This document shows, piece after piece, positions 1 to 64,000 of a stretch of DNA of 64,000 nt. How positions within the stretch are numbered: position 1 is the stretch's first letter; the number at the start of each line of letters is the position of its first letter. Source of the stretch: Akkermansia sp. N21116 (GTDB lineage Bacteria > Verrucomicrobiota > Verrucomicrobiia > Verrucomicrobiales > Akkermansiaceae). The notes under the pieces were generated by a model. It saw nothing but the letters and a program-made list of their open reading frames with translations, had not been told where the DNA came from and did no database searches. The DNA is taken from assembly GCF_029854705.2 (NCBI RefSeq), contig NZ_CP139035.1, positions 1,364,001 through 1,428,000 of the forward strand. Direction: 5' to 3'. The translations under genes were made by a program, and so were the position numbers.

Positions 1-979
1 GAATGCGGATGCCGGGGATGGTCCGAAGGCCGCTCAGCATGGTATTGACGAGGTGTTGCTCGTGTTCGGCGATGGCGTCCAGTCCGATGTTTTGGACGAA
101 GCGGATGGCTTCGGCCATGGCAATGGCGCCTTCGATATTGGGAGTGCCTGCCTCGTATTTGAAGGGGAGGGTGTTGTAGATAGTACCGCCGAAAGTGACT
201 TCGCGGATCATTTCACCGCCGCCCATCCAGGGGGGAAGACTGTCAAGGAGGTCGTATTTGCCCCAAAGTGCGCCAATACCAGTGGGGGCATAGAGTTTGT
301 GACCGGAGAAGGCGAGTAGGTCGCATCCGAGTTCTTGAACGTCGATGGCGTGGTGGCTGACGGACTGGGCGGCATCAATGAGCACGATGGTGTCCGGATT
401 GTTGGCCTTGGCCATGGCGATGACTTGGCGAATGGGGTTGATTATGCCGATGGCATTGGAAATATGGGCGACTGAAACGATTTTCGTCTTCGGTGTCAGG
501 AGGCGTTCATAGGCCTGAAGATCCCATGTTTGGGAGTCGGTGATGGGGATGACTTTGATGATGGCTCCCGTGCGTTCGGCCATCATTTGCCATGGGACGA
601 TGTTGGAGTGGTGCTCCGAGGCGGATAGAATGATTTCATCCCCCTTGCCGATTCTACCGGAGAAGCCGATGACGGATGCGGCGAGGTTGATGCCCATGGT
701 ACAACCCGAAGTGAAGAGGACTTCTTCAGGGCGGCTGGCTCCGATGAAGTTTGCCGTGACGATGCGGGCCTGTTCGTGGGCTTCCGTAGCGATTTGGCTA
801 AGGTGGTGGGCTCCACGATGGATGTTGGAGTTGTAAAGCTCGTAGTATTTTCGGGAAGCATCGAGGACGGCCAAGGGTTTTTGAGTTGTGGCGGCGTTGT
901 CCAGATAGATCAGCTGCTTGCCATGGACGATGGTGTCCAGAATCGGGAACTGGGATCTGATATGGGATAGGTCAAGCAT
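1..979 (-). CDS. sufS: SufS-type cysteine desulfurase (3' end outside window)
   Basis: PLP-dependent class V aminotransferase fold enzyme that releases sulfur from L-cysteine as a persulfide for Fe-S cluster assembly in the cytoplasm. The reading frame begins at ATG 979 (MLDLSHIRSQFPIL) and runs off the left edge after 326 codons. Visible family marks are YLDNAATTQKP near the N-terminus, SEHHSNIVPW, the DAAQSVSH segment and the PLP lysine in AFSGHKLYAPTGIG. The usual persulfide-forming C-terminal cysteine would lie outside the window. It starts 2 bp after the stop of a membrane rhodanese gene, so the two sulfur-handling genes are probably cotranscribed. CsdA-type desulfurases look similar; the SufS/CsdA group is certain, the exact subfamily less so. 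Confidence 0.93.
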   Translation of the reverse strand, partial: MLDLSHIRSQFPILDTIVHGKQLIYLDNAATTQKPLAVLDASRKYYELYNSNIHRGAHHLSQIATEAHEQARIVTANFIGASRPEEVLFTSGCTMGINLAASVIGFSGRIGKGDEIILSASEHHSNIVPWQMMAERTGAIIKVIPITDSQTWDLQAYERLLTPKTKIVSVAHISNAIGIINPIRQVIAMAKANNPDTIVLIDAAQSVSHHAIDVQELGCDLLAFSGHKLYAPTGIGALWGKYDLLDSLPPWMGGGEMIREVTFGGTIYNTLPFKYEAGTPNIEGAIAMAEAIRFVQNIGLDAIAEHEQHLVNTMLSGLRTIPGIRI

Positions 980-981
980 GG

Positions 982-1467
982 CTAGGAGGCGAGGGAAGGG
1001 TTTTTGCGGATTTCATCCCATCCTCCTTCGAGGATGTAGATGGGGGCTTGAAGCTGGAAGCTTTTTAACATTTCGGCGATTTCCGATGCAGCATTGCAAC
1101 TGCGGTCGCAGAAGACAACGATGCATTTGTCATCAATGCCCGCCTGGTGGAGGACTGGCAGGGCTTTGGCCAGAAGGTCCGCTGCTTTTTCATCGTTGCG
1201 GATGGAAAGAACCTGACCGTTTTTGACGGTTCCGCGTTCAAAGGCATCCTGATTTCTTGCATCGATCCAGACGATTTTAGAGTATCCCCATTGTTTGAGG
1301 ACGGTTGTCAGGCAGATATGCCCTTCGGACAGTTTACTCGGGTCGCAGGGAGGGGTTCGGTTGGGCTCCATCCAGCGGTAGTCGGCATAAGCGAGGAGGG
1401 CCGCCAGGACGAGGGCACCGAAGATCAGGCGGAGCGCCTGGTAGATGGTTTCTTTATACTTGTTCAT
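982..1467 (-). CDS. membrane-anchored rhodanese-domain protein
   Basis: 161 residues. One N-terminal membrane helix (about residues 12-29) is followed by a single rhodanese domain. The domain shows the VWIDARN loop (about 67-72) and a candidate active-site cysteine, C120, in VVFCDRSCNAASEIA, and ends with the typical LEGGWDEI segment. Rhodaneses carry sulfur as a cysteine persulfide; here the domain probably faces the periplasm, given the N-terminal helix. The start codon overlaps the DUF1573 gene by 4 bp (ATGA) and the stop lies just before sufS. This suggests translational coupling and a shared sulfur or redox role, which is inference. A second cysteine, C124, follows the first by four residues, which is not the standard six-residue rhodanese active loop. 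Confidence 0.85.
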   Translation of the reverse strand: MNKYKETIYQALRLIFGALVLAALLAYADYRWMEPNRTPPCDPSKLSEGHICLTTVLKQWGYSKIVWIDARNQDAFERGTVKNGQVLSIRNDEKAADLLAKALPVLHQAGIDDKCIVVFCDRSCNAASEIAEMLKSFQLQAPIYILEGGWDEIRKNPSLAS

Positions 1468-2138
1468 TTGTCCCGGGAGGGAGGCGTAATGGTAAGCATG
1501 CCGACGTAGCGGGAGTAGCGGGGAATTTTACTGTCCGTAAGGACCCAGAATGTATTGCAGAGTGGGGTAGCCGTTTGGAGAGGCGTGATGATGATTTTGT
1601 ACACTTCTCCTTTACGGACGGTTACCGGTTCGTACTTGAAGTCTTTGCCGGCGAGGCTGAATTCTGTTAGTTTGACGCCGGAGGCCGGGTCAACTGTGAC
1701 GGTGATGGTCTGGGGGGCAGCGGGGGAACCTTGGGGCCAGTTCAGCTGGCGCGTTGAGAGGTGGACGATTTCCGGAACGCGGACACGGAGTGTCAAGTCG
1801 TAGGTTTTCCCATCGGCAATGACGGTTAATTTTTTTGCATCGGAACCGGAGAACATGCCGATCTTCATAGTGGCGGAGACAACGCAGCTTTCACCGGGAG
1901 CGAGCACTTTTTTATTGCCGGCGAATCCGGCTTCCGTGCATTCGCAATTGGCTTTGATCGATTCCAGCTTAACCGGAGCATCCGATGTGTTTTTAAACGG
2001 AAAAGCGAATGAGACTGTTTCTTCGTCAGACTTGGCGGAGATGGTTTGTTCCGTCCGTTCAAATGCGAGTTCTCCGGCTATGGCCATGGAGGAGGTCACT
2101 AGGAAGAGGGGCGGGAGAATGAGGGGAAGGAGTTTCAT
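1464..2138 (-). CDS. exported DUF1573-family protein
   Basis: 224 residues with a clear signal peptide (MKLLPLILPPLFLVTSSMAIA). The mature part begins as an Ig-like beta domain of the DUF1573 type: a FPFKNTSDAPVKLESI strand pair followed by the Cys motif NCECTEAG, which stands where the family usually has a CGCT turn, and then a LAPGESCVV strand. The C-terminal half is a second beta-rich region. The biochemical function of DUF1573 is unknown; the proteins are common in Bacteroidota and Verrucomicrobiota envelopes. The gene sits between lspA and the membrane rhodanese and overlaps the latter by 4 bp, so all are probably one transcript. Family assignment is fairly sure; role is unknown. Confidence 0.83.
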   Translation of the reverse strand: MKLLPLILPPLFLVTSSMAIAGELAFERTEQTISAKSDEETVSFAFPFKNTSDAPVKLESIKANCECTEAGFAGNKKVLAPGESCVVSATMKIGMFSGSDAKKLTVIADGKTYDLTLRVRVPEIVHLSTRQLNWPQGSPAAPQTITVTVDPASGVKLTEFSLAGKDFKYEPVTVRKGEVYKIIITPLQTATPLCNTFWVLTDSKIPRYSRYVGMLTITPPSRDK

Positions 2139-2165
2139 TGTGAGGAAAGGCGCGTGTGAGACTGC

Positions 2166-2804
2166 TCAGGATGAAGGGGCTTCTCCCCGATTGGGGCTTT
2201 TTTTGCCGCTTTCAATGAGGAAGGAGCTGATGATGAAGAGGACGGCGGCGATACAGATGCAGGAATCGGCTACGTTGAAGGCCGGCCATGTGTAGTTGAT
2301 CCATGGGATGGTGATGTCTACAAAATCCACGACGTAGCCTCCTGTCAGGCAATCCCAGAAGGAATTGGCCCCTTGCAGGTGCTGCTGGTTGAGGATGAAG
2401 CCTTGAATGAGGCGATCCGTCAGGTTGCCGGCGACTCCTGCAAGAAGGAGCGCCCATGCAATCCTGAGGAGAGGAGTGTTGAAGAAGCCTCTGCGAAAGG
2501 CACAGACCAGAATGCTTATGGCGGCGATAGGAATTGCCATGAAGACGTAGGAGGACCATGCCGTACCGTTGCCAAGACCAAATGCTACCCCCGTGTTGTG
2601 AACGCGGACGATGTTGAATATGCCGTCGATGATGGGTACTGTATCCGAAGCGATCATGAATCCGGCGTCAGTGATGCGCGGAGTCGGAAGATCGAAGTTG
2701 TAGACGATGATGAGCTTGGTGACTTGGTCAAGGATGAAGCATCCGATCATCAAGGCAAGCAAACCCTTGGAGAGGTGGCCGGCGGCTGTTTTGGAGCTGG
2801 TCAT
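2166..2804 (-). CDS. lspA: lipoprotein signal peptidase II
   Basis: Inner-membrane aspartic protease that cleaves signal peptides of diacylglyceryl-modified prolipoproteins. The protein has four hydrophobic segments and both catalytic aspartate motifs: GNLTDRLIQG and FNVADSCICI, plus the conserved VRVHNTGVAFGL stretch. I chose ATG 2804 (MTSSKTAAGH, 212 aa). A longer frame opens at TTG 2858 but would overlap ileS by 22 bp and adds a low-complexity tail. ATG 2804 leaves 32 bp after the ileS stop. An ileS-lspA pair is a common bacterial arrangement. Between the catalytic motifs there is an unusually long loop (QHLQGANSFWDCLTGG). Confidence 0.93.
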   Translation of the reverse strand: MTSSKTAAGHLSKGLLALMIGCFILDQVTKLIIVYNFDLPTPRITDAGFMIASDTVPIIDGIFNIVRVHNTGVAFGLGNGTAWSSYVFMAIPIAAISILVCAFRRGFFNTPLLRIAWALLLAGVAGNLTDRLIQGFILNQQHLQGANSFWDCLTGGYVVDFVDITIPWINYTWPAFNVADSCICIAAVLFIISSFLIESGKKSPNRGEAPSS

Positions 2805-2836
2805 GGTTCCGGAATGTGGTGGAAGCTCTGTTGCGG

Positions 2837-5563
2837 TTATGCCATGACTTCGGCGCAACGGTCACACAGGCCGGATTTGCCGAGGGGTTCATAACGGCGG
2901 CAGCGCGGGCACATGGCATGCACTGTTTTGGACGCTGTAGCCGCCAGGTTTTCTCCAGTGCTGACCTTCAGGTCGGCGATGATGAAGAATTCCGTGGAGA
3001 AGATGCGGTCTTCCAGAAGGCTGACAACATCTTCGCTTTCATTGGCGGGAACAGTGAGCAGGACGTCCGCTTCATTGTTTTTGGTGAACGTCTTGGCTTT
3101 GATCTGTTCTTCGATGGCGATCTGGATGACGGCTTTGATGTCCTGAAGTCGGGCGATGGTGCCGGAGGCTTCCCTTGCGGCAAATGCGGAGAAGGTTTCC
3201 GGGAAGTCCTGCAGGTGGACGCTGCTTTCGTACCCGGCGTGTTCCCAGGCTTCGTCTGCCGTATAGACGAGGATAGGGGCTAACAGGCGGCAAAGGGAGC
3301 TGAAGACATGGAACATGACCGTCTGAGTGGATTTCCGACGGATGGAGGTAGCGGCATCGCAGTACATCCTGTCCTTGGTGATATCGACGTACAAGGCGGA
3401 GAGGTCGCTGGTACAGAACTGGTTGACCGTGTTGAAAACCTTTCGGAATTCAAACGCTTCATAGGCTTTGCGGGATTCCTCAATGACGCTGTTGAGGCGT
3501 TCCATGATCCAGCGGTCGAGGATGGGCATTTGTCCGGGATCGACAGCGTCGGTGGCCGGGTCGAAGTCGGAGATGTTGCCCAGGAGGATGCGAAGGGTGT
3601 TGCGGAGGCGGCGGTAAGGTTCCGTGACCTGTTTGAAGAGGTCTTCTCCGAAAGGAACTTCGTTTTGCCAGTCCACGGAGGAGGCCCAGAGACGGACGAT
3701 GTCAGCACCGTATTTGTCGTAGAAATACTTGGCGTCAGTAGGTTTGCCGGAGGTCTTGGCATCGGATTTGGATGTTTTTTTACCGGTATCCTTGTCGACG
3801 ACAAAGGCATGGGTCATGACGGTCTTGTATGGGGCGGTGCCGCGCCAGGCGACGGAGAGCATGAGCGAGCTTTGGAACCAGCCACGATGTTGGTCAGTGG
3901 CTTCAAGATAGAGGTCGCACGGAGCATGCAGTTCCGGGCGTCCTTCGAGAACGGCGACGTGCGAACAGCCGGAGTCGATCCAGACGTCCAGCGTGTCGCG
4001 GCCTTTGCGAAGGCCGGTACCGAGCCCGAGGCGGGAGCAAAGTTCCTCGTCGGAGAGTTCGAACCAGATATTGGAGCCTTTTTCTTCTACGAGGTCGGCT
4101 ACCCGACGTACGATTTCGCCTGAGAGATGTGCCTGGCCGTTTTCATCGAAGAAGACGGGCAGAGGGATGCCCCAGGTACGCTGGCGGGAGATGCACCAGT
4201 CGGGCCGGGCTTCGACGGTGCCGTAGATGCGGTTGCGCCCCCAGGCCGGAAGCCACTGGACTTTGTCGATTTCTTCGAGGGCGGTCGGTTTGAGTTTGTC
4301 CATCGAGATGAAGAATTGTTCGACGGCTCGGAAGATGATAGGCGTTTTGGAACGCCAGCAATGGGGGTACTGGTGGGAATAGCTTTCCTTGCCCAGCATG
4401 TGACCGTTGAGCATGGTGATAATATCGTCTTCCACGGAGAAGACATGTTTGCCGACAAGGGAGGGGATTCCGACTTCATCAGTGTATTTCCCGTCGTCGT
4501 CTACGGGGGAAAGTACGGGAAGCCCGTTCTGGCGACCGACAATATAGTCATCGGTTCCGTGACCCGGAGCGATGTGGACGGCACCCGTACCGGTGTCCGT
4601 GGTGACGAATTCCGCCATGACGATTTTGGACGTACGGGGAAGGAATGGGTGGGAAGCCTCTTCTCCCTCCAGTTCGGCACCTTTGAATTCGCAGATGGTT
4701 TCCGCCAGTGCCCAGCCAGTTTTGAGGGTGAACGTTTCAATGGCTTCCTTCAGGAGGATCAGAGTTTGTACCTTGTCTTCCTTGATGAATTTACCGGCGA
4801 CGTAAGTGAAGCGGGGATGCAGGGCGATGGCGACGTTGGAGGGGAGTGTCCACGGGGTGGTTGTCCAGATGACGATGGAAGCATTTTTGAGACCGAATTT
4901 GCCACCGAGGATAGGGAATGCGACAAAGATGGATGTGCTGGTGATTTCCTTGTATTCCACTTCGGCTTCGGCCAGGGCGGTGTAAGCTCCGTAAGACCAT
5001 TGAACTGGTTTGCGGCTTTGATAAACGGCTCCCATGTCAACGAGTTTGGCAAAAACGCGCAGGATGGTAGCCTCGTAGGCAGGATCCATCGTCAGATAGG
5101 GATGATCCCAATCGCCAAAGACCCCCAGACGGCGGAAGGAGTTGCGCTGGATATCGATAAATTCTTTGGCAAACTCCGTACAACGGCGGCGGATTTCCGC
5201 CGGGTCGAGATCCCGGGCTTTTTGGACGACTTTAAATTCGATCGGCAGGCCGTGGCAGTCCCAGCCGGGGATGTAGGGGGCAAGGTATCCGGCCATGGTC
5301 TTGGATTTGATGACCATGTCCTTGAGAATTTTGTTGAGGGCTGTGCCCATATGGACGTCGCCATTGGCGAAGGGAGGGCCGTCATGAAGAATGAACGTCG
5401 GGGCGTTCTGTTCCTGGCGTCGCTTGATAATGTCGGAGTAGAGTCCGGCCTTTTCCCATTTTTCGAGGCGTTTGGGTTCGTTGAGTGTCAGATCGCCCCG
5501 CATAGGGAACGTCGTATTGGGGAGAAGAATGGTGTCCTTATAGTTTTTCTCAGGCGCGCTCAT
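2837..5563 (-). CDS. ileS: isoleucine-tRNA ligase
   Basis: Cytoplasmic class I aminoacyl-tRNA synthetase, 908 aa, charging tRNA-Ile. The class I HIGH-type signature reads HMGT within FANGDVHMGTALNK. The CP1 editing domain is marked by TGTGAVHIAPGHGTDDY. The second signature is KTSKS, where KMSKS is usual, followed by an atypical SDAKTSGKPTDAKYF segment and then DKYGADIVRLW. A C-terminal zinc knuckle CPRC...CDRC closes the protein, as in bacterial-type IleRS. Start ATG 5563 is the only good one before the divergent intergenic region. It appears to be the first gene of the ileS-lspA-DUF1573-rhodanese-sufS run. I see no T-box leader upstream. Confidence 0.97.
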   Translation of the reverse strand: MSAPEKNYKDTILLPNTTFPMRGDLTLNEPKRLEKWEKAGLYSDIIKRRQEQNAPTFILHDGPPFANGDVHMGTALNKILKDMVIKSKTMAGYLAPYIPGWDCHGLPIEFKVVQKARDLDPAEIRRRCTEFAKEFIDIQRNSFRRLGVFGDWDHPYLTMDPAYEATILRVFAKLVDMGAVYQSRKPVQWSYGAYTALAEAEVEYKEITSTSIFVAFPILGGKFGLKNASIVIWTTTPWTLPSNVAIALHPRFTYVAGKFIKEDKVQTLILLKEAIETFTLKTGWALAETICEFKGAELEGEEASHPFLPRTSKIVMAEFVTTDTGTGAVHIAPGHGTDDYIVGRQNGLPVLSPVDDDGKYTDEVGIPSLVGKHVFSVEDDIITMLNGHMLGKESYSHQYPHCWRSKTPIIFRAVEQFFISMDKLKPTALEEIDKVQWLPAWGRNRIYGTVEARPDWCISRQRTWGIPLPVFFDENGQAHLSGEIVRRVADLVEEKGSNIWFELSDEELCSRLGLGTGLRKGRDTLDVWIDSGCSHVAVLEGRPELHAPCDLYLEATDQHRGWFQSSLMLSVAWRGTAPYKTVMTHAFVVDKDTGKKTSKSDAKTSGKPTDAKYFYDKYGADIVRLWASSVDWQNEVPFGEDLFKQVTEPYRRLRNTLRILLGNISDFDPATDAVDPGQMPILDRWIMERLNSVIEESRKAYEAFEFRKVFNTVNQFCTSDLSALYVDITKDRMYCDAATSIRRKSTQTVMFHVFSSLCRLLAPILVYTADEAWEHAGYESSVHLQDFPETFSAFAAREASGTIARLQDIKAVIQIAIEEQIKAKTFTKNNEADVLLTVPANESEDVVSLLEDRIFSTEFFIIADLKVSTGENLAATASKTVHAMCPRCRRYEPLGKSGLCDRCAEVMA

Positions 5564-5772
5564 GGCGCAAAAGACTACCAGTCATGTCCATCAAGGTCAA
5601 TCACCGGGTACAACATACTTTCCTCTTGAATTTCATCTACTTGACGCTCTTTTTCCTGACAGAGAATACGTGACTGTTTGGTGTTGTTGATGATTGCAGA
5701 TCAAGGTGTACGATGGGATATGCCCGGAATGCCCGGTTGACAGGCTCTTATTCGTGCTTTAGGATACCAATC

Positions 5773-6249
5773 ATGGGATTTGAAGTTTGCTGGGAATGGA
5801 ACATACCGGGTACCCCTTGTCCGGGAGCGGCCGAGGCGTTTGCCCATCTTGAAACGGGACGCGAAGGTTTTTTGATATGTACGGTTGGCAATCATGAGGT
5901 TGGATACGGATTTATCCAGGCTGCATTTGATGACAGCGGTTATTATTTGGAGGCGGCTATCGACGAAGGTGGCGGAAGGAATGCGATTTATTCCTGTCCC
6001 GGGGATCCCGGGCTTGAAGAGGTCAAAGGTTTGATGATGCGGTTTGCCGACGGTCAGGATTTTTCCTTTATCCGCAAGGAGTGGAAGTACGAGTCTTCCG
6101 TGGAGAGGCCGTTTCACCAATACGATGAGGCTTCCCAGGAAGTAGGGATGGGGGTGATCATGTCCCATATGCTCATCAAGGGAGCCGTTTTTGTGCTCCT
6201 GCTCGTTTTTCTTCTCTACTGGCTGTATCAGCTTTTCATTGGGAAATAG
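5773..6249 (+). CDS. hypothetical C-terminally membrane-anchored protein
   Basis: 158 residues, family not recognised. The soluble part (about 1-130) is acidic and aromatic-rich (GFEVCWEWNIPG, SGYYLEAAIDEGGG, DFSFIRKEWKYESS). A single strongly hydrophobic helix (LIKGAVFVLLLVFLLYWLYQLFI) ends the protein, so it is probably a tail-anchored membrane protein. I chose ATG 5773 because an AGGA lies 8 bases upstream; the frame stays open to an earlier ATG at 5713. It is divergent from ileS and upstream of rpmJ. An antisense open frame covers the same region but codes for a less protein-like sequence. Confidence 0.6.
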   Translation: MGFEVCWEWNIPGTPCPGAAEAFAHLETGREGFLICTVGNHEVGYGFIQAAFDDSGYYLEAAIDEGGGRNAIYSCPGDPGLEEVKGLMMRFADGQDFSFIRKEWKYESSVERPFHQYDEASQEVGMGVIMSHMLIKGAVFVLLLVFLLYWLYQLFIGK

Positions 6250-6315
6250 AATCGATTACGAAGAGTTTCTTCCCGGATTGAGGATGAAAATTTTGAGGAA
6301 GAAACAAAAAAGGTC

Positions 6316-6343
6316 TTTACAAAATGGCGTGAGACGGTATCTT
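6316..6343 (+). promoter_or_regulatory. candidate promoter for rpmJ
   Basis: TTTACA (6316-6321) and TATCTT (6338-6343) are separated by 16 bases and lie about 40 bases before the rpmJ start, with an A/T-rich stretch just upstream. The match to a sigma-70 consensus is moderate, so this is a suggestion only. Confidence 0.35.
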
Positions 6344-6384
6344 CTGCCTCCCGAAGTCAACCCTAACTACAGGAGTTATATACG

Positions 6385-6549
6385 ATGAAAGTCCTTTCTT
6401 CCCTCGCCTCTATGAAGCGCCGACACGCTGACTGCCAAATCGTGAAGCGCAAAGGCACGCTGTACGTAATTTGCAAAAGCAATCCGAAATTCAAAGCTCG
6501 TCAGGGCGCAACGGCAGGCACCCGTCTGAGCAAGAAGGGCGTGAAGTAA
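6385..6549 (+). CDS. rpmJ: large ribosomal subunit protein bL36, zinc-free form
   Basis: 54 residues, too short for routine ORF lists. The protein begins [20 protein letters not shown] and continues [18 protein letters not shown], which is the bL36 fold. Of the four zinc ligands of the classical form (C-C-C-H), two are lost: the first cysteine is replaced by histidine (position 14), and the final histidine of PRH is phenylalanine in PKF. This matches the C-minus paralogue type. The protein carries about 13 extra C-terminal residues ([13 protein letters not shown]). It has one of the few textbook Shine-Dalgarno sites here, AGGAG at 6371-6375, nine bases before ATG. A terminator follows directly. 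Confidence 0.93.
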
Positions 6550-6581
6550 AATTCACCCTTCTGCCCATTAACATTCTTTTC

Positions 6582-6617
6582 AAAAGAGGCCGGTGTCCTG
6601 TGACCCCGGTCTCTTTT
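6582..6617 (+). terminator. intrinsic terminator after rpmJ
   Basis: Arms AAAAGAGGCCGG and CCGGTCTCTTTT (one mismatch) around a 12-base loop, ending in a T-rich tail. It lies between rpmJ and metX, so metX probably has its own promoter. Confidence 0.75.
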
Positions 6618-6639
6618 CGTTGTTTCCATCTTTTGTACC

Positions 6640-7782
6640 ATGACCGAAGAACGAGTCGAAACAAGTTTCATGACTTTGTCCGCTCCCTTTGCGTTGGAGA
6701 ACGGAGAAGTGATTCCCCAGGTGCAGCTTGCTTATGAAGCCTACGGGACTCTGGCTCCGGATGGAGACAATGTGATTTTGCTATTTCATGCACTGACAGG
6801 CAGCCAGCATGCGTATGGCTGGAACGATTGTGTCCCGGATATCGGTACATTGTGGCAACCGGAGAATTACGAGGGATGGTGGAATTCCATCATTGGTTCC
6901 GGCAAGCCTCTGGATACGGACAAGTATTACATCATTTGCGCGAATTACTTGGGCAGTTGTTATGGTTCGACCGGTCCTGCATCTCCTCATCCGCTGGACG
7001 GCAAGCCTTGGGGTTCGCGTTTTCCCCATGTGACGGTGCGCGATCAGGCCCGTTTGCTGGCATACCTGCTGGATACGATGGAAATTGACCGGGTATCCCT
7101 GGTTGGTCCGTCGATCGGAGGACTGGTGGCGTTGAGCTTTGCCGTTCAGTTTCCGCAGAGAGTGAAGTGTCTGATTTCAGTGGGATCGGGCTATCGGTGC
7201 AGTATTGAACAGAGGTTGTCGGTATTTGAACAGATTCTGGCTATTGAACTGGACCCCGATTTTAACGGAGGGGATTATTATGATGGTCCAGCACCTTTGC
7301 GTGGGCTGGCTTTTGCCCGTATCATAGGACACAAGGCATTTGTCTATCAGGAAGGTTTGGAAGCCCGGGCTCGCCGTGAGGTGGGCAGTGACTGTGGCAT
7401 GCTCTCCTGGCTGAAGCCGACGCGCAGTACCCAAAGCTACATGCTGCATCAGGGGACAAAGTTTGCCTTGCGGTTTGATGCCAATTCTTATATCCGCATT
7501 GCGGATATGTGGGGGGAATTCGATATTTGCGAGCAAATGGGGACGGATGATTTTACGAAGGCACTGGCCCCCTGTGCCAGGGAAGAAATCCCTTTCCTGG
7601 TGTTTTCTATTGATACGGATTACTGTTTCCGTCCGGATGAGCAGAAAGAGTTTGTCCGTTTATTGAAAGAGGCCGGGGTTCCGACGGAATTTCACACGAT
7701 CCACTCCGACAAAGGGCATGATTCCTTTCTTTTGGAACCGGAACTCTACGCAGAGCCGATCCGACGTTTCTTGCAGGTTTGA
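6640..7782 (+). CDS. metX: homoserine O-acyltransferase (MetX-like alpha/beta hydrolase)
   Basis: 380 residues, the usual length for MetX. It transfers an acyl group (acetyl or succinyl) from the CoA ester to L-homoserine, the first committed step of methionine synthesis, in the cytoplasm. Family marks are the QLAYEAYGTL opening, LLFHALTGSQHA (oxyanion region), the NYLGSCYGSTGP motif, the nucleophile elbow GPSIGGLVAL with the catalytic serine, and the C-terminal DTDYCFRPDEQ and HSDKGHDSFLLE that hold the Asp and His of the triad. The elbow is G-P-S-I-G where GGSMGG is usual. No other methionine gene is adjacent. Acetyl versus succinyl preference cannot be read by eye. Confidence 0.93.
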   Translation: MTEERVETSFMTLSAPFALENGEVIPQVQLAYEAYGTLAPDGDNVILLFHALTGSQHAYGWNDCVPDIGTLWQPENYEGWWNSIIGSGKPLDTDKYYIICANYLGSCYGSTGPASPHPLDGKPWGSRFPHVTVRDQARLLAYLLDTMEIDRVSLVGPSIGGLVALSFAVQFPQRVKCLISVGSGYRCSIEQRLSVFEQILAIELDPDFNGGDYYDGPAPLRGLAFARIIGHKAFVYQEGLEARARREVGSDCGMLSWLKPTRSTQSYMLHQGTKFALRFDANSYIRIADMWGEFDICEQMGTDDFTKALAPCAREEIPFLVFSIDTDYCFRPDEQKEFVRLLKEAGVPTEFHTIHSDKGHDSFLLEPELYAEPIRRFLQV

Positions 7783-7869
7783 CTTCTAAGGACTCTAAGG
7801 TTCTGCGTTGACTCGGATTGGACTTCATCTGTCTGTTTCCTCCTGTTGATTCATTTATTTCAGACAATG

Positions 7870-7899
7870 AAAAAGGGCTGCTCCGATGTGGAACAGCCC
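7870..7899 (-). terminator. intrinsic terminator after tRNA-Glu
   Basis: On the minus strand the arms GGGCTGTTCC and GGAGCAGCCC enclose a 5-base loop and are followed by TTTTT. One pair is a wobble. It lies 10 bases beyond the tRNA 3' end. Confidence 0.9.
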
Positions 7900-7908
7900 C
7901 TTGAAAAT

Positions 7909-7984
7909 TGGCAACCAGTACGGGAATCGAACCCGTGTTGCTCGCGTGAAAGGCGAGAGTCCTAGACCGCTAGACGAACTGGTC
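7909..7984 (-). tRNA. tRNA-Glu (TTC)
   Basis: 76 nt with encoded CCA. The acceptor arm GACCAGT pairs with ACTGGTT. The anticodon arm CTCGC-CTTTCAC-GCGAG presents TTC. The T arm has the canonical GGTTCGAATCC. It sits directly downstream of the yggS-like gene, followed by a strong terminator; no integrase or repeat flanks it. Confidence 0.97.
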
Positions 7985-8056
7985 GTTGAGTGCGTGCGCG
8001 GATTAAACACGAAGTCTTTCCGGAGTGCAAGATATTTTTTTAAAGAAAATGATTTT

Positions 8057-8746
8057 TTAATGTGAATAGTCTCTGGCTCCGAAAATAGCCGTTCCAACGC
8101 GGACAAAAGTAGCTCCTTCTGCGATGGCTGCTTCGAAATCATGGCTCATTCCCATGGATAATTCCTGGATTTGTCGGGAGCCCGAGGCGTTGAGACGTTC
8201 TTTAAGTTCTCTGAGCTGGCGGAAGTAGGGGCGAGCGTCTTCCACATTGTCTACCGGTGGTGGGATGCACATAAGCCCGCGGATGTTGAGGTGTTCCAAG
8301 TTGCATAGGGCGGGCCAGGATGTTTCCAATTCATCGGGGTGAAATCCGAATTTGGATTCTTCTCCACCTACATGGACTTCAAGGAGTACATCTTGAACAA
8401 TGGAAAGCTCCCGGGCAACGGAATCCATGTATTCTGCGAGTTTAAGAGAATCTACCGTATGAATCATGGCGGCCTTGCCGATGATTTTGCGGACTTTATT
8501 GCGCTGAAGCGGACCGATGAGATGCCACTGCGCATCGCTGGGAAGGACGGGAATTTTGGAAAGTGCTTCCTGGACTTTGTTTTCACCGAAGAGTCGCTGT
8601 CCGCATTGGTAGCATTCCATGGCGTCTTCGACGGGGAATGTTTTACTGACGGCGATGAGCTTGACGGATCCGGGGAGGCGCCCGTAACGTGATTCCGCCT
8701 GGCGGATGAGTTGTTCGATATGTTTCAGATTATGGCCGATACTCAT
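8057..8746 (-). CDS. YggS-family PLP-binding homeostasis protein
   Basis: About 229 residues from ATG 8746 (MSIGHNLKHIEQ). A TTG at 8758 in the same frame would overlap the upstream stop and is less likely. The family is a single-domain alanine-racemase-like TIM barrel that binds pyridoxal 5'-phosphate without known catalysis and helps keep PLP and amino-acid pools balanced in the cytoplasm. The PLP lysine lies in VKLIAVSKTFP. Other marks are RLFGENKVQEAL, WHLIGPLQRNK, HTVDSLKLAE, the GGEESKFGF loop and the C-terminal LSMGMSHDFEAAIAEG, then RVGTAIFG. It follows a YqgE gene by a few bases. Confidence 0.92.
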   Translation of the reverse strand: MSIGHNLKHIEQLIRQAESRYGRLPGSVKLIAVSKTFPVEDAMECYQCGQRLFGENKVQEALSKIPVLPSDAQWHLIGPLQRNKVRKIIGKAAMIHTVDSLKLAEYMDSVARELSIVQDVLLEVHVGGEESKFGFHPDELETSWPALCNLEHLNIRGLMCIPPPVDNVEDARPYFRQLRELKERLNASGSRQIQELSMGMSHDFEAAIAEGATFVRVGTAIFGARDYSH

Positions 8747-8758
8747 AATGGAAAGCAA

Positions 8759-9319
8759 TCAGTTGAGGAAGGATAGTCTGGGCGCTGTTGAAATAAGTGC
8801 ATGGTAGGGGGAAAGCCCTCGGAGGATGGTATTCCATAGGGTTTCGTCATGGATATAGCTGAGCAAGTTGGGGGGGCAGGGGATTTGTATCCAGGCCATG
8901 AGTTCCAGTTCTTTTTCAAGTTGGCCGGGACTCCAGCCGGAGCTTCCGATAAAGGCACGGATGAGGGTTCCCGGCGTTTGGGCATGTTCAAGGGCTTCTT
9001 CCGCAGAAATTTGCATCCGGTAGAAGAGTTGCCCGTCATGGGCTGTCAAGGCGGCGAAGGTGAGGTTTTTCGTCATTACCGGTCCGCCGACGAAGACATC
9101 GACGTGGTAAAGTTCTCTAGGTATGGGAGAGGAGGAGCCTGCGATCTGTCCGACTGTTTTTCCGAACGGGCGATTGAGGATGAAGCCCAAAGCACCTTGT
9201 TTAGCGGAATAATCCACCAGCAGAATGACGCTGTGCTCGAAGATGGCATCTCCCATGGAGGGAGATGCCAGAAGTATGCTGCCTGTCAGTCGTGATTGGG
9301 GTGTAGAGGACTTGCCCAT
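8759..9319 (-). CDS. YqgE/AlgH family protein
   Basis: 186 residues, the usual size for the family (DUF179). Recognised from LTGSILLASPSMGDAIFEHSV, the QGALGFILNRPFGK segment, VFVGGPVMTKN and the C-terminal SSGWSPGQLEKEL. AlgH was first linked to alginate regulation in Pseudomonas, but the general molecular role of the family is unsettled. The gene starts 17 bp after the upstream hydrolase stop and ends where the yggS-like gene begins, so the three are probably cotranscribed, though they share no obvious function. Confidence 0.9.
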   Translation of the reverse strand: MGKSSTPQSRLTGSILLASPSMGDAIFEHSVILLVDYSAKQGALGFILNRPFGKTVGQIAGSSSPIPRELYHVDVFVGGPVMTKNLTFAALTAHDGQLFYRMQISAEEALEHAQTPGTLIRAFIGSSGWSPGQLEKELELMAWIQIPCPPNLLSYIHDETLWNTILRGLSPYHALISTAPRLSFLN

Positions 9320-9336
9320 GGGATGCGGGAGGAGGG

Positions 9337-11475
9337 CTAATGCGTTGGCTTCAGATTGAAGACAAAGACTTCAAATGGATTGAGTTTTAATTCGATTTCT
9401 TTGTTGGGATCAATGGTTTTGTTGGTGAATCCGGACAGTTCCCTCTGGTCATCATAAGCATTTTTGATTTGGAACTGTGTTTTCACATGAGGAGGAAGAT
9501 CGAGGATTTTTCTCAACGTCGTTTTGATTGTTTGTTCCTTGTCGTCTGGATTGCGGAGAGCAAAGACGGCTTTCTGCGGCGACCATGAAGCCCAACCGTA
9601 GATTTCTGCCTGCTTCGTTTGTTCATTCCATGGATTCCCGCCGACCCAGTGGGTGTCATCAAGGACATCGGCATTGGAACGGAACCATTTGATGCATTTG
9701 ACGAGTTCGTCCCAAAGGATTTCGTTTTCCCCCAGAGAATCCATGAGATCATGATCAATGTAGAGTTCCTGAATAGCTGAGCCGCATGCAAATGCACAGC
9801 GCATTTCGCGTTTGATTCCTTCGACGTCTTTGGGCATGGAGCCCGGTGCTCCATTCTTGGTGATCATAAGACCATGGGTCATCATGGAATTGATCGGGCA
9901 GAAGGGAGCTCCTTCGACGAAGACTTCGTGGACGGTGGCATCGCGGTAGGTAATCCATTTTTCACGGCTATCGCCTTTGCCTGTATTCCCCCAGTCTCCC
10001 TTTTGTCTCCAGATGGAGTCGGCAAACCGGAACCAGAAGGGGGATGCCCAAGTGCCGACAGTACAGTTGATGAAAAGATCTCCGCGCTGTTTCCGAAGGT
10101 CCTTGACGAGGGTGAGAATTCCTTCCGCATCTTCTAGACGCGAGGTATTCGGCCCGGTGGCATGTGCCATAGTACTGATGCCGTCAAACTTGAAGTAACG
10201 CATGTCGTAATCGTGCACCATTTGGGAGCACCTGCCGAGGAAGGCATTATAATATTCCGGATCGGCTAGCTGAAAATTGTTAATTTTGTTGCTGGGGTGA
10301 GTTTTGTTCCAGTGATCAAGCCTGAGTTGCTTGGAGACTCCGTAACCGCCGACCGGACCGAGCCAGGCTCCGACTCCGGCTTTTTGGGAGACGGCCATGG
10401 CGTTCAGTTTTTTAAAACCGTTTGGGAAGCCCTTGTGGAATCCCCACAAGCTGTTGAAATCATCCCAGCCATCGTCCCAGACAAAGGCATCAATGTTGAC
10501 GCCGCGTTTTTTATAGAGTTTTTCGTTCCATGCGTTCACGACATCGATACATTGCTGCTCGGTCATGCGCTTTAATGGATCGGGATTGTCATTACTGTTG
10601 ATGTTCAGTTCATACCAGGAGTTGTAATGGATGAACGGACGATACGATACGGCTTTTTCACGTTCGAGATAGGCGAGGAATGAACGCCTTTCCTGTTCCG
10701 GGGCAAGGAGTCCGATGACGGAGGATACCTCCCAGACGCTTCCTTTGTGCAGGGTTGCCTGGCGGATCCATTTACCCTGGGCCATCTGAGCCTTGTCTTT
10801 GACGTCGTCGGGAGCGTTTACAGCAGGTTCAATAGTGTTGAGGGCCATCGGGGTTTCCAATGCAGCAAAGATTTTGGGGCCGACCAGAAGCGGTCCTCGC
10901 GTATTGCCGCTGATGGAGATGCCTTCTCCCGATTCCGCATCAGGCAGGATGTTGTATTGCATTCCGACGATTTCTTCCATTTCCGTATCTTTTGCGGAAG
11001 AAATGACCATTTCCTGCCTCAAATAGTGGGAACCGTTCCGCAGAATGGCCCTCCAAATGACACGGATGTTTTTATCGGGCGAGGTGAAGGTTGCCGCGAG
11101 TGCCTTTCCGGGTTCTTGACCTGCCAAATTGAGAGCCTTGGGGTTGGCTTTGATGTCGGTGAGAACCGGGCGACCAACCAGGGGCATTTGAGAAGCGGAC
11201 AGTGTCGTGCCATCCTTGAGTTTAATGATGAAAAGTTCTCCACCCGGGGCTGCGATGGGTGTTTTGCCGGCTTTTAATCCTTTAAATTGGAGTTTGCCTC
11301 CGGAGTAGGAGAATTCGGCTTGGAGAATATTGTTGCCGAGGAGGAATTGACCGGAAGAGGATGTGATCTTTGCTTGTCCCGGTTGTTCTCCCGGGAATTG
11401 GACTAAGGCGTGGAGCGGCATTGCCAAGGTCGCCAGAGAAATCATGGCAAAGAATGAAACGGGGATTAATTTCAT
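9337..11475 (-). CDS. secreted alpha-galactosidase-clan (GH-D-like) glycoside hydrolase
   Basis: 712 residues with a signal peptide (MKLIPVSFFAMISLATLAMPLHA). The N-terminal part (about 25-280) is a beta-rich domain as in GH36-type enzymes. The catalytic barrel begins near 285. It has VWDDGWDDFNSLWGFH (about 333-348), GAWLGPVGGY, and YFKFDGIST with a candidate nucleophile D431. Further barrel segments are INCTVGTWASPFW and YIDHDLMD. A beta domain at about 640-712 ends the protein. This layout fits secreted alpha-galactosidase-like enzymes that trim terminal sugars from mucin or plant glycans. I cannot assign the CAZy family or the sugar by eye; GH36, GH27 and unclassified relatives are all possible. 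It is on the same strand as hemW, 89 bp away. Confidence 0.8.
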   Translation of the reverse strand: MKLIPVSFFAMISLATLAMPLHALVQFPGEQPGQAKITSSSGQFLLGNNILQAEFSYSGGKLQFKGLKAGKTPIAAPGGELFIIKLKDGTTLSASQMPLVGRPVLTDIKANPKALNLAGQEPGKALAATFTSPDKNIRVIWRAILRNGSHYLRQEMVISSAKDTEMEEIVGMQYNILPDAESGEGISISGNTRGPLLVGPKIFAALETPMALNTIEPAVNAPDDVKDKAQMAQGKWIRQATLHKGSVWEVSSVIGLLAPEQERRSFLAYLEREKAVSYRPFIHYNSWYELNINSNDNPDPLKRMTEQQCIDVVNAWNEKLYKKRGVNIDAFVWDDGWDDFNSLWGFHKGFPNGFKKLNAMAVSQKAGVGAWLGPVGGYGVSKQLRLDHWNKTHPSNKINNFQLADPEYYNAFLGRCSQMVHDYDMRYFKFDGISTMAHATGPNTSRLEDAEGILTLVKDLRKQRGDLFINCTVGTWASPFWFRFADSIWRQKGDWGNTGKGDSREKWITYRDATVHEVFVEGAPFCPINSMMTHGLMITKNGAPGSMPKDVEGIKREMRCAFACGSAIQELYIDHDLMDSLGENEILWDELVKCIKWFRSNADVLDDTHWVGGNPWNEQTKQAEIYGWASWSPQKAVFALRNPDDKEQTIKTTLRKILDLPPHVKTQFQIKNAYDDQRELSGFTNKTIDPNKEIELKLNPFEVFVFNLKPTH

Positions 11476-11564
11476 GATGAGGGAGTTTTGAATACTGTTG
11501 GTATTTTATAGACGAACTAGTCATGGAATGCAACTTTGCACACGAAAAATCGAAGGGTATTAAG

Positions 11565-12692
11565 TTATTTGATAGAAAAAAGGTCTGTGACGATTTCGTC
11601 GACAAGGAGTCGGCCTTTGCCTTTTAAAACGAGGCTGTCTTCTGAAGCTGAATGGAGAATGATGGCCATGTTTTCATCTATCAGATTGGTGATGAATGCT
11701 TCTGTACGAGGGGGGACCCATTTCATGGGAACCCCTGTGTCGGTGCGGAGGAGCAGGGCTACCCGTTCCAGGAGAATGTCCTCTTCTCTCAATCTTTCCG
11801 TTTCGGAATCGGGCACACCATGTTCCAGTGTGGAGCGGATGTAGGCGTTCGTATCCATCGTATTTTGGATGCGGCTGCCTCGGATGGTACTGACGGCTCC
11901 GGGGCCAATGCCGATATAGTCGTCTCCCTGCCAATAGCCGAAGTTGTGTTTGGAGAGGAGGTTGTTTCGGGCGTAGTTGGAAGTTTCGTAATGGCGGAAA
12001 CCGGCATCTGTGAGAATGGTGTCAGCCAGTTCGAAGTAGTCGGCATCGTGTTCCGTATCCTGATTAATTTCCCCTTTGGCGAGGCTTTCAAAAAAGGCGG
12101 TGTCTTCTTCGTAGGTCAGGTTGTAGGCGGAAATATGTTCCGGGTTTGCTTCGACTGTTTGCAGGAGGGTTTGTTCCCAGAGTTGGAGAGTTTGTCCCGG
12201 GATGGCAAACATGAGGTCGATGTTGATCTCGGGGATGCCGGCTGTTCTTAGCATTTCCAGGGAATGGCGTGCGATTTCAGGGGTATGCGTTCTGCCCAAT
12301 ACTGCCAGGATTCTCGGATCCCAGGATTGGATGCCGAGGGAAACCCGATTGATTCCCATATCTTTCCAGGCTCGGACTTTATTGATTGTGAATGTGGTTG
12401 GATTGGACTCAAAGGAGAATTCATCCAGCGACGCAATATCGACGACATGGTCGATGCCCTGGATGATTTTCCCGAGATGGGAATTGGATAGCATGGACGG
12501 AGTCCCTCCCCCGAAGTAGAGTGTCCGGGGTTCATGTTCGGGGGAATTTTGCAAATCGTCTTTGCGTGATTCGACTTCGCGAAGCAGAGCCCGGACGAAT
12601 AGATTCATGTCCGTGGAGGCCGGTGTATGCTTGTAGAAGGAACAGTAGGGGCAGATCCGGTGACAAAAGGGGATATGAACGTAGAGATGCAT
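11565..12692 (-). CDS. hemW: radical SAM heme chaperone HemW
   Basis: 375 residues. The radical SAM cluster motif is CHRICPYC in HIPFCHRICPYCSFY, a CX3CX2C arrangement at the N-terminus. Other HemW marks are LYFGGGTPSML, FESNPTTF, RVSLGIQSWDPRIL, INIDLMFAIPGQT, YETSNYA and the GIGPGAVST loop. The family was long annotated as oxygen-independent coproporphyrinogen oxidase, but the CPHCSF-type HemW is a heme-binding chaperone of the cytoplasm. ATG 12692 lies 13 bp after the stop of the large transglutaminase-like gene, so the two are probably cotranscribed. Confidence 0.92.
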   Translation of the reverse strand: MHLYVHIPFCHRICPYCSFYKHTPASTDMNLFVRALLREVESRKDDLQNSPEHEPRTLYFGGGTPSMLSNSHLGKIIQGIDHVVDIASLDEFSFESNPTTFTINKVRAWKDMGINRVSLGIQSWDPRILAVLGRTHTPEIARHSLEMLRTAGIPEINIDLMFAIPGQTLQLWEQTLLQTVEANPEHISAYNLTYEEDTAFFESLAKGEINQDTEHDADYFELADTILTDAGFRHYETSNYARNNLLSKHNFGYWQGDDYIGIGPGAVSTIRGSRIQNTMDTNAYIRSTLEHGVPDSETERLREEDILLERVALLLRTDTGVPMKWVPPRTEAFITNLIDENMAIILHSASEDSLVLKGKGRLLVDEIVTDLFSIK

Positions 12693-12705
12693 GCTGGCGA
12701 TGGAA

Positions 12706-15564
12706 TCAGGAGTCTTTTTTATCCTTGGTTCCCTTGAGGAAGTCTTCTGCCTGCTTCTTCATGAGCGTCCTTACTTCGTTGGCTGCGGTTGAATCGGCAT
12801 GTTTTAAGTAATGTCTGGTGAGGCAGTCGTAAAAGTCGGTAATTTTTGCCTTGTCGTCCTTCAATGTATAAAGAAGGTCCTCTGGACACTTGTCGATCAT
12901 CTCTCTAAGCCATGGCACTAGTTCCGCACGCGGCATGACCATGGCGGCTGCGTTGATTTCGAGAGTCAATTGTTCGGGAGTTGTTTTCAGTTCTTTCTTC
13001 TTTTTACTCTTCGAGGCGTTTTTATAGAAGCGGACTATTTCTTTGAAGCCGTAGTTGATGCTGTTAACGATGGGTTTGTAGCCCTGTGTCATGGCGAGAG
13101 CAACCTGGTATCCTTGCTCCTTGTCCGGGTAAGAACTGTTTTTAGCTTCGGAACGCATCCAGTCCATGACTTTACCCCATTCGCTCTTGGTGTAATTGGG
13201 CAGGGGTTTGTCGGAGGCCAGTTCGAGCATAGCGGACCCGAGCGTATCCGTGTATTCATGGGCCTGATTGTTAAGGCGCTGCTTATAGTTTTTGGGGGCT
13301 TTTCCCATTCTTGGGTTGGATTTCATGCGTTGCCAGAGGCTGGCGACGCGGTCTCCGGGCGGGATTGCCTTATTGATGTTATCGATGCAATCCATGGCGG
13401 CTTTCATGTCTCCCCCAGCTTTTTCGAATCGCGAGTACCATGCTTCCGTATAGAATGGATTGATTCTGACGACTTCCGCGAGCATATTTTTCTGGATTTC
13501 TTCCGGAGCTTTTTCTTCGACTGCCATTTTATAGATGTTCATGGCGATCCTGCTATCTGTCCATGCTCCGTCTTTGAGGTTCATGCTTGCGGCAAGACCG
13601 ACATGGTATTCTCCGCAGTTGTTTCGCGGTCCTTCATTGTCGCAAAGATATTGTCCTCCAAATGTTTTTTTGAGGGGAGCAACGGATTGATCGATGGACA
13701 GAATACTGCCTCCTGCTCCGTAATGGTAGGTCATCAGGTTGGCGTGGATTGGTTGTCCGGCCGGGGAGGCGGGGCTTCCCATGGCAATGTGGGATGTGCG
13801 GGCGATGGTGGACATGGTACCGCACATGCCGCCAATGTGGATGAGACCGGGGTAGGACATATAGTTCCAATCCGGATTGGGATCCATGGAAAACAGAGCG
13901 GGAGGTTCCGGATCGCTGACTTTACGGTAAGGGCCATAGCGCCAGAGACGAGGCTCTCCGTATTTGCCCAGGTAACGGTCCCATACGTATTCGCATTCAC
14001 GGATGGGGCGGGTTTCGCTCAGGGGAAGCATAGCGAGCCACGGAGTACAGTCCAGAGGGACTCCGTTCCATTCGACGGAATGGTTTTTAACGTCGCGCAT
14101 TTTGCCGATACCTTCGTATTTGGAGACGAGGTATTTGAAGAATTCGGCCGGGCTGGGGAATCCGTCCCTCTTGCTTTTTATTTGGCCCGAGAGGATCATG
14201 TAGGATTTTAAAACACTGAGGATGTTGTCCTTGGTGACTCCTTTATCGGCCAAATCCTTGACAGTGGTTTCCTTATTGATCCACGCCTGTTTTGCCGTGA
14301 TGTTTTTGGAGGCAAGGTAGTTTTTGACAGCTTCGAATTGTTCTGAGTTTCCCGAGTCCGGATTGGGACCGTAGTAGTTGATGGGGGGCATGCCGGCGAT
14401 GAAGACATCAGCAGGCGAAGCCCATTGAGGAGAGGTCGGCAGGGTATTTCGCAGGTTAAGTCCCGCTTCCCCCATGTTATATTGGACGTTATAGAAGACT
14501 TCTCCCATACCGCAAAAACGTCTGCCGATGGCGAATGCAATAACCATCTGATCATACTTGGTGGCGTTTTTTTCTCCGACCGCGTTGATGAGGATGTCCG
14601 CATTGGTGGCAACGCTGGGATCGGGGGGGTAGAAGTTGGCAAAGATTTCCTTCTGATGTTTGGTGTCTGCCAGCCATTTCTCGAAGGTAGGAGAAAATTT
14701 GGCTTTGCGTTTTTCCAAATACTCTCGGACGAATTTTTCTGCGTAGGTGGTATAGGCATTAAGAATAGCCTCCGTCATGGCTCCCTTGCTTTTACCGACG
14801 GCAAGCATAACGTTTTTCTTGAGTTGCTGAAGCTCCGGCGATGGACTGAGATCGGGTTCCGGTTCTTCCTCGACAACCGGGGCGGGAGGCGGCTCCGGTT
14901 CTGGGATTGGTTCTGGTTCAGGAATCGGTTCTGGTTCAGGTTCGGGCTCGGGGACAGGCGGTGGTTTAGGTTTGGGGATCGGCGTGGGAGCCGGGGTATT
15001 TTGGACGACAGGCAGAGCTTCCTGTGGCTGGTTCAACATTTTGTAACCGAAGAATCCCGCAATGCCCAGACAGAGGAGAATAATGATCGCAAGAGCGCCG
15101 CCTCCGGATTTTTTCGGTTTGTAGGCAACAGGTTGTAATGGCCGGGCCGGGGTTCCTGCAATATGCCCGCGTTGAAGTGTCGGCTTGTTCCTGGGAACCT
15201 GTGGAGATGCTGGCGCGATAGACGGCGCGTTTGCTTCTTCCTGGAGATTGTCAGGGGAGTGGGTGATATACAGGATAGTTCCGTGGGAGTGTTGTTCGGT
15301 TGCTCCTTGTCCGTAATGTGTTAAGAAAAGTTTTTTTGCGGCTGCCAATTGTGGTGCCATGGCTTTGTTGAAAACGAGCTTGATCCCGTCATCGGTGCGT
15401 CTGGTGCAGTCCTGGGGACAGAATTCCCGAATGAGCATGGGAATGCCTTGCGGGGTGATTGCCCTGTAGAGGTGGTAAAGTTCCGTTGATTCGACAACGG
15501 AGACGATTTGGAAATCTTCCAGAAGAGTATCCGGTGCGAGGGGGGGGACGGGGAAAGACATCAT
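12706..15564 (-). CDS. membrane protein: kinase N-lobe-like, Pro/Glu linker, transglutaminase-like domain (copy 1)
   Basis: 952 residues from ATG 15564; a TTG at 15576 adds four. Order of parts: (1) cytoplasmic region, about 1-100, resembling only the N-lobe of bacterial Ser/Thr kinases (LEDFQIVSVVESTELYHLYR, then IPMLIREFCPQDCTRR in place of a VAIKEYLP-type strand, ending at GTILYI); (2) membrane helix about 156-172; (3) Pro/Glu spacer about 190-240; (4) helical region; (5) transglutaminase-like core with GGMCGTMS (C581), GQPIHANL (H607) and SIDQSV (D625); (6) helical C-terminal third. Kinase catalytic loop and DFG motif are absent. The exported part presumably acts in the periplasm; substrate and reaction are unknown. 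A tandem paralogue lies upstream and hemW follows closely. Confidence 0.72.
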   Translation of the reverse strand: MMSFPVPPLAPDTLLEDFQIVSVVESTELYHLYRAITPQGIPMLIREFCPQDCTRRTDDGIKLVFNKAMAPQLAAAKKLFLTHYGQGATEQHSHGTILYITHSPDNLQEEANAPSIAPASPQVPRNKPTLQRGHIAGTPARPLQPVAYKPKKSGGGALAIIILLCLGIAGFFGYKMLNQPQEALPVVQNTPAPTPIPKPKPPPVPEPEPEPEPIPEPEPIPEPEPPPAPVVEEEPEPDLSPSPELQQLKKNVMLAVGKSKGAMTEAILNAYTTYAEKFVREYLEKRKAKFSPTFEKWLADTKHQKEIFANFYPPDPSVATNADILINAVGEKNATKYDQMVIAFAIGRRFCGMGEVFYNVQYNMGEAGLNLRNTLPTSPQWASPADVFIAGMPPINYYGPNPDSGNSEQFEAVKNYLASKNITAKQAWINKETTVKDLADKGVTKDNILSVLKSYMILSGQIKSKRDGFPSPAEFFKYLVSKYEGIGKMRDVKNHSVEWNGVPLDCTPWLAMLPLSETRPIRECEYVWDRYLGKYGEPRLWRYGPYRKVSDPEPPALFSMDPNPDWNYMSYPGLIHIGGMCGTMSTIARTSHIAMGSPASPAGQPIHANLMTYHYGAGGSILSIDQSVAPLKKTFGGQYLCDNEGPRNNCGEYHVGLAASMNLKDGAWTDSRIAMNIYKMAVEEKAPEEIQKNMLAEVVRINPFYTEAWYSRFEKAGGDMKAAMDCIDNINKAIPPGDRVASLWQRMKSNPRMGKAPKNYKQRLNNQAHEYTDTLGSAMLELASDKPLPNYTKSEWGKVMDWMRSEAKNSSYPDKEQGYQVALAMTQGYKPIVNSINYGFKEIVRFYKNASKSKKKKELKTTPEQLTLEINAAAMVMPRAELVPWLREMIDKCPEDLLYTLKDDKAKITDFYDCLTRHYLKHADSTAANEVRTLMKKQAEDFLKGTKDKKDS
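14863..14970 (-). repeat. imperfect repeat coding a Pro/Glu/Ile-rich spacer
   Basis: Short degenerate hexanucleotide-like units read as PEPEPEPEP and PEPIPEPEP in the large membrane protein. The matching part of the paralogue (17905-17975) has a shorter, more regular PEP run. This is a typical extended periplasm-spanning linker. Confidence 0.75.
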
Positions 15565-15697
15565 GAGAGGAGACAACTACCGGGAAACTTATCATTCCAC
15601 TTTTCATCTGACAATGGGAAAAGTCACAAAGGCCATGAGACATAGGAAGAACGACATGCATCTATCCTATGGGTCGCTGAGAGTACATGACGAAGAC

Positions 15698-15736
15698 AAA
15701 AAAAGGTTCCTCGCCGTGAGCCGGCAAAGGAACCTT
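15698..15736 (-). terminator. intrinsic terminator after copy 2
   Basis: On the minus strand, arms AAGGTTCCT and AGGAACCTT, extended inside by a GCCG/CGGC pairing, are followed by seven T. It separates the two paralogues into different transcripts. Confidence 0.85.
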
Positions 15737-15767
15737 CTGAAGGTGAGGCGAATGGTTGAGGAGTGTG

Positions 15768-18548
15768 TTATTCGTCCTTACCTTTCATGTTTTCAATAAA
15801 TTCTTTTTCCTGTTTTTTTACGAGTTCCCTTATTTCAGAGGCCGATCCGGAATCAGCCAGTCTGATATAGTGAGCAGTGAGACAATCATAGAATTCCGTA
15901 ATTTTGGCACCGTTGTCTTTACGTTTGAATTGCAGATTGGGAGGGGAATCATCGATCATTTTCCGAAGCCATGGGACGGATTCTTCCGGAGGAAGGACCA
16001 TGACGGCAGCATTGATCTCCAGAGTCAGCTGGGTCATCATCTCTTCAGGCTTTTTCTTGGGAGGGCGGCGATTCTTGGATTTGCTCTTCAAGTGGCGGAC
16101 GATTTCCTTGAAATCATGATCGACGCTATTGACAATGGGCTTGTAACCCTGCGTTTTGGCGAGGGCTATCTGATAGCCTTGTTCCTTATCAGGATAGATG
16201 CTCTTCTTGGCAGCGGAGCGCATCCATGTAAGCACTTTTTCCCATCCGCGCTTGTCGTATGTGGGAAGAGGCTTTTTCATGGCCAGTTCGATCATGGCGG
16301 AGCTGAGTGTGTCCGTATATTCGAAGGCCTGGTTATTGAGCCTGTCCTTGTAATTTCTGCTGGCTCTTCCCATTTTGGAGTTGGTTTTTTTACGTTTCCA
16401 GAGGTTGGCGACACGGCTGCTGTCAGGGATGGCTTTGTAGATATCGTCAATGCAGGACATGGCGGCAGCTAGGTCTTCTCCCCGGCGTTCGAAGACTGTG
16501 TACCAGGCATCGGTGAAGAACGGGTTGAGCTTGAGAATGCCTTGAAGAAGGGTATCCAAAACTTGGTCGGGTACTTCTTTTTCTTTGGCCATTTTGTAAA
16601 CATTCATGGCCAGACGGCTGTTCATCCAGTCTGCATCGTCCAGATTCATGCTGGCAGCAATACCGACATGGTATTCACCGTTGCCGGCACGTTTGGTGGT
16701 CGTATCTCTCAGGTAGAGGGGGCCGGTCGTTACCTTGAGAGTGTCGACGGACTGATCAACGGTCAGGATGCTGCCGCTGGCATTGTAATGGAATGTCATC
16801 AAGTTGCCGTGTCCGGGCTGTCCGGCGGGTGGTGTCGGGATGCCGAGTGCAATGGACGCATCGCGGGCAATAAGCGACATAGTCCCGCAAACGCCTCCGA
16901 CATGAAGGCAACTAGGATAGGCATCGTAGCTCCAGTCGGGATTGGGATCCATGGAAAACTGGACAGGAGGATTCGGTTCGTCGTCTCGGCGGTAGGGACC
17001 GTAGAACCACATTCTGGGTTCTCCGAATTTGCCGAGGTAGCGGTCCCATACATATTCGCATTCGCGGATGGGGCGGGTTTCGCTCAGAGGAAGCATGGCC
17101 AGCCAGGGTGTGTATTCCAGTGGTACTCCCTTCCATTCGACCGGGTGGTTTTTGACGTCCCTCATTTTTCCGATGCCTTCGTATTTGTTGACGAGGTATT
17201 GGAAGAATTCAGCGGGAGGAGGGAAGGCGTCCCTCTTGCGCTTAATCTGTTTGTTGCGGTAGAGATGTTCGTGAAGGAGGCTGACAATGTTATTTTTTGT
17301 GACACCTTTGTCGGCAAGGTCCTTGACGACAGTTTCCTGGGAAACCCACGCCTGCTTGGCAGTCATGTTTTTGGCAGTCAGGTAGGCGGCAAGCGCTTCG
17401 TAAGCTTTGTCGTCGACGCTGGCTGGATTGCTGCCGTAGAAGTTGATGGGAGGCTTCTTCGCGATAAAGAGGTCGGCAGGGGATGCCCAGTCTCTGGAGC
17501 CGGAAGCCGCATTGAGGTACCATTGGTGGTATTTGCCCTCTTTGCCCATATCGAAGCTGCCCATGCCGACATGGCGTCTGCCGACGGCGAAGGCAATGAC
17601 CATTTGGTCGTACTTGAAAGCATTTTCACCGACGGCGTTGATCAGGATGTCTGCGTTGGTAGCGACACTGGGATCCGGTGGATAGAAATTGGCGAAGATT
17701 TCCTTCTGGTGTTTTGTCTCCTTCATCCATTTTTCAAAAGCCGGCGAAAATGCTCCCCCTCGCACGGTGATATATTCCCGGACGAAATGTTCCGCGTATT
17801 GGGAGTAAGCATTGAGGACGGCATCGTTGATAGCTCCTTTGCTTTTGGCAAGAGCCAGGATGACATTTCTTTCCAGCTGCTGAAGGCTGTCGGATGGATT
17901 GTAAACGGGTTCCGGCTCAGGCTCGGGTTCCGGCTCAGGTTCGTCGGGCTCAGGCTCGGGTTCCGGCTCGTCCTTGACGACGGGAGGCGCCACAGGTTTT
18001 GGTTTGGGCTTGGGGGGAGGAGTGTTATGGACGACCGGCACAGGAGGAGGCGGTTCCATGTTCATGATCTGATACCCCAGATAGGCGATAAGAGCTGCCA
18101 GACCGAGAATCACGGCAGGCATGAATCCTACACTGCTTCGTTTGGGCTTGTAGTCGACAGGTACGGCTGGAAGGGGGGCGTTTTCTGCTGCCTGGGGTAC
18201 TGCTGATGCCCTTTTTCTGGTAGCGACGACGGGTGTCTGCTGGGGTGTTTGGATAAAGAAAATGGTTCCCAGAGCAGAGATCTCCATGGAACCGGAGGCA
18301 TATTTGAGCGTAAATTCGGATTTAGCCTGAGAAATGGCTTGGCTATTGGCCGAAGAAAAGACGAGCTTGCCGGAATTTTCTTCTCGGCGAGCATATTCCT
18401 GTGGACAGAATTCATGAATCAATACGGTTTCACCCTGCGGGGAAACAGCTTGATATAAATGGTACAACTCTGTCGATTCCTGATGGGCCGAGATGCGGTA
18501 CCCTTCCAGGAGGAATTGAATAGGGAGTGGGGATACATGATGAGCCAT
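15768..18548 (-). CDS. membrane protein: kinase N-lobe-like, Pro/Glu linker, transglutaminase-like domain (copy 2)
   Basis: 926 residues, colinear with the downstream paralogue over the whole length and identical at more than half of the positions by eye. The N-terminal region (about 10-100) resembles the first half of a Ser/Thr kinase: FLLEGYRI, LYHLYQAVSPQGETVLIHEF and CPQEYARR, ending at GTIFFIQT. There is no P-loop glycine series, catalytic loop or DFG. A membrane helix (about 141-162) and a PEPEPEP spacer (about 173-214) follow. The transglutaminase-like core has GGVCGTMS (C554), GQPGHGNL (H580) and TVDQSV (D598). The strongest block shared with copy 1 is WLAMLPLSETRPIRECEYV. A terminator follows, and the start ATG 18548 has no Shine-Dalgarno. 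Function unknown. Confidence 0.72.
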   Translation of the reverse strand: MAHHVSPLPIQFLLEGYRISAHQESTELYHLYQAVSPQGETVLIHEFCPQEYARREENSGKLVFSSANSQAISQAKSEFTLKYASGSMEISALGTIFFIQTPQQTPVVATRKRASAVPQAAENAPLPAVPVDYKPKRSSVGFMPAVILGLAALIAYLGYQIMNMEPPPPVPVVHNTPPPKPKPKPVAPPVVKDEPEPEPEPDEPEPEPEPEPEPVYNPSDSLQQLERNVILALAKSKGAINDAVLNAYSQYAEHFVREYITVRGGAFSPAFEKWMKETKHQKEIFANFYPPDPSVATNADILINAVGENAFKYDQMVIAFAVGRRHVGMGSFDMGKEGKYHQWYLNAASGSRDWASPADLFIAKKPPINFYGSNPASVDDKAYEALAAYLTAKNMTAKQAWVSQETVVKDLADKGVTKNNIVSLLHEHLYRNKQIKRKRDAFPPPAEFFQYLVNKYEGIGKMRDVKNHPVEWKGVPLEYTPWLAMLPLSETRPIRECEYVWDRYLGKFGEPRMWFYGPYRRDDEPNPPVQFSMDPNPDWSYDAYPSCLHVGGVCGTMSLIARDASIALGIPTPPAGQPGHGNLMTFHYNASGSILTVDQSVDTLKVTTGPLYLRDTTTKRAGNGEYHVGIAASMNLDDADWMNSRLAMNVYKMAKEKEVPDQVLDTLLQGILKLNPFFTDAWYTVFERRGEDLAAAMSCIDDIYKAIPDSSRVANLWKRKKTNSKMGRASRNYKDRLNNQAFEYTDTLSSAMIELAMKKPLPTYDKRGWEKVLTWMRSAAKKSIYPDKEQGYQIALAKTQGYKPIVNSVDHDFKEIVRHLKSKSKNRRPPKKKPEEMMTQLTLEINAAVMVLPPEESVPWLRKMIDDSPPNLQFKRKDNGAKITEFYDCLTAHYIRLADSGSASEIRELVKKQEKEFIENMKGKDE

Positions 18549-18645
18549 GAAGCGGATGATCTATCTTTCCGGATAGTAATATGAAGATGCGGCAGAGGCA
18601 ATGGCAAATCACGTCTCGTTGACGATGTATATCTTGTATTGTGAT

Positions 18646-19554
18646 TCAATCCTTTGGGCTGGAAGAGAAATGAATCCATCCTCCATCAATGGTATCTCCT
18701 TGTTCTGGTGGCGTCATGGTGCCGATGATGGTCAGGGGAGTATGGGGGAGATTGCGTCGGATTTGTTCCAGCAGCGGCAATTTGCCGGGAGGAATGGTAA
18801 AGAGGAGTTCGTAATCTTCACCGTCTCTGACAGCCTGGCGGGGTGAGCAACCATTTCTGCAGGGGAGAAGGGTTTCGGCTATCCTGAATCCGGTTCCTGA
18901 AGCCCGAGCCATGCGGGGCAGGTCGGCGGCGAGTCCATCGGAGATATCCATCATGGCCGAGGGGATGCCGGCTTCCCGGAGAAGGATGCCTTCCCGGATA
19001 CGCGGAGGGAATGTTAAGTGATGACCGGAATGGAAGGTGTCTCCCAATTCTCCGGTGACGACGATCAGGTCTCCCGGAGAGGCGTGACTTCTGTAAATAG
19101 CTTGGCCTTTGGGAACCTTTCCGGTTAGGGCGATGCTGAGGGCAAGGCCGTCCGTTGGCAGGGATGTCGTTTCACCTCCTGCGACAGAGACGTTCCATTC
19201 GCAGGCGAGTCGGGTGAGTCCCTCGTAAATGTCTTCCAGGGTTTTCATAGTCCGTTCCGGATGGATCATGACGGTAACGAGGGCATGTTCGGGGGAGCCC
19301 CCCATGGCGGCGATGTCGGAGAGGTTCCGGGCGAGGGCTTTTCTTCCGATAAGGCCGGGAGACGTTTCCCGGGTGAAGTGGATACCTTCGACAATGCAGT
19401 CGGTTTTGAGCAGGGTGTCGAATTCGTGGTCGCGGGTGACGACGGCGCAATCGTCTCCGGGGCCGACCAGAAGGCTGTCATTGCCGGGCAGATAAGGTAA
19501 AAGTCGGTCTAGAATTTCCTCTTCCCCCAGTCGGGCCAGTGTTTCCGGTTTCAT
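18646..19554 (-). CDS. thiL: thiamine-monophosphate kinase
   Basis: 302 residues from ATG 19554 (MKPETLARLGEEEILDRLL). ThiL phosphorylates thiamine monophosphate to the active cofactor thiamine diphosphate. Marks of the PurM-like fold are LLVGPGDDCAVV (ATP/Mg site), LLKTDCIVEGIHF, KALARNLSDIAAMGG, VSVAGGETTS, VVTGELGD, MMDISDGLAADL and RDGEDYELLFT. The same frame stays open far upstream, but that part overlaps the neighbouring membrane protease and is not protein-like. Start and upstream stop share one base (TGATG), which points to translational coupling with the CPBP protease gene. Confidence 0.94.
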   Translation of the reverse strand: MKPETLARLGEEEILDRLLPYLPGNDSLLVGPGDDCAVVTRDHEFDTLLKTDCIVEGIHFTRETSPGLIGRKALARNLSDIAAMGGSPEHALVTVMIHPERTMKTLEDIYEGLTRLACEWNVSVAGGETTSLPTDGLALSIALTGKVPKGQAIYRSHASPGDLIVVTGELGDTFHSGHHLTFPPRIREGILLREAGIPSAMMDISDGLAADLPRMARASGTGFRIAETLLPCRNGCSPRQAVRDGEDYELLFTIPPGKLPLLEQIRRNLPHTPLTIIGTMTPPEQGDTIDGGWIHFSSSPKD

Positions 19555-20369
19555 CAGCTTTGGAAGTAGGGGATGATGAACATATGGAGAACGGTCAGGA
19601 AATTGAAGATGGAATGTGTGACGATGGGAACCAGTAGTGTCTTGGTCTTTTCGTAAAGAAAGATGAGTAGCAGGCTGAAACAGGCCAGAGGAAGAGATTG
19701 AACCAGGTTCAGGTGAATTATCCCGAAAAACAGCGATGTGGCGGTTATGGCGATGATACTCCCGGTGTAACGTTTCAAATAGGGGTAGATGAAGCCTCGG
19801 AAACACAATTCCTCGACGACAGGAGCGATGAAGACGGCACTTACGGCTATGGCAATCTTTATATGCAGGGGGCCGTTTTTCAGAGTATCGACAGTGGTTT
19901 GGACGAGTGGTGATTCCAGTTTCCCGGCGAGCCATGCGGATAGTCCGGTATCTTGGTAGGCGACCAGTAGCAACTGCATGAGAATGATGACTGCTGCAAT
20001 GTAGAAAATTTGAGGGATGGTTTTCCACTTGGTCCAGCCGGCCATGGAGGACATGTGGGCTGAACTGAGGCGTTTGAAGAGGACGATGGCGATGATAATC
20101 TGCGGAATGGTCGAAATAATCATCCTCTCGATATCGATTGTTCCTACTTTTTCTCCAGGCATGTTAAATGCACTGAGCGGCGTCAGGGCATAGAAGAGGA
20201 TGACCAGAGTAACGATCAGGATATCTCGGGAGGAAAATTGCTTGACGGGGATGCCGTATTGAGCCGGCCTCCAGGACGGATGCCAGCTGAAAAGGAGGGG
20301 CAATCCTTCTATAGCGAGGAGAAGAATTGCCGCCATCCATGAAGTGAACTGGGCTTCAAACGGGCTCAT
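19554..20369 (-). CDS. CPBP-family intramembrane metalloprotease
   Basis: 271 residues, mostly membrane helices. The family's three motifs are present in the second half: EE with R in VVEELCFRGFIYPYL, a histidine in FFGIIHLNLV, and HSIFN in VTHSIFNFL. These bind the catalytic metal in CAAX-type (Rce1-like) proteases of the inner membrane. Bacterial members act in protein processing, bacteriocin immunity or unknown pathways; the substrate here is unknown. The gene overlaps sppA by 4 bp upstream and touches thiL downstream. The sppA-CPBP pair puts two membrane proteases in one transcript. Confidence 0.9.
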   Translation of the reverse strand: MSPFEAQFTSWMAAILLLAIEGLPLLFSWHPSWRPAQYGIPVKQFSSRDILIVTLVILFYALTPLSAFNMPGEKVGTIDIERMIISTIPQIIIAIVLFKRLSSAHMSSMAGWTKWKTIPQIFYIAAVIILMQLLLVAYQDTGLSAWLAGKLESPLVQTTVDTLKNGPLHIKIAIAVSAVFIAPVVEELCFRGFIYPYLKRYTGSIIAITATSLFFGIIHLNLVQSLPLACFSLLLIFLYEKTKTLLVPIVTHSIFNFLTVLHMFIIPYFQS

Positions 20370-21454
20370 TGTTCGCTGACGAGAGAACCTGTCGCATAAT
20401 GTTGAGGCAGCATGTAGGGAACGCCTGGACGAAGCTGGGGTAGGGAGGCGTTGCCGATTTTAACGGAGATGTTTTTACTGGTTTTGGCTTCCATAGACAA
20501 CAGGGAGAGGAATTCGGCAAATCCCCTCTTTTCTTCCAAAAGGATGACTTTGGGATCGGTTGTCCCTCCAAGATCGCCGGCTTTCGCAATGGCGTCGCGG
20601 AAGTATCCGAGTTGGTCGACAAGTCCCAGTTTTTTTGCATCGGCACCGGTGAGGATACGTCCGTCGATAGCGTGATCGGCTTCGAGTTTATCCTTGGCAA
20701 TTTTACGTCCGGTAGAAACGAGGTTGACGAAGCGGGCATATGTCGCATCGACCATTTCCTGGACGTAGGCTTTTTCCGATGTGGACATCGGGCGCATCGG
20801 AGAGAGCATGTCCTTGAAGGCTCCGCTGGTGAAAACCTGATTGCGGATTCCCAGTCTGTTCATGCCTTCTTCGAAGTTAATCCCAGAGATGATGACGCCG
20901 ATGCTGCCGGTCCACGTTGTCGGATTGGCTACAATCCAGTCCGCATGGCTGGAGATGTAGTATCCTCCCGATGCGGCAAGAGTACCCATCATGACAACGA
21001 CGGGTTTGCGGGCCTTTTCCCGGACGCGTTCGATCGCGTCATAGATGATGTCGGAAGCGGTGACTTCTCCTCCTGGGGAATCAACCCGGAGGATGATGGA
21101 GGAAATATCCTGGCGATTGGCAGCATATTCCAGAAGGCGGCCGATCGTGTCGCAACCAGCGGTGTCGGACGAGGAATCCCCCGAGGTGATGACTCCGTTG
21201 ACGTCAATGACGGCGATGGTTTCCCGGCTCCCTTCATTACCGTAAAGGAGACTCTCGGAAATATTGTTTTTCTCTTTGAGTGTCGATGCGAATTCTTCAG
21301 AATTGATCTGTCGGCCTAAAGCACCGAAGATTGCAATAATACAGATAATGGCCAGGGCTACGACACAAGCAAGAATGGCGAGGGAGACCAGGCAGCCGGA
21401 CAAAAATCCTTTGGATGATTTGTGCGATGATGGAACGGAGGATTCTTCACTCAT
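20366..21454 (-). CDS. sppA: signal peptide peptidase SppA (short form)
   Basis: 362 residues with one N-terminal membrane helix (about 22-45). Serine-lysine protease of the Clp fold that degrades cleaved signal peptides in the membrane. The catalytic serine lies in GTLAASGGYYISS, the oxyanion region in SIILRVDSPGGEVTAS, and the TWTGSIGVI segment is intact. The candidate general-base lysine is in GAFKDMLSPMRPM. The length fits the single-domain tetrameric SppA of Gram-positives rather than the double-domain E. coli form. It is divergent from the ROK-like kinase across a 130 bp spacer and overlaps the CPBP gene by 4 bp. Confidence 0.93.
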   Translation of the reverse strand: MSEESSVPSSHKSSKGFLSGCLVSLAILACVVALAIICIIAIFGALGRQINSEEFASTLKEKNNISESLLYGNEGSRETIAVIDVNGVITSGDSSSDTAGCDTIGRLLEYAANRQDISSIILRVDSPGGEVTASDIIYDAIERVREKARKPVVVMMGTLAASGGYYISSHADWIVANPTTWTGSIGVIISGINFEEGMNRLGIRNQVFTSGAFKDMLSPMRPMSTSEKAYVQEMVDATYARFVNLVSTGRKIAKDKLEADHAIDGRILTGADAKKLGLVDQLGYFRDAIAKAGDLGGTTDPKVILLEEKRGFAEFLSLLSMEAKTSKNISVKIGNASLPQLRPGVPYMLPQHYATGSLVSEQ

Positions 21455-21584
21455 TTGCGGGTCAGCCTAGTCTATTTGCCGGGGTTTTCCAGAATAAAAT
21501 CTCGTTTTGCAAATGGAATTGCCCGGAGAATCGAAATAAGCTTTCCTTGACTCTCTTTTTTTGTTACATCGCATTTCGTCTGCT

Positions 21585-22964
21585 ATGAATATTCAACCTA
21601 AAATCACACCTGTATTGGACCCGGGCTTTGTCCCCGCCGTTCTGTGGAACCGCGCTTATGAAGCCAAGGTTGCCGCAACGGAAGGTTCCCGTCAGCTTGA
21701 TATTGCTTTGACTCGTCAGGATGGCACTTGCTTCCGCTGGAGTGGCCGCATTCTCCCGCATACCGGAGACAATGTTGCCCTGAACAAGACATACGTGGAA
21801 CGTATCGTCAAGTTCCTCCTCTGGCAGAAGGGTGGCAACATTATTCTTGTCGCCGGAGACGATGCCATTGCCGCCATGCTGGCCGATTGCTACAGCCCCA
21901 CCGGGGAACGCGCATTCGACTGCGATTTCATCGGTACCAAAATTTATGGTGCGCCGATTACGGTGAAATCCGTTTCCATTGAAGATCTTCCCAAGGAAAC
22001 GACGGATTCCGTCACTCTCGGTCGCAATCTGGATGGTTACCGTATCGGTTTCGACCTCGGTGGTTCCGATCGCAAGTGCGCCGCCGTTGTGAACGGTGAA
22101 GTTGTCTATTCCGAAGAAGTTGTATGGGATCCCTACCACCAGACCGATCCGAACTACCATGTCGAAGGCATTGACGATTCTCTCAAGCGCGCTGCGGCTC
22201 ACCTTCCCCGTGTGGATGCCATTGGTGGTTCTTCCGCAGGTGTCTATGTGAATAATGAAGTGCGTGCCGCTTCCCTGTTCCGCGGAATTAGCCCGGAAGA
22301 CTTTGAAAAGCACATCCGCCGCGTGTTCTTCACTCTCAAGGAACGCTGGAACAATATTCCCTTTGAAGTCGTCAACGACGGCGAAGTGACTGCTCTTGCC
22401 GGAGCCATGGGAATGAATGACAATGCCGTTCTCGGTGTTGCCATGGGTACCTCCGAAGCCGCCGGCTACGTGGATCCTGAAGGACATATTATGCCCTGGC
22501 TCAATGAGCTTGCTTTTGCTCCCGTGGATTATTCCTCGGAAGGCGGTGTAGATGAATGGTCCCAGGACATGGGGGTAGGTGCCATGTACTTCTCCCAGCA
22601 GGCCGTTGCCCGCCTGGCTCCTCGTGCCGGGTTCGAATTCGGCAGCATGCCTTACCCGGAACAACTCAAGAAGGTGCAGGCCGCCATGGCCGAAGGCGAT
22701 GACCGCGCCCGCAAGATCTATGAAACGATCGGCGTGCATTTCGGCTATGCCATCGCTCACTATGCGGACTTCTATGAAATCCGGAACCTTCTCTTCCTGG
22801 GCCGCGTTGCTTCCGGTGAAGGAGGACAAATCATCATCGACAAGGCTAATGAAGTCCTTGCCGCCGAGTTCCCCGAACTCAAGATCAATCTCTGCGTGCC
22901 GGACGAAAAAACCAAGCGCCATGGGCAGGCCGTTGCGGCTGCTTCACTGCCCAAGATCAGTTAA
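21585..22964 (+). CDS. ROK/actin-like fold sugar-kinase-related protein
   Basis: 459 residues from ATG 21585. The N-terminal quarter is not recognised. An actin-like ATPase fold starts near residue 150: phosphate-1 loop IGFDLGGSDRKCAAV, then AIGGSSAGVYV, VNDGEVTALAG, and phosphate-2-like GVAMGTSEAAGYV. The layout resembles ROK sugar kinases, but the first loop has DLGGSD where DxGxT is usual, and the CXCGXXGC zinc motif is absent. Codon use is strikingly biased to C-ending and favoured codons compared with neighbours, which suggests very high expression. It stands alone between a divergent promoter region and a perfect terminator. The substrate is unknown. Confidence 0.7.
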   Translation: MNIQPKITPVLDPGFVPAVLWNRAYEAKVAATEGSRQLDIALTRQDGTCFRWSGRILPHTGDNVALNKTYVERIVKFLLWQKGGNIILVAGDDAIAAMLADCYSPTGERAFDCDFIGTKIYGAPITVKSVSIEDLPKETTDSVTLGRNLDGYRIGFDLGGSDRKCAAVVNGEVVYSEEVVWDPYHQTDPNYHVEGIDDSLKRAAAHLPRVDAIGGSSAGVYVNNEVRAASLFRGISPEDFEKHIRRVFFTLKERWNNIPFEVVNDGEVTALAGAMGMNDNAVLGVAMGTSEAAGYVDPEGHIMPWLNELAFAPVDYSSEGGVDEWSQDMGVGAMYFSQQAVARLAPRAGFEFGSMPYPEQLKKVQAAMAEGDDRARKIYETIGVHFGYAIAHYADFYEIRNLLFLGRVASGEGGQIIIDKANEVLAAEFPELKINLCVPDEKTKRHGQAVAAASLPKIS

Positions 22965-23005
22965 TTGATATTCCCTGAGGTTCCTCTCTGGGAACCGTAT
23001 GATGA

Positions 23006-23041
23006 AAAAGCCTGTTCTGTGTAATTCGGGACAGGCTTTTT
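23006..23041 (+). terminator. intrinsic terminator after the ROK-like gene
   Basis: Perfect arms AAAAGCCTGT and ACAGGCTTTT around a 15-base loop, with a T tail. It lies inside an upstream extension of the next open frame, which helps to rule out early starts for the kinase gene. Confidence 0.9.
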
Positions 23042-23106
23042 CGAATTTGATGCAGGAGAGGTTCATAGGCGAATTTTTTATATCGTCCGTTGACGGAGCT
23101 CATGGT

Positions 23107-25761
23107 ATGAAGTTGTCAGACGCATTCTCTGATATAACGAATGGTCTTCCGGCATGTACTATGAGTGACGATCCTACCAGCAATTCCCCGAATGAGCAGA
23201 TGATGTGTCCGCATTGTGGGCACCCGATGAATATTTCCGGATTGAGGCCATTTTCTAAAGTCGACTGTCCGGCCTGTGGTCAGGGAACCCGGGTGCATAC
23301 CCAGTTGGGGGTGTATCGGATTTTGGATTGTGTCGGCAGGGGAGGGATGAGTGAAATTTTCCGGGCTGAAGATACGATTCTCGGTCGCATTATTGCGTTA
23401 AAAATTCTGAACGAAAACTATTCTTCCCAGAAAGATCGCGTAGAAAAGTTCGAGCAGGAAGCTCAGATCATGGCCAAGGTTCGCCATGAGAACATTGTCA
23501 AGGTCTATACGGTCGGGCGTGCTTTTGGTCATGTGTTTATTGCGATGGAATTGGTAAATGGGCGCGATCTTGAAACGCTCATGAAGTTGCGAGGCGAACC
23601 TATCCCGGAACCGGAGGCTCTGGAAATTGCTCTTCAGTCGGTAGAGGGCCTGATGGCGGCTGATGACGCCGGTCTTGTACACCGTGACGTCAAACCGGCT
23701 AATATTCTTTTGGATGCATCCGGGACATGCAAAATCGTCGATTTCGGTCTTTCTTTGCTGCAATCGGAAAAGGATGATTCGGAAGAGATTTGGGTAACTC
23801 CTTATTATGCATCTCCGGAAGCCCTGCGGCGTGAATTGGAAGATTCCCGCTCCGACATGTATGCCCTGGGTGTGACTCTGTTCCAGATGTTGTCCGGAAA
23901 GACTCCTTTTGAGACGATTCCCAGTTCCGTTCATGCATTGCTGGATATCAAGAAGAAGATTCCTTCCGTTCGGCGGGTTGCTCCGGAATTGTCTCCGATG
24001 ACCCGTCATATTGTCGATAAGTTGATGAACTTCGACAAGGAAAAACGCTATCAGTCATATGCTGAACTTCGGGATGATCTGATCCAGGCTCATGCGCTTC
24101 TTGCCTCGGAGGACGGAGATTGGAGGGTCAAGCGATCCAGTCTTATCAGGAGGTACAAGAGGAATCGTTTCCGCATGATTGCTGCGATTTGCGCTGGGGG
24201 GATACTCTTGGCCGGAGGGATTGTGTTTTGGATAACGAGCCTTCAAAAAGTTTCTCAGACGGATGTTCCTCCCATTGTCAAGGAGGAGGAGAAAGCCCCT
24301 GTTGTTCACATGATGAACGGAGAGGAAATAGGGCAAGCCTATTTGCATGCCGAAGAAACGCTGAAATCCGGTTATCTGGATGATGCCCGCCGGCAGTTTG
24401 AACGCCTGTTGGATGAACAGCGTTGCCCTCTTGCAACGGCGGCCTGGTCGGCATTGAATGCCGCCTATGCCTGCTGGATACTCGGGGATGACCACCACGG
24501 GCGTTTTCTGATGCAGCAAATGGTGGACAGAGTGGAAAAAAATGGAGAATCTGCCGAAGCGAAAGGGAGTGCCGTAGATGTCATGGAGTTAATGAAGGCA
24601 TTGCTGGCTTCTTCCCAAGAGGAGAATGTCCGGAATTTTGAAGCGGGTGATCCGATGCTGTTATATTGGCTTGTCGGTTCGGGCTTGAAAGCATGGAAGG
24701 AGGGTAACATCACCCGGGCAGCTTCTTTGTTTGCCAGGTTGGAGGAATTATCTCAGACAGAGGGGGAGGGGATATCCGGCAGAACCTGGAATAATCTTTT
24801 ATCTTCGTATATTCAGGATGCTGCCTCTGTGAAAAAGTTGATGTCTATGCCGGACGAGACATTACCGCAAGCCCGTACCAAATTGGACGGCTTGATGAAT
24901 CCGCCCGATCAGCAAAGTCCGGGGACTGCGTACAAAAGAATTCTTGCAAGTCTGGTCAGGCAGCAGGAGGCCCATGTCCTGGATTTGAAGGAAAGATCGA
25001 GGGATGACGGCGATCTTTCGCCATCCGGGCAGGATTCTTCCCGGCAGAAGGATCCCGAAGATCAAGGCCAGCCTCAGGAAGATGAACAGGCTCGTATTCA
25101 GCGTGAGCGCGAGCAGGAAGAAATCCGCCGTGCCCAGGAAGCGGAACGGCAGCAGGAGGCTGAACGACTGAAGCTTCAGGAACAAACCCTGCAGAAGAAC
25201 CGAGAAACTGTCCAGAAGGGAGTGGTCAGGGCGGTTGAATTGATGGAAAAGTCCTGGAATTTCTCTTCGGCAATGGAGGAGTTGCGCAAGGTGGAAGAAT
25301 TCGCCGTTCATGACGATTCGTTGAAGGACCGGGTACAGGCATATCTGGAAATGGCTTCTCTGGCGGATGGGTTTATGGCGAAAACTCTGGAACAGTCTCT
25401 TCGCCTGCCTCAGCCCAAAAGGCAGCTCGCCTTGCAGGATGGAACGACGGTGCAGCTACAGGGGTATGACAAGAGCAAGAATCTCATCACCGTGATGACT
25501 CCAAGTGGACGTGTTTCGCGTCCGGCGCATGATCTGGGGATTCATACGATGATTCGCTTGCATCGTGCGTGTCTGGCGCAGTCTGGAGCCAAACCCGCCG
25601 AGGAGAGACAGCGCCATCGGGATGCCCTTGTTTTTATGTTTTTGGCGGGCGGACGCGAATCTGCTGTTTCGACCATGGAAAAATGGCTTCTGTCCAGCCC
25701 GGATAATACGTTGGAATTTATGAACCAATGGCAGGGATGGATGATTGCCTTGGATGAATGA
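23107..25761 (+). CDS. transmembrane Ser/Thr protein kinase with N-terminal zinc ribbon
   Basis: 884 residues from ATG 23107, chosen because GGAG lies 8 bases upstream (23095-23098). Parts: zinc ribbon CPHC...CPAC (C34, C37, C54, C57); kinase domain about 69-330 with glycine loop GRGGMSEIF, ATP lysine K99 in ALKIL, catalytic loop HRDVKPANIL (D195), DFGLS (212-216) and SPEA; membrane helix about 357-378; helical repeat region; a charged Gln/Glu/Arg-rich coiled coil (about 670-715); and a C-terminal domain with a DGTTVQLQGYD...SGRVSRP hairpin resembling SHD1-like modules. All catalytic residues are present, so it should be active. The C-terminal half is probably extracytoplasmic and sensory. 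A lipoprotein gene follows 71 bp later. Confidence 0.88.
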   Translation: MKLSDAFSDITNGLPACTMSDDPTSNSPNEQMMCPHCGHPMNISGLRPFSKVDCPACGQGTRVHTQLGVYRILDCVGRGGMSEIFRAEDTILGRIIALKILNENYSSQKDRVEKFEQEAQIMAKVRHENIVKVYTVGRAFGHVFIAMELVNGRDLETLMKLRGEPIPEPEALEIALQSVEGLMAADDAGLVHRDVKPANILLDASGTCKIVDFGLSLLQSEKDDSEEIWVTPYYASPEALRRELEDSRSDMYALGVTLFQMLSGKTPFETIPSSVHALLDIKKKIPSVRRVAPELSPMTRHIVDKLMNFDKEKRYQSYAELRDDLIQAHALLASEDGDWRVKRSSLIRRYKRNRFRMIAAICAGGILLAGGIVFWITSLQKVSQTDVPPIVKEEEKAPVVHMMNGEEIGQAYLHAEETLKSGYLDDARRQFERLLDEQRCPLATAAWSALNAAYACWILGDDHHGRFLMQQMVDRVEKNGESAEAKGSAVDVMELMKALLASSQEENVRNFEAGDPMLLYWLVGSGLKAWKEGNITRAASLFARLEELSQTEGEGISGRTWNNLLSSYIQDAASVKKLMSMPDETLPQARTKLDGLMNPPDQQSPGTAYKRILASLVRQQEAHVLDLKERSRDDGDLSPSGQDSSRQKDPEDQGQPQEDEQARIQREREQEEIRRAQEAERQQEAERLKLQEQTLQKNRETVQKGVVRAVELMEKSWNFSSAMEELRKVEEFAVHDDSLKDRVQAYLEMASLADGFMAKTLEQSLRLPQPKRQLALQDGTTVQLQGYDKSKNLITVMTPSGRVSRPAHDLGIHTMIRLHRACLAQSGAKPAEERQRHRDALVFMFLAGGRESAVSTMEKWLLSSPDNTLEFMNQWQGWMIALDE

Positions 25762-25832
25762 AACAAGTAGGTTCGGATGAAAGGGCTTGCCGCTTGTCGA
25801 ACGGCAGTTATGATCTTGACATTGATCTCTCC

Positions 25833-26228
25833 ATGAAAAAGCTGCTTTTGTTTCCATTTTTTCTTGTTTGTTGTATAGCTTTGAGTGCTTGCTCCGGCTT
25901 TTATGGGTCGGTGGTTTCCGACCAGGTACAGAGGACCGAATCTTTGGTGACTATTCTCAAGGGTGTTCAGGATAAAGCTTCTGCCGACTCTGCTGCGTCC
26001 GGCGTTTATATGTACCGTCATTCTCTGGAGGAAGTACTCCAGGGAATTGTCAATGCGGGCAAGCCTTCCATGCTCGACCTCCTGCGGTTGAAAAACCAGT
26101 TGACTGATCTGAAAACGGGCCAGTCAAGCAAGGATCTGATCAGTCAGTACATTCGTCTTTCGACAGTTGATTTTTACGGTTCGGCAGAGTTGAAGAATGC
26201 TTTCCGTCTGGGGGTGTCCCAGGCATGA
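25833..26228 (+). CDS. small lipoprotein of unknown function
   Basis: 131 residues from ATG 25833. The signal peptide MKKLLLFPFFLVCCIALSAC ends in a LSAC lipobox, so it should be lipidated by Lgt and cleaved by LspA. The mature part is helical (SLVTILKGVQDKAS, HSLEEVLQGIVNAG, LLRLKNQLTDLKTG), with no domain that I recognise. An upstream in-frame ATG at 25758 would bury the signal peptide. It lies between the membrane Ser/Thr kinase and a DNA glycosylase, all on the plus strand with short gaps. Surface or periplasmic partnership with the kinase's outer domain is possible but only inference. Confidence 0.75.
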   Translation: MKKLLLFPFFLVCCIALSACSGFYGSVVSDQVQRTESLVTILKGVQDKASADSAASGVYMYRHSLEEVLQGIVNAGKPSMLDLLRLKNQLTDLKTGQSSKDLISQYIRLSTVDFYGSAELKNAFRLGVSQA

Positions 26229-26256
26229 TGGAATGACAGGATGGAGTGTTTTGACG

Positions 26257-26763
26257 ATGAAAGAATCGTTTCTTCCCGTTGAGGATGAAAAGGCCCGTGT
26301 TTTGCTGCTCGGATCGTTGCCGGGCGATGCTTCGTTGTCCCTGGCGGAATATTACGGTCATTCTCGCAATGCCTTTTGGCCGATTATGGGGGAGTTGCTC
26401 GGATTTTCTCCGCAGTTGCCCTATGAGGCTCGGTTGAATTTTTTGAAGCTCAGGGGGATTGCCTTGTGGGATGTGGTATCGCGTGCATACCGGAGAGGGA
26501 GCCTCGATTCGGACATCCGGGAGGCGGAACCGAACGATATTCCTGCCTTGTTGAGGCGTTGCCCGGGGATTGTGCGCATCGGTTGCAATGGCGGTGCGGC
26601 GTATACTCTGTTGAAGAAATTTTATCCGGAGTTGTTTCGGAACGAAGTGTGGGAGATCGTCCGCCTTCCTTCCACCAGTCCTGCGGCGGCTATGATCAGC
26701 TACTCGGCAAAGCGGGATGCATATGCCTCTTTCCTGAAAGAGTTGATAGGGGAGACGGAATAG
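26257..26763 (+). CDS. DNA-deoxyinosine (hypoxanthine) glycosylase family protein
   Basis: 168 residues from ATG 26257, preferred because GGAG (26243-26246) sits 10 bases upstream; ATG 26233 is possible. It belongs to the uracil-DNA-glycosylase superfamily, family 6 type. Marks are VLLLGSLPGDASLSLAEYY, with the GHSRNAFWPIM motif whose asparagine is the family's catalytic residue, GIALWDVVSRAYRRGSLDS, RIGCNGGAAY, and the LPSTSPAAA motif. Members remove deaminated adenine (hypoxanthine) from DNA, with some uracil activity in relatives. Length is normal for the family. Confidence 0.88.
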   Translation: MKESFLPVEDEKARVLLLGSLPGDASLSLAEYYGHSRNAFWPIMGELLGFSPQLPYEARLNFLKLRGIALWDVVSRAYRRGSLDSDIREAEPNDIPALLRRCPGIVRIGCNGGAAYTLLKKFYPELFRNEVWEIVRLPSTSPAAAMISYSAKRDAYASFLKELIGETE

Positions 26764-26822
26764 TTCCATTCCCGGTTGCACGCAAGGCGTTTCCGGGAAC
26801 GGATTCCATGACGATACGGTTG

Positions 26823-29822
26823 TTAAACACTGACTTCGGCAGCTTCTTGCTCCGGTTTTTCTTCTCCTGCCTCCTGGCTGCCTTCCAGAAGGCTGAGAAA
26901 GTCTTCCCAATTGGAGGGAAGTGCCGGGGTTGCCTTGAGGGCATTGATGATGATGCCGGTGCGAATATCGGTCATGAGTTGTTCGAAGAGGACATAGGCA
27001 TCCGTTTTGTATTCAGTCAGCGGATTTTTTTGTCCTTGAGCCCGGAGATTGACTCCATCCCGCAATTCTTCCATGCTGCTGAGGTGTTCTTGCCAGTTGT
27101 TGTCAATCATCTGGAGCATCAGGGAGCGGAGGGAATAATCCATATATTCGGGAGAAAGGACCTGTTCCTGTTCATGGAAGCTTTTGGTTAGTTCTCCGAT
27201 GATGATGTCGGCGATTTCTTCCTGGGTTTTCTCTTCGAGTTCGGAGGGTTCCTGAGGAAGGGAGATGGAATAGGTAGCTCCCATCCATCCGAGAAGGGAA
27301 TCGATATCCGTGTCTCCCTCGGCATTTTTGATGTTCTCGGCAACCTGCCGAGGGATCATATCCCGGAGGAGATCGAAGAAAATGTCTTCCGGGTGCTCGG
27401 TTTTGAGGACCTCGTTGCGGAAGCTGTAGAGGACTTCGCGCTGAGTGTTCATGACATCGTCGAAGTCGAGGACATGCTTGCGCCATGAATAGTTGCGTTG
27501 CTCTATCTGTCGTTGGGCATTTTCTACTGTGGCGCTTGTGGGGATGCGCCGGGAGTCCGGTTCGTCCAGGGAATCTTCGATCATGCGGCTGGATTCCCGA
27601 ACATCGCCGAAATTGCGTAGAAGGTCGTCTTCCAGTGAAATGAAAAACTGAGTGACGCCCGGGTCTCCCTGACGTGCCGCGCGTCCGCGTAGCTGGCGGT
27701 CGATGCGTCTGGATTCATAGTGCTCGGTACCTAAGACAAACAGGCCTCCCAGTTCGGCAACGCCCTCTCCAAGTTTGATATCGGTTCCGCGTCCCGCCAT
27801 GTTGGTGGAGATGGTCACGGCTCCTTTTTGTCCAGCGAGGGCGACGATTTCCGCTTCACTCATATGGTTCTTGGCGTTGAGGACGACATGAGGGATGTGA
27901 AGTCTGTTCATCATGCGGGAGAGCGTTTCCGAGGCATCGACACTGGCTGTACCGACGAGAATGGGCTGACCTTTGGCGTGGATTTCTCGAATACGGACAA
28001 TGGATGCGACGTATTTATCGTATCGAGTCTTGAAAATCAGGGCATTCAGATCAACCCGGCAGCATGGTTTGTGAGTTGGAATAGGAAGGACGTCGAGTTT
28101 GTAGATGTCGTGGAATTCCGCAGCCTCCGTTTCGGCAGTGCCTGTCATGCCTGCCAGTTTGCTGTACATGCGGAAGTAGTTTTGAATTGTGATCGTGGCG
28201 TAGGTGAGATTGTCCTTTTCCAGTTTGAGCCCTTCTTTGGCAGTAACGGCTTGGTGGAGACCGTCTGACCAGCGGCGCCCCGGCATTTCGCGGCCCGTAT
28301 GTTCATCGACGATGACGACTTCTTCGTCCCGGATCACGTAGTCGACATCTTTTTCAAACAGGCAGTATGCCTTGAGCATCTGGTTGGTGGCATGAAGGGA
28401 AGCTCCCGCCTCGGCCAATTCTTGTTGGACACGGACTTTTTGCTGTTGGCGCGTTTCTCCTGGGTAAGGGGATTCAGCCAGTTTTTTGTTGATATCGGGT
28501 AAGATGAACGCGGCCGGATCCCCGGGAGCCAGGAATTGACGTCCCCGTTCCATGAGTTCGGCTTCGCGTCGTTTGCGGTCAACGACGAAAAAGAGTTCTT
28601 CCTTGAGGTCAATAAGGGGTTTTTTACTTGCACCTCGATGGAAACGGTTTTCCGTTTTCTCGACTAGAAGGAGAAGATCGGGGTTTTCCATCAATCGCAT
28701 GAACATGCGGTTGCGTGGTTGTCCTAGTTTTACTTTGAAGAGGATTCTTCCGGCAGCCTTTTCGTCTCCGGACTCGTAAAGGCGCTGGGCTTCGGCAACT
28801 AATTCGTTGCAGAGAAGGGTTTGTTTTTTGTAGAGCTGTTCTACGGTGGGCTTGACTGCTGCAAATTGAGTTTCGTCGCCGGAGGTTGCAGGGCCGGAGA
28901 TAATGAGGGGAGTGCGGGCTTCATCGATCAGGATAGAGTCGATTTCATCAATCAGGGCGAAGTAGTGACCGCGCTGGACCTGTTCGTCAAGGCTGGTTGC
29001 AATGCCGTTGTCGCGGAGGTAGTCGAAACCGAATTCGGAATTGGTACCGTAAGTGATATCACAGAGATATTGGCTCTTGCGCTCGGCATCGGGCATTTGG
29101 TTTTCAATACATCCAACGGTTAGTCCCAGAAAGTTGTAGAGGAATCCCATCCATTGGCTATCCCGTCGGGCGAGATAATCGTTCACTGTAACCATGTGGA
29201 CTCCCTGACCAGTGAGGGCGTTCAGGTAGACGGGCAGAGTGGAGACGAGAGTTTTGCCTTCTCCGGTTGCCATTTCGGCGATGTAGCCTCGGTGGAGGGC
29301 AATGCCGCCCATGAGCTGAGTATCGAAGTGGACCATATCCCATACCATTTCCTGATCGCAGACATTGGTGGAATGGCCGCAGAGGCGACGGGCTGCGTTT
29401 TTGACGACGGCAAAGGCGGATGGCAGAATTTTATCCAGATATTTGTCCCTCATTTTCGGGAATTGCGGGGAGATGGCGGCAAAACTTATCTTGGCCGCGT
29501 CTAGGCCGGCAGGAGTTGCTTCCACATGTTTGGGAAGGGAAGGGAAGTCGGGGCGCAGTGCATCGAACCTTTGTTGGATAGTCTTGGCCCAAGCAGCTAT
29601 TTGACCGGGATCGGCTTCGTCGATCATTTTTTTTCTGGGAAGTTCCAGAGGGAGGAAGCGGTGGAGCCAGGACTGCCATTCTTTTGTCATAGCCTGCAGT
29701 TCATCGTCCTTTTTGGATTGCAAGGAGCGTTCGAGTTCGTTGATTTTTGCGACGATAGGCTTCAGTTTGTTGATTTCGCGCGTGTTTTTGCTGCTGAAAA
29801 TTGTGGAGATAAAATTGAACAT
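26823..29822 (-). CDS. secA: preprotein translocase ATPase SecA
   Basis: 999 residues from ATG 29822 (MFNFISTIFSSKN); the frame is open further upstream but without family similarity. SecA drives export through SecYEG. Marks are Walker A MATGEGKTLVS, VTVNDYLARRDS, Walker B-type ALIDEIDSILIDEARTP, MTGTAETEAAEF, STNMAGRGTDIKLG and RQLRGRAARQGDPG. Compared with E. coli SecA there is an extra segment of roughly 80 residues before PSAFAVVKNA and a larger one in the nucleotide-binding region (about 350-480). The C-terminus lacks the zinc-binding SEC-C motif and ends in an acidic tail. Insertions like these are seen in other Bacteroidota and Planctomycetota-group SecA proteins. Confidence 0.95.
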   Translation of the reverse strand: MFNFISTIFSSKNTREINKLKPIVAKINELERSLQSKKDDELQAMTKEWQSWLHRFLPLELPRKKMIDEADPGQIAAWAKTIQQRFDALRPDFPSLPKHVEATPAGLDAAKISFAAISPQFPKMRDKYLDKILPSAFAVVKNAARRLCGHSTNVCDQEMVWDMVHFDTQLMGGIALHRGYIAEMATGEGKTLVSTLPVYLNALTGQGVHMVTVNDYLARRDSQWMGFLYNFLGLTVGCIENQMPDAERKSQYLCDITYGTNSEFGFDYLRDNGIATSLDEQVQRGHYFALIDEIDSILIDEARTPLIISGPATSGDETQFAAVKPTVEQLYKKQTLLCNELVAEAQRLYESGDEKAAGRILFKVKLGQPRNRMFMRLMENPDLLLLVEKTENRFHRGASKKPLIDLKEELFFVVDRKRREAELMERGRQFLAPGDPAAFILPDINKKLAESPYPGETRQQQKVRVQQELAEAGASLHATNQMLKAYCLFEKDVDYVIRDEEVVIVDEHTGREMPGRRWSDGLHQAVTAKEGLKLEKDNLTYATITIQNYFRMYSKLAGMTGTAETEAAEFHDIYKLDVLPIPTHKPCCRVDLNALIFKTRYDKYVASIVRIREIHAKGQPILVGTASVDASETLSRMMNRLHIPHVVLNAKNHMSEAEIVALAGQKGAVTISTNMAGRGTDIKLGEGVAELGGLFVLGTEHYESRRIDRQLRGRAARQGDPGVTQFFISLEDDLLRNFGDVRESSRMIEDSLDEPDSRRIPTSATVENAQRQIEQRNYSWRKHVLDFDDVMNTQREVLYSFRNEVLKTEHPEDIFFDLLRDMIPRQVAENIKNAEGDTDIDSLLGWMGATYSISLPQEPSELEEKTQEEIADIIIGELTKSFHEQEQVLSPEYMDYSLRSLMLQMIDNNWQEHLSSMEELRDGVNLRAQGQKNPLTEYKTDAYVLFEQLMTDIRTGIIINALKATPALPSNWEDFLSLLEGSQEAGEEKPEQEAAEVSV

Positions 29823-29963
29823 AAAAAAATGGGGTGAAGGTGTTTGGCCCGGGGGATAGTACGGGCGCTGATGAGGGTAAATGGAATGTGCCTGTTGCAT
29901 ACGGCACAGTAGACCGTCGGAATATAAGACGGAATCAAACGAGAATAAGGGACTGCCGTGGTA

Positions 29964-30521
29964 TCAGTGAGGCCGCAGCTTGTCGTAGGGAATGATTTCC
30001 TGATAGGAAAGACAGGGAGGAATGTCCTCAAGTATGGCTAAAGTTTCCCCGTCCGGGAGCGAAGCTACAATTTCCGACAAGGGAGATGGGGGAAAGGAAG
30101 ATACTGTGGAATTGGAGAACCCGGCAGTAACGTCTGTTAGGTATTTACTGGCACCTGCTTTGTAAGAAAATTGATATGGGAATCCGGCAAGGAGGAGGGA
30201 TACTCTGTCTAATGATTCTTCTGTGGAATCATCGTTGAAATCGCCAGGCAGCTCTTCCTTGTTTTTTCTGATACTTTTGAATCTGCCATAGCGATCCATT
30301 CCGTATTTGCCGGATCCGGAACTTACGCGTCGCTGGCGTTGCAGTCTGTGTTCTTCTTCGTTCCAGATGGAGGCAATTTCCGAAGCGTTTGCTGTTGCGC
30401 AATGAGACGTCTGTGCCAGATATCCGTTACCCGTCGCCTCCCGGAAGGAATCTTTCCCCATACCCAGACAGCACAGGACGGCAGCCAGGAAACTGAGGAG
30501 ATGGAAAAGGGAGGACAACAT
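29964..30521 (-). CDS. small exported protein, family unknown
   Basis: 185 residues from ATG 30521. The first about 20 residues (MLSSLFHLLSFLAAVLCCLG) form a signal peptide; C18 or C19 could be a lipid site but no good lipobox is seen. The mature part is polar and of mixed composition (NASEIASIWNEEEHRLQ, KYGMDRYGRFKSIRKNKEE, then LLLAGFPYQFSYKAG), with no domain I recognise. It is upstream of secA on the same strand but 140 bp away, and divergent from the ion-channel gene. The frame is open to a start at 30572, which would put the hydrophobic stretch inside. Confidence 0.55.
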   Translation of the reverse strand: MLSSLFHLLSFLAAVLCCLGMGKDSFREATGNGYLAQTSHCATANASEIASIWNEEEHRLQRQRRVSSGSGKYGMDRYGRFKSIRKNKEELPGDFNDDSTEESLDRVSLLLAGFPYQFSYKAGASKYLTDVTAGFSNSTVSSFPPSPLSEIVASLPDGETLAILEDIPPCLSYQEIIPYDKLRPH

Positions 30522-30693
30522 GAAAAGAGGAAGTTGACTAGTATGTACGTTCCAATCGGGGAGATCTGTCAACAGAATGAAGAAAAAACCTTTCCCTTAC
30601 GGATAACGTTTCAGAAATACTCTGTCTGGCATGATGTACAAGAACGCAATTTGACATTGCTTCCGGGACATGGTGGTGCATCAATGGTAGCAT

Positions 30694-31482
30694 ATGCTGG
30701 CGAGATGGAGAAATAGCAAGGGGCAGGCGTATTTTGGAGTATGGGAAACCGTCTTCAGGTATGCGATTTTGTTGTGGCTGCTCTGTTTTACATTGATGGC
30801 AATTCCGGAATTTAAGAACTATTCGCCTCAGGCGTCATATGCGATGAATGTGTATGACTTCGTGATCAGGATTTTCTTCCTGCTGGAATTTTTCACGCGT
30901 CTGATAGTTTCTCGGCATCGCTTGAAGTATTTATTCAGCTTCATGGGAATCATTGATTTACTGGTATGCTTGCCCGTGATCCTGATTTTGGAAGGAATGA
31001 ACCCGGAGGAAGTTCACTATTCTTTTCGCATGGTTCAGTTGCTGTGTATTTTCAAATTGGCCCGGTTCAATAAGGCTCTGGATCCATTAAAGAAAGCCTT
31101 TGGAATGATCCGGAACGAATTTGTGGCTTTCGTTGTTGTCTTTTGCTTTCTTCTCTATTTTCTAGGCATGGGTACTTACCTGGCGGAGCGCGAAGTACAG
31201 CCTGAACATTTCGCTTCTATTTTGGATGGACTCTGGTTCGGTGTTGAAACATTGACAACCGTCGGCTATGGAGACATCGTGCCGGTGACTCCTATGGGAA
31301 AGCTCTTTTCCGGGTGCATCATGTTCCTGGGGATTGCCCTGATCGCCATTCCTACTGGTCTGATTACATCGGCCATCACTCGCATTTGGCAGCAAAAGGA
31401 ATTCTTGAACACCATGAAGCAAAATTCTCCGGCCAAAAGCACCATCCCTCCAGCTTCTGCTTCGGATGCGGGAAAAGATTGA
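30694..31482 (+). CDS. voltage-gated potassium channel (6TM, Kv-like)
   Basis: 262 residues. Six membrane helices plus a pore loop: the selectivity filter TTVGYGD (188-194) lies in DGLWFGVETLTTVGYGDIVPV, just before the last helix. The fourth helix region FRMVQLLCIFKLARFNKAL carries spaced R and K residues as in voltage sensors, though fewer than in animal Kv channels. It should form a tetrameric K+ channel in the inner membrane. No C-terminal RCK or cyclic-nucleotide domain is present; the tail after the sixth helix is short and polar. The start is ATG 30694; no Shine-Dalgarno is seen. The sulfatase gene follows after 48 bp. Confidence 0.92.
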   Translation: MLARWRNSKGQAYFGVWETVFRYAILLWLLCFTLMAIPEFKNYSPQASYAMNVYDFVIRIFFLLEFFTRLIVSRHRLKYLFSFMGIIDLLVCLPVILILEGMNPEEVHYSFRMVQLLCIFKLARFNKALDPLKKAFGMIRNEFVAFVVVFCFLLYFLGMGTYLAEREVQPEHFASILDGLWFGVETLTTVGYGDIVPVTPMGKLFSGCIMFLGIALIAIPTGLITSAITRIWQQKEFLNTMKQNSPAKSTIPPASASDAGKD

Positions 31483-31530
31483 TCTTTGTCGGGAATTGGG
31501 ATAATAATAAAGAAAACTAAAGTTTGTTCC

Positions 31531-33141
31531 ATGTCCCTCTTTTCTGTCCTCCAGTTTTTACGGGTGCTTATTCCTATTGTAATGATTGGAGGGGCAACTT
31601 TGTTCTCTTATGCAGGGGTTGCTGGGGAAAAACCTAATATCCTGGTCATTCTGGCAGATGATATGGGTTGGTCGGATGCAGGCTGTTATGGTTCGGAAAT
31701 CAGGACTCCTGCCATTGATTCCTTGGCGCGTGAGGGAATGTTATCGACCCGTTGCTACACGATTCCTCGCTGCTCGCCGTCCCGGGCTGCATTGATGACG
31801 GGGCGTTATCCGCAATCCGTGGGCATGGGACACTTGGATAATGATCTGGAGTTGCCCGGATACCGCGGGAGGTTGGACCCTTCCTGTCGGACTCTCCCGG
31901 AAATCCTCGGTGAGAAGGCTGGTTACAGAACCTACATGTCCGGCAAATGGCATTTGGGAAGCAAAATCGGAGAACGCCCTTGGGAACGTGGATTTCAACG
32001 CTACTTCGGGCTTTTGAGCGGCGCGAATTCTTATGTGACCCTTGACAAGGGACGTCTGATGGCAGAAGACGGCAAAATACTCGAAGCGGCTGATTTGCCG
32101 GAAGATTTTTACATGACCGAGGCAATTACACGGAAAGCGCTCTCGTACTTGGATGACGCTGCAAAACATCCGGATATGCCTTTTTTCATGTATGTTGCCT
32201 ACACGGCTCCCCATACGCCGTTGCAGGCAAGCAGGAGGACAATTGATTCGTACAAAGGCACCTATTCCGAAGGCTTTGAGGCCGTCCGCCTCAAGCGGTT
32301 TAAGAAACAGAAGTCTCTTCATATCATTCCGGCAGACACGCAAATACCTGAAAATAGAAAACTTCCTGATACAACAACACGCGAAGAAGATATGCGGATG
32401 GCTATTTACGCCGCCCAGATCACGGACATGGACGAAGGAATCGGACAAATTCTTGATCGGTTGAAAAAATACGGAATGGAAGATAAGACTATTGTCTTGT
32501 TTCTTTCCGACAATGGGGCGACGAACGAAAATCCGGCTCGAGTCTACAGCCCTTATCCGGGAGAGAAGTGGACGCGCGCCGGGTATGGCAAAAACTGGGC
32601 AGTCGTTTCCAATACTCCGTATTTCGGGTTCAAATCCGGGACGTACGAAGGAGGGGAATCTATCCCTTGTCTGGTAAAATACCCTGGTAAAATACCTGCC
32701 GGTAAACGTTTTGATGGTATGATGCACATGATTGACATTGCTCCGACTTTGTTGGAATGCGCCGGAGTGCCGGCGCTTGCTGAAATGAATGGCATCAATC
32801 TGCTTCCCTATTGGCAGGAAAATCGGTTTGGAAGTCCTTCTCCTTGGAAAAATTCCGTAGCCGCGAGCCTGCCTGAACGTATCTTATATACTGAACATGA
32901 AAAGAAAAGATCTGTTCATTCTTTGTATTGGAAGCTGCATAAAAATGTCCGAGAACGGCAATGGTCTCTGTTTGCCAGCGATGATCGTTGTGAACTAAAA
33001 AATGTTGCTTCTGTCCATGAAGATGTTGTGGCAGACTTAGCCAAACGTTATGAGAACTGGGCTCGTTCGAATAACGTCGATGAAAGCATGAGAACCTATT
33101 GGCCTCTTCTCAAGGGAAAACAGGAAGAGAAGAAAAAATAA
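31531..33141 (+). CDS. exported sulfatase (formylglycine-dependent)
   Basis: 536 residues from ATG 31531 with a signal peptide (hydrophobic core about 10-27, ending near YAGVAG). It is a type I sulfatase. The formylglycine cysteine is C81 in CSPSRAALMTGR. Metal and sulfate-site residues are DD (43-44) in LADDMGW, SGKWHLG, APHTP and DNGATN. These enzymes hydrolyse sulfate esters; Akkermansia relatives use many against sulfated mucin glycans, so a mucin or host-glycan substrate is plausible but cannot be read here. The C-terminal tail is Lys/Glu-rich. The maturation enzyme (anaerobic or aerobic) is not in the window. It ends about 80 bp before the rRNA promoter. Confidence 0.92.
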   Translation: MSLFSVLQFLRVLIPIVMIGGATLFSYAGVAGEKPNILVILADDMGWSDAGCYGSEIRTPAIDSLAREGMLSTRCYTIPRCSPSRAALMTGRYPQSVGMGHLDNDLELPGYRGRLDPSCRTLPEILGEKAGYRTYMSGKWHLGSKIGERPWERGFQRYFGLLSGANSYVTLDKGRLMAEDGKILEAADLPEDFYMTEAITRKALSYLDDAAKHPDMPFFMYVAYTAPHTPLQASRRTIDSYKGTYSEGFEAVRLKRFKKQKSLHIIPADTQIPENRKLPDTTTREEDMRMAIYAAQITDMDEGIGQILDRLKKYGMEDKTIVLFLSDNGATNENPARVYSPYPGEKWTRAGYGKNWAVVSNTPYFGFKSGTYEGGESIPCLVKYPGKIPAGKRFDGMMHMIDIAPTLLECAGVPALAEMNGINLLPYWQENRFGSPSPWKNSVAASLPERILYTEHEKKRSVHSLYWKLHKNVRERQWSLFASDDRCELKNVASVHEDVVADLAKRYENWARSNNVDESMRTYWPLLKGKQEEKKK

Positions 33142-33218
33142 TTGCTCATTTAGATCTCATTGTAATGATGTTATGGAAATGTTGGGGAAGCATTTCAAAA
33201 AATAATTACAAAGACTGA

Positions 33219-33246
33219 TTGACAAAAACCATGTGACCGTTACTAT
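33219..33246 (+). promoter_or_regulatory. rRNA operon promoter
   Basis: TTGACA (33219-33224), 16-base spacer, TACTAT (33241-33246), preceded by an A/T-rich stretch at 33195-33210 like an UP element, and a GC-rich GAGCGGC just after the -10, as in discriminators under stringent control. It is the best promoter match in the window. Confidence 0.7.
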
Positions 33247-33666
33247 GAGCGGCACCCCAACCGAGGGGATCACGCCGAAAGGGCAGACCTGCAACGACCC
33301 GGAGCTTGAAGAAAGCGAGAGGGACGGAGGGCTGGCCGGCCGGGTGAGAGCGAAGGAAAAGGTTCCGAGAAAGGGGCGCTTGTCCGGAGCGGAGAGAAGC
33401 TTGTCAAAGGGAATGACTTCCGAAACGCCGAGATGCGAGGGGTTGAGCGAGCCGCGAGGTGAGCGAGATTTCGAGCACAAGGACAACCTGTCTGAGAGGG
33501 AGCGTTTGGAGGAGGAAATGGGGAAGGGAAGGTCGTGACGCGCGCCGTGCTTGTTTTCAGCGAAGAAGCCAGGGTTGAGAATCCCTGGTGTAGCGAAAGG
33601 GCATGGCGCTGACAGAATCCAGGAAATGGATCCTGTTGGTCCAGCAATTTCAAATAGATAGATTAT
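33247..33666 (+). other. 16S rRNA leader region
   Basis: 420 bp of transcribed leader without a convincing gene. It is purine-rich and contains a short hairpin (CCAGGG/CCCTGG near 33568-33588). A 101-codon open frame at 33233-33538 begins inside the promoter and is very rich in Arg, Glu and Gly; I consider it chance. Confidence 0.6.
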
Positions 33667-35181
<1,515 letters not shown>

Positions 35182-35377
35182 TGGAGAAAAGACAGGGGCG
35201 AGAGTTCCTGTCCAGGTCGATCCCGTTCTTTAGGGACGGGAAAGCCGGGTTCGCAAGGCCCGGCAACGATATTACAAGATGTGTAAGAAAAAGAAGTCCT
35301 TGAAGCGCAAGCGCAAGGCAAGTACGACGTGCGTGACGACCTTTCCTGTAAAAACCAACCCGTAACCGGATCCAATT

Positions 35378-35453
35378 GGGGGTATAGCTCAGTTGGTAGA
35401 GCGCCAGCTTTGCAAGCTGGATGTCCGGGGTTCGAGTCCCCGTGCCTCCACCA
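35378..35453 (+). tRNA. tRNA-Ala (TGC)
   Basis: 76 nt with encoded CCA. Acceptor GGGGGTA pairs with TGCCTCC and includes the G3:U70 alanine identity pair. Anticodon loop TTTGCAA presents TGC. It lies in the 16S-23S spacer. Confidence 0.97.
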
Positions 35454-35537
35454 CCCCAAACCTCGTAAAGCCCTTGAAAGGTAGGAAGTTTAAGGAAAAA
35501 GGCATGTAAGGAAGACTTGGCCTATAGAGAAAACCAT

Positions 35538-35614
35538 GGGCCTGTAGCTCAGTTGGTTAGAGCACGCGCTTGATAAGCGCGGGGTCACAGGTTCAAGTCC
35601 TGTCAGGCCCACCA
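35538..35614 (+). tRNA. tRNA-Ile (GAT)
   Basis: 77 nt with encoded CCA. Acceptor GGGCCTG pairs with CAGGCCC; anticodon loop TTGATAA presents GAT. Order in the spacer is Ala then Ile, the reverse of the E. coli arrangement. Confidence 0.97.
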
Positions 35615-35845
35615 TATAAAGACAAGCCGGCTCATAAGCCCGGAGAAGAAAAGAAGCGAAGCGAAGATTGACATCCGCGTGGCAAAAGGGTTCTTGTACC
35701 TAGGAGAAAGTCGTGAGACATTTTCAAAGGAGATCAAGAAAACCCTGAAGTGGGAAACTACAAAACACATATTGAATAACACGCAAGCATACAAGATTTA
35801 ACAGTATCATCACATGGGGACTTGCTTTCCTTTCTGAAGGAATGG

Positions 35846-38683
<2,838 letters not shown>

Positions 38684-38952
38684 CTCCCTTTTAGGAAAGG
38701 GAGCAATCCTCATGTGAAGGTATTGTGAAGAAGCCTTGCATGGTATGAAAGAGTGGAAAGTAAGACCCATAACAGCAGAAACACCCCGCCACGCGGATGT
38801 CAGGCTTCGAGCCCGGCTTCCTCCCCTTTTTCCCTTGCCTCCGCGTCCAAAACAGAAGAAGATCAATCCCCATCATCCCCCCCCCGAGAGACCCCCGGGC
38901 AGGCAGAACGGACACCCCCCCCTCCCCAGAAAACGGGAGCCTCCGCCCTGAA
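38684..38952 (+). other. 23S-5S spacer, C-rich
   Basis: About 270 bp, long for this spacer. It contains several C runs (for example near 38876-38884 and 38916-38922) and no tRNA or gene that I can recognise. Confidence 0.6.
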
Positions 38953-39070
38953 GCCCGGTGATCTTAGCCCAGTGGTCCCACCCGGTCCCGTTCCGAACCC
39001 GGCAGTGAAACGCTGGCGCGCCGATGGTAGTGAGAGTATAGCTCTTGTGAGAGTAGGTCGTCGCCGGGAT
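38953..39070 (+). rRNA. rrf: 5S ribosomal RNA
   Basis: The terminal helix CCCGGTGA pairs with TCGCCGGG. The conserved loop CCCGTTCCGAACCCGG and the GAGAGTAGGTCGTCGCC end are present. Exact ends may be off by one or two bases. Confidence 0.95.
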
Positions 39071-39077
39071 TGATCAT

Positions 39078-39120
39078 GAAGCCCCGCCTTGTCACCATGC
39101 AAGGCGGGGCTTCTCTGTTT
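39078..39120 (+). terminator. intrinsic terminator of the rRNA operon
   Basis: Perfect 14-bp arms GAAGCCCCGCCTTG and CAAGGCGGGGCTTC around an 8-base loop, followed by TCTGTTT. It ends the rRNA operon eight bases after 5S. Confidence 0.93.
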
Positions 39121-39277
39121 ATACTCGAATCCTCATCCCCGCGAAATGTGACGAATGCAGAAAAATCGAAATGATCTCGGAAAAGGAATATTGACGGAGG
39201 ATTATCGTGGAGGCTCTCTTGGCTTGCTAAGGCTGATGTGTACAGCAAAAAAAGGTTGCTGATATTTTTCCAGGAGG

Positions 39278-40378
39278 TTATTTGGTAAATACCTCAAAAT
39301 CCAATGTACCTCGCTCGGTACCGTTCACAATAAGAGTAACCGAATGAGTACCGGGATAATGCTTTCTTGTGCTTGCATCTGCAAAGGAATGGTTTTTTGT
39401 ATAAAATTTCTTCCCGTTTTCATTTAAAGAGATTTCGGATATTTGGAATATCTTTCGATTTCGTCTAGCATTTGCTTTCACGTAATCAATGCCATATTCC
39501 AGCCGTATCCTAGCTGCTTTTTTTGCGCCAATCGTAAAGGAAAAGGTCATATGTCCCCCAATGAAGACAGGAGCAACATCCAACACAAAGTCGTCAACAT
39601 TCACACAAGCGGCATCTGCAAACCCCAGAATATCCAGCACATCCCTGTTGCCCTTTTTTAGGAGTGTTCTGCACCCGTGCTTGACAATCCAATCTGTATG
39701 CTTGTTTTGACCGTACCAATCCTTTGCTATTTTTACGACCAGATCAGGGTGTGTTTTGGAAATATCGTTCAGGTTGTTGGCCACGCTTTTACGGACATAC
39801 AGTGAAGGATCGGCTTTAAGCTTCTCTAAAATACCAAGAATAGGAGACGGATCTTTTTTAAAGCTGGCTAATGCTTGTCCCCAGGGGAGTTGGGGCCGGC
39901 AACCCTCGCTGGCAAGCCTCCGGACGTGCTCATTGCCATGCCTGGCCCAAACGGCCATCTGCTGCATCATTCGTTTTTCATGGTTGATGATAAATGGCCT
40001 TACGGCAAATTCGGAAGATGAGGATGAGGTATACCTTTCCAATGCAGCCATTGACAAATCCCAATGACTCTCATCTTGACCATAGACTTCAACAAAATCC
40101 GGAAAGCATATTAAAGTGAAATCATTACATCCTGCAGGATAACTCTCAACGACTTTATCAATGATACCAAGCGCCTGTTCATAATCGGTTGGCAAATACT
40201 TTCCTAAATTGATGGCGATTTGACGCATTCGGGCTTTTAGTTCCAACGCATCCCATGTTTTATCCATAGTGGTGTCGATAAAATCGTTCACTTGAAACGA
40301 ATGATATACGGTTTGAATGCGCAGGGCCAACTCGTGAAGAGACTCGTAATTATATTTGTTTTTTAGTAATTCCGGCAT
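39278..40378 (-). CDS. AlkC-type DNA alkylation repair protein
   Basis: 366 residues. The first about 260 residues are helical HEAT-like repeats of the AlkD/AlkC superfamily, which scan DNA and excise positively charged alkylated bases. Recognised from EFAVRPFIINHEKRMMQQM, the VRRLASEGCRPQLPWGQAL motif typical of the family, and YVRKSVANNLNDISKTHP. The last about 100 residues (PVFIGGHMTFSFTIG to GTLDFEVFTK) form an Ig-like beta domain, which is the hallmark of the AlkC branch. Codon use is clearly more A/T-rich than in the flanking efflux and rRNA genes, a possible sign of recent acquisition. It is isolated between the rRNA terminator and the efflux genes. Confidence 0.88.
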   Translation of the reverse strand: MPELLKNKYNYESLHELALRIQTVYHSFQVNDFIDTTMDKTWDALELKARMRQIAINLGKYLPTDYEQALGIIDKVVESYPAGCNDFTLICFPDFVEVYGQDESHWDLSMAALERYTSSSSSEFAVRPFIINHEKRMMQQMAVWARHGNEHVRRLASEGCRPQLPWGQALASFKKDPSPILGILEKLKADPSLYVRKSVANNLNDISKTHPDLVVKIAKDWYGQNKHTDWIVKHGCRTLLKKGNRDVLDILGFADAACVNVDDFVLDVAPVFIGGHMTFSFTIGAKKAARIRLEYGIDYVKANARRNRKIFQISEISLNENGKKFYTKNHSFADASTRKHYPGTHSVTLIVNGTERGTLDFEVFTK

Positions 40379-40470
40379 ATATGCTTTCCTTCTTCAAATG
40401 GTGTTTCACCGGGAGAGTTATCCACGATTAATGGAATTGCCCATTCCGTTTCCGGAAGATTACAAGTTTC

Positions 40471-41862
40471 CTACCAAGTGCCTCCGAGAGCTCGAATGAG
40501 CTGAATCAGAGCGATATAGCGTGTGTTTCGTACTTCTGCGGCATTGCGCTCGTTAGTGAGGGTGATGGCTTGGACTGTGACGACGTCGAGGTAGTTGATT
40601 TTACCGGCACGGTATTGTTTGCTTGTTGTGTCTTCTGATTGGATGGCGGCTTTGAGGGCGGCTTCTTGGGCAGCGGCTTTGTCGTCTAGGAGATTCAGAG
40701 CGGCGAGGGAGTCTTCTACTTCGCGAATGCTGTTGAGAACTGTATTTTTGTAGTTGGCGACGGCTTCGTCATAGGCGGCTTCCGCTTCGCTGACAGCGGC
40801 GCGACGTGTTCCTCCGTCAAAGACGGGACCGATGAAGTCGGCTCCGATGGACCATCCGGTATTGGGTGAGCTTAGCCAGTTCCCGAAGCTGGTTTGCTGC
40901 AAGCGGGCATTGGAGGAAATGATGAAGGATGGGTAGAGGGCTGCGCGCGTTTCTCCTATTCTGGCATTTGCCGAGGCGACGGCGCGTTCCGCAGCAGCGA
41001 CATCCGGTCGTCTTTGAAGGAGGGTGGTGGGTATGCCTGCGGGGATGTTGGGAAGGATTGCATCCCAGTTTGACTGCTGGGGCAGGGAGAAGGATGAAGC
41101 TGATTTGCCGAGGAGGACGGCAATGCTGTTTTCAAGCCGGTTTCGGGTGATATCGAGTTCGATCGCCTGGGCTTCGGTGGATTTCAGTTGGGTTTCCGCC
41201 TGCATGACGGCAGCCGGGCTGTCGACTCCTTGTTTGAATCGTACGCTTGTAACGTGGAGGGCCTGTCTGTAGCTCTCAATGGTTTTAGCGTAGAAATCGC
41301 GTTGGGTGTCAAGGATGCGGATTTCAAAATACGCCATGGCAAGCTGGGTTTGCATGCTCAATCGGACGGATTCGAGCTCTGCTTTGCTGGCATCGGTATC
41401 GGCTGCCGCTCCCGCGATGCGGCTGCGGATTTTTCCCCAGAGGTCTGCATCCCAAGAAGCGGCGGCTTGCAGGTCATAGTTATTGCTGATGTTACCAGAG
41501 TTTTTAGCGGAAGTACTGTGCGAGGATTGTGTGGTGAGGCCGGCATCTATCTGCGGCAGAAAGGAACCGGCTGTCTGGCGAAGGAGGGCTTCCGACTGTC
41601 GATAGCGGGCTTCGGCCATGACTATATCCAGATTTCCGGTGTTGAGTTCGTCCATGAGTTTGCTGAGGACGGGATCCTTGAAGATTTTCCACCAATTCCC
41701 GCGTTGGACATGGTCGCTGGGAGCGGGGGCGTGCCATTGTCCGATGTTTTTATAATGTACCGGCATGGATACTTCCGGGATACGATAGGGAGGAGCCACG
41801 CTGCAGGAAGGGTAGAGAAGCAGGATTCCGCAGAGAATGGTAATGAGGAGGCAGGTGTTCAC
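40471..41862 (-). CDS. outer-membrane efflux lipoprotein (NodT/OprM type)
   Basis: 463 residues from GTG 41862, whose GTGA overlaps the stop of the upstream RND pump by 4 bp. The signal peptide ends in LYPSC, a plausible lipobox. The two outer membrane efflux repeats are visible: helices DPVLSKLMDELNTGNLDIVMAEAR and GQWHAP...WWKIF in repeat one, and RRPDVAAAERAVASANARIGETRAALYPS, the NodT signature, in repeat two. It forms the trimeric outer-membrane exit duct for the RND system. The open frame continues upstream, but that part is antisense-like to the pump gene. It is the last gene of a four-gene efflux operon. Confidence 0.92.
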   Translation of the reverse strand: MNTCLLITILCGILLLYPSCSVAPPYRIPEVSMPVHYKNIGQWHAPAPSDHVQRGNWWKIFKDPVLSKLMDELNTGNLDIVMAEARYRQSEALLRQTAGSFLPQIDAGLTTQSSHSTSAKNSGNISNNYDLQAAASWDADLWGKIRSRIAGAAADTDASKAELESVRLSMQTQLAMAYFEIRILDTQRDFYAKTIESYRQALHVTSVRFKQGVDSPAAVMQAETQLKSTEAQAIELDITRNRLENSIAVLLGKSASSFSLPQQSNWDAILPNIPAGIPTTLLQRRPDVAAAERAVASANARIGETRAALYPSFIISSNARLQQTSFGNWLSSPNTGWSIGADFIGPVFDGGTRRAAVSEAEAAYDEAVANYKNTVLNSIREVEDSLAALNLLDDKAAAQEAALKAAIQSEDTTSKQYRAGKINYLDVVTVQAITLTNERNAAEVRNTRYIALIQLIRALGGTW

Positions 41863-44800
41863 GGGTGTATCTGTGGTTGGGCGGATGCCGGGGAATAAGG
41901 ATGGCGCCGGGTGTTCCACCATCTCTGGAAACGTTCCATGTACAGGTAGACGACGGGCGTTGTATAGAGGGTCAGGAGCTGGCTGAGAATAAGTCCTCCG
42001 ATGATGGCCATTCCGAGGGGTTGGCGCGTTTCGGCTCCATCTCCCCGGCTGATAACCAGGGGAACAGCTCCGAAGATAGCGGCCATGGTGGTCATGAGAA
42101 TGGGACGGATACGCAGCATACATGCTTTGAGGATCGCTTCACGGGAAGACAAACCCTCATTGCGTTCGGCTGCCAGGGCAAAGTCTACCATCATGATAGC
42201 GTTTTTTTTGACGATGCCAATCAGGAGGACGACTCCGATGAGAGCCATGACTGTGAATTCTGTCTTGAACAGAAGCAGGGCCAGCAAAGCCCCGACACCG
42301 GCGGACGGCAATGTGGAGAGTATGGTCAGGGGGTGGATGTAGCTTTCGTAAAGGATGCCCAAAACGATGTAGACGGCCAGGATGGCGGAGATAACCAGAA
42401 TGATCTGACTAGAGGTGAGATCCTTGTAGGCTTTGGCGGTGCCCTGGAAGCTACCTCTCATGGTATCGGGAGGATTCATGGTTTGAACGAGGTTTTCGAT
42501 AATGGGCGAGACATCGCTGAGAGCGTAGCCGGGTTTCAGGTTGAAGGAGATGGTGCCTGCTGCAAATTGGGACTGATGGTTGACCGAAAGAGGAGTAACG
42601 GATGAAACGGTTTCCGAGATGCTGCTGAGGGAGACGGATTGCCCGGCTTTATTGCGGACGTAGATGGATTTTAACGATGTGGGGTATTCAAGATAGTTTC
42701 CTTCCGCCTCCAGGACGACCCTATACTGGTTAAGAGGATTGTAAATGGTGGCGACTTGTCTTTGCCCGAAGGCACTGTTGAGAGCGGAGTTGATGGAGCG
42801 GAAGTCGATTCCCCATCGGGTGGAGGCATCCCGGTTGACGTCGAGGAATACTTCCTTGCCTTGGATTTGCTGGTCGCTGATGACGTCTGTGATGCCTTCA
42901 ACGGATTTGAAGGCATCTTCAAGACGGGGCACCCATTCCCGGAGGTCATCGACATTGTCGGAGAGCAAGGTGTATTGATAGAGTGAGTCGCTGGAGCGAC
43001 CTCCGATGCGGATTTCCTGGGGGACGTTGACGTAGATCGGGCCTCCGGGGAGATTGATCGTGCTGTTCCGGATACGGGTGGCGATGTCGCGCGAAGAAGC
43101 CCGGTTCCGGCGTTCGTCCAAGGGTTTGAGGGCAACGAAGAAGCTTGCTCCTCCGGATCCTGTGGTGTGACCGGAGACTGTGGTGACATCGGGATCGTTA
43201 TAGAGAATTTCGCCAAAGCGGATCAGATGGTCTTTGGCCGTTTGGAAAGAGGTATTCTGGTCAGGACGGATGGATGCTCGCAGGCGTCCCAGATCTTGTT
43301 CGGGGAAGAAGCCTTTGGGGATGATGTAGTAGAGGTAGCCGTTCAGTCCGATAACGAGGAAGAAGATCGTCATCATGATTCGCTTGTGAGCCAGGGCCAG
43401 TTTGAGGGAAGCTTCGTAGAGCGAGGTCAGGGTATTGCTGAATGTGGCTGCCGTTCGAGCCAGGGTGTTTTTTTGCGGCTCTTGCCGGGTTGGCTTATTC
43501 TTTTTCCCGCTCAGGAGGCGGGTGCACATCATGGGAGTTGTTGTAAGGGATATGACCATCGAGATTAGAACGGCTGCGGCCAGTGTGATGGAAAATTCCC
43601 GGAATAACCGTCCGATAATACCTTGCATCAGCAGGAGGGGAATGAAAACGGCCACGAGGGAGAGACTGATGGAGATGACGGTGAATCCGACTTCCCGGAC
43701 ACCTTTAAGCGAAGCTTGCAGAGGAGAGAGTCCGGTTTCGAGGTGACGGGAGATATTTTCCAAAACGACGATAGCATCGTCTACGACAAACCCCGTTGCG
43801 ACAATGAGGGCCATCATGGATATTTGGTTGATGCTGTATCCACAGGCATACATGACGGCAAAGGTTCCCAGCAGCGACAGGGGAACGGTAACGGCCGGGA
43901 CGAGGGTGGCCTTGATTTTTCTCAGGAAAAGGAAGACGACCAGGATGACCAGAGAGACGGAGAGGATCAATGACCGTTCCACTTCATGAAGGGCTCCTTT
44001 GATGGAAGGGGTCCGGTCCAGGGTCGGCTCAATGTTCATTTCTGCCGGGATGAGGGCTTTGAGTGCCGGGAGAGTGTCGTAAACGCGTTTGATCGTTTCG
44101 ATGATATTGGCGTTACTTTCTCGGAAAAGTATGAGAATGATTGATTCGCGTCCGTTGCAAAGGCCGTAGTTACGGTCGTTTTCCATCGCATCGGTGACGG
44201 ATGCGATGTCGCAGAGACGGATGGGTACTCCGTCCTTGTAGGCCACGATGAGAGGGGCGAATTCATCGGCGGTACTGAGTTTGTCGTTGGTGTAAATGCT
44301 CCATGAAAGATCTTCTCCATGGATGAACCCCTTGGGAATGGTGAGATTTGCAGTTGTCAGGGCTTTCCTGATGTCTTCGAAGTTCAGGTCGTATTTAGCG
44401 AGTGAGGCAGGGTTGACTCGAACCCGTACGGCAGGCAGGGAACCTCCTCCGATAGTGACTTCGCCTATGCCTTCGATCTGGGAGAGTTTTTGGGAAAGGA
44501 GAGTGGAGGCAACATCGTACATCCTGGCTCTGGACTGAGTATCGGAAGTGAGAGCGAGGATGAGGATGGGGGCGTCGGACGGGTTGACCTTTCGGTAGGT
44601 CGGGTTGTTAGGCATACCCGACGGCAGCATGGCACGGGAAGAGTTGATGGCAGCCTGGACTTCCCGGGCGGCTTGGTCGATGTTTTTGTCGAGGTCGAAT
44701 TGGATGGTGATGTTCGAACGTCCAAGAGAACTGTAGGAGGTCATTTCCGAGATACCGGAGATGCGCCCTAAAGAACGTTCCAGCGGAGTGGCGACGGTTG

Positions 44801-44981
44801 CTGCCATGGTTTCCGGACTGGCTCCGGGGAAGTTGGCTCGTACATTGATAGTAGGGTAGTCTACTTCCGGCAGCGGAGCGATGGGCAGGAGATTGAATGC
44901 AACGAGTCCGAGGAGAGCCAGTCCCAGCGAAAGCAGGGTTGTTGCAACGGGTCTTTTGATAAAGATTTCCAGGAACTCCAT
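41859..44981 (-). CDS. RND multidrug efflux transporter, second subunit (MdtC-like)
   Basis: 1040 residues, full length for hydrophobe/amphiphile RND pumps. It has twelve membrane helices in two repeats with large periplasmic loops. The proton-relay region in helix 4 reads [14 protein letters not shown]. Other marks are FPGASPETMAATVATPLERSLGRI, SIDFRSINSAL, and the C-terminal [27 protein letters not shown]. It lies 13 bp after another RND gene, with an adaptor before and an outer-membrane factor after. This two-pump order matches MdtABC/MuxABC systems that export bile salts and drugs. Which pump corresponds to MdtB or MdtC is inferred from order only. Confidence 0.92.
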   Translation of the reverse strand: MEFLEIFIKRPVATTLLSLGLALLGLVAFNLLPIAPLPEVDYPTINVRANFPGASPETMAATVATPLERSLGRISGISEMTSYSSLGRSNITIQFDLDKNIDQAAREVQAAINSSRAMLPSGMPNNPTYRKVNPSDAPILILALTSDTQSRARMYDVASTLLSQKLSQIEGIGEVTIGGGSLPAVRVRVNPASLAKYDLNFEDIRKALTTANLTIPKGFIHGEDLSWSIYTNDKLSTADEFAPLIVAYKDGVPIRLCDIASVTDAMENDRNYGLCNGRESIILILFRESNANIIETIKRVYDTLPALKALIPAEMNIEPTLDRTPSIKGALHEVERSLILSVSLVILVVFLFLRKIKATLVPAVTVPLSLLGTFAVMYACGYSINQISMMALIVATGFVVDDAIVVLENISRHLETGLSPLQASLKGVREVGFTVISISLSLVAVFIPLLLMQGIIGRLFREFSITLAAAVLISMVISLTTTPMMCTRLLSGKKNKPTRQEPQKNTLARTAATFSNTLTSLYEASLKLALAHKRIMMTIFFLVIGLNGYLYYIIPKGFFPEQDLGRLRASIRPDQNTSFQTAKDHLIRFGEILYNDPDVTTVSGHTTGSGGASFFVALKPLDERRNRASSRDIATRIRNSTINLPGGPIYVNVPQEIRIGGRSSDSLYQYTLLSDNVDDLREWVPRLEDAFKSVEGITDVISDQQIQGKEVFLDVNRDASTRWGIDFRSINSALNSAFGQRQVATIYNPLNQYRVVLEAEGNYLEYPTSLKSIYVRNKAGQSVSLSSISETVSSVTPLSVNHQSQFAAGTISFNLKPGYALSDVSPIIENLVQTMNPPDTMRGSFQGTAKAYKDLTSSQIILVISAILAVYIVLGILYESYIHPLTILSTLPSAGVGALLALLLFKTEFTVMALIGVVLLIGIVKKNAIMMVDFALAAERNEGLSSREAILKACMLRIRPILMTTMAAIFGAVPLVISRGDGAETRQPLGMAIIGGLILSQLLTLYTTPVVYLYMERFQRWWNTRRHPYSPASAQPQIHP

Positions 44982-44994
44982 GGCGCGGGGGTGG

Positions 44995-47900
44995 CTATTG
45001 GATAGTTTCCTGCTCCTGCGGGGCGGGACGGTTGTGGCGGGAACCAGTGAAGCGGTCGAAGAACAGATAGATGACGGGGGTGGTGAACAGTGTCAGCAAC
45101 TGGCTGAAGAGCAGTCCTCCGACCATGGCGATACCGAGGGGGCTTCTCAGTTCCGCCCCGACGCCACTGGACATCATCAGAGGAATAGCGGCGAACAGGG
45201 CGGCCATGGTTGTCATGAGAATGGGACGAAAACGCAGGATGCAGGCCTGGAAAATGGCATCCCGGGGAGAAAGTCCATGTCTTCGTTCAGCATCCAGGGC
45301 AAAGTCGATCATCATGATGGCGTTCTTTTTGACGATGCCGATCAAGAGGATAATGCCGATAATACCGATGATATCCAGGCCGCTTCTGCTGATGAACAGG
45401 GCAAACAAGGCTCCGACTCCGGCAGAGGGCAGGGTGGAGAGGATGGTAATGGGATGGATATAACTTTCATAGAGCACGCCCAGGACAATGTACATCGTGA
45501 CGACGGCGGCGATGATGAGCCACAGGGTGTTGCTTAGAGAAGCCTGGAAAGCCTGGGCGGAGCCTTCGAATTCGGAACGGATGGATGCCGGAAGAGCGAT
45601 ATCGTTTTCAGTCTTTTTGATCGCTTCAACCGCTTCTCCCAAGGCGTAGCCGGGAGCGAGATTGAACGAGACGGTCGCACAGGGGAATTGACCTTTGCGA
45701 TGGATGGCAAGGGACGCTTTTTTCTCGGTGATCCTGGCAATGTTGTTCAAGGGAACAGGTTGCCCGGAAGATGACGTGACGTAGATGTTGTTGAGAGAGC
45801 TTGGCGACATCCTGAAGTTTTTCCCGACTTCCAGAACGACTCTGTATTGGTTGGTCTGCGTGAAGATTGTCGAGACGAGACGTTGTCCGAAAGCATCGTA
45901 AAGGGCGTTGTCGACATCTGCCGTCGTGATGCCGAGGCGTGCGGCCTGATCGCGGTTGATTTCGACGAAGACTTGTCTGCCATCATTGTGGAAGTCATCC
46001 GCTACGTCCGATAACTCGGGCAGGGCATTGAGACTGTCGATGAGTTTGGGAACCCATTCTTCCAAGATTTCGGACTGCGGGCAGTCGAGAGTCATTTGAA
46101 ACTGCGTACTGCTGACACGGTCTTCTACGGAGAGGTCCTGAACCGGCTGCATGAAGAGGGACATGTCTGTAATGCCCTCCGTTTTTTTCTGAATGCGCTG
46201 AATGATACCGGGGGCTCGCGAATGGCGCTTTTCAAGAGGTTTCAAGGTGATGAGCATGCGCCCCGTGTTCAGAGCGTTATTGTCTCCGTCAACTCCGATG
46301 AAGGACGATAGGCTTTGGACATCGGGATCTTCCAGAATGATGGCAGCCAGTTCCTGTTGTTTTTTTGCCATCGCCGAGAAGGAAATGTCTTCGGGTGCTT
46401 CGGTAATGGCTTGGATGATTCCCGTATCCTGTGTGGGGAAGAATCCTTTGGGAATGATTACATAGAGCCAGACGGTCATTAACAGGGTGATGGCGGCGAC
46501 AGCCATGGTGGCTGTTTTGTGCCTGAGAACGACTTCCAGGATTTTCCCGTACAGGGAAATCATACCGTCGAACATAGCTCCCGTAGCCCGATAGAGACGG
46601 TTTTGGTTCCGTTGTTCCGAGGCGGGTTTCAGGAGTTTGGCAGACATCATCGGCGTCAGCGTCAGGGAAATAAAGCCGGAGATGAGAATGGCGACGGCGA
46701 GGGTGACGGAGAATTCCCGGAAGAGGCGGCCGACGACATCCTGCATGAAGAGCAGAGGAATCAGAACGGCAATGAGGGAGACCGTAAGCGAGATGATGGT
46801 AAATCCGATTTGTTTGGCTCCTTTTAAGGCTGCCTGCAGGGGGGATTCCCCTTTTTCCAGGTATCGGGCGATGTTTTCTACGACAACGATGGCATCGTCC
46901 ACGACGAAACCGGTGGCAATGGTCAGGGCCATCAACGTCAAATTGTTCAGGCTGTAGCCCAAAAGGTACATAATGCCGAAGGTTCCTATCAGGGAAAGGG
47001 GTACGGCAAATCCGGGAATCAACGTTGCGGAAATATTCCTCAGGAAAAGGAAAACGACCAGAACGACGAGGATGACCGACATGATCAGTTCCTTCTGGAC
47101 ATCATGGACCGAGGCCCGGATGGTGACTGTCCGGTCACTTAGCTCGGTGACGTCGATATCTCCCGGAAGATTCTGTTGGAGAGTGGGGAGCAAGGCATGT
47201 ATTTTGTCCACTACTTCAATGACGTTTGCCTCGGGTTGTCGCTGGATATTAACGATAATAGCCGGAGTCGCATTGGCCCATCCCGCCTGGAATTCATTCT
47301 CCGGACCTTCAACGACGGTCGCGACATCGCGGATGCGGATGGGGGCTCCATTTTTATAAGCAATGATCAGCTCCATGTATTCTTCCGCATTGCGGAGCTG
47401 GTCGTTGGCGTTGATCGTTGAACTCATGGTTGGTCCGTCGAAGCTGCCTTTTGCCTGGTTGAGATTGTTGTTGTCGATGGTGGTACGGACGTCTTCCAAC
47501 GTCAACCCTTTGGATGCGAGGACGGTAGGATTGACTTGGATGCGTATGGCCTGGCGTTGTCCGCCACTGAGGGTAACGAGACCGACTCCGCTGATTTGGG
47601 AGAGTTTCTGCGCGAGGCGGGTATCGACGAAGTCCCTCATTTTAGGGAGAGGAAGGGATTCGGAGGTAATGGCCAGAGTCAGGATAGGGGCATCGGCCGG
47701 GTTGACCTTATTGTAAATGGGAGGATAGGGCAGGTCCTTGGGCAACATGGAGTCCGCCGCATTGATGGCGGCCTGTACCTGCTGTTCGGCGACGTCCATG
47801 GGGATATCCAGCCCGAATCGCAAGGTGACGGTGCTGGTTCCTCCTGAACTGGAGGATGTCATGCGCGTCAATCCGGGCATTTGTCCGAACTGGCGTTCCA

Positions 47901-48099
47901 GGGGGGCTGTGACTGCGGCGTTCATGACGTCCGGGCTTGCTCCGGGATACATCGTCAGGACCTGGATCGTGGGGTAATCCACCTGAGGGAGAGCGGATAC
48001 AGGGAGTTGTTTATAAGCGATCAGGCCGGACAGTAGCAACGCTACCATGAGCAGCGTTGTTGCGATGGGGCGCAGAATGAACAGCCGTGAGAAGTTCAT
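44995..48099 (-). CDS. RND multidrug efflux transporter, first subunit (MdtB-like)
   Basis: 1034 residues. Same architecture as the downstream pump, with helix 4 reading [20 protein letters not shown]. Other marks are [42 protein letters not shown], and [25 protein letters not shown] near the end. The two pumps are clearly related but diverged, consistent with a heterotrimeric MdtB2C-type pump rather than a recent duplication. It starts 30 bp after the adaptor stop. No Shine-Dalgarno is visible at ATG 48099. Confidence 0.92.
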
Positions 48100-48129
48100 G
48101 GTTTCGGTGAAGAAATGCGGGATTTCCGG

Positions 48130-49341
48130 TTACTGGACGGAATCAGTCCGGGGTGTTTCTTCCCGTGCCTGGGCTTCTCGATCGATGGGGATGATATCCG
48201 TTCCGTCTCTCAGGCGGTCAAGCCCGTCGATGGCAACGCGTTCTCCTGCCTTGATGCCGTTGATGATGGCAATCATGTTATTCTTGGCGGGACCTGTGGT
48301 GACGGGGCGCATTTTCACCTTGTTTTCGTCGGTGATGATATAGACGAACTCCCCCGAGGTCCCCCTTCTGATGGCAATGTCACGGACGAGGGGGATATTT
48401 TCCAGTGTGTCGATCTTCAGTTTGATGTTGACGAACTGGTTGGGGAAGAGAATTCCCTCGGGATTGTCAAAAACGGCGCGGAGCTTTAGCATATCGCTGC
48501 CGGGATCGACCGCATTGTCGATTGTTTTTAGGAACCCGTCTGCGATCTTGTTTCTGTTGTCCCGGTCCCAGGCTTCAACTTCCAATTTTTGGCCGGCGCG
48601 TACCGGAGCTGTGATATCCGAGAGGTATTGTGATGGAACAGAGAAGAGGACGGAGATGGGATCTTCTTGTGTGATGGTCACGATTCCTTCCGCATCGGAC
48701 GGACGGATGATGTTGCCGATGTCCACCTGCCGCAAACCGACGCGTCCGGTCAGGGGAGATGTGATCTTGGTATAGCCGAGTTCCAGTTTGGCTGCATCGA
48801 CATTGCCTCTATCGGAGATGATAGCAGCCTCATACTGATTCTTCAGGGCTGCCTGGGTATCGACTTCCTGGCTGGCGATAGCGTTCTCCCGGAGCAGAGA
48901 CTGATAGCGTTCCAAATCTCTTTGGGCATTGTCGAGCAAAGCTTTGTTTTTGGCAAGCTGGCCTTCAACCTGCATGAGCGCCGCCTCGTACGGTCTCGGG
49001 TCGAGTTCGGCTATGATCTGACCTTGCCGGACTATTGAACCTTCTTTGAAGTTTAGTTTCATGAGTTCGCCTTCCACCCGGCTTCGGACGGTGACTGTTT
49101 GCAGGGGAGTGACCGTTCCCAAGGCATCAATGAAGATATCGACATTGGCATTTTTGACGGTGAGATAACCAGTCGGTGTTTGCGGTTTGGCGATTTTCGG
49201 TTTTTCAATGGGTGTCATTTGGATGAACCCTGCAATGGTTTGCCTGCCTCCCGGCGTGAGTGCGAATCCGGCGACACAGGCCAGCAATACGAAGGAAATG
49301 GTTTTTTTCAAAGCGGAACGTCTTGATGGTGTAGCAGACAT
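48130..49341 (-). CDS. RND periplasmic adaptor (MdtA-like)
   Basis: 403 residues from ATG 49341 (MSATPSRRSALKK); an upstream ATG at 49398 adds a poor N-terminus. One N-terminal membrane helix or signal (about 12-28). Then the HlyD-type order: beta-barrel entry TVTPLQTVTVRSRVEGELMKLNFKEGSIVRQGQ, the coiled-coil hairpin (about 100-170; AQRDLERYQSLLRENAIASQEVD), lipoyl half TSPLTGRVGLRQVDIGN, and a beta barrel. It links the RND pumps to the outer-membrane factor. First gene of the efflux operon; the spacer upstream is about 140 bp with no identifiable regulator gene nearby. Confidence 0.92.
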   Translation of the reverse strand: MSATPSRRSALKKTISFVLLACVAGFALTPGGRQTIAGFIQMTPIEKPKIAKPQTPTGYLTVKNANVDIFIDALGTVTPLQTVTVRSRVEGELMKLNFKEGSIVRQGQIIAELDPRPYEAALMQVEGQLAKNKALLDNAQRDLERYQSLLRENAIASQEVDTQAALKNQYEAAIISDRGNVDAAKLELGYTKITSPLTGRVGLRQVDIGNIIRPSDAEGIVTITQEDPISVLFSVPSQYLSDITAPVRAGQKLEVEAWDRDNRNKIADGFLKTIDNAVDPGSDMLKLRAVFDNPEGILFPNQFVNIKLKIDTLENIPLVRDIAIRRGTSGEFVYIITDENKVKMRPVTTGPAKNNMIAIINGIKAGERVAIDGLDRLRDGTDIIPIDREAQAREETPRTDSVQ

Positions 49342-49484
49342 GGATGGAGAAGGGGGAAAAACGCAATCAAATAAGACATTTCGTGTAGCGTCTATCAACC
49401 ATTTTTCCGAAACTCCGTGACATTTTGAAATGTGCGGATGTTAGTGACGGAAATGGATCGAGACATGAGGTAAGTGATAGAACG

Positions 49485-52181
49485 TCAAAATTCATTCCCA
49501 TACGAGAGACCTTGTTCCAGAAAAAGGTAGGGGGGCTTTGGGACTCCGAATTTCGGTGTGACGATTTCGCCGCGCGCCTGAGCCTTTTCGTCTTTGTAGT
49601 CGCCGTAAAAGTTGGAATTCAAATCCATCCACAGAGTAATCCGGTAAAGGTCTGTTGGAGCGAGCTTCAGGTTTTTGTGCCCTTGTTGCAGGAAGGGCAG
49701 CAATTTAGAGGCCTGAGCTCCAACTTCGCCGGGTACTGAGTAGGTGAACTTGTTTTGGTTCCAATAGATGCCATTGCCTCCATGCCGGGTCCATGCCCAT
49801 CTGTGGAGAGTCTCGTATCCATTGCTCCACCCGTGTCTGATGTCGGTACGTTGGGGTTCTCCCTGGGCATTTTGGGTGATGTAGAATGTGTCCCCGTCGA
49901 GACGCGGGGCCTTGGAGACATGTTTGCTGTGGCATCGGACGCAATTTTTATCCAGTACCGGTTGGACGAGCCTTGCGAATGTCATGGGATAGGAACCGTC
50001 CGGCTCGGGAGACAGGAGAGAGGGCTTTCTCCGAAGTGCCAGTGCAGTCCCCTGTCGCAGGCTTTTTGGTGCGGTGAACCGGTTTTCATGGCACCCCATG
50101 CAGGATAACCTTTCTCCGGAATGGGCGTAGGTGGATGACCTCATGGAGTGGATAGCCTGTTTGTTTTCATCCAGAAGCTGGAAGTAAACGTTGACATTGG
50201 TAGGCATGAGGAAGAAGGCGCTTCCGTCTTTTTCCACGGGAACGATGCCGAGGCTTCCGCGCGCCAGGCTTTGATCTCCCATACCAATGTTCGGTTCATT
50301 GGCGAAGACATTGGATTTTGGAAACAGGTTGACGATGCGGATCCATTTTACCTTGACTCCGGGAGGTAGAGGGCGTTCCGTATCGTAAACGTTGAGGATA
50401 AATGTTTCTGCAATATTCGACGGAGCTTCTTCCGGCTTACGGGCATCTGCTGACTGAGTGGTCATGTCGGGGATGATTCCCGGGCGTTTGCGGGGAGTGA
50501 AAGGGATGGGATCGAGGCAGGGAACCTGGGCATCCTGCCAAAGAAGTTCCTTGTTGCCAAAACTGTCAACGAGGTATAGTCCGTAGTCATGACCGTCTCG
50601 GTCATAGACGCAGAGGTAGAAGTCTTCGCTCAATGGCCATGGAGTCCCGAAATGTTCGCCTCCGGAAGCCTGGCCTCTGTCGAATGGGTATCCGGGGCTT
50701 CTTTCGGCTTCCGGAAAATGAATTTCCGGAGTGATTCTTTTGACCTGTGACATAGCTCCATCATCGGGAATCGAGGGATCGACGAGAATCAGCGATCCAT
50801 AGGCAATACCGTGATGAGGTGCGGCAACGGCGACGAGTTTATGACTGTCGGGGACGGAGCGATACCCCAATTCCGCCCAGGGGCGGTTTTCCCGTTTTTC
50901 GGCATAGTTGCCATGGAGGGCTCTCGGGTCTCTTCCATCCGGATAGCATTGCCACAGGTGATGAGCCCCGTCATCGTCACGATCGACATAGTCCCATCGG
51001 GTATAGGCGATCATGCCTTCATTGGTGACGCTGGGCTGCCATTCGTTGGTTTCGTGGAAACTAAGGGGGTAGGCGTCGGTACCGTCCGGTTTCATGGAGT
51101 GCAAGACACCTGCTCCGATCCACCTGGCTCCGCACCTTTGATTGGCTCCTTGTTCGTCGGAAATATAAACGATGCGGCCATTGGGGAGTTCGCATGGATC
51201 AATCGTATTGAAGTTGCCGTCGGTGAGTTGCCGGAGTTCTCCGTTTTTCAAATCCAGGCTGTAGATGTGGTATACCCTGTCCGGTTCCCAGAAGTAATGG
51301 TGGTAGTCTGGGGGACGCCGCATCAGGTCGTCGTAGGTTCCGAAATTGTGCGACCAGTCTTCTTTGCCTGTAACTGGGGTATGGACGGCCTGGGTCCAGG
51401 CAAAATAAAGTTTGTCCGCATCGTAGTTCAATTCCAGTGAGAGGAAAGAACCGTTTTTTAAGGGTTTCCCTTTGTTTTTTCCATGAGAGACCGGTGTTTC
51501 CCGTATCAGGGGGCGGGCAACGGGATGGGAGGAAAATGGCTGCTGCAGGATGAAAGGAGATCCTCCGGGCTTGGCATTGAATCCGAAGTATTGGTCGACG
51601 ATATGGATTTCTCCTTGTCCCTGGCGTTGACTGTAATGAGTCAGGAAGACGATGGCGTCTAATTCTGCAAGCAAGGGATTACGGAAGGACAAGGTCCTTC
51701 TGATGGCACAAAGTTCTTTGAAGGCTTGCAACCTGCCTGTTCGTTCAACAGGGGGGGTGACTGTTTGGCGTCGCTCCCAGTCCTCTAGTTTCTGTTGGAT
51801 TTTGCTGAGATCGTCGGAGTCGGTTTTACCTTGATGTTGTTGCAGGTATTTCAGCAGGGCTTTTGTCCGTCTAAGTACGATGTCGGATGGCGTTTTATCC
51901 GTAGTTCGGTAAACGGAGTCGGGGCGTAGGGCTTCCCGAGTTAGCCTTTCCAAATTGAAATGATTGCTGCCGATCCTGGTAATTTCCTGTTCGAGGTAAG
52001 AAAATTCTTCTTCCCAGTCCTGCTCGGGAGACTTGGAGGAAGGGACTCCTTCGGAGAGGAGACCCGGGATGTGCTCCATGTGTTCCTGAGGTATTTTTGC
52101 CGGGCATAAGGCAGCGAAGCTGCATGTCAGGACGATCCATGCCGAAACGAAGAATGGCTGATGTATGGTTTTCCTATTCAC
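49485..52181 (-). CDS. HzsA-related exported diheme protein
   Basis: 898 residues from GTG 52181 with a signal peptide (about 1-28). The middle (about 270-640) is a beta-propeller-like region with YSLDLKNGELRQLTDGNFNTIDPCELPNGRIVYISDEQG and EWQPSVTNEGMIAYTRWD blades, as in TolB/hydrazine-synthase-alpha proteins. Two c-type heme motifs follow: CMGCH (C694-H698) and CVRCH (C747-H751), the second inside a PVLDKNCVRCHSKH stretch typical of PSCyt-like domains. It resembles the alpha subunit of anammox hydrazine synthase, but no beta or gamma subunit is near, so the reaction is unknown. It must act in the periplasm. It sits alone between the efflux and trp operons. Confidence 0.78.
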   Translation of the reverse strand: MNRKTIHQPFFVSAWIVLTCSFAALCPAKIPQEHMEHIPGLLSEGVPSSKSPEQDWEEEFSYLEQEITRIGSNHFNLERLTREALRPDSVYRTTDKTPSDIVLRRTKALLKYLQQHQGKTDSDDLSKIQQKLEDWERRQTVTPPVERTGRLQAFKELCAIRRTLSFRNPLLAELDAIVFLTHYSQRQGQGEIHIVDQYFGFNAKPGGSPFILQQPFSSHPVARPLIRETPVSHGKNKGKPLKNGSFLSLELNYDADKLYFAWTQAVHTPVTGKEDWSHNFGTYDDLMRRPPDYHHYFWEPDRVYHIYSLDLKNGELRQLTDGNFNTIDPCELPNGRIVYISDEQGANQRCGARWIGAGVLHSMKPDGTDAYPLSFHETNEWQPSVTNEGMIAYTRWDYVDRDDDGAHHLWQCYPDGRDPRALHGNYAEKRENRPWAELGYRSVPDSHKLVAVAAPHHGIAYGSLILVDPSIPDDGAMSQVKRITPEIHFPEAERSPGYPFDRGQASGGEHFGTPWPLSEDFYLCVYDRDGHDYGLYLVDSFGNKELLWQDAQVPCLDPIPFTPRKRPGIIPDMTTQSADARKPEEAPSNIAETFILNVYDTERPLPPGVKVKWIRIVNLFPKSNVFANEPNIGMGDQSLARGSLGIVPVEKDGSAFFLMPTNVNVYFQLLDENKQAIHSMRSSTYAHSGERLSCMGCHENRFTAPKSLRQGTALALRRKPSLLSPEPDGSYPMTFARLVQPVLDKNCVRCHSKHVSKAPRLDGDTFYITQNAQGEPQRTDIRHGWSNGYETLHRWAWTRHGGNGIYWNQNKFTYSVPGEVGAQASKLLPFLQQGHKNLKLAPTDLYRITLWMDLNSNFYGDYKDEKAQARGEIVTPKFGVPKPPYLFLEQGLSYGNEF

Positions 52182-52227
52182 TCGTAAGAAACTACGCGTG
52201 AGAAGAGGTCTTTCTTTCAGGAATGCA

Positions 52228-52264
52228 ATCGCCGCCCTCTGCTACAAAGGCAACGGGCGGCGAT
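52228..52264 (-). terminator. stem-loop after trpA, possible terminator
   Basis: Perfect 10-bp arms ATCGCCGCCC and GGGCGGCGAT around a 17-base loop. It lies 27 bp beyond the trpA stop but lacks a U-tract on the minus strand (TGCATTCC follows), so it could be an RNA-stabilising stem or a rho-assisted end. Confidence 0.45.
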
Positions 52265-52290
52265 GGGAGAAAGAAGAAGGAAGGTTCTTT

Positions 52291-53073
52291 TTAGCGTTTT
52301 ACCCAGGGGCGCAGGAAGTCGCCGGCTAAATGCCCTGCCTCAATGTGGCGGATCAGGGCACTGCCGAGAACGGCGGCGTTGGGCTGGGCGTCGAAGGGGA
52401 GTTCTTCAAGTTGCTCCGGATTTTGGAGACCGAATCCGAGAGCGAGCGGGATGTCGAAACAGGCTCGGGCACGGCGCATGGTTTCGATAACAGTGTCTGT
52501 CAGGCTGGTTTTGCCTCCTGTAATGCCAAGGACGGAGACGACGTACACGAATCCTTTGGATATGGCAGCATATTCACGCATGCGTTCTTCCGTCGTGTTG
52601 GGAGCGACGAGCGTGATTAGAGCCAGGTTGTGGGCATCGAATGGTTTGCGGAAGATGCCGCTTTCCTCCAGAGGCATATCGGGAACGATGAAACCGGAAA
52701 TACCCGCGATGGCAGCATCGAGAGCCAGTTTGTCCGGCCCGTATTGGAGGAAGGGGTTGGCATATCCCATCAGAACGATTTTAGCGCGGAACTTGCCGCG
52801 CCTTTGCTTGAGCCCATCGATGATCCAGCGGAGCGAGATGCCGTTTTCAAGAGCATTGCGGGAGGCGTTCTCGATAACGGGGCCGTCGGCGACGGGATCG
52901 GAAAAGGGAACTCCGATTTCGATGATGTCAACACCGGCTTGGTCCATATTCTCCATAACGGACCAGAAGGTGTCCGGGGTAGGGAATCCGGCTGTCAGGA
53001 AAGGAATGACTGCTTTCCTTTTCTGTTCATGGGCATCCAGAATGGCTTGGTGAAGCGGATGAATCGTATTCAT
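52291..53073 (-). CDS. trpA: tryptophan synthase alpha chain
   Basis: 260 residues from ATG 53073 (MNTIHPLHQAILD). TIM barrel that cleaves indole-3-glycerol phosphate to indole and glyceraldehyde 3-phosphate; indole passes to TrpB. Catalytic Glu and Asp are in IIEIGVPFSDPVADGP. Other marks are PFLTAGFPTPD, GYANPFLQYG, VPDMPLEES, APNTTEERM, the phosphate loop GITGGKTSL, and LALGFGLQNPEQ. The frame is open 17 codons further up but into spacer sequence. It follows trpB by 25 bp and is the last gene of the trp operon. Confidence 0.96.
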   Translation of the reverse strand: MNTIHPLHQAILDAHEQKRKAVIPFLTAGFPTPDTFWSVMENMDQAGVDIIEIGVPFSDPVADGPVIENASRNALENGISLRWIIDGLKQRRGKFRAKIVLMGYANPFLQYGPDKLALDAAIAGISGFIVPDMPLEESGIFRKPFDAHNLALITLVAPNTTEERMREYAAISKGFVYVVSVLGITGGKTSLTDTVIETMRRARACFDIPLALGFGLQNPEQLEELPFDAQPNAAVLGSALIRHIEAGHLAGDFLRPWVKR

Positions 53074-53098
53074 GATAAATGAGTGAAGTGGTAGCAGA

Positions 53099-54271
53099 TC
53101 AGAATTGGATATATTGGCTGACAATGCCTAGGTCTTTGTCTCCGCGTCCGGAGAGGTTGACGAGTACGTCGCATCCTTCGGGGAGAGTCTCGGCATTTTT
53201 GAGAACCCAGGCCAGGGCATGGGAGGATTCCAGAGCCGGGATGATGCCTTCTTCCCGGCAAAGGGATGAAAATGCCTCAAGCGCATCCTGGTCGTACACG
53301 ATACCGTAGTGAACGCGTCCCGTTTCTGCGAGGTGGGCGTGTTCCGGTCCGACGCCCGGGTAGTCCAGTCCGGCGGAGATGGAGCTTGAGGGCATGATCT
53401 GCCCGTCTCCGGTTTGCAGAAGCATGGTGATGTGACCGTGCAGGACTCCGGGGGACCCCAGGTTGATCGGGGCGGAGTTTTGGCATCCGGGTTCTCCGGT
53501 GCCCCCTGCTTCGACACCGATGAGTTTGACATCCGTGTCTTTGATGAAGGGGTGTAGAATACCGATAGCGTTAGAGCCGCCGCCGACGCAGGCGACGACA
53601 TAATCCGGCAGTTTGCCTGCCCGTTTCAGCATTTGGGCACGGGCTTCCTTGCCTATAATGGATTGGAGTTCACGAACGAGAATCGGGAAAGGATGGGGCC
53701 CGGCTGCCGTACCGAAACAGTACAGGGTATCGTGCTGGTGGGCGATCCAGTAGCGCAGAGCTTCATTGATAGCATCCTTGAGTGTGCGGGATCCTGTTTC
53801 CACGGGGAATACTTCTGCTCCGAGGAGCTTCATGCGCATGACATTGGTTGCCTGCCGTTCAACATCTTCAGCTCCCATGAAAATGGTGCAGCGCATGTTG
53901 AGGCGCGCTGCCGCAGTGGCGGTGGCGACACCATGCTGACCGGCACCTGTTTCGGCGATGAGGTGGGTTTTACCCATCATCTTGGCGAGGAGGGCCTGTC
54001 CAAGGGCATTATTGATTTTGTGGGCTCCCGTGTGGTTGAGGTCTTCCCGTTTGAGCCATAGGCGGATGCCTAGTTTTTCCGAAAGATTGGGACAGAAAGT
54101 CAGAGGGGATTCCCTGCCGACATAGTTGACGAGCAAGTCCTGGTAGGCCGTTTTATACTCGGGGCTTTGCATGATGGTCCCCATGGCGCGTTCTAATTCG
54201 GTGAGAAGGGGCATGAGTGCTTCCGGGACGAATTGGCCGCCGAAGTTGCCGAAGTATCCTTTTTTATTCAT
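53099..54271 (-). CDS. trpB: tryptophan synthase beta chain
   Basis: 390 residues from ATG 54271 ([19 protein letters not shown]). PLP enzyme that joins indole with L-serine to make tryptophan. The PLP lysine is in [20 protein letters not shown], the catalytic glutamate in [13 protein letters not shown], the phosphate cup in [12 protein letters not shown], and the serine-binding EAGGTGEPG region is present. It belongs to the standard TrpB1 type that pairs with TrpA, not the stand-alone TrpB2. ATG overlaps the end of trpF by 8 bp, which suggests coupled translation. Confidence 0.97.
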
Positions 54272-54926
54272 GTGTTGTGATGGGGGTAAGTTGACGGTGA
54301 CGATAGGGGTCGATAGCCCGCATGGCGGAAAGAATCGAAGAGGCAGATTTGTGGCCGGGTGCCCATTCGACACCCGAGTTGAGGTCGACTCCATCCGGTT
54401 TGCAGGAGGTCAAAGCCTGGGCGAGGGAGGCGGAGGAAAGTCCGCCTGCAAGGAACCAGGGACGGGGAGATTGCAGCGTGTTCAAAGCATTCCAGTCAAG
54501 TGGTTTCCCGCTACCTCCCCCGTGGAAACCAGCGTCCAGGAGGAACCATGAGCAGGAGTCGGCATGGCGTTCCATGTCGGCTTGAAGTTCCCGTACGGAG
54601 GCGTATTGCTGCGGCCAGAGGACACGGATGATTTTGTCTGCTCCAATGCCTTTGGCACAGGCGATGGACTGGGGACCGTGAAGCTGTGCAAAGTCTAGGC
54701 GTGCGATGTCCATGATGCGTTTGATTTCCTGTTCGTCTTGTTTGACGAAAACACCGACTCGTTTGAGATGGGCGCTTTGAAGCCCTGCTGCCCGGTTGGG
54801 GGAGATATATCTGGAACTGCGACTGTGGAAGATGAAACCGCAGAATTGGGCGCCCATGCCCATGCAGGTGTCCAGATTGCTCTGGTGGGTGATGCCGCAT
54901 ACTTTGATGCGAAGTGATTGGTTCAT
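54264..54926 (-). CDS. trpF: phosphoribosylanthranilate isomerase
   Basis: 220 residues from ATG 54926 ([14 protein letters not shown]). It carries out the Amadori rearrangement of N-(5-phosphoribosyl)anthranilate. The catalytic cysteine is in KVCGITH and the catalytic aspartate in [19 protein letters not shown]. Other marks are [48 protein letters not shown] and [15 protein letters not shown]. The open frame extends 63 codons upstream but overlaps trpC and has no similarity. It is a separate gene from trpC, unlike the E. coli trpCF fusion. The C-terminus overlaps trpB. Confidence 0.96.
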
Positions 54927-54933
54927 GATAAAA

Positions 54934-55719
54934 TTAGTGAAGGTTGGCGATGAGGGAGGAGAGGTTGTCTCCCGGTTTGCCGTTTTGCATGAGGGCCGTA
55001 CCGATGAGGGCTGCGTGGTAACCGGCTTGTGCGGCGGCGGTGAGGTGGGATGGTTGTTCCATGGCCGAGGCGGCGATCCATATTTCTCCATCCTGGCGGA
55101 ACCGGACGAGATCAAGGCAGATTTGCCGGTCGGTTTTCAGCGTGTCGAGGTCGCGGGCATTGACTTGGATGATGCGCGCTCCGGATTGGCGGGCAAGTAT
55201 CAAGTCTGCTTCATCGAAGATTTCGACAACGGCATGGATGCCGAAGCTTTCAGCTTGTTCCCGGAGGGTCCGCAACAACCCGGCATCCGGAGTAAAACGG
55301 ACGATCAGGAGCATAGCCGAGGCAGCTGTGGCGGCTGTGGCCGTCACTTGCAGAGGATCCATGATGAAGTCTTTGCGCAGGAGTGGAACTCCGGGAGCTG
55401 CCATGCGATCCAGGAATCCCAGTTCTCCTTTGAAGAATTGTTCTTCCGTCAATACCGAAATACATGAAGCTCCGGCGTGGGCGTATTGTTCGGCGACGAG
55501 TTCCGGACTTAACCCTTCGGCGATGATTCCGCGGGAAGGAGAAGCCTGCTTGAACTCCGCGATGATAGCCAGGGACTGGTCGGAAGGAGGAGCCTGCAAG
55601 GCCTGGAGAAAATCCGGACGGCGGCCCTGCCGAGGAACCGGCAAAAGGCCCGCCCGTTCCAGACGGCGGAGTTCCCGGATTTCCGGTTCCTTGGCTTTTT
55701 TGAAGTTATCAAGCAACAT
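54934..55719 (-). CDS. trpC: indole-3-glycerol phosphate synthase with altered active-site motif
   Basis: 261 residues. TIM barrel that closes the indole ring. Preserved catalytic positions: E55 and K57 in IIAEFKQASPSRG, K116 in LLRKDFIMDP, E166 in AVVEIFDE, and N187 in IIQVNARDL. The segment that is almost always SESGI on strand 7 reads AASAM (216-220): the serine (S218) stays but the glutamate is alanine (A217). The frame is intact and the protein full length, so this is not a decay mutation by appearance. It overlaps the end of trpGD by 11 bp and lies 7 bp before trpF. Confidence 0.92.
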   Translation of the reverse strand: MLLDNFKKAKEPEIRELRRLERAGLLPVPRQGRRPDFLQALQAPPSDQSLAIIAEFKQASPSRGIIAEGLSPELVAEQYAHAGASCISVLTEEQFFKGELGFLDRMAAPGVPLLRKDFIMDPLQVTATAATAASAMLLIVRFTPDAGLLRTLREQAESFGIHAVVEIFDEADLILARQSGARIIQVNARDLDTLKTDRQICLDLVRFRQDGEIWIAASAMEQPSHLTAAAQAGYHAALIGTALMQNGKPGDNLSSLIANLH

Positions 55720-57301
55720 GGAGCGGTTTCCTTCCTACGCCGGCTGTAACGGCTTCCCTGGCACGAGCTATGCAGAGGGGCAGGGACTGGTCGTCCTCCA
55801 TCAGGTAGATGGCCAGTCCGAGATTGAGGGCTACCATGTCCTGCATGGGGCGGGTACCTCTGCCTTCGAGCAGCTCGTGGAGGACGCGGACGGCGGCGTC
55901 CTTGGTTCGGACGGTGAGTTCCTCAGGAGTACATGGTGCGATGCCGAAGGAGGAGGGTTCGACCGTGATGTCTTCGCGTTTGCCGTTGCGGACGATGGCT
56001 ACCATGGCCGGACCGATGGGAGTGAGTTCGTCATAGCCTCCGGCCCCGTGGACAACGGCGGCTTTTTCGAAGTGCGACTTTTTGAGGGCTTCGGCGATGA
56101 GACCGACAAGTTCCGGCCGTGCGACTCCCAGCAGGATGTGGGATGGACGGGCCGGATTGAGCAGAGGACCCAGGAGATTGAATATGGTGCGGACTCCCAG
56201 TTCCCTCCGGATGAGACCGACATTGCGGAAGGCCGGGTGGTAGTTCGGAGCGAAGAGGAAAGTGAAGTTACGCTGGGAGAGCATGTCTTTGACTTGATCC
56301 GGAGTGGTGTCAAGGGGAAGCCCCAGAGCTTCAATAGCATCGGCGGAACCGCATGTAGACGAGACGGCTCGGTTACCGTGCTTGATGACTTTGTAACCCA
56401 TACCTGCCATTGTCAAGGCAGTGACGGTGGAGCAGTTGAAGGACGAACGGCCGTCGCCGCCTGTGCCGACGATGTCGATGGCTTTACCTTCGATACCGTT
56501 GACGCGGACGGCACGGTTGAGGCCGATGTTCATGGCGCAGGCTAGTTCCAGAGGTGTTTCTCCTTTCATGCGCAGCCCCATCAGGAAGGAGCCTGCCTGC
56601 GAGGAGGTCATGTGTCCGTCCATCAGGCTGGCAAAGGCGGAGGCGGCTATTTCCGCGCTCAGGTCGTTGCCTTCGGCCAGTGTATCAAGGATGTTCGAGA
56701 CACGGCGTTCCCGGTGCTGATCGGGGAGGATTGTGTTGGGGAAGTTGGCCAGGAGGGTAAGACCTTCCGGAGTCAGGATGGATTCCGGGTGGAACTGGAC
56801 GCCAACCCACGGGCGGTCATTATAGCGGAGAGCCATCACTTCGTTTTCCGGGCCTCGGGCGGTGACGGTGAAACGGGGATTGGGTGCGTTTTCCGGAGAT
56901 TGGACGACAAGAGAGTGGTACCTGCCCACTTTCATCGGATTGGAGATTCCCTCGAACAAGCCCTGTTCATCGTGGTCGATGTCGGAACATTTACCGTGCA
57001 TCACATAGGGGGCGCGGCTGACTTCCGCTCCGGCAAAATGCCCCAGAAGCTGGTGTCCGAGGCAGACTCCGAGTACCGGGATGTGTGCCGGCAATCTCTT
57101 GAGGAATTCCAGGCATAATCCGGCGTTGGCGGGATGGCTGGGTCCTGGAGAAAGGCAGACTTCTGTCAGTTCGGGATCCGTCGCAAGTTCTAGGATACGG
57201 GGGTCGTCGTTGGTGAGGACAACGGGGTTTCGGCCCAGCGTGTAGAATGCCTGGACGAGGTTGTAAGTGAATGAATCGTAGTTATCAATGAGTAGAAACA
57301 T
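55709..57301 (-). CDS. trpGD: fused anthranilate synthase amidotransferase / anthranilate phosphoribosyltransferase
   Basis: 530 residues. N-terminal class I glutamine amidotransferase (about 1-190): nucleophile cysteine in VLGVCLGHQLLGHFAG, with the His-Glu pair in VGVQFHPESILT. It supplies ammonia to TrpE. The C-terminal part (about 200-530) is TrpD, which adds the phosphoribosyl group to anthranilate: DIVGTGGDGRSSFNCST, KHGNRAVSSTCGSAD and NLLGPLLNPARP. The G-D order is the same as in E. coli. ATG overlaps the end of trpE by 17 bp, and its end overlaps trpC by 11 bp, so the operon is very tightly packed. Confidence 0.97.
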   Translation of the reverse strand: MFLLIDNYDSFTYNLVQAFYTLGRNPVVLTNDDPRILELATDPELTEVCLSPGPSHPANAGLCLEFLKRLPAHIPVLGVCLGHQLLGHFAGAEVSRAPYVMHGKCSDIDHDEQGLFEGISNPMKVGRYHSLVVQSPENAPNPRFTVTARGPENEVMALRYNDRPWVGVQFHPESILTPEGLTLLANFPNTILPDQHRERRVSNILDTLAEGNDLSAEIAASAFASLMDGHMTSSQAGSFLMGLRMKGETPLELACAMNIGLNRAVRVNGIEGKAIDIVGTGGDGRSSFNCSTVTALTMAGMGYKVIKHGNRAVSSTCGSADAIEALGLPLDTTPDQVKDMLSQRNFTFLFAPNYHPAFRNVGLIRRELGVRTIFNLLGPLLNPARPSHILLGVARPELVGLIAEALKKSHFEKAAVVHGAGGYDELTPIGPAMVAIVRNGKREDITVEPSSFGIAPCTPEELTVRTKDAAVRVLHELLEGRGTRPMQDMVALNLGLAIYLMEDDQSLPLCIARAREAVTAGVGRKPLHVA

Positions 57302-58691
57302 GGTCTTCTCCGGTTAAAATGACGTCAATAATTTTCCCTTTGTTCAAGCATTCCTGCCATTCGTTCTCCGGCTTGGAGTCGTATACGAGGCCGGCGCCTG
57401 CCTGCCAGTAGATCTTTCCGTTGCGTTCCCACATGCTGCGGATGGTGATACCGGCGTCCATGTGGACGGTATCCTTATCGAGTCCGAGCCATCCGATACA
57501 TCCGGCGTAGGGCCCGCGAGGGAGGGGTTCGGTGTCGGCGATGATTTCCATGGCCCGGACTTTGGGGGCACCGCTGACGGTACCGGCGGGGAAGGTTGCC
57601 GCAAGGATGTCGATGGGTTCCAGATCAGGCTGGAGGCGGGCCATGACTCGGGACGTCATGTGCATAACGTGGGAAAAGCGTTCGATTTCCATGAGTCTTT
57701 CCACTTTGACGGAGCCGGGTGTGGCAAGACGGCCGAGGTCGTTTCTGCCGAGATCGACGAGCATGACGTGTTCAGCTCGTTCCTTGGGATCCTGCAGGAG
57801 GTCGGCGGCGAGTTCGGAGTCTTCCACTTCCGTGGCACCACGCTTGCGCGTTCCGGCAATGGGGGAAAGCTGGAGGGTGCCTCCGGTACAGCGAACAAGG
57901 AGTTCCGGAGAGGAACCGAAAAGACGCAGGCCGGGAAGATCCATGTAGAACATGTAAGGGGAGGGATTGATGCTGCGCATCCGGCGGTACAGGGTAAAGG
58001 GATCTCCCTGGAAATCGGCCGAAGCCTGGGTAGCGAGGACGACCTGGATGCCTTCTCCGTCGTGGAGAAGTTCCCGCACTTTGCGGACGCCGTCCATATA
58101 TCCCTGTTGATCGGGGGTACGAGTGACCGGACCGATGACGGGAGCGGCCGTTTCCCCCGGGTGGCGGAAGGAGAGGTCTCGGTGATCGCCCAGGCTTATT
58201 TGCGTGAGTCGGTTGTAAAGGTGATCGAAGACGATGACGGTGCCGGGCAGAACCAGGCAGGCTTCCGCGTCGGAGACATGGATGGAGTTTTGCAGCTTGG
58301 GCAGGAAGAGGGCGGATGTTTCGTAACCGAAGTAGCCGTAGAGGGCACGAGTAATCGGGGGCTGTTTTTTGTCGTCGGGAATGAGGGTGATGGCTTGCAT
58401 TATCCGCCGGATGCCATCCGGGTAGGGCATGCCGGTTAGGGAGGTCAGGGTGCTAAGCCTTTTGTCTTCCGTTTTCACGTCAAGCTTTCCGTTAGCGCAG
58501 GATGCCGTCAGAAGGAAATCGCAGGCAATAACGCTGAAACGGCCCCATTTGCCGTCCACTTCGGCGCTTTCAAAGAGCAGGGCCTTGTCTCCGTTTCGGG
58601 TGACGTTCAGGAACAGACTGATCGGGGTTTCCAGGTCGGCATTCAGCCGTCTGCTTTTTTGTTCCAGGGTGATTGTTGGAGTGGGTTCCAT
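57285..58691 (-). CDS. trpE: anthranilate synthase component I
   Basis: 468 residues from ATG 58691 (MEPTPTITLEQKSRRL); a longer frame to 58763 runs into the attenuator terminator. Converts chorismate to anthranilate with TrpG. The LLFESAEVDGKWGRFS segment holds the LLES-type element that binds feedback tryptophan. The catalytic half has SPELLVRCTGG, PIAGTRKRG, LVDLGRNDLGR, MHMTSRV and AATFPAGTVSGAPKVRAMEII, as in chorismate-binding enzymes. First structural gene of the trp operon; both enzyme feedback and transcription attenuation are therefore expected. Confidence 0.97.
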   Translation of the reverse strand: MEPTPTITLEQKSRRLNADLETPISLFLNVTRNGDKALLFESAEVDGKWGRFSVIACDFLLTASCANGKLDVKTEDKRLSTLTSLTGMPYPDGIRRIMQAITLIPDDKKQPPITRALYGYFGYETSALFLPKLQNSIHVSDAEACLVLPGTVIVFDHLYNRLTQISLGDHRDLSFRHPGETAAPVIGPVTRTPDQQGYMDGVRKVRELLHDGEGIQVVLATQASADFQGDPFTLYRRMRSINPSPYMFYMDLPGLRLFGSSPELLVRCTGGTLQLSPIAGTRKRGATEVEDSELAADLLQDPKERAEHVMLVDLGRNDLGRLATPGSVKVERLMEIERFSHVMHMTSRVMARLQPDLEPIDILAATFPAGTVSGAPKVRAMEIIADTEPLPRGPYAGCIGWLGLDKDTVHMDAGITIRSMWERNGKIYWQAGAGLVYDSKPENEWQECLNKGKIIDVILTGEDHVSTH

Positions 58692-58730
58692 AGAGGGATG
58701 TTTGGGGTGGAGGGTTGGATAGGGACAATA

Positions 58731-58772
58731 AAAAAACTGCTTTGATTCTTGCGGGGGAATCAAAGCAGTTTT
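58731..58772 (-). terminator. trp attenuator terminator
   Basis: On the minus strand the arms AAAACTGCTTTGATTC and GAATCAAAGCAGTTTT pair perfectly around an 8-base loop (CCCCGCAA in part), ending in a seven-T tract. It lies 39 bases before the trpE start and 27 bases after the leader-peptide stop. Confidence 0.92.
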
Positions 58773-58826
58773 CAGAAAAACTTTATTGGCATGATAATGT
58801 TACGCCTGCACAGCGGGATTCCCCCG
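58752..58826 (-). promoter_or_regulatory. trp antiterminator pairing
   Basis: On the minus strand CGGGGGAATC (58826-58817, inside the leader-peptide gene) is perfectly complementary to GATTCCCCCG (58761-58752), which is the tip of the terminator 5' arm and its loop. A further GCAG (58809-58806) can pair with CTGC (58768-58765) of the same arm. This pairing excludes the terminator. The element starts 18 bases beyond the second Trp codon, so a ribosome stalled there would leave it free. Confidence 0.8.
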
Positions 58827-58913
58827 TTCCGAAGAAAAGGTACGCCACCAATAGTAGCCAAAGGTAAATCCTTTGGTTGTCGTTATGTTGATGGTTGGCG
58901 TGCAGGGTTGCAT
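58800..58913 (-). CDS. trpL: trp operon leader peptide
   Basis: 37 residues from ATG 58913 to TAA 58800, too short for routine ORF lists. The centre reads FGYYWWRTF: two adjacent Trp codons (58850-58845) at positions 22-23. Tryptophan is the rarest residue, so the pair just before a terminator and trpE is strong evidence for a regulatory leader. When charged tRNA-Trp is scarce the ribosome should stall there. No clear Shine-Dalgarno is seen, as for most genes here. It lies 83 bp after the SMR transporter stop; I do not see an unambiguous promoter in that gap. Confidence 0.88.
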   Translation of the reverse strand: MQPCTPTINITTTKGFTFGYYWWRTFSSERGNPAVQA

Positions 58914-58996
58914 TCGCGAGAATTACTACTGCTCATCGGATCGATGTGCAAAGAACTCCTGTGTCATACAGAATTTTTTGGACCCGCTTGGAACAT

Positions 58997-59335
58997 TCAC
59001 GAATGCGCGGGTGCCAGTTTAAGTCCGATAATCCCGATAAGGAGGCATGTGGCAGCCATCATGCGCCAGACATTGTTGGAATCACCGAAGAAAGCGATGC
59101 CTATGGTGAATGTACCGAGAGCACCGATACCCGTCCAGACGGCATAGGCTGTACCGATAGGGATGGAACGCTGGGCCAACCAGAGGAAAAAACCGCTGGC
59201 GGCCATGCTGGCAACGGAAAAGGATATCCATGCCAGCATTTTGCTGCCCGACTGAGGGCCTGTTTGCGACAGTTTGAACCCGAGGGGCCAACCTATTTCA
59301 AACAATCCGGCCAGAATGAGGTAGATCCAGGACAT
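58997..59335 (-). CDS. SMR-family transporter (SugE/Gdx type)
   Basis: 112 residues, four membrane helices, the usual SMR size. The essential helix-1 glutamate is in AGLFEIGWPLGFKLS, and the segment IGTAYAVWTGIGALGT matches the Gdx/SugE branch, which exports guanidinium in exchange for protons, more than the EmrE drug-export branch. The gene is only 12 bp downstream of the membrane polyferredoxin and so has no room for its own guanidine riboswitch. It would be cotranscribed with that gene. The exact substrate is not certain. Confidence 0.87.
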   Translation of the reverse strand: MSWIYLILAGLFEIGWPLGFKLSQTGPQSGSKMLAWISFSVASMAASGFFLWLAQRSIPIGTAYAVWTGIGALGTFTIGIAFFGDSNNVWRMMAATCLLIGIIGLKLAPAHS

Positions 59336-59347
59336 GGTGAATGAACA

Positions 59348-61219
59348 TCAGAATGCGAAATCTTTACCGGCATTAGGGTCTTCGACCTGTTTTTGGACGA
59401 GTACCTCCGCTTGTTCGTGGACGGGGATGGCATGAATGCGTACCGCTTTGACGGGACAGGCAAATTCACAGGCACCGCAGCCGATGCAGTATTGGACGGA
59501 AAGTTTCGGGATACGGATGTTCCAGCGGGATTTTTTCATTTCCAGGGCAGAACCCTGGCAGGTTTTGATACAATCTCCGCAGCCGGTGCATTTGTCGTAG
59601 TCGATGACGATGCGGTCTTTGACGATGGAGACAGCCTTTACCTTGCAGGTATGGGTGCAGTCTCCGCAGAGAATGCAGCTGTCTGCGTCCCAGGAGGGTT
59701 GCTGGATGTCTACCATGTCCAGTGCCTTGGTCGGGCAGTGTTCCGAGCAGGCTCCGCAGTCTGTTTTGTCGCAGGCCGCAATGCATTCGGGCAGGTGTAG
59801 TTCCGCTTTGGCGATGCGCGTATGTTTCTTTTCGGCAAGATCAATCGGGCGGATGGCTCCGGCCGGACAGACATCGGCGCAGGAAGTACAGTCGAAGTTG
59901 CAGAAGCCTTCCGAAAAGTCCATGTGTGGTTTGAGGATGCCGTTCAAACCGTATTCCATGTAGGCGGGACGAAGACATTTGGTCGGGCAGGCTTCCAGAC
60001 AGAGGTGGCAGGCTGTGCAGAAATCGAGGAAGTGCCGGACGCTTTTACTGCCCGGAGGCGAGATGGCATGGGCGGACGGAGCTGCCGGAGAAGAGGCGGT
60101 ACGGGTGAATTTGTTCCCGGTTTTGGTGTTGATGGTCGCAGCGGCACCGAGCAATGTAGCTCCCAGGAAGGCTCGCCTGTTACCGGAGGGCAGGGCGTTC
60201 ATGACTTGTTCCGCGGATGGAGCCTGGGGCTTTTCGGTTTTCTTTCCGGTGCGTCCGCCGGATTTTTCAGACCTGTCCTTCGGAGAACCTTCTTTGCGGG
60301 TACGCCAGGTGAAGCGGTAGTGGATGCCGCGTTCATTGCAGGAGGAAGAGCAGTCAAAACAGTTGACGCAACGGCTGTAATCGATGTCTCCCTTTTTCAA
60401 GTCGATACATTGGGATTTGCAGGACTTCATGCACATGCCGCATTTGATACATGCCGATTTGTCGATGGTCGGACGGAAGGCGGAGTACCGGGAAATCAGG
60501 CCGAGAAAGGCGCCGACGGGGCACAAGGTGTTGCAATAGAGGCGGCCTTTGCGCAGAGCCATGATCCAGATGACAGCCAGCAAGGCCAACGGGATGAATG
60601 TGACGGCTCCGACATAGATCCAGTCCGGAGGGATATGATAAAAGGTGTCGCTGAGTCCGGCGAATACGTTGTTGATTTCAGCCAGTGCCGGGCGGAAGAC
60701 CATGCTCATCATGCGTCCGAACTGGCTGTATGGATCCAGCCACATGAGCAGATTGCCGATGCCGGTTAACATGGAGAGGATAACCAGAGCGAGGACGGTT
60801 CCCCGAATCCAGCGGACGGGAGGAGCGTAGCGGAATGCTTTTGCCTTGCCTGTTTTAAGCATCCGGGAAATGCGGATCAGTACATCCTGGAAAATCCCCA
60901 GCGGACAGAGGAACGAGCAGTATACTCGTCCGAAAAGAAGAGTGGCTGCCAGCAGTCCTGCCAGAATGATAGCGGATGGTACGATGACACCGGAAAGTGT
61001 GCTTTGCAGGGCAGGGGTGAATTGGAACTCGGCCAGCGTATGACCCCAGGAGTTAGGCAGAAGCTGGAAAATGTTTGCGAAGGCAATTGTGAAGAGTCCT
61101 AGAACGATGGCGGCGATGATGATCCTCAATACTCGCAGGAGATAGAAGTGTTTGCCGGCGGGGGCTGGCTTCTTCCGTCGGGACTGTGATGGGGAATTGG
61201 CTGGGGGAATATCGTTCAT
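59348..61219 (-). CDS. membrane-bound polyferredoxin (NapH-like, multi-4Fe-4S)
   Basis: 623 residues. The N-terminal half has about five membrane helices and two cytoplasmic CX3CP motifs (VYCSFLCPLGIFQD, LYCNTLCPVGAFLG) as in NapH/CcoG. It then carries at least eight 4Fe-4S binding motifs, such as CIKCGMCMKSC, CVNCFDC, CTACHLCLEACP, CTSCADVCP, CGACSEHCP, CILCGDC, CTGCGDC and CIGCGACEFACP. In the middle a NRRAFLGATLLGAAAT stretch looks like a Tat signal, so the protein may be a NapH-type part fused to a NapG-type part. It probably passes electrons from the quinone pool or a cytoplasmic donor to an unknown acceptor. A DUF362 gene lies upstream. Confidence 0.88.
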   Translation of the reverse strand: MNDIPPANSPSQSRRKKPAPAGKHFYLLRVLRIIIAAIVLGLFTIAFANIFQLLPNSWGHTLAEFQFTPALQSTLSGVIVPSAIILAGLLAATLLFGRVYCSFLCPLGIFQDVLIRISRMLKTGKAKAFRYAPPVRWIRGTVLALVILSMLTGIGNLLMWLDPYSQFGRMMSMVFRPALAEINNVFAGLSDTFYHIPPDWIYVGAVTFIPLALLAVIWIMALRKGRLYCNTLCPVGAFLGLISRYSAFRPTIDKSACIKCGMCMKSCKSQCIDLKKGDIDYSRCVNCFDCSSSCNERGIHYRFTWRTRKEGSPKDRSEKSGGRTGKKTEKPQAPSAEQVMNALPSGNRRAFLGATLLGAAATINTKTGNKFTRTASSPAAPSAHAISPPGSKSVRHFLDFCTACHLCLEACPTKCLRPAYMEYGLNGILKPHMDFSEGFCNFDCTSCADVCPAGAIRPIDLAEKKHTRIAKAELHLPECIAACDKTDCGACSEHCPTKALDMVDIQQPSWDADSCILCGDCTHTCKVKAVSIVKDRIVIDYDKCTGCGDCIKTCQGSALEMKKSRWNIRIPKLSVQYCIGCGACEFACPVKAVRIHAIPVHEQAEVLVQKQVEDPNAGKDFAF

Positions 61220-61288
61220 GCTCTAAGAGATCAAACACCGGAACGGAACTTGGGTTGCCACGGTGTAGAATTTGTTTGCCAAAATGCG

Positions 61289-61333
61289 ACAGGATATCCA
61301 GTATACCCGAGCCGGGAGGGCCGGATATCCTGT
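61289..61333 (-). repeat. intergenic stem-loop
   Basis: Perfect 11-bp arms ACAGGATATCC and GGATATCCTGT with a 23-base loop that holds a small CCCG/CGGG pairing. It lies between the DUF362 stop and the polyferredoxin start. It has only a short T run beyond it (CGCATTTT), so it is either a weak terminator or an RNA-processing stem that adjusts relative expression. Confidence 0.65.
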
Positions 61334-61353
61334 GCAAGACTGTTCAACGGACG

Positions 61354-62304
61354 TTAGGCCTGTTTGATGCGTTTGATATTGAGTTGGTCAATGTCGCAAC
61401 GGCCATGTCCGGCGGCCGCGGCTAGTTCAACGTGCTTGATGCCGTTTGCCTTATGTCCCAGGATCATGGCGCCAGCCGCATCGCAAGCGACGGGATCGCG
61501 GGAGACGATCAGGGTCTTGGTAGACAGGAGGTCTGTAGCATCCTTGCCCTTGGGACCGTTGCGCATCATCGGGGTAAAAGCATCCAGGATGTTCAGGTCC
61601 GGCTTACGGAGCAGGACTCCGTCGCTGATGCATTGCTGGAGGTCGTTTTTGTGGAAGAATCCGCGATCCCAAACGAGACCCATGACGTTTTTGAGACACC
61701 CTGTCATGACAGCTCCGCCGTGATGCTTGAGAACGGGCATGTTGATGTAGACGTCGGATTCTGCGATAAGCTTGTGGATCTTGGCCTGCTTGAGTTTGAC
61801 GGCATTGGGGGCTTCGCGATCCACGTACATGCTTTCGTCGTTGCCGGGAACCATCTGACCGCCTGCTTTTTCGACAGCTTCCTGAATGCCGCTATTGGCG
61901 TAGGAACGCTGCCATGCATCGCATGTGTGGTCGAAGACGCAAACTTCCTTGGCCCCGGCTTTTTTGCAAAGTTCAACCATGTGGCTGACGAGGCTGGGGT
62001 GGGTGTTGGCTGCCAGATCGGCAGGTTTATCCCATGCGGCGTTAGGTTTGATAACGACCGTTTGTCCCGGTTTGACGAAGGCGGTAATGCCGCCGAGGGC
62101 CTCAAGGGCGGCATCCAGCATGGCGACGCGGTCTTCGCCGCGAACGGCGACGAGATCCGGCGTGCCGGAGGACTTCCCTGCCGGAGCGGACGGGGAAGCC
62201 GGAGTTTCTGCGGCGAACAGGCCGCCGAGATCGATCAGGGAAAATGCCGCACCAACGGCAAATCCCTTTTTAAGGAATTCTCTCCTTTGCAAATCAGCGT
62301 TCAT
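61354..62304 (-). CDS. Tat-exported DUF362-domain protein
   Basis: 316 residues from ATG 62304 (MNADLQRREFLKKGF). The twin-arginine signal RREFLKKGFAVGAAFSLIDLGG predicts folded export. The DUF362 domain follows: VVIKPNAAWDKP, THPSLVSHMVELCKKAGAKEV, YINMPVLKHHGGAVMTGCLKNVMGL and DPVACDAAGAMILG. The domain is common near ferredoxins and redox enzymes but has no proven reaction. Pairing with the downstream polyferredoxin recurs in many anaerobes as far as I know, and suggests a redox unit in the periplasm. The open frame extends to 62355, but that part is not signal-like. Confidence 0.87.
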   Translation of the reverse strand: MNADLQRREFLKKGFAVGAAFSLIDLGGLFAAETPASPSAPAGKSSGTPDLVAVRGEDRVAMLDAALEALGGITAFVKPGQTVVIKPNAAWDKPADLAANTHPSLVSHMVELCKKAGAKEVCVFDHTCDAWQRSYANSGIQEAVEKAGGQMVPGNDESMYVDREAPNAVKLKQAKIHKLIAESDVYINMPVLKHHGGAVMTGCLKNVMGLVWDRGFFHKNDLQQCISDGVLLRKPDLNILDAFTPMMRNGPKGKDATDLLSTKTLIVSRDPVACDAAGAMILGHKANGIKHVELAAAAGHGRCDIDQLNIKRIKQA

Positions 62305-62429
62305 AAAATTGGGGGTGATCGGGGGGTGAAATGCGCTTCTCTCCTTGAAGAGCATCCCTATCCTAAGTTATTTTTAGTTGGAGGCAAGCATTGAGTCTTA
62401 CCTATTTGTGTCTGTATGCAAATTGTGTC

Positions 62430-63410
62430 CTATTCTTTGTTTCGGAATGGAACCAGTGTCAATTTCATTTGGATGTTGCCTCTTGCATAGGATAAATGAT
62501 GGCCTTTTAATTCCTGGAACCCCAGTTTCCGGTAGAGATGGGTGGCTGGTTCCAGAATGGTGTTGCTTTCCAGAAATATTTTTTGAGCTCCCAATTCCAT
62601 GGCTTTTCGGATGACTGTTTCTCCCAGTAGAATACCGATGCCTTTGCCCTGCGCCTTCGGACTAACCGCCAGTTTGGCGAGTTCATAATCATAATCCGGA
62701 TCATCCAGTTTACACAGGGCGCAGACTCCGACCGGTGCTCCCGCGTCCAGGGCGACGAAGATGTACCCTCCTTTGTCTAGAATGTACTCCTGGGGATGAT
62801 CCAGTGCCTTGTAGTCCGATTTTTCCATTTGCCAATGTGCGGTAATCCATTCTTCATTGAGGGAACGGAATACGGGTTGATACCGTGGTTCGTAGGGAAC
62901 GATAGCAATGGATTTACTCTCCCTCGCTTTTTTGACTTCCCGAACGCGCTGAATGAGTGGCTGTTTTTCTAGAAGTTGCTCCCATTCGCCAAGCGCTTCC
63001 CACAGGTCGTGCTGCGTTTCTTCGGAAATTCTTTCGATGGCTTCGGTGACATCGGCATACGGGGCCTTGATGGCTTCCGCCATGAGTTGTCCTTGGGAAG
63101 ACAGCATAATGACATTCCTCCTCTTGTCAGTCTCATCCCGGATTTCCTGAACAAGACCGCCGGTAAGCATTTCCCTGACGATTTTACTGACGGACGGATG
63201 AGAATGCCCTATTTCCTTGGCTATGTCCGTTACTGTGCCTGTTTTTCCTTGAGATAGAACGAAGAAGACCGGAAACCACTTCGGCTTGATGGATACGCCG
63301 TACAGAGTGAAAATCCGACCGGCATCTTCGGTGATCTTGTCGGTGAGCATTCGTAGCCGGCTTCCGATGGCCATCTGCCCCGTCCGCTTAAAAAAATCAA
63401 TGGCTGGCAT
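62430..63410 (-). CDS. MarR-family regulator fused to GNAT acetyltransferase
   Basis: 326 residues from ATG 63410 (MPAIDFFKRTGQMAIGSRL). The N-terminal part (about 15-150) is a MarR winged helix: GTVTDIAKEIGHSHPSVSKIVREMLTGGLV and the wing DETDKRRNVIMLSSQG. The C-terminal part (about 170-326) is a GNAT domain with acetyl-CoA loop LAVSPKAQGKGIGILLGE and FLESNTILEPATHLYRKLGF. The fusion is a known bacterial architecture; the acetyl acceptor is unknown. A perfect palindrome lies 14 bases before the start, pointing to self-repression. Separate from larB downstream. Confidence 0.9.
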   Translation of the reverse strand: MPAIDFFKRTGQMAIGSRLRMLTDKITEDAGRIFTLYGVSIKPKWFPVFFVLSQGKTGTVTDIAKEIGHSHPSVSKIVREMLTGGLVQEIRDETDKRRNVIMLSSQGQLMAEAIKAPYADVTEAIERISEETQHDLWEALGEWEQLLEKQPLIQRVREVKKARESKSIAIVPYEPRYQPVFRSLNEEWITAHWQMEKSDYKALDHPQEYILDKGGYIFVALDAGAPVGVCALCKLDDPDYDYELAKLAVSPKAQGKGIGILLGETVIRKAMELGAQKIFLESNTILEPATHLYRKLGFQELKGHHLSYARGNIQMKLTLVPFRNKE

Positions 63411-63423
63411 AATTGTGTAATTG

Positions 63424-63445
63424 ATTACGTAACTTGTTACGTAAT
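63424..63445 (-). promoter_or_regulatory. palindromic operator before the MarR-GNAT gene
   Basis: Perfect inverted repeat, ATTACGTAA and TTACGTAAT, separated by the four bases CTTG. Length, A/T content and the position directly before the start fit a MarR-dimer operator. It probably also overlaps the promoter. Confidence 0.75.
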
Positions 63446-63509
63446 TACGCGAATCATTTTCGGGAGTCAAGAGAGTTCATGGAAGGAATCGGGAATTTTC
63501 CCAGAATTT

Positions 63510-64000
63510 TTAGGCGAGGGTATTGATTAAATGGGCGTTGAATCCGGCGCCAAATCCGTTGTCGATGTTGACGACACTGACGCCGTTAGCGCACGAATTA
63601 AGCATGGAGAGCAAAGCGGAGAGTCCCTTGAATCCTGTGCCGTAACCGATGCTGGTAGGTACGGCAATGACCGGGACTCGGACGAGTCCGGCCAGAACGG
63701 TTGGGAGGGCACCTTCCATTCCGGCGACGGCAATCAGGACTTTGGCTCGGCGAATATTCTCCAATTCATCCAGCAGGCGGTGCAATCCTGCAACTCCACA
63801 GTCGTAAAAGCGTTCGACACGGCTGCCGAGGAATGTGGCGGTGAGCGCCGCTTCTTCCGCGACCGGCATGTCCGATGTCCCCGCACTGACGATGCCGACT
63901 GTTCCGCCTGAAACGGGTACAGGCGTCCTGACGATAGAAACGAGCCGGGCTGTCGGGGAGAGCGCCGCTTCGGGGAAGCGGGATCCGAAGGCGTCGAGTC
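63510..64000 (-). CDS. larB: LarB, nickel-pincer cofactor biosynthesis carboxylase (5' end outside window)
   Basis: The frame enters from the right edge and ends at 63510, giving the last about 163 residues. The PurE-like fold motif [17 protein letters not shown] is present, followed by [41 protein letters not shown] and [19 protein letters not shown], all typical of LarB. LarB carboxylates and hydrolyses nicotinic acid adenine dinucleotide in the first step of the nickel-pincer nucleotide cofactor of lactate racemase-type enzymes. Partner genes larC and larE are not in the window. In some bacteria larB homologues are called AIR carboxylase-like. Confidence 0.92.

Follow-up and report, generated by a model that had tools for sequence, protein, structure and literature searches.

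A kinase domain is generally regarded as an indivisible unit of two lobes, and pseudokinases, to our knowledge, keep both. The closest described systems are the PpkA-type kinases (PDB 5x1r, 5hnv), which have a full kinase domain, glycine loop and Lys included; the MviN (ActPs3) pseudokinase (PMC12599244), which is kinase-derived, catalytically impaired and carried on an envelope protein and, like other bacterial pseudokinases, retains both lobes; and HipS of HipBST (PMC9325769), a soluble antitoxin that demonstrates that the N-terminal part of a kinase can act in trans. PknB and the MviN pseudokinase both form back-to-back N-lobe dimers (PMC12599244; PMC6333020). The two tandem genes described here, P0001 and P0002, share with PpkA the N-lobe fold and a strand-3 motif (IKEYMP / IREFCP) with its conserved Arg, and with MviN a kinase-derived, impaired domain on an envelope protein; unlike either, they possess just the N-lobe, from which the glycine loop and Lys are gone. 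HipS, a trans-acting homologue of the N-terminal part of a kinase, is similar in that respect, but matches N-terminal subdomain 1 of HipA and not a Hanks N-lobe. Outside the cell membrane, the two proteins resemble the transglutaminase-like superfamily (PF01841) in the order of the G-x-C, GxPA, H and W motifs, in core Cys-His spacing and through a chain of profile matches, and differ from it in having GGxCG..S and QPxH in place of GxCxD and HAW, and in an Asp that is not conserved.

Both genes lie on the minus strand of the window, by which we mean the whole 64,000-nucleotide stretch of Akkermansia sp. N21116 that was analysed; the source genome is a single contig of 3.5 Mb. P0002 (15768..18548) encodes 926 amino acids from an ATG start, and P0001 (12706..15561) encodes 951 from its ATG, or 956 from an alternative TTG five codons upstream at 15576; both frames are intact. 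The products are tandem paralogs with 61% identity, and the gene order is P0002, some 200 bases, P0001 and then a HemW-like gene. As the single ortholog in each of two other genomes (G172 and G193) is likewise followed by a HemW-like gene, the site is conserved, and the pair reflects a tandem duplication there. In G172, a short protein encoded directly upstream of the N-lobe-GGVCG gene (L078:11046-11693) resembles an L,D-transpeptidase by eye. A terminator-like hairpin with a T run between P0002 and P0001 (15709..15729, minus strand) suggests that they form separate transcripts, on the strength of a consensus scan which returned 17 such sites in the region against 8.7 expected. Full-length orthologs in other Akkermansia genomes share approximately 43-45% identity with the pair, and one (L046) approximately 70%; all nameable orthologs belong to Akkermansia or Akkermansiaceae. 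Searches of Pfam and NCBIfam with both proteins returned composition-only matches and no named family, in keeping with the statement in the initial annotation that no named family has this layout, and in the open literature (which mostly excludes subscription journals) we found no account of either protein or of bacterial kinases reduced to the N-lobe.

The initial annotation had read the N-terminus as the first half of a kinase that ends at the hinge without a C-lobe, and had called for structure prediction and fold searches of this segment; the prediction gave a confident kinase N-lobe fold, and the fold searches put PpkA in first place. An alignment of residues 1-104 of P0001 (15250..15561, minus strand), P0002 (18237..18548, minus strand), their orthologs and a second protein type described below was compared by hhalign with N-lobes from six kinases encoded in the same genome, and matched at 96.7% (E 4.4e-10, 99 columns); unrelated alignments compared with each other as negative controls scored 0.1-0.5%, so that at the level of sequence profiles the resemblance is well above chance. 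The AlphaFold model (pLDDT 86) has the five strands and C-helix of a kinase N-lobe, assigned in P0002 to residues 17-25 (b1), 29-35 (b2), 41-47 (b3), 66-83 (C-helix), 88-92 (b4) and 95-100 (b5). PpkA ranked first for this model in Foldseek (E 5.2e-5, query TM 0.72) and in VIA (Z 13.6 over 104 residues, the next kinase scoring 9.1), and was the sole match in a PDB sequence search (E 0.025). Strand 5 ends at residue 100, whereupon model confidence drops and a linker starts, from which we conclude that the P0002 chain stops at the kinase hinge. After strand 5, neither protein has a C-lobe, HRD or DFG motif or a Pkinase match; the linker and a membrane helix follow instead.

The residues expected of an active kinase are also missing from the lobe that remains. 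The glycine-rich loop is lost, with kinase GAGGFG aligned to ESTELY / ENGPDY; the VAIK Lys is replaced in every N-lobe found, by Arg in nearly all, including P0001, and by His in P0002; the C-helix shows no conserved Glu, and the loop from it to strand 4 is shortened. Some features do persist, namely Tyr-x-Ala in strand 2, Glu and Pro in the strand-3 motif with the Arg that follows, and Gly-Thr in strand 5; 15 positions in all are invariant across both N-lobe protein types. Sequence and model thus identify the predicted cytoplasmic head as a kinase N-lobe without a C-lobe, whose ATP-binding and catalytic residues are gone, and relate it to VxIKExFP-type transmembrane kinases. Judged against the usual description of a pseudokinase, namely degraded motifs with both lobes present, the motifs are degraded and just one lobe is found.

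As the initial annotation had supposed, one membrane helix and a Pro/Glu spacer follow. The helix of P0002 (approximately residues 140-158; 18075..18131, minus strand) is the sole hydrophobic window above 1.6 and is preceded by KPKRSS, and that of P0001 (approximately residues 153-172; 15046..15105, minus strand) is the sole hydrophobic segment, preceded by KPKKSG; by the positive-inside rule, both proteins are predicted to be single-pass inner-membrane proteins with the N-terminus inside and the C-terminus outside. The spacer, rich in Pro, Glu and Lys, spans approximately residues 159-220 in P0002 (17889..18074, minus strand), while that of P0001 has composition-only matches to TonB-type spacers.

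The predicted extracytoplasmic regions comprise residues 221-926 of P0002 (15771..17888, minus strand), aligned by hhalign to what we term the GGVCG family, and residues 243-951 of P0001 (12709..14835, minus strand), assigned by sequence and a profile match. The motifs GGVCG / GGMCG, GQPGH / GQPIH and DQSV are present, placing the putative active-site Cys at C554 in P0002, with H580 and an Asp in the third position, and at C580 of the GGMCG motif in P0001 (ATG numbering), with GQPIH. Neither protein has a direct Pfam match to PF01841. A chain of three profile comparisons nevertheless leads there: the outer region of the window matches the GGVCG family (hhalign 96.7%, E 3.4e-10), this family matches a bridge type whose motifs are GGVCRDQ and HAW (97.3%), and the bridge type matches classical transglutaminase cores (96.1%). 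Compared directly, the GGVCG family and classical transglutaminases match weakly (36%), and the connection therefore depends on the bridge type. The latter is represented in the same genome by an anchored protein of 756 amino acids carrying both motifs (L123; G000:C1, around 1765200), which scores above the Pfam Transglut_core cut-off and whose best PDB match, a weak one (E 0.068), bears the name of a transglutaminase-like enzyme; the GGVCG profile itself had no match among PDB sequences. Structure prediction was of little help in this region, as an AlphaFold model of 706 residues built from eight sequences had pLDDT below 50 over the core, and a VIA search with this low-confidence model returned only helical-repeat matches (Z up to 8.7), which we take to be uninformative.

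Cys and His are invariant in the outer-family alignments, which together with the profile chain bears out the proposed exported transglutaminase-like domain and two members of the Cys/His/Asp triad suggested alongside it. The third does not hold: where VDQSV has its Asp, 11 of 15 complete distinct orthologs have Gly (a count which leaves out one listed row, a truncated P0002 copy), and relatives in the wider family have Gly, Tyr or Phe at this position. On these two conserved residues and the profile chain, we assign the outer part of both proteins to a transglutaminase-like Cys-His family. At E 1e-6, proteins with the GGxCG and QPxH motifs of its core were detected in 74 of 388 Verrucomicrobiota genomes; the window's own genome has six matches.

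The N-lobe module has a far narrower range. A profile search across Verrucomicrobiota, which the initial annotation had proposed, recovered the N-lobe module in the genus Akkermansia alone, among 145 genomes of the family and 368 of the phylum. Its 25 matches fall at E <= 2.1e-38, followed, after a drop to 7.7e-10, by a complete pseudokinase. Carriers are of two protein types: that of P0001 and P0002, and one of approximately 1460-1506 amino acids in which the N-lobe and a membrane helix precede PDZ and DUF6288 domains. An example of the second (L035:5741-10189; 1482 amino acids), with orthologs in most muciniphila-type genomes, has the same N-lobe module and membrane layout, but its outer PDZ domain and DUF6288 alpha/alpha toroid are unrelated to the transglutaminase-like domain. 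Genes of the two types stand 7-8 kb apart in eight genomes, which are most of the muciniphila-type genomes, while the window's genome holds two copies of the P0001/P0002 type and no DUF6288 match above the cut-off. Viral contigs contained no relative of the N-lobe, and phage records were likewise without a match. In a tree of 19 N-lobes (108 columns, no outside root), a branch with 100/100 support separates all N-lobe-only modules from the rest, which is consistent with a single origin but no proof of it. What appears to be new, as far as can be read from sequence, is an N-lobe-only kinase module, restricted to Akkermansia and attached to two unrelated exported proteins.

The second carrier goes beyond the initial annotation, as does the discovery of a full kinase and a pseudokinase with the same outer family. 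The former, encoded in the window's genome (L031:4910-8491; G000:C1:2918909-2922490), is a protein of 1193 amino acids with a complete Ser/Thr kinase domain, a membrane helix and an outer region that consists of a GGVCG domain, a TPR-like stretch and an F5/8 type C domain. Its ortholog in G155 (L080:2749-6303; 1184 amino acids) is a complete transmembrane pseudokinase with degraded catalytic motifs: the glycine loop is absent, K is changed to R, HRD to HGL and DFG to GLG. Both resemble P0001 and P0002 in having a related N-lobe, one membrane helix and the same outer Cys-His family, and differ in keeping both kinase lobes, in a longer outer region which ends in the F5/8 type C domain, and in an ECF-type sigma gene just upstream, identified by eye. 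Derivation of P0001 and P0002 from L031 by simple truncation is not favoured, as their outer domain is closer to those of the secreted proteins L039 and L040. The window also encodes a complete kinase of 920 amino acids (22999-25761; Pkinase E 1.5e-50), relatives of which are the top kinase match in most searched genomes of the genus.

The best reading of these observations, which we hold tentatively at a little under an even chance, is that the N-lobe would be a module of kinase origin through which exported enzymes dock or dimerise on the cytoplasmic side. Retained for protein-protein contacts, it may bind a second copy of itself, the paralog's N-lobe or that of a full kinase or pseudokinase; such pairing, for which the N-lobe dimers of PknB and MviN are precedents, would gather or control the exported enzymes at the membrane, and the outer domain may act on a cell-envelope protein or peptide through cysteine chemistry. 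The main rival is that the N-lobe is a decaying relic of a trimmed transmembrane kinase, now just a cytoplasmic cap for membrane insertion, which would leave all the work to the outer domain. Loss of the catalytic residues and the existence in the genus of a complete pseudokinase intermediate would be expected of such decay, as would the pattern of constraint: among orthologs (NG86), dN/dS is 0-0.07 in the outer core and 0.04-0.23 in the C-terminal part, and the N-lobe, with approximately 0.16-0.33 in eight of nine measurable pairs, is the least constrained segment, at several times the core value. The N-lobe values are still well below one (the ninth pair, at 1.09, has a dS of 0.04 and very few changes), and we conclude from them that the N-lobe is under purifying selection, albeit the weakest among the segments. 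The confident fold, the 15 invariant positions and the occurrence of the same module on two unrelated exported proteins also count against a relic, which we consider rather unlikely; attached to an unrelated exported protein, the same N-lobe looks reused and not merely decaying. It is this shared head, together with purifying selection, that favours function over decay.

If the N-lobe is functional, then roles other than docking merit consideration. By analogy with HipS and HipT, it might replace or block part of the catalytic domain of a partner kinase in trans, with the outer domain as sensor. Beyond the HipS precedent (PMC9325769), such regulation would fit the occurrence of kinases in all N-lobe genomes, and the sensor position of the outer family in the kinase that adjoins an ECF sigma gene. 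However, we found no kinase limited to N-lobe genomes, and none of the three partial Pkinase matches inspected (L191, L192 and L193), in a search that was not exhaustive, is a C-lobe-only partner, which leaves trans regulation improbable. A split into separate N-lobe and C-lobe proteins is similarly unsupported, as the partial kinase matches read all retain the N-lobe region; upstream in L191 and L192 lies a stretch that resembles a glycine loop. These two (G000) are near-identical atypical kinase proteins of 423 and 408 amino acids at distant sites, while L193 (G000:C1:1359500-1364500), just left of the window, is a 661-aa frame that encodes a divergent two-lobe transmembrane pseudokinase with an apparently discoidin-like C-terminus. 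More improbable still is a ligand-sensing role, in which the N-lobe would bind a nucleotide, a lipid or another small molecule and relay the signal across the membrane: kinase N-lobes do contribute to the nucleotide pocket, and the fold is confidently predicted, but the glycine loop and Lys are lost and the C-lobe half of the pocket is missing.

Within one genus, the same outer domain family is preceded variously by an intact kinase, by a complete pseudokinase and by the N-lobe alone, and the spread of this last form to a second exported protein renders the role of a lone kinase N-lobe testable. The outer domains also bring to light a family of exported Cys-His proteins that has no name and is widespread in Verrucomicrobiota. 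Extending the docking reading, we propose as a possibility, and a somewhat doubtful one, that the C-lobe-free N-lobe may be a reusable cytoplasmic assembly module of Akkermansia, which, joined to them by a membrane helix, would bring at least two unrelated exported proteins under one intracellular partner. If this is true, then such a one-partner assembly module would constitute a mode of control over envelope enzymes that is so far undescribed.

Follow-up and report, generated by a model that had tools for sequence, protein, structure and literature searches.

An HZS-alpha-like dihaem beta-propeller protein of Akkermansia, probably part of an exported haem enzyme acting on sugars

The window gene and its predicted product

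The window analyzed here, a 64-kb stretch of an Akkermansia genome, carries on its minus strand an unbroken open reading frame of 898 codons, running from a GTG start at 52181 to a TGA stop that closes the gene at 49485. The 898-residue frame reported in the first-pass annotation is therefore intact, and the plus strand over 49485-52181 is interrupted by many stops and closed in that frame. The gene and the features assigned to its product, a relative of the alpha subunit of hydrazine synthase (HZS), are as follows.

49485..52181, minus strand: HZS-alpha-like dihaem beta-propeller gene, 898 aa, GTG start at 52181, TGA stop
50472..51665, minus strand: beta-propeller, approximately residues 173-570, from the structural model, fold matches to TolB and HzsA, and conservation in 49 rows
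50085..50270, minus strand: match to the HZS_alpha middle domain, residues 638-699 (PF18582, 67.7 versus 26.6 bits)
50088..50102, minus strand: haem alpha-I motif (CMGCH, residues 694-698); the next four residues are ENRF, in contrast to YGSY in HzsA
49929..49943, minus strand: haem alpha-II motif CVRCH, residues 747-751, from motif and alignment
49677..49679, minus strand: codon of His835, a candidate distal ligand of haem alpha-II suggested by alignment

When the 898-aa protein was scanned against Pfam, HZS_alpha was the sole family above cut-off, and with 67.7 bits the protein clears the threshold of 26.6 and belongs in that family. Comparison with two Akkermansia relatives, in which synonymous sites are saturated, gave a pN of 0.24 and a pS of 0.83-0.87, and the resulting pN/pS of about 0.28 indicates that the gene is under purifying selection. 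Together with the HZS_alpha score and the top fold match described below, this ratio argues that the open reading frame did not arise by chance. The protein had also been called exported; a signal-like stretch is visible by eye at the N terminus, and export is thus putative.

We built an AlphaFold2 model of the protein on 49 natural sequences, with a mean pLDDT of 86.4 and a pTM of 0.89. The top PDB match of the model in Foldseek was HzsA (5c2v_A, E 3.9e-27), and in VIA-align residues 173-870 superimposed on the same chain with a Z score of 21.4 and an rmsd of 3.1 over 570 residues; the next matches after HzsA were TolB propellers (Z 17.2, 260 residues), which covered the propeller part alone. 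The propeller-like blades noticed in the first pass are thus present in the model and its fold matches, and the HzsA likeness proposed there was borne out, with no mismatch of fold. Both CXXCH motifs, also correctly read at the outset, are kept in all 49 aligned window-type proteins. His751 of the second motif is found in 49/49 rows, and His835, present in 45/49, lies one column off His772 of HzsA when the profiles are aligned; on this basis, bis-His ligation of haem alpha-II is possible, with His835 as the candidate distal ligand.

Upstream of the gene, on the minus strand, lie trpE, a fused trpG-trpD, trpC, trpF, trpB and trpA, and downstream, on the same strand, follow genes for RND efflux, encoding a membrane-fusion protein, two pumps and an efflux protein of the outer membrane; the trp and pump names come from reading the sequences. 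Across the compared loci, gene calls are longest-ORF calls and several gene names were assigned by eye. These neighbors, which serve tryptophan synthesis and RND efflux, count against the reading that we favor below. The nearest relative genome (G097), which is listed in the same genus, has two window-type copies with 65-66% identity to the window protein, and no other window gene was found beside either. Because both copies sit elsewhere, the location adjoining trpA looks incidental, and we rejected the trp operon as the functional context of the gene.

Paralogues, a beta-gamma fusion and departures from hydrazine synthase

The Akkermansia genome (3,497,179 bases, one contig) encodes five HZS_alpha proteins, one HzsB-HzsC fusion and one partial gamma-like match, i.e., five alphas to one beta-gamma. 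The claim that the window alpha lacks hydrazine synthase partners thus held in part: no beta or gamma homologue, and so no adjacent pair of such genes, lies within the 64-kb window, but the genome does encode the 607-aa fusion (L014:5141-6964), which adjoins a 1213-aa alpha paralogue about 130 kb before the window start. The best PDB matches of this fusion include HzsB (E 7.9e-33) and then HzsC (2.2e-17), in chain order, and a profile built from 16 beta-gamma proteins extends over HzsB and HzsC alike (E 4.4e-64 and 5.4e-47, respectively). Its top NCBIfam family is the HZS beta-gamma fusion of Scalindua (NF052342), with which it has its domain order in common; however, it scores 123.4 bits against a cut-off of 1250, and Ser stands at the His144 position. 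The fusion scores above the cut-off of the dihaem CCP_MauG family (PF03150, 34.5 against 25.6 bits) through its gamma part, yet this part is nearer HzsC (66 bits) than MauG (21 bits) and, unlike CCP/MauG, is joined to a propeller.

The first-pass reading depended on the presence of cytochrome c maturation genes, and these were found as a 980-aa open reading frame for fused ResB-CcsA and a second, 253-aa CcsA-like protein. Since it carries two CXXCH motifs and its genome encodes a maturation system, the window protein has the attributes of a c-type cytochrome.

HzsA of Kuenenia stuttgartiensis (5c2v_A) and the window alpha have in common the order of propeller, middle haem domain and C-terminal haem domain. 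They differ in that identity is about 20%, the helical N-terminal part of the window alpha falls outside the HzsA match, and the propeller carries another conserved motif: R395-W396-D397-Y398 and H456-H457 are invariant in 49/49 window-type rows, and neither was seen in HzsA when the profile alignment was read by eye. Unlike true HzsA, the window protein also falls far under the cut-off of the NCBI HzsA equivalog NF052339 (32.4 bits against 800).

The departures extend to the active sites. In HzsA, zinc is bound by His587 of the first CXXCH, and the haem has Tyr591 as its ligand (PMC12607021). At the place of this proximal ligand the window protein has Phe702, Tyr appears there in 4/49 rows, and the HZS homologues of Hagglund et al. 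show a gap at this column (PMC12758564). In the gamma part, the active-site His144 was found in 0/16 beta-gamma rows aligned by hand to the profile, and hand reading found neither Cys165 nor Asp168 at the aligned place. Since Tyr591 and the gamma residues are not kept and the scores lie far under the NCBI HZS cut-offs, we rejected hydrazine synthesis: judged by its sequence, the window protein is not a producer of hydrazine.

Distribution and gene contexts of the alpha and beta-gamma proteins

Among 76 genomes of the genus, HZS_alpha occurs in 17 and beta-gamma in the identical 17 (G059 being one genome with such a pair), although these are related genomes and not independent counts. In 240 Verrucomicrobiota genomes, 45 had both, 4 had alpha only, 4 had beta-gamma only and 187 had neither (Fisher p 3e-39, with related genomes counted as if independent). 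In a quick tree built from 94 alphas, the window protein fell within a 62-member clade (support 1.0), and the other four alphas of its own genome grouped separately in a clade of 14 (support 0.92).

Window-type alphas occur in 2/76 genus genomes. A scan of the genome collection yielded 79 loci with window-type relatives, mostly in Planctomycetota, Verrucomicrobiota, Kiritimatiellae, Lentisphaerae and Hydrogenedentota, where metagenome-bin labels may be wrong (e.g., the Gammaproteobacteria label of L066/L078); several loci are labeled as rumen or other gut samples. A beta-gamma match lay within the flank of 10/79 loci, with two of the matches doubtful and many flanks ending at contig ends, and a beta-gamma was present somewhere in 45/48 of the genomes behind 50 such loci. 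Alphas outnumber beta-gammas by 15:1 in G218 and by at least 19:1 in G244, G248 and G156, which suggests that one beta-gamma core serves many alphas.

No recurring operon was found around the window-type alphas, with sulfatases in 10 and beta-gamma in 9 of 82 loci and nothing universal. In one genome, G244, 78 proteins neighboring the alphas in 13 regions, with the product of the beta-gamma gene counted in, were compared with 103 of 111 control-region proteins; among the 25 commonest families listed, sulfatases numbered 3/78 against 0/103 (p = 0.08, not significant), so that the alpha flanks of this single genome are weakly richer in sulfatases and otherwise mixed. At 17 loci with beta-gamma, we scanned 80 of 95 neighbor proteins, those left out being mainly likely overlapping antisense frames, and found 5 xylose-isomerase-like TIM barrels, with other neighbors scattered; a RidA/chorismatase-like third gene is present at 8 of the 17 loci.

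Links to sugars and glycans were seen in the alphas themselves and in several operons. Of 90 alphas scanned, 22 carry F5/8C modules, 8 carry NPCBM, 8 have FGE-like domains, and CBM6, CBM35 and Laminin_G_3 occur on one alpha each; the window protein has no carbohydrate module in the domain scan. A GH95-like gene is flanked by two alphas of the Akkermansia genome. Ruminiclostridium papyrosolvens has an operon in which genes for CcmF and for an alpha of the window-type set accompany a beta-gamma gene whose product bears RicinB lectin and Dockerin_1 domains, both above cut-off; operons of this type were found in 4/11 genomes of the family, with dockerin-like ends seen by eye in the other three. 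On a plasmid of Phocaeicola massiliensis, an alpha identified by Pfam stands behind SusC- and SusD-like genes named by eye.

A further context is provided by a plasmid of Parabacteroides distasonis, in which the genes are annotated in the order IclR, "YncE" (the beta-gamma), two hypotheticals, "SUMF1" (the alpha), CcsA, a hypothetical, DhaK, DhaL, LsrF and a WD40 protein. The annotation names "YncE family protein" and "SUMF1/EgtB/PvdO family nonheme iron enzyme" hide this cluster. The same set, minus IclR and CcsA, surrounds the 1213-aa alpha of the Akkermansia genome, with identities between the two of 75% for LsrF, 72% for DhaK, 57% for a hypothetical of 232-252 aa and 60% for a 106-aa protein, and Aureibacter plasmids carry the whole or part of it. 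The 232-252-aa family consists of cupins resembling D-lyxose/D-mannose isomerases (7nzo, E 1.5e-23; 2y0o, 2.7e-21), with a signal-like N terminus seen by eye. The LsrF of the cluster aligns with true LsrF (E 2.4e-104). Likeness to RidA/chorismatase was seen in the first hypothetical in the Parabacteroides gene order and in its relatives, and the 106-aa protein had no match in Pfam or PDB. In G097, the genes for the isomerase, the 106-aa protein, DhaK, DhaL and LsrF are consecutive, and at locus L078 a window-type alpha gene begins 66 bp after the end of that for the isomerase. The cupin isomerase occurs in 2/76 genus genomes, the identical two with a window-type alpha, an overlap that may represent one event and not two because the genomes are related.

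The first-pass annotation had proposed electron transfer, sugar oxidation or NO/ammonia chemistry. Of these roles, the gene contexts favor sugar oxidation, whereas NO/ammonia chemistry is disfavored by the lack of conservation of Tyr591 and the gamma active-site residues. Altogether, the absence of the tested hallmark active-site residues and the neighboring genes for sugar and polysaccharide breakdown suggest that the HZS-like proteins of this genome are probably parts of an exported haem enzyme acting on sugars and not on nitrogen.

A proposed role and its rivals

Our best reading, which we hold tentatively and at a little short of an even chance, is that the window gene encodes a standalone window-type alpha of an exported four-haem oxidoreductase of the HZS fold, which would act with a beta-gamma on a sugar or glycan. 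The window alpha would work outside the cytoplasm, probably in a physical complex with the single HzsB-HzsC-like fusion, a propeller joined to a dihaem CCP/MauG-like domain. The alpha would select the sugar or glycan, and the beta-gamma would be the redox core common to several alphas; the haems of both may draw electrons from the substrate or donate electrons to it. The most likely substrate would be a sugar or a glycan-derived sugar. The exported lyxose-isomerase-like cupin may then isomerize the product, which after uptake would be phosphorylated by DhaKL and cleaved by LsrF to a triose phosphate and an acyl unit. The linked module in the Akkermansia genome comprises this cupin, the 106-aa protein, DhaK, DhaL and LsrF.

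The solitary position of the window gene, and the lack of a beta-gamma in the flanks of most window-type loci, would also fit a lone dihaem protein for electron transfer or haem storage that never meets a beta-gamma. We regard this as unlikely, although it deserves real weight: a beta-gamma is present in 45/48 genomes with window-type alphas, compared with 49/240 in the phylum sample and 4/191 of the alpha-less genomes, and the strictly kept propeller motif would be unusual in a mere electron carrier. Somewhat doubtful for other reasons, and quite unlikely in our estimate, is a peroxidase or MauG-type chemistry in which H2O2 would be used for peroxide detoxification or for modification of proteins or glycans. 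The gamma part scores above the CCP_MauG threshold and a catalase gene, identified by Pfam match, adjoins an alpha paralogue in the Akkermansia genome; however, the Trp that CCP/MauG and clades I-III have at the gamma His144 position, according to PMC12758564, aligns in 3/16 beta-gammas in our hand alignment, and Ruminiclostridium is described as anaerobic, which would make peroxide an improbable everyday substrate.

That the propeller acts as a polysaccharide lyase with structural or vestigial haems seems highly improbable to us. An oligogalacturonate lyase (3pe7) ranks 38th in Foldseek (E 6.2e-7) and the corresponding Pfam family weakly matches an alpha paralogue (E 0.0058), but no such lyase is among the best 50 VIA-align matches; retention of both CXXCH motifs in every aligned window-type protein, and haem-ligation genes within the Ruminiclostridium and Parabacteroides operons, speak against idle haems. 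Least probable of all is a conversion of NO, hydroxylamine or ammonia as in HZS. The fold and the subunit set are common to HZS, and the RidA/chorismatase-like third gene could hydrolyze an imine; against this stand the residue replacements in both subunits and the low scores described above, and the study of Hagglund et al. argues likewise for other homologues (PMC12758564).

HZS was previously thought to have no relatives outside anammox bacteria (PMC12758564). Beyond this group, with Opitutus terrae included, Hagglund et al. (2025) reported colocalized genes for HZS-like alphas and fused beta-gammas, and judged their products incapable of making hydrazine (PMC12758564). Their homologues, from Planctomycetota and Desulfobacterota (clades I-IV), resemble those described here in that alpha and fused beta-gamma are encoded together and the HZS active-site residues are unconserved, and the Akkermansia system is of the same kind. 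The main text of that paper names Opitutus terrae and does not mention Akkermansia, Verrucomicrobiota, SUMF1, cellulosome or Clostridia, and the sections consulted hold no sugar pathway, dockerin or pattern of many alphas to one beta-gamma. In titles and beginnings of abstracts of the open-licence literature we found no recognizable account of such systems for Akkermansia, Bacteroidota or cellulosomes, PMC12758564 covering other taxa; the main texts of a Ruminiclostridium genome paper and of two secretome/proteome papers contain neither "cytochrome" nor "heme", and cytochrome bd is the only cytochrome mentioned in the main text of a paper on the genus Akkermansia. Apparently new are the Akkermansia and Parabacteroides clusters in which the pair is accompanied by DhaK, DhaL and LsrF, by an exported cupin resembling lyxose isomerase and by a protein resembling chorismatase; the Ruminiclostridium operon with dockerin and lectin domains on its beta-gamma; and genomes with at least 15 alphas per beta-gamma.

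A broader proposal, possible but doubtful in our view, is that HZS-fold alpha and beta-gamma proteins are widespread exported four-haem oxidizers of sugars or glycans, with a large set of exchangeable alphas that would recognize the substrate around one redox core, in mucin-dwelling Akkermansia, gut Bacteroidota and cellulosomes. They would feed a path of isomerase, dihydroxyacetone-type kinase and LsrF aldolase/thiolase, and anammox HZS would be a specialized offshoot of a sugar-oxidizing ancestor. If relatives of HZS are indeed exported haem enzymes acting on sugars, this would suggest where the key enzyme of anammox came from. It would also add a new redox step, with a haem component for cellulosomes, to the anaerobic use of glycans, and reveal in gut bacteria a catabolic cluster now masked by the names "YncE" and "SUMF1".

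Further genes of the window

A 16S rRNA gene, corresponding to the own-genome copy at C1:1397667-1399178, and a fused TrpG-TrpD frame, read by eye, lie in the window together with two adjoining genes whose products, a NapH-like membrane protein and a DUF362 protein, are a possible redox pair.

33667-35178, 16S rRNA gene
55709-57301, fused TrpG-TrpD frame of 530 aa in the trp operon
59348-62355, multi-ferredoxin NapH-like membrane protein adjoining the DUF362 protein

Alpha genes, their number and their neighbors

Seven genomes (G244, G248, G156, G234, G328, G334 and G359) each carried at least 19 genes for the hydrazine synthase (HZS) alpha-like protein, alongside one to three HzsB-HzsC-like (beta-gamma) fusions. 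In the N21116 genome, a GH95-like gene was located between two very similar alpha genes (L013 3836-12536), and the gene for alpha with a sulfatase-modifying-factor-like (FGE) domain was directly adjoined by a catalase gene (L014 11648-13102). In Phocaeicola massiliensis, a SusC/SusD-like locus carried by a plasmid ends in an alpha-FGE gene (L178 3-11682).

A catabolic gene set common to Akkermansia and Parabacteroides

Akkermansia and Parabacteroides have in common a catabolic gene set that includes HZS-like beta-gamma and alpha, together with chorismatase-like, exported lyxose-isomerase-like cupin, DhaK, DhaL and LsrF proteins and an orphan of 104-106 aa, with identities of 57-75% for several members.

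L177 3096-18142, Parabacteroides distasonis plasmid NZ_OY725748.1
L014 3976-18999, N21116 genome
L183 3470-7197, a further locus

The Ruminiclostridium operon

L114 7974-14645, CcmF/HZS-alpha-like/beta-gamma operon of Ruminiclostridium (likewise L174, L175 and L176)

Because the beta-gamma protein of this operon bears a lectin and a dockerin, the cellulosome of Ruminiclostridium may be a site of a c-type heme protein.

Follow-up and report, generated by a model that had tools for sequence, protein, structure and literature searches.

The tryptophan genes of Akkermansia sp. N21116 lie on the minus strand of the window, by which we mean the whole 64,000-nucleotide stretch analysed here. A short leader gene with tryptophan codons and an intrinsic terminator are followed downstream by a complete operon in the order trpE-GD-C-F-B-A. 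The features are listed below from the promoter to the end of the operon.

58923-58951, minus strand: predicted leader promoter, from the register of the genus-wide promoter match
58800-58913, minus strand: trp leader peptide gene, 37 codons plus TAA, reading MQPCTPTINITTTKGFTFGYYWWRTFSSERGNPAVQA and then stop
58845-58850, minus strand: adjacent Trp codons 22-23, the predicted stall site, from the leader translation
58806-58826, minus strand: 5' side of the antiterminator (region 2), inside the leader ORF, from the swap test
58752-58761, minus strand: 3' side of the antiterminator (region 3), GATTCCCCCG, shared with the upper part of the terminator 5' arm and with the loop
58733-58772, minus strand: intrinsic terminator stem-loop, perfect stem of 16 bp with an 8-nt loop
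58730-58736, minus strand: U-run, seven U after CAG, four of them also the 3' end of the stem
57285-58691, minus strand: trpE, anthranilate synthase component I, 468 aa, starting at ATG 58691 (NCBIfam)
55709-57301, minus strand: trpGD, fused glutamine amidotransferase/anthranilate phosphoribosyltransferase, 530 aa (NCBIfam)
54934-55719, minus strand: trpC (NCBIfam)
54264-54938, minus strand: trpF, start approximate (NCBIfam)
53099-54274, minus strand: trpB, start approximate (NCBIfam)
52291-53070, minus strand: trpA, start approximate (NCBIfam)

Several of the NCBIfam scores of the trp genes fall below the equivalog cut-offs; their family identity is clear. Translation of the minus strand bears out the 37-codon peptide from ATG 58913 to TAA 58800 that the initial annotation had proposed, together with its adjacent Trp codons at positions 22-23 (58850-58845) and the placement of trpE, with its ATG at 58691, after the terminator. 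An in-frame TAA just 5' of the leader ORF makes ATG 58913 the sole possible start.

The terminator arms, AAAACTGCTTTGATTC at 58772-58757 and GAATCAAAGCAGTTTT at 58748-58733, form a hairpin with a minimum free energy of -22.1 kcal/mol (z = -9.0 against 200 dinucleotide shuffles). This element had been described as a perfect 16-bp stem and then seven U. Both are present, but four of the seven T belong to the stem, so that the stem and the U-run overlap and these four residues had been counted twice. Absent from that description was the antiterminator, which is the decisive element. Within region 2, CGGGGGAATC (58826-58817) is perfectly complementary to GATTCCCCCG (58761-58752), and GCAG (58809-58806) is able to extend the pairing with CTGC as its partner. 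When the RNA 5' of 58836 is masked, to mimic a ribosome stalled on the Trp codons, and the terminator 3' arm is as yet unmade, the predicted fold is the antiterminator, at -26.0 kcal/mol; when a ribosome is placed at the leader stop codon, the predicted fold is the terminator. On energy alone the completed terminator beats the antiterminator, and the switch must therefore be kinetic, as in the classical model.

Few informative pairs 5' of the terminator emerged from RNAalifold across the divergent clades, and a swap test was therefore used instead. Across 23 distinct species the native antiterminator/terminator duplexes had a mean energy of -20.6 kcal/mol versus -16.1 kcal/mol for swapped partners, and none of 10,000 partner permutations paired as well as the native set, a result whose exact number, but not its direction, is weakened because related species were counted as independent. 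The antiterminator is exclusive with the terminator, begins just past the Trp codons and is kept by co-variation. For the 1:2 protector hairpin, which would form in the absence of leader translation, we found only short, clade-specific candidates, and its classical form is not established. The clade of this window has a short CGGG/CCCG hairpin inside region 2, one that a ribosome positioned on the Trp codons would leave closed.

The genus set comprised 76 genomes, 35 of which carry this trpE. The initial annotation had suggested a search of relatives for the Trp pair 5' of trpE, and had named a terminator lacking conserved Trp codons as the pattern that would speak against attenuation. At 34 of the 35 loci we found a terminator together with a leader ORF in which two to four Trp codons, as WW or WxW, cluster around codons 17-25, and the contrary pattern was found at none of these 34; the remaining locus has no recognisable leader. 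The terminator begins 125-149 nt after the leader ATG in the 34 loci. Their leader peptides differ widely, yet the Trp codons, the position of the ORF and the antiterminator arm, which lies about 16-23 nt past the Trp codons, are kept.

Two kinds of leader can be distinguished. The long kind is that of this window and of the A. muciniphila group (L002 deviates slightly); its peptides mostly end in RGNP.VQ, and the antiterminator arm is inside the ORF. The other kind, found in A. glycaniphila, L032 and others, is mostly shorter (for example AWSWRGYMG-stop or SWRWRSYV-stop), and several of these ORFs stop just before the antiterminator arm. The exception (G107/L022, at G107:C32) is the one trpE of the genus for which no leader was found in the preceding 300 nt. 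Upstream of it are a tRNA-like gene with the look of a tRNA-Ala and another hairpin, which looks as though the attenuator had been replaced in a rearrangement.

The predicted promoter consists of a -35 element TTGCAC (58951-58946), a 17-nt spacer and a -10 element TAGTAA (58928-58923), placing the transcript start at about 58914-58917. In 33 of the 34 Akkermansia leaders the -10 box of the best promoter match ends 7-10 nt 5' of the leader ATG. The same scan in Desulfovibrionaceae, in contrast, gave matches scattered over 6-30 nt with no fixed short distance. Shine-Dalgarno core motifs at -15 to -5 are likewise found before only two of the 34 Akkermansia leaders, compared with 20 of 30 from Desulfovibrionaceae. 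The anti-Shine-Dalgarno sequence (CCTCC) in the 16S of this genome is intact. Since the -10 box lies so near the ATG, the leader mRNA is predicted to be leaderless, with almost no 5' UTR, the Akkermansia transcript beginning 1-4 nt before the ATG. We also looked for transcript starts mapped in Akkermansia muciniphila, and found none.

We interpret the locus as a ribosome-mediated trp attenuator with a leaderless leader, placed before trpE-GD-C-F-B-A, and assign this reading a probability of about 0.88. Anatomy and conservation are taken from the sequence, and from them we infer the start site, the stalling of the ribosome and the control by tryptophan. Attenuation by ribosome stalling, as first suggested in the initial annotation, is supported by the Trp codons, the antiterminator, the mutually exclusive terminator, the operon that follows and the partners that co-vary across the genus. 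RNA polymerase would initiate 1-4 nt 5' of the leader ATG, and a ribosome would load at the start codon without a Shine-Dalgarno sequence. When Trp-tRNA is scarce the ribosome would stall at codons 22-23, leaving free region 2 (CGGGGGAATC...GCAG, some 18 nt beyond the Trp codons), which would pair with the terminator 5' arm and loop and so allow read-through into the operon. When Trp-tRNA is plentiful the ribosome would proceed through region 2 to the stop codon and cover it; the terminator would then form, and transcription would end about 40 nt 5' of trpE. This tiny gene with its Trp codons thus very probably switches on the tryptophan genes when tryptophan is short.

The initial annotation placed this attenuation in a verrucomicrobial genome, which is true but incomplete: the operon has relatives in Desulfovibrionaceae, a family of sulphate-reducing gut bacteria with trp leaders of its own. 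The genus TrpE alignment was scanned against the genomes of 84,980 species, in a scan that needs short conserved motifs and can miss relatives. The nearest TrpE sequences outside the genus came almost only from Desulfovibrionaceae (53-61% identity), together with one from Kiritimatiellota and one from a further bacterium, whereas among the sampled members of the window's phylum, full-length matches from outside the genus do not exceed 45%. Most of the Desulfovibrionaceae compared have a fused TrpGD at 61-68% identity, the most divergent reaching 55%, and in two of them TrpG and TrpD are split; in the sampled other genera of Akkermansiaceae the two proteins are separate and share 33-51% identity. 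The genes trpC and trpF come after trpGD in the Desulfovibrionaceae compared. In trees, Akkermansia, Desulfovibrionaceae and Kiritimatiellota stand together, apart from other Verrucomicrobiota; the branch that joins them has 99-100% SH-aLRT support and a length of about 1.9 changes per column. As judged from these comparisons, the trp operon of Akkermansia has a common origin with that of Desulfovibrionaceae through horizontal transfer. The tree places Akkermansia inside Desulfovibrionaceae, a nesting that is favoured, and a branching of Akkermansia outside the group of Desulfovibrionaceae plus Kiritimatiellota has p = 0.034 against it. With p-AU 0.157, the data remain compatible with Desulfovibrionaceae as a single clade, which makes the direction of transfer likely rather than proven.

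In Desulfovibrionaceae, too, most trpE genes are preceded by a Trp-rich leader and a terminator. These resemble the Akkermansia attenuators in their WW or WWW peptides, in an antiterminator pairing that likewise passes the swap test, and in standing before the same operon with a related TrpE and a mostly fused TrpGD. Common descent of the two sets of attenuators is suggested by a DNA profile of the Desulfovibrionaceae leaders, in which 15 of the top Akkermansia leaders score above nearly all of 1,020 decoys, with collinear hits of weak E-value. In the likeliest history, operon and attenuator would have reached the Akkermansia ancestor together, with the leaderless start coming later. The full sequence of events, in which a Desulfovibrionaceae attenuator was passed on with its operon and then exchanged a Shine-Dalgarno for a leaderless start while keeping its logic of stalling and antitermination, is a tentative proposal to which we give slightly less than an even chance. 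We consider it unlikely, though a serious competitor, that the attenuator arose independently in Akkermansia on an operon acquired without one, the likeness of the leaders being convergence. The motif WWR also occurs in the 14-residue trpL peptide of E. coli, profile hits between the leaders are weak (in a peptide-profile comparison the decoys are interleaved with Akkermansia leaders), and the mode of initiation differs between the two groups. In addition, two loci with the same type of TrpE at 58-59% identity (L087 and L079, one of them from Kiritimatiellota) show no Trp leader upstream. Against convergence are the collinear DNA-profile hits, the same operon and leader position before trpE in both groups, and the similar peptide ends, WWR..M..RG..DV, of the A. 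muciniphila group and Desulfovibrionaceae.

The role of the leader itself admits two other explanations. It is most improbable that the terminator is constitutive, or simply the end of an upstream transcript, and that the Trp ORF is an untranslated chance frame. The lack of a Shine-Dalgarno sequence before the ATG in most Akkermansia leaders would fit such a view, but it is opposed by the retention of Trp codons, ORF position and antiterminator arm at 34 of 35 loci despite divergent peptides, and by the preference for native antiterminator partners. Moreover, an ATG-initiated upstream ORF bearing W.?W arose in only 58 of 3,400 shuffled upstream regions (1.7%), compared with 34 of 34 genus leader loci, the latter having been pre-selected from the 35 trpE loci for possession of a leader. 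That the terminator is regulated through a protein, T-box or riboswitch sensing tryptophan, the leader peptide serving some other purpose, has similarly little to recommend it: trp operons do have known regulators of other kinds, but an Rfam scan of the leader gave no family at its cut-off, T-box and riboswitches included, and all parts of a switch read by the ribosome are present, with the antiterminator arm at the distance from the Trp codons given above.

As far as can be judged from sequence, the Akkermansia attenuator works like that of Escherichia coli, and all of the features that can be assessed in this way are present apart from the 1:2 hairpin. The two share adjacent Trp codons followed by Arg and an antiterminator opposed to a terminator, then trpE and a fused trpGD. 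Unlike E. coli trpL, the Akkermansia peptide is longer, its antiterminator arm is within the ORF (in this clade), its start is predicted to be leaderless and there is no clear 1:2 protector; trpC and trpF are also unfused. The Rfam family Trp_leader (RF00513) scores 27.6 bits against the leader, below the gathering cut-off of 41 bits, and on this score the leader is not to be filed under that family. We rejected the match as support, as background in the same class reaches 29-30 bits. A second match of this kind in the same genome (G000:C1:1727680-1727784, 28.9 bits) consists of a tRNA-like gene with a terminator after it and was also taken as background.

Leaderless leader peptides have precedents. 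The rnTrpL transcript of Sinorhizobium meliloti starts with the ATG of trpL (PMC7298713), and is thus a leaderless Trp attenuator such as is predicted here. It differs in its 14-aa peptide, in preceding trpE(G) only and in having RNA and peptide products that act in trans (PMC7298713). The ilvBNC leader peptide of Corynebacterium glutamicum is made without a ribosome-binding site (Morbach 2000, as cited in PMC4046766), but concerns branched-chain amino acids and belongs to Actinobacteria. According to a 2010 survey, attenuation by leader peptides had been known only from Proteobacteria and Actinobacteria, to which that survey added Firmicutes (PMC2965389). The present locus would extend it to Verrucomicrobiota and predicts how Akkermansia controls its own tryptophan synthesis. 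Our searches of the open-access literature turned up neither a description of a trp attenuator in Akkermansia nor one of the operon's transfer; reports elsewhere are possible. The E. coli-type switch itself is already known, and what makes this example of interest is its cross-phylum history and its predicted leaderless start. The 34 Akkermansia leaders and several dozen from Desulfovibrionaceae form a set for studying both the survival of an attenuator across phyla and its behaviour under a changed mode of initiation. If true, the transfer and the switch to a leaderless start would be a natural test of how the mode of initiation tunes attenuation. Annotation easily overlooks such short leader genes.

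Some further observations concern the surroundings of the leader and the wider genome. Directly 5' of the leader, on the same strand, is a gene for a small multidrug efflux protein of SMR type (SugE/Smr-like by NCBIfam; 58997-59335, minus strand). Within the leader ORF, just 5' of the Trp codons, is a perfect CCAAAGG/CCTTTGG hairpin (58858-58876, minus strand) that is not obviously common to other Akkermansia leaders. A second attenuator was sought before hisG and none was seen; pheA was located. A TrpE match at E 1e-100 is absent from 41 of the 76 genus genomes (25 of the 55 of good quality), which suggests repeated loss of tryptophan synthesis.
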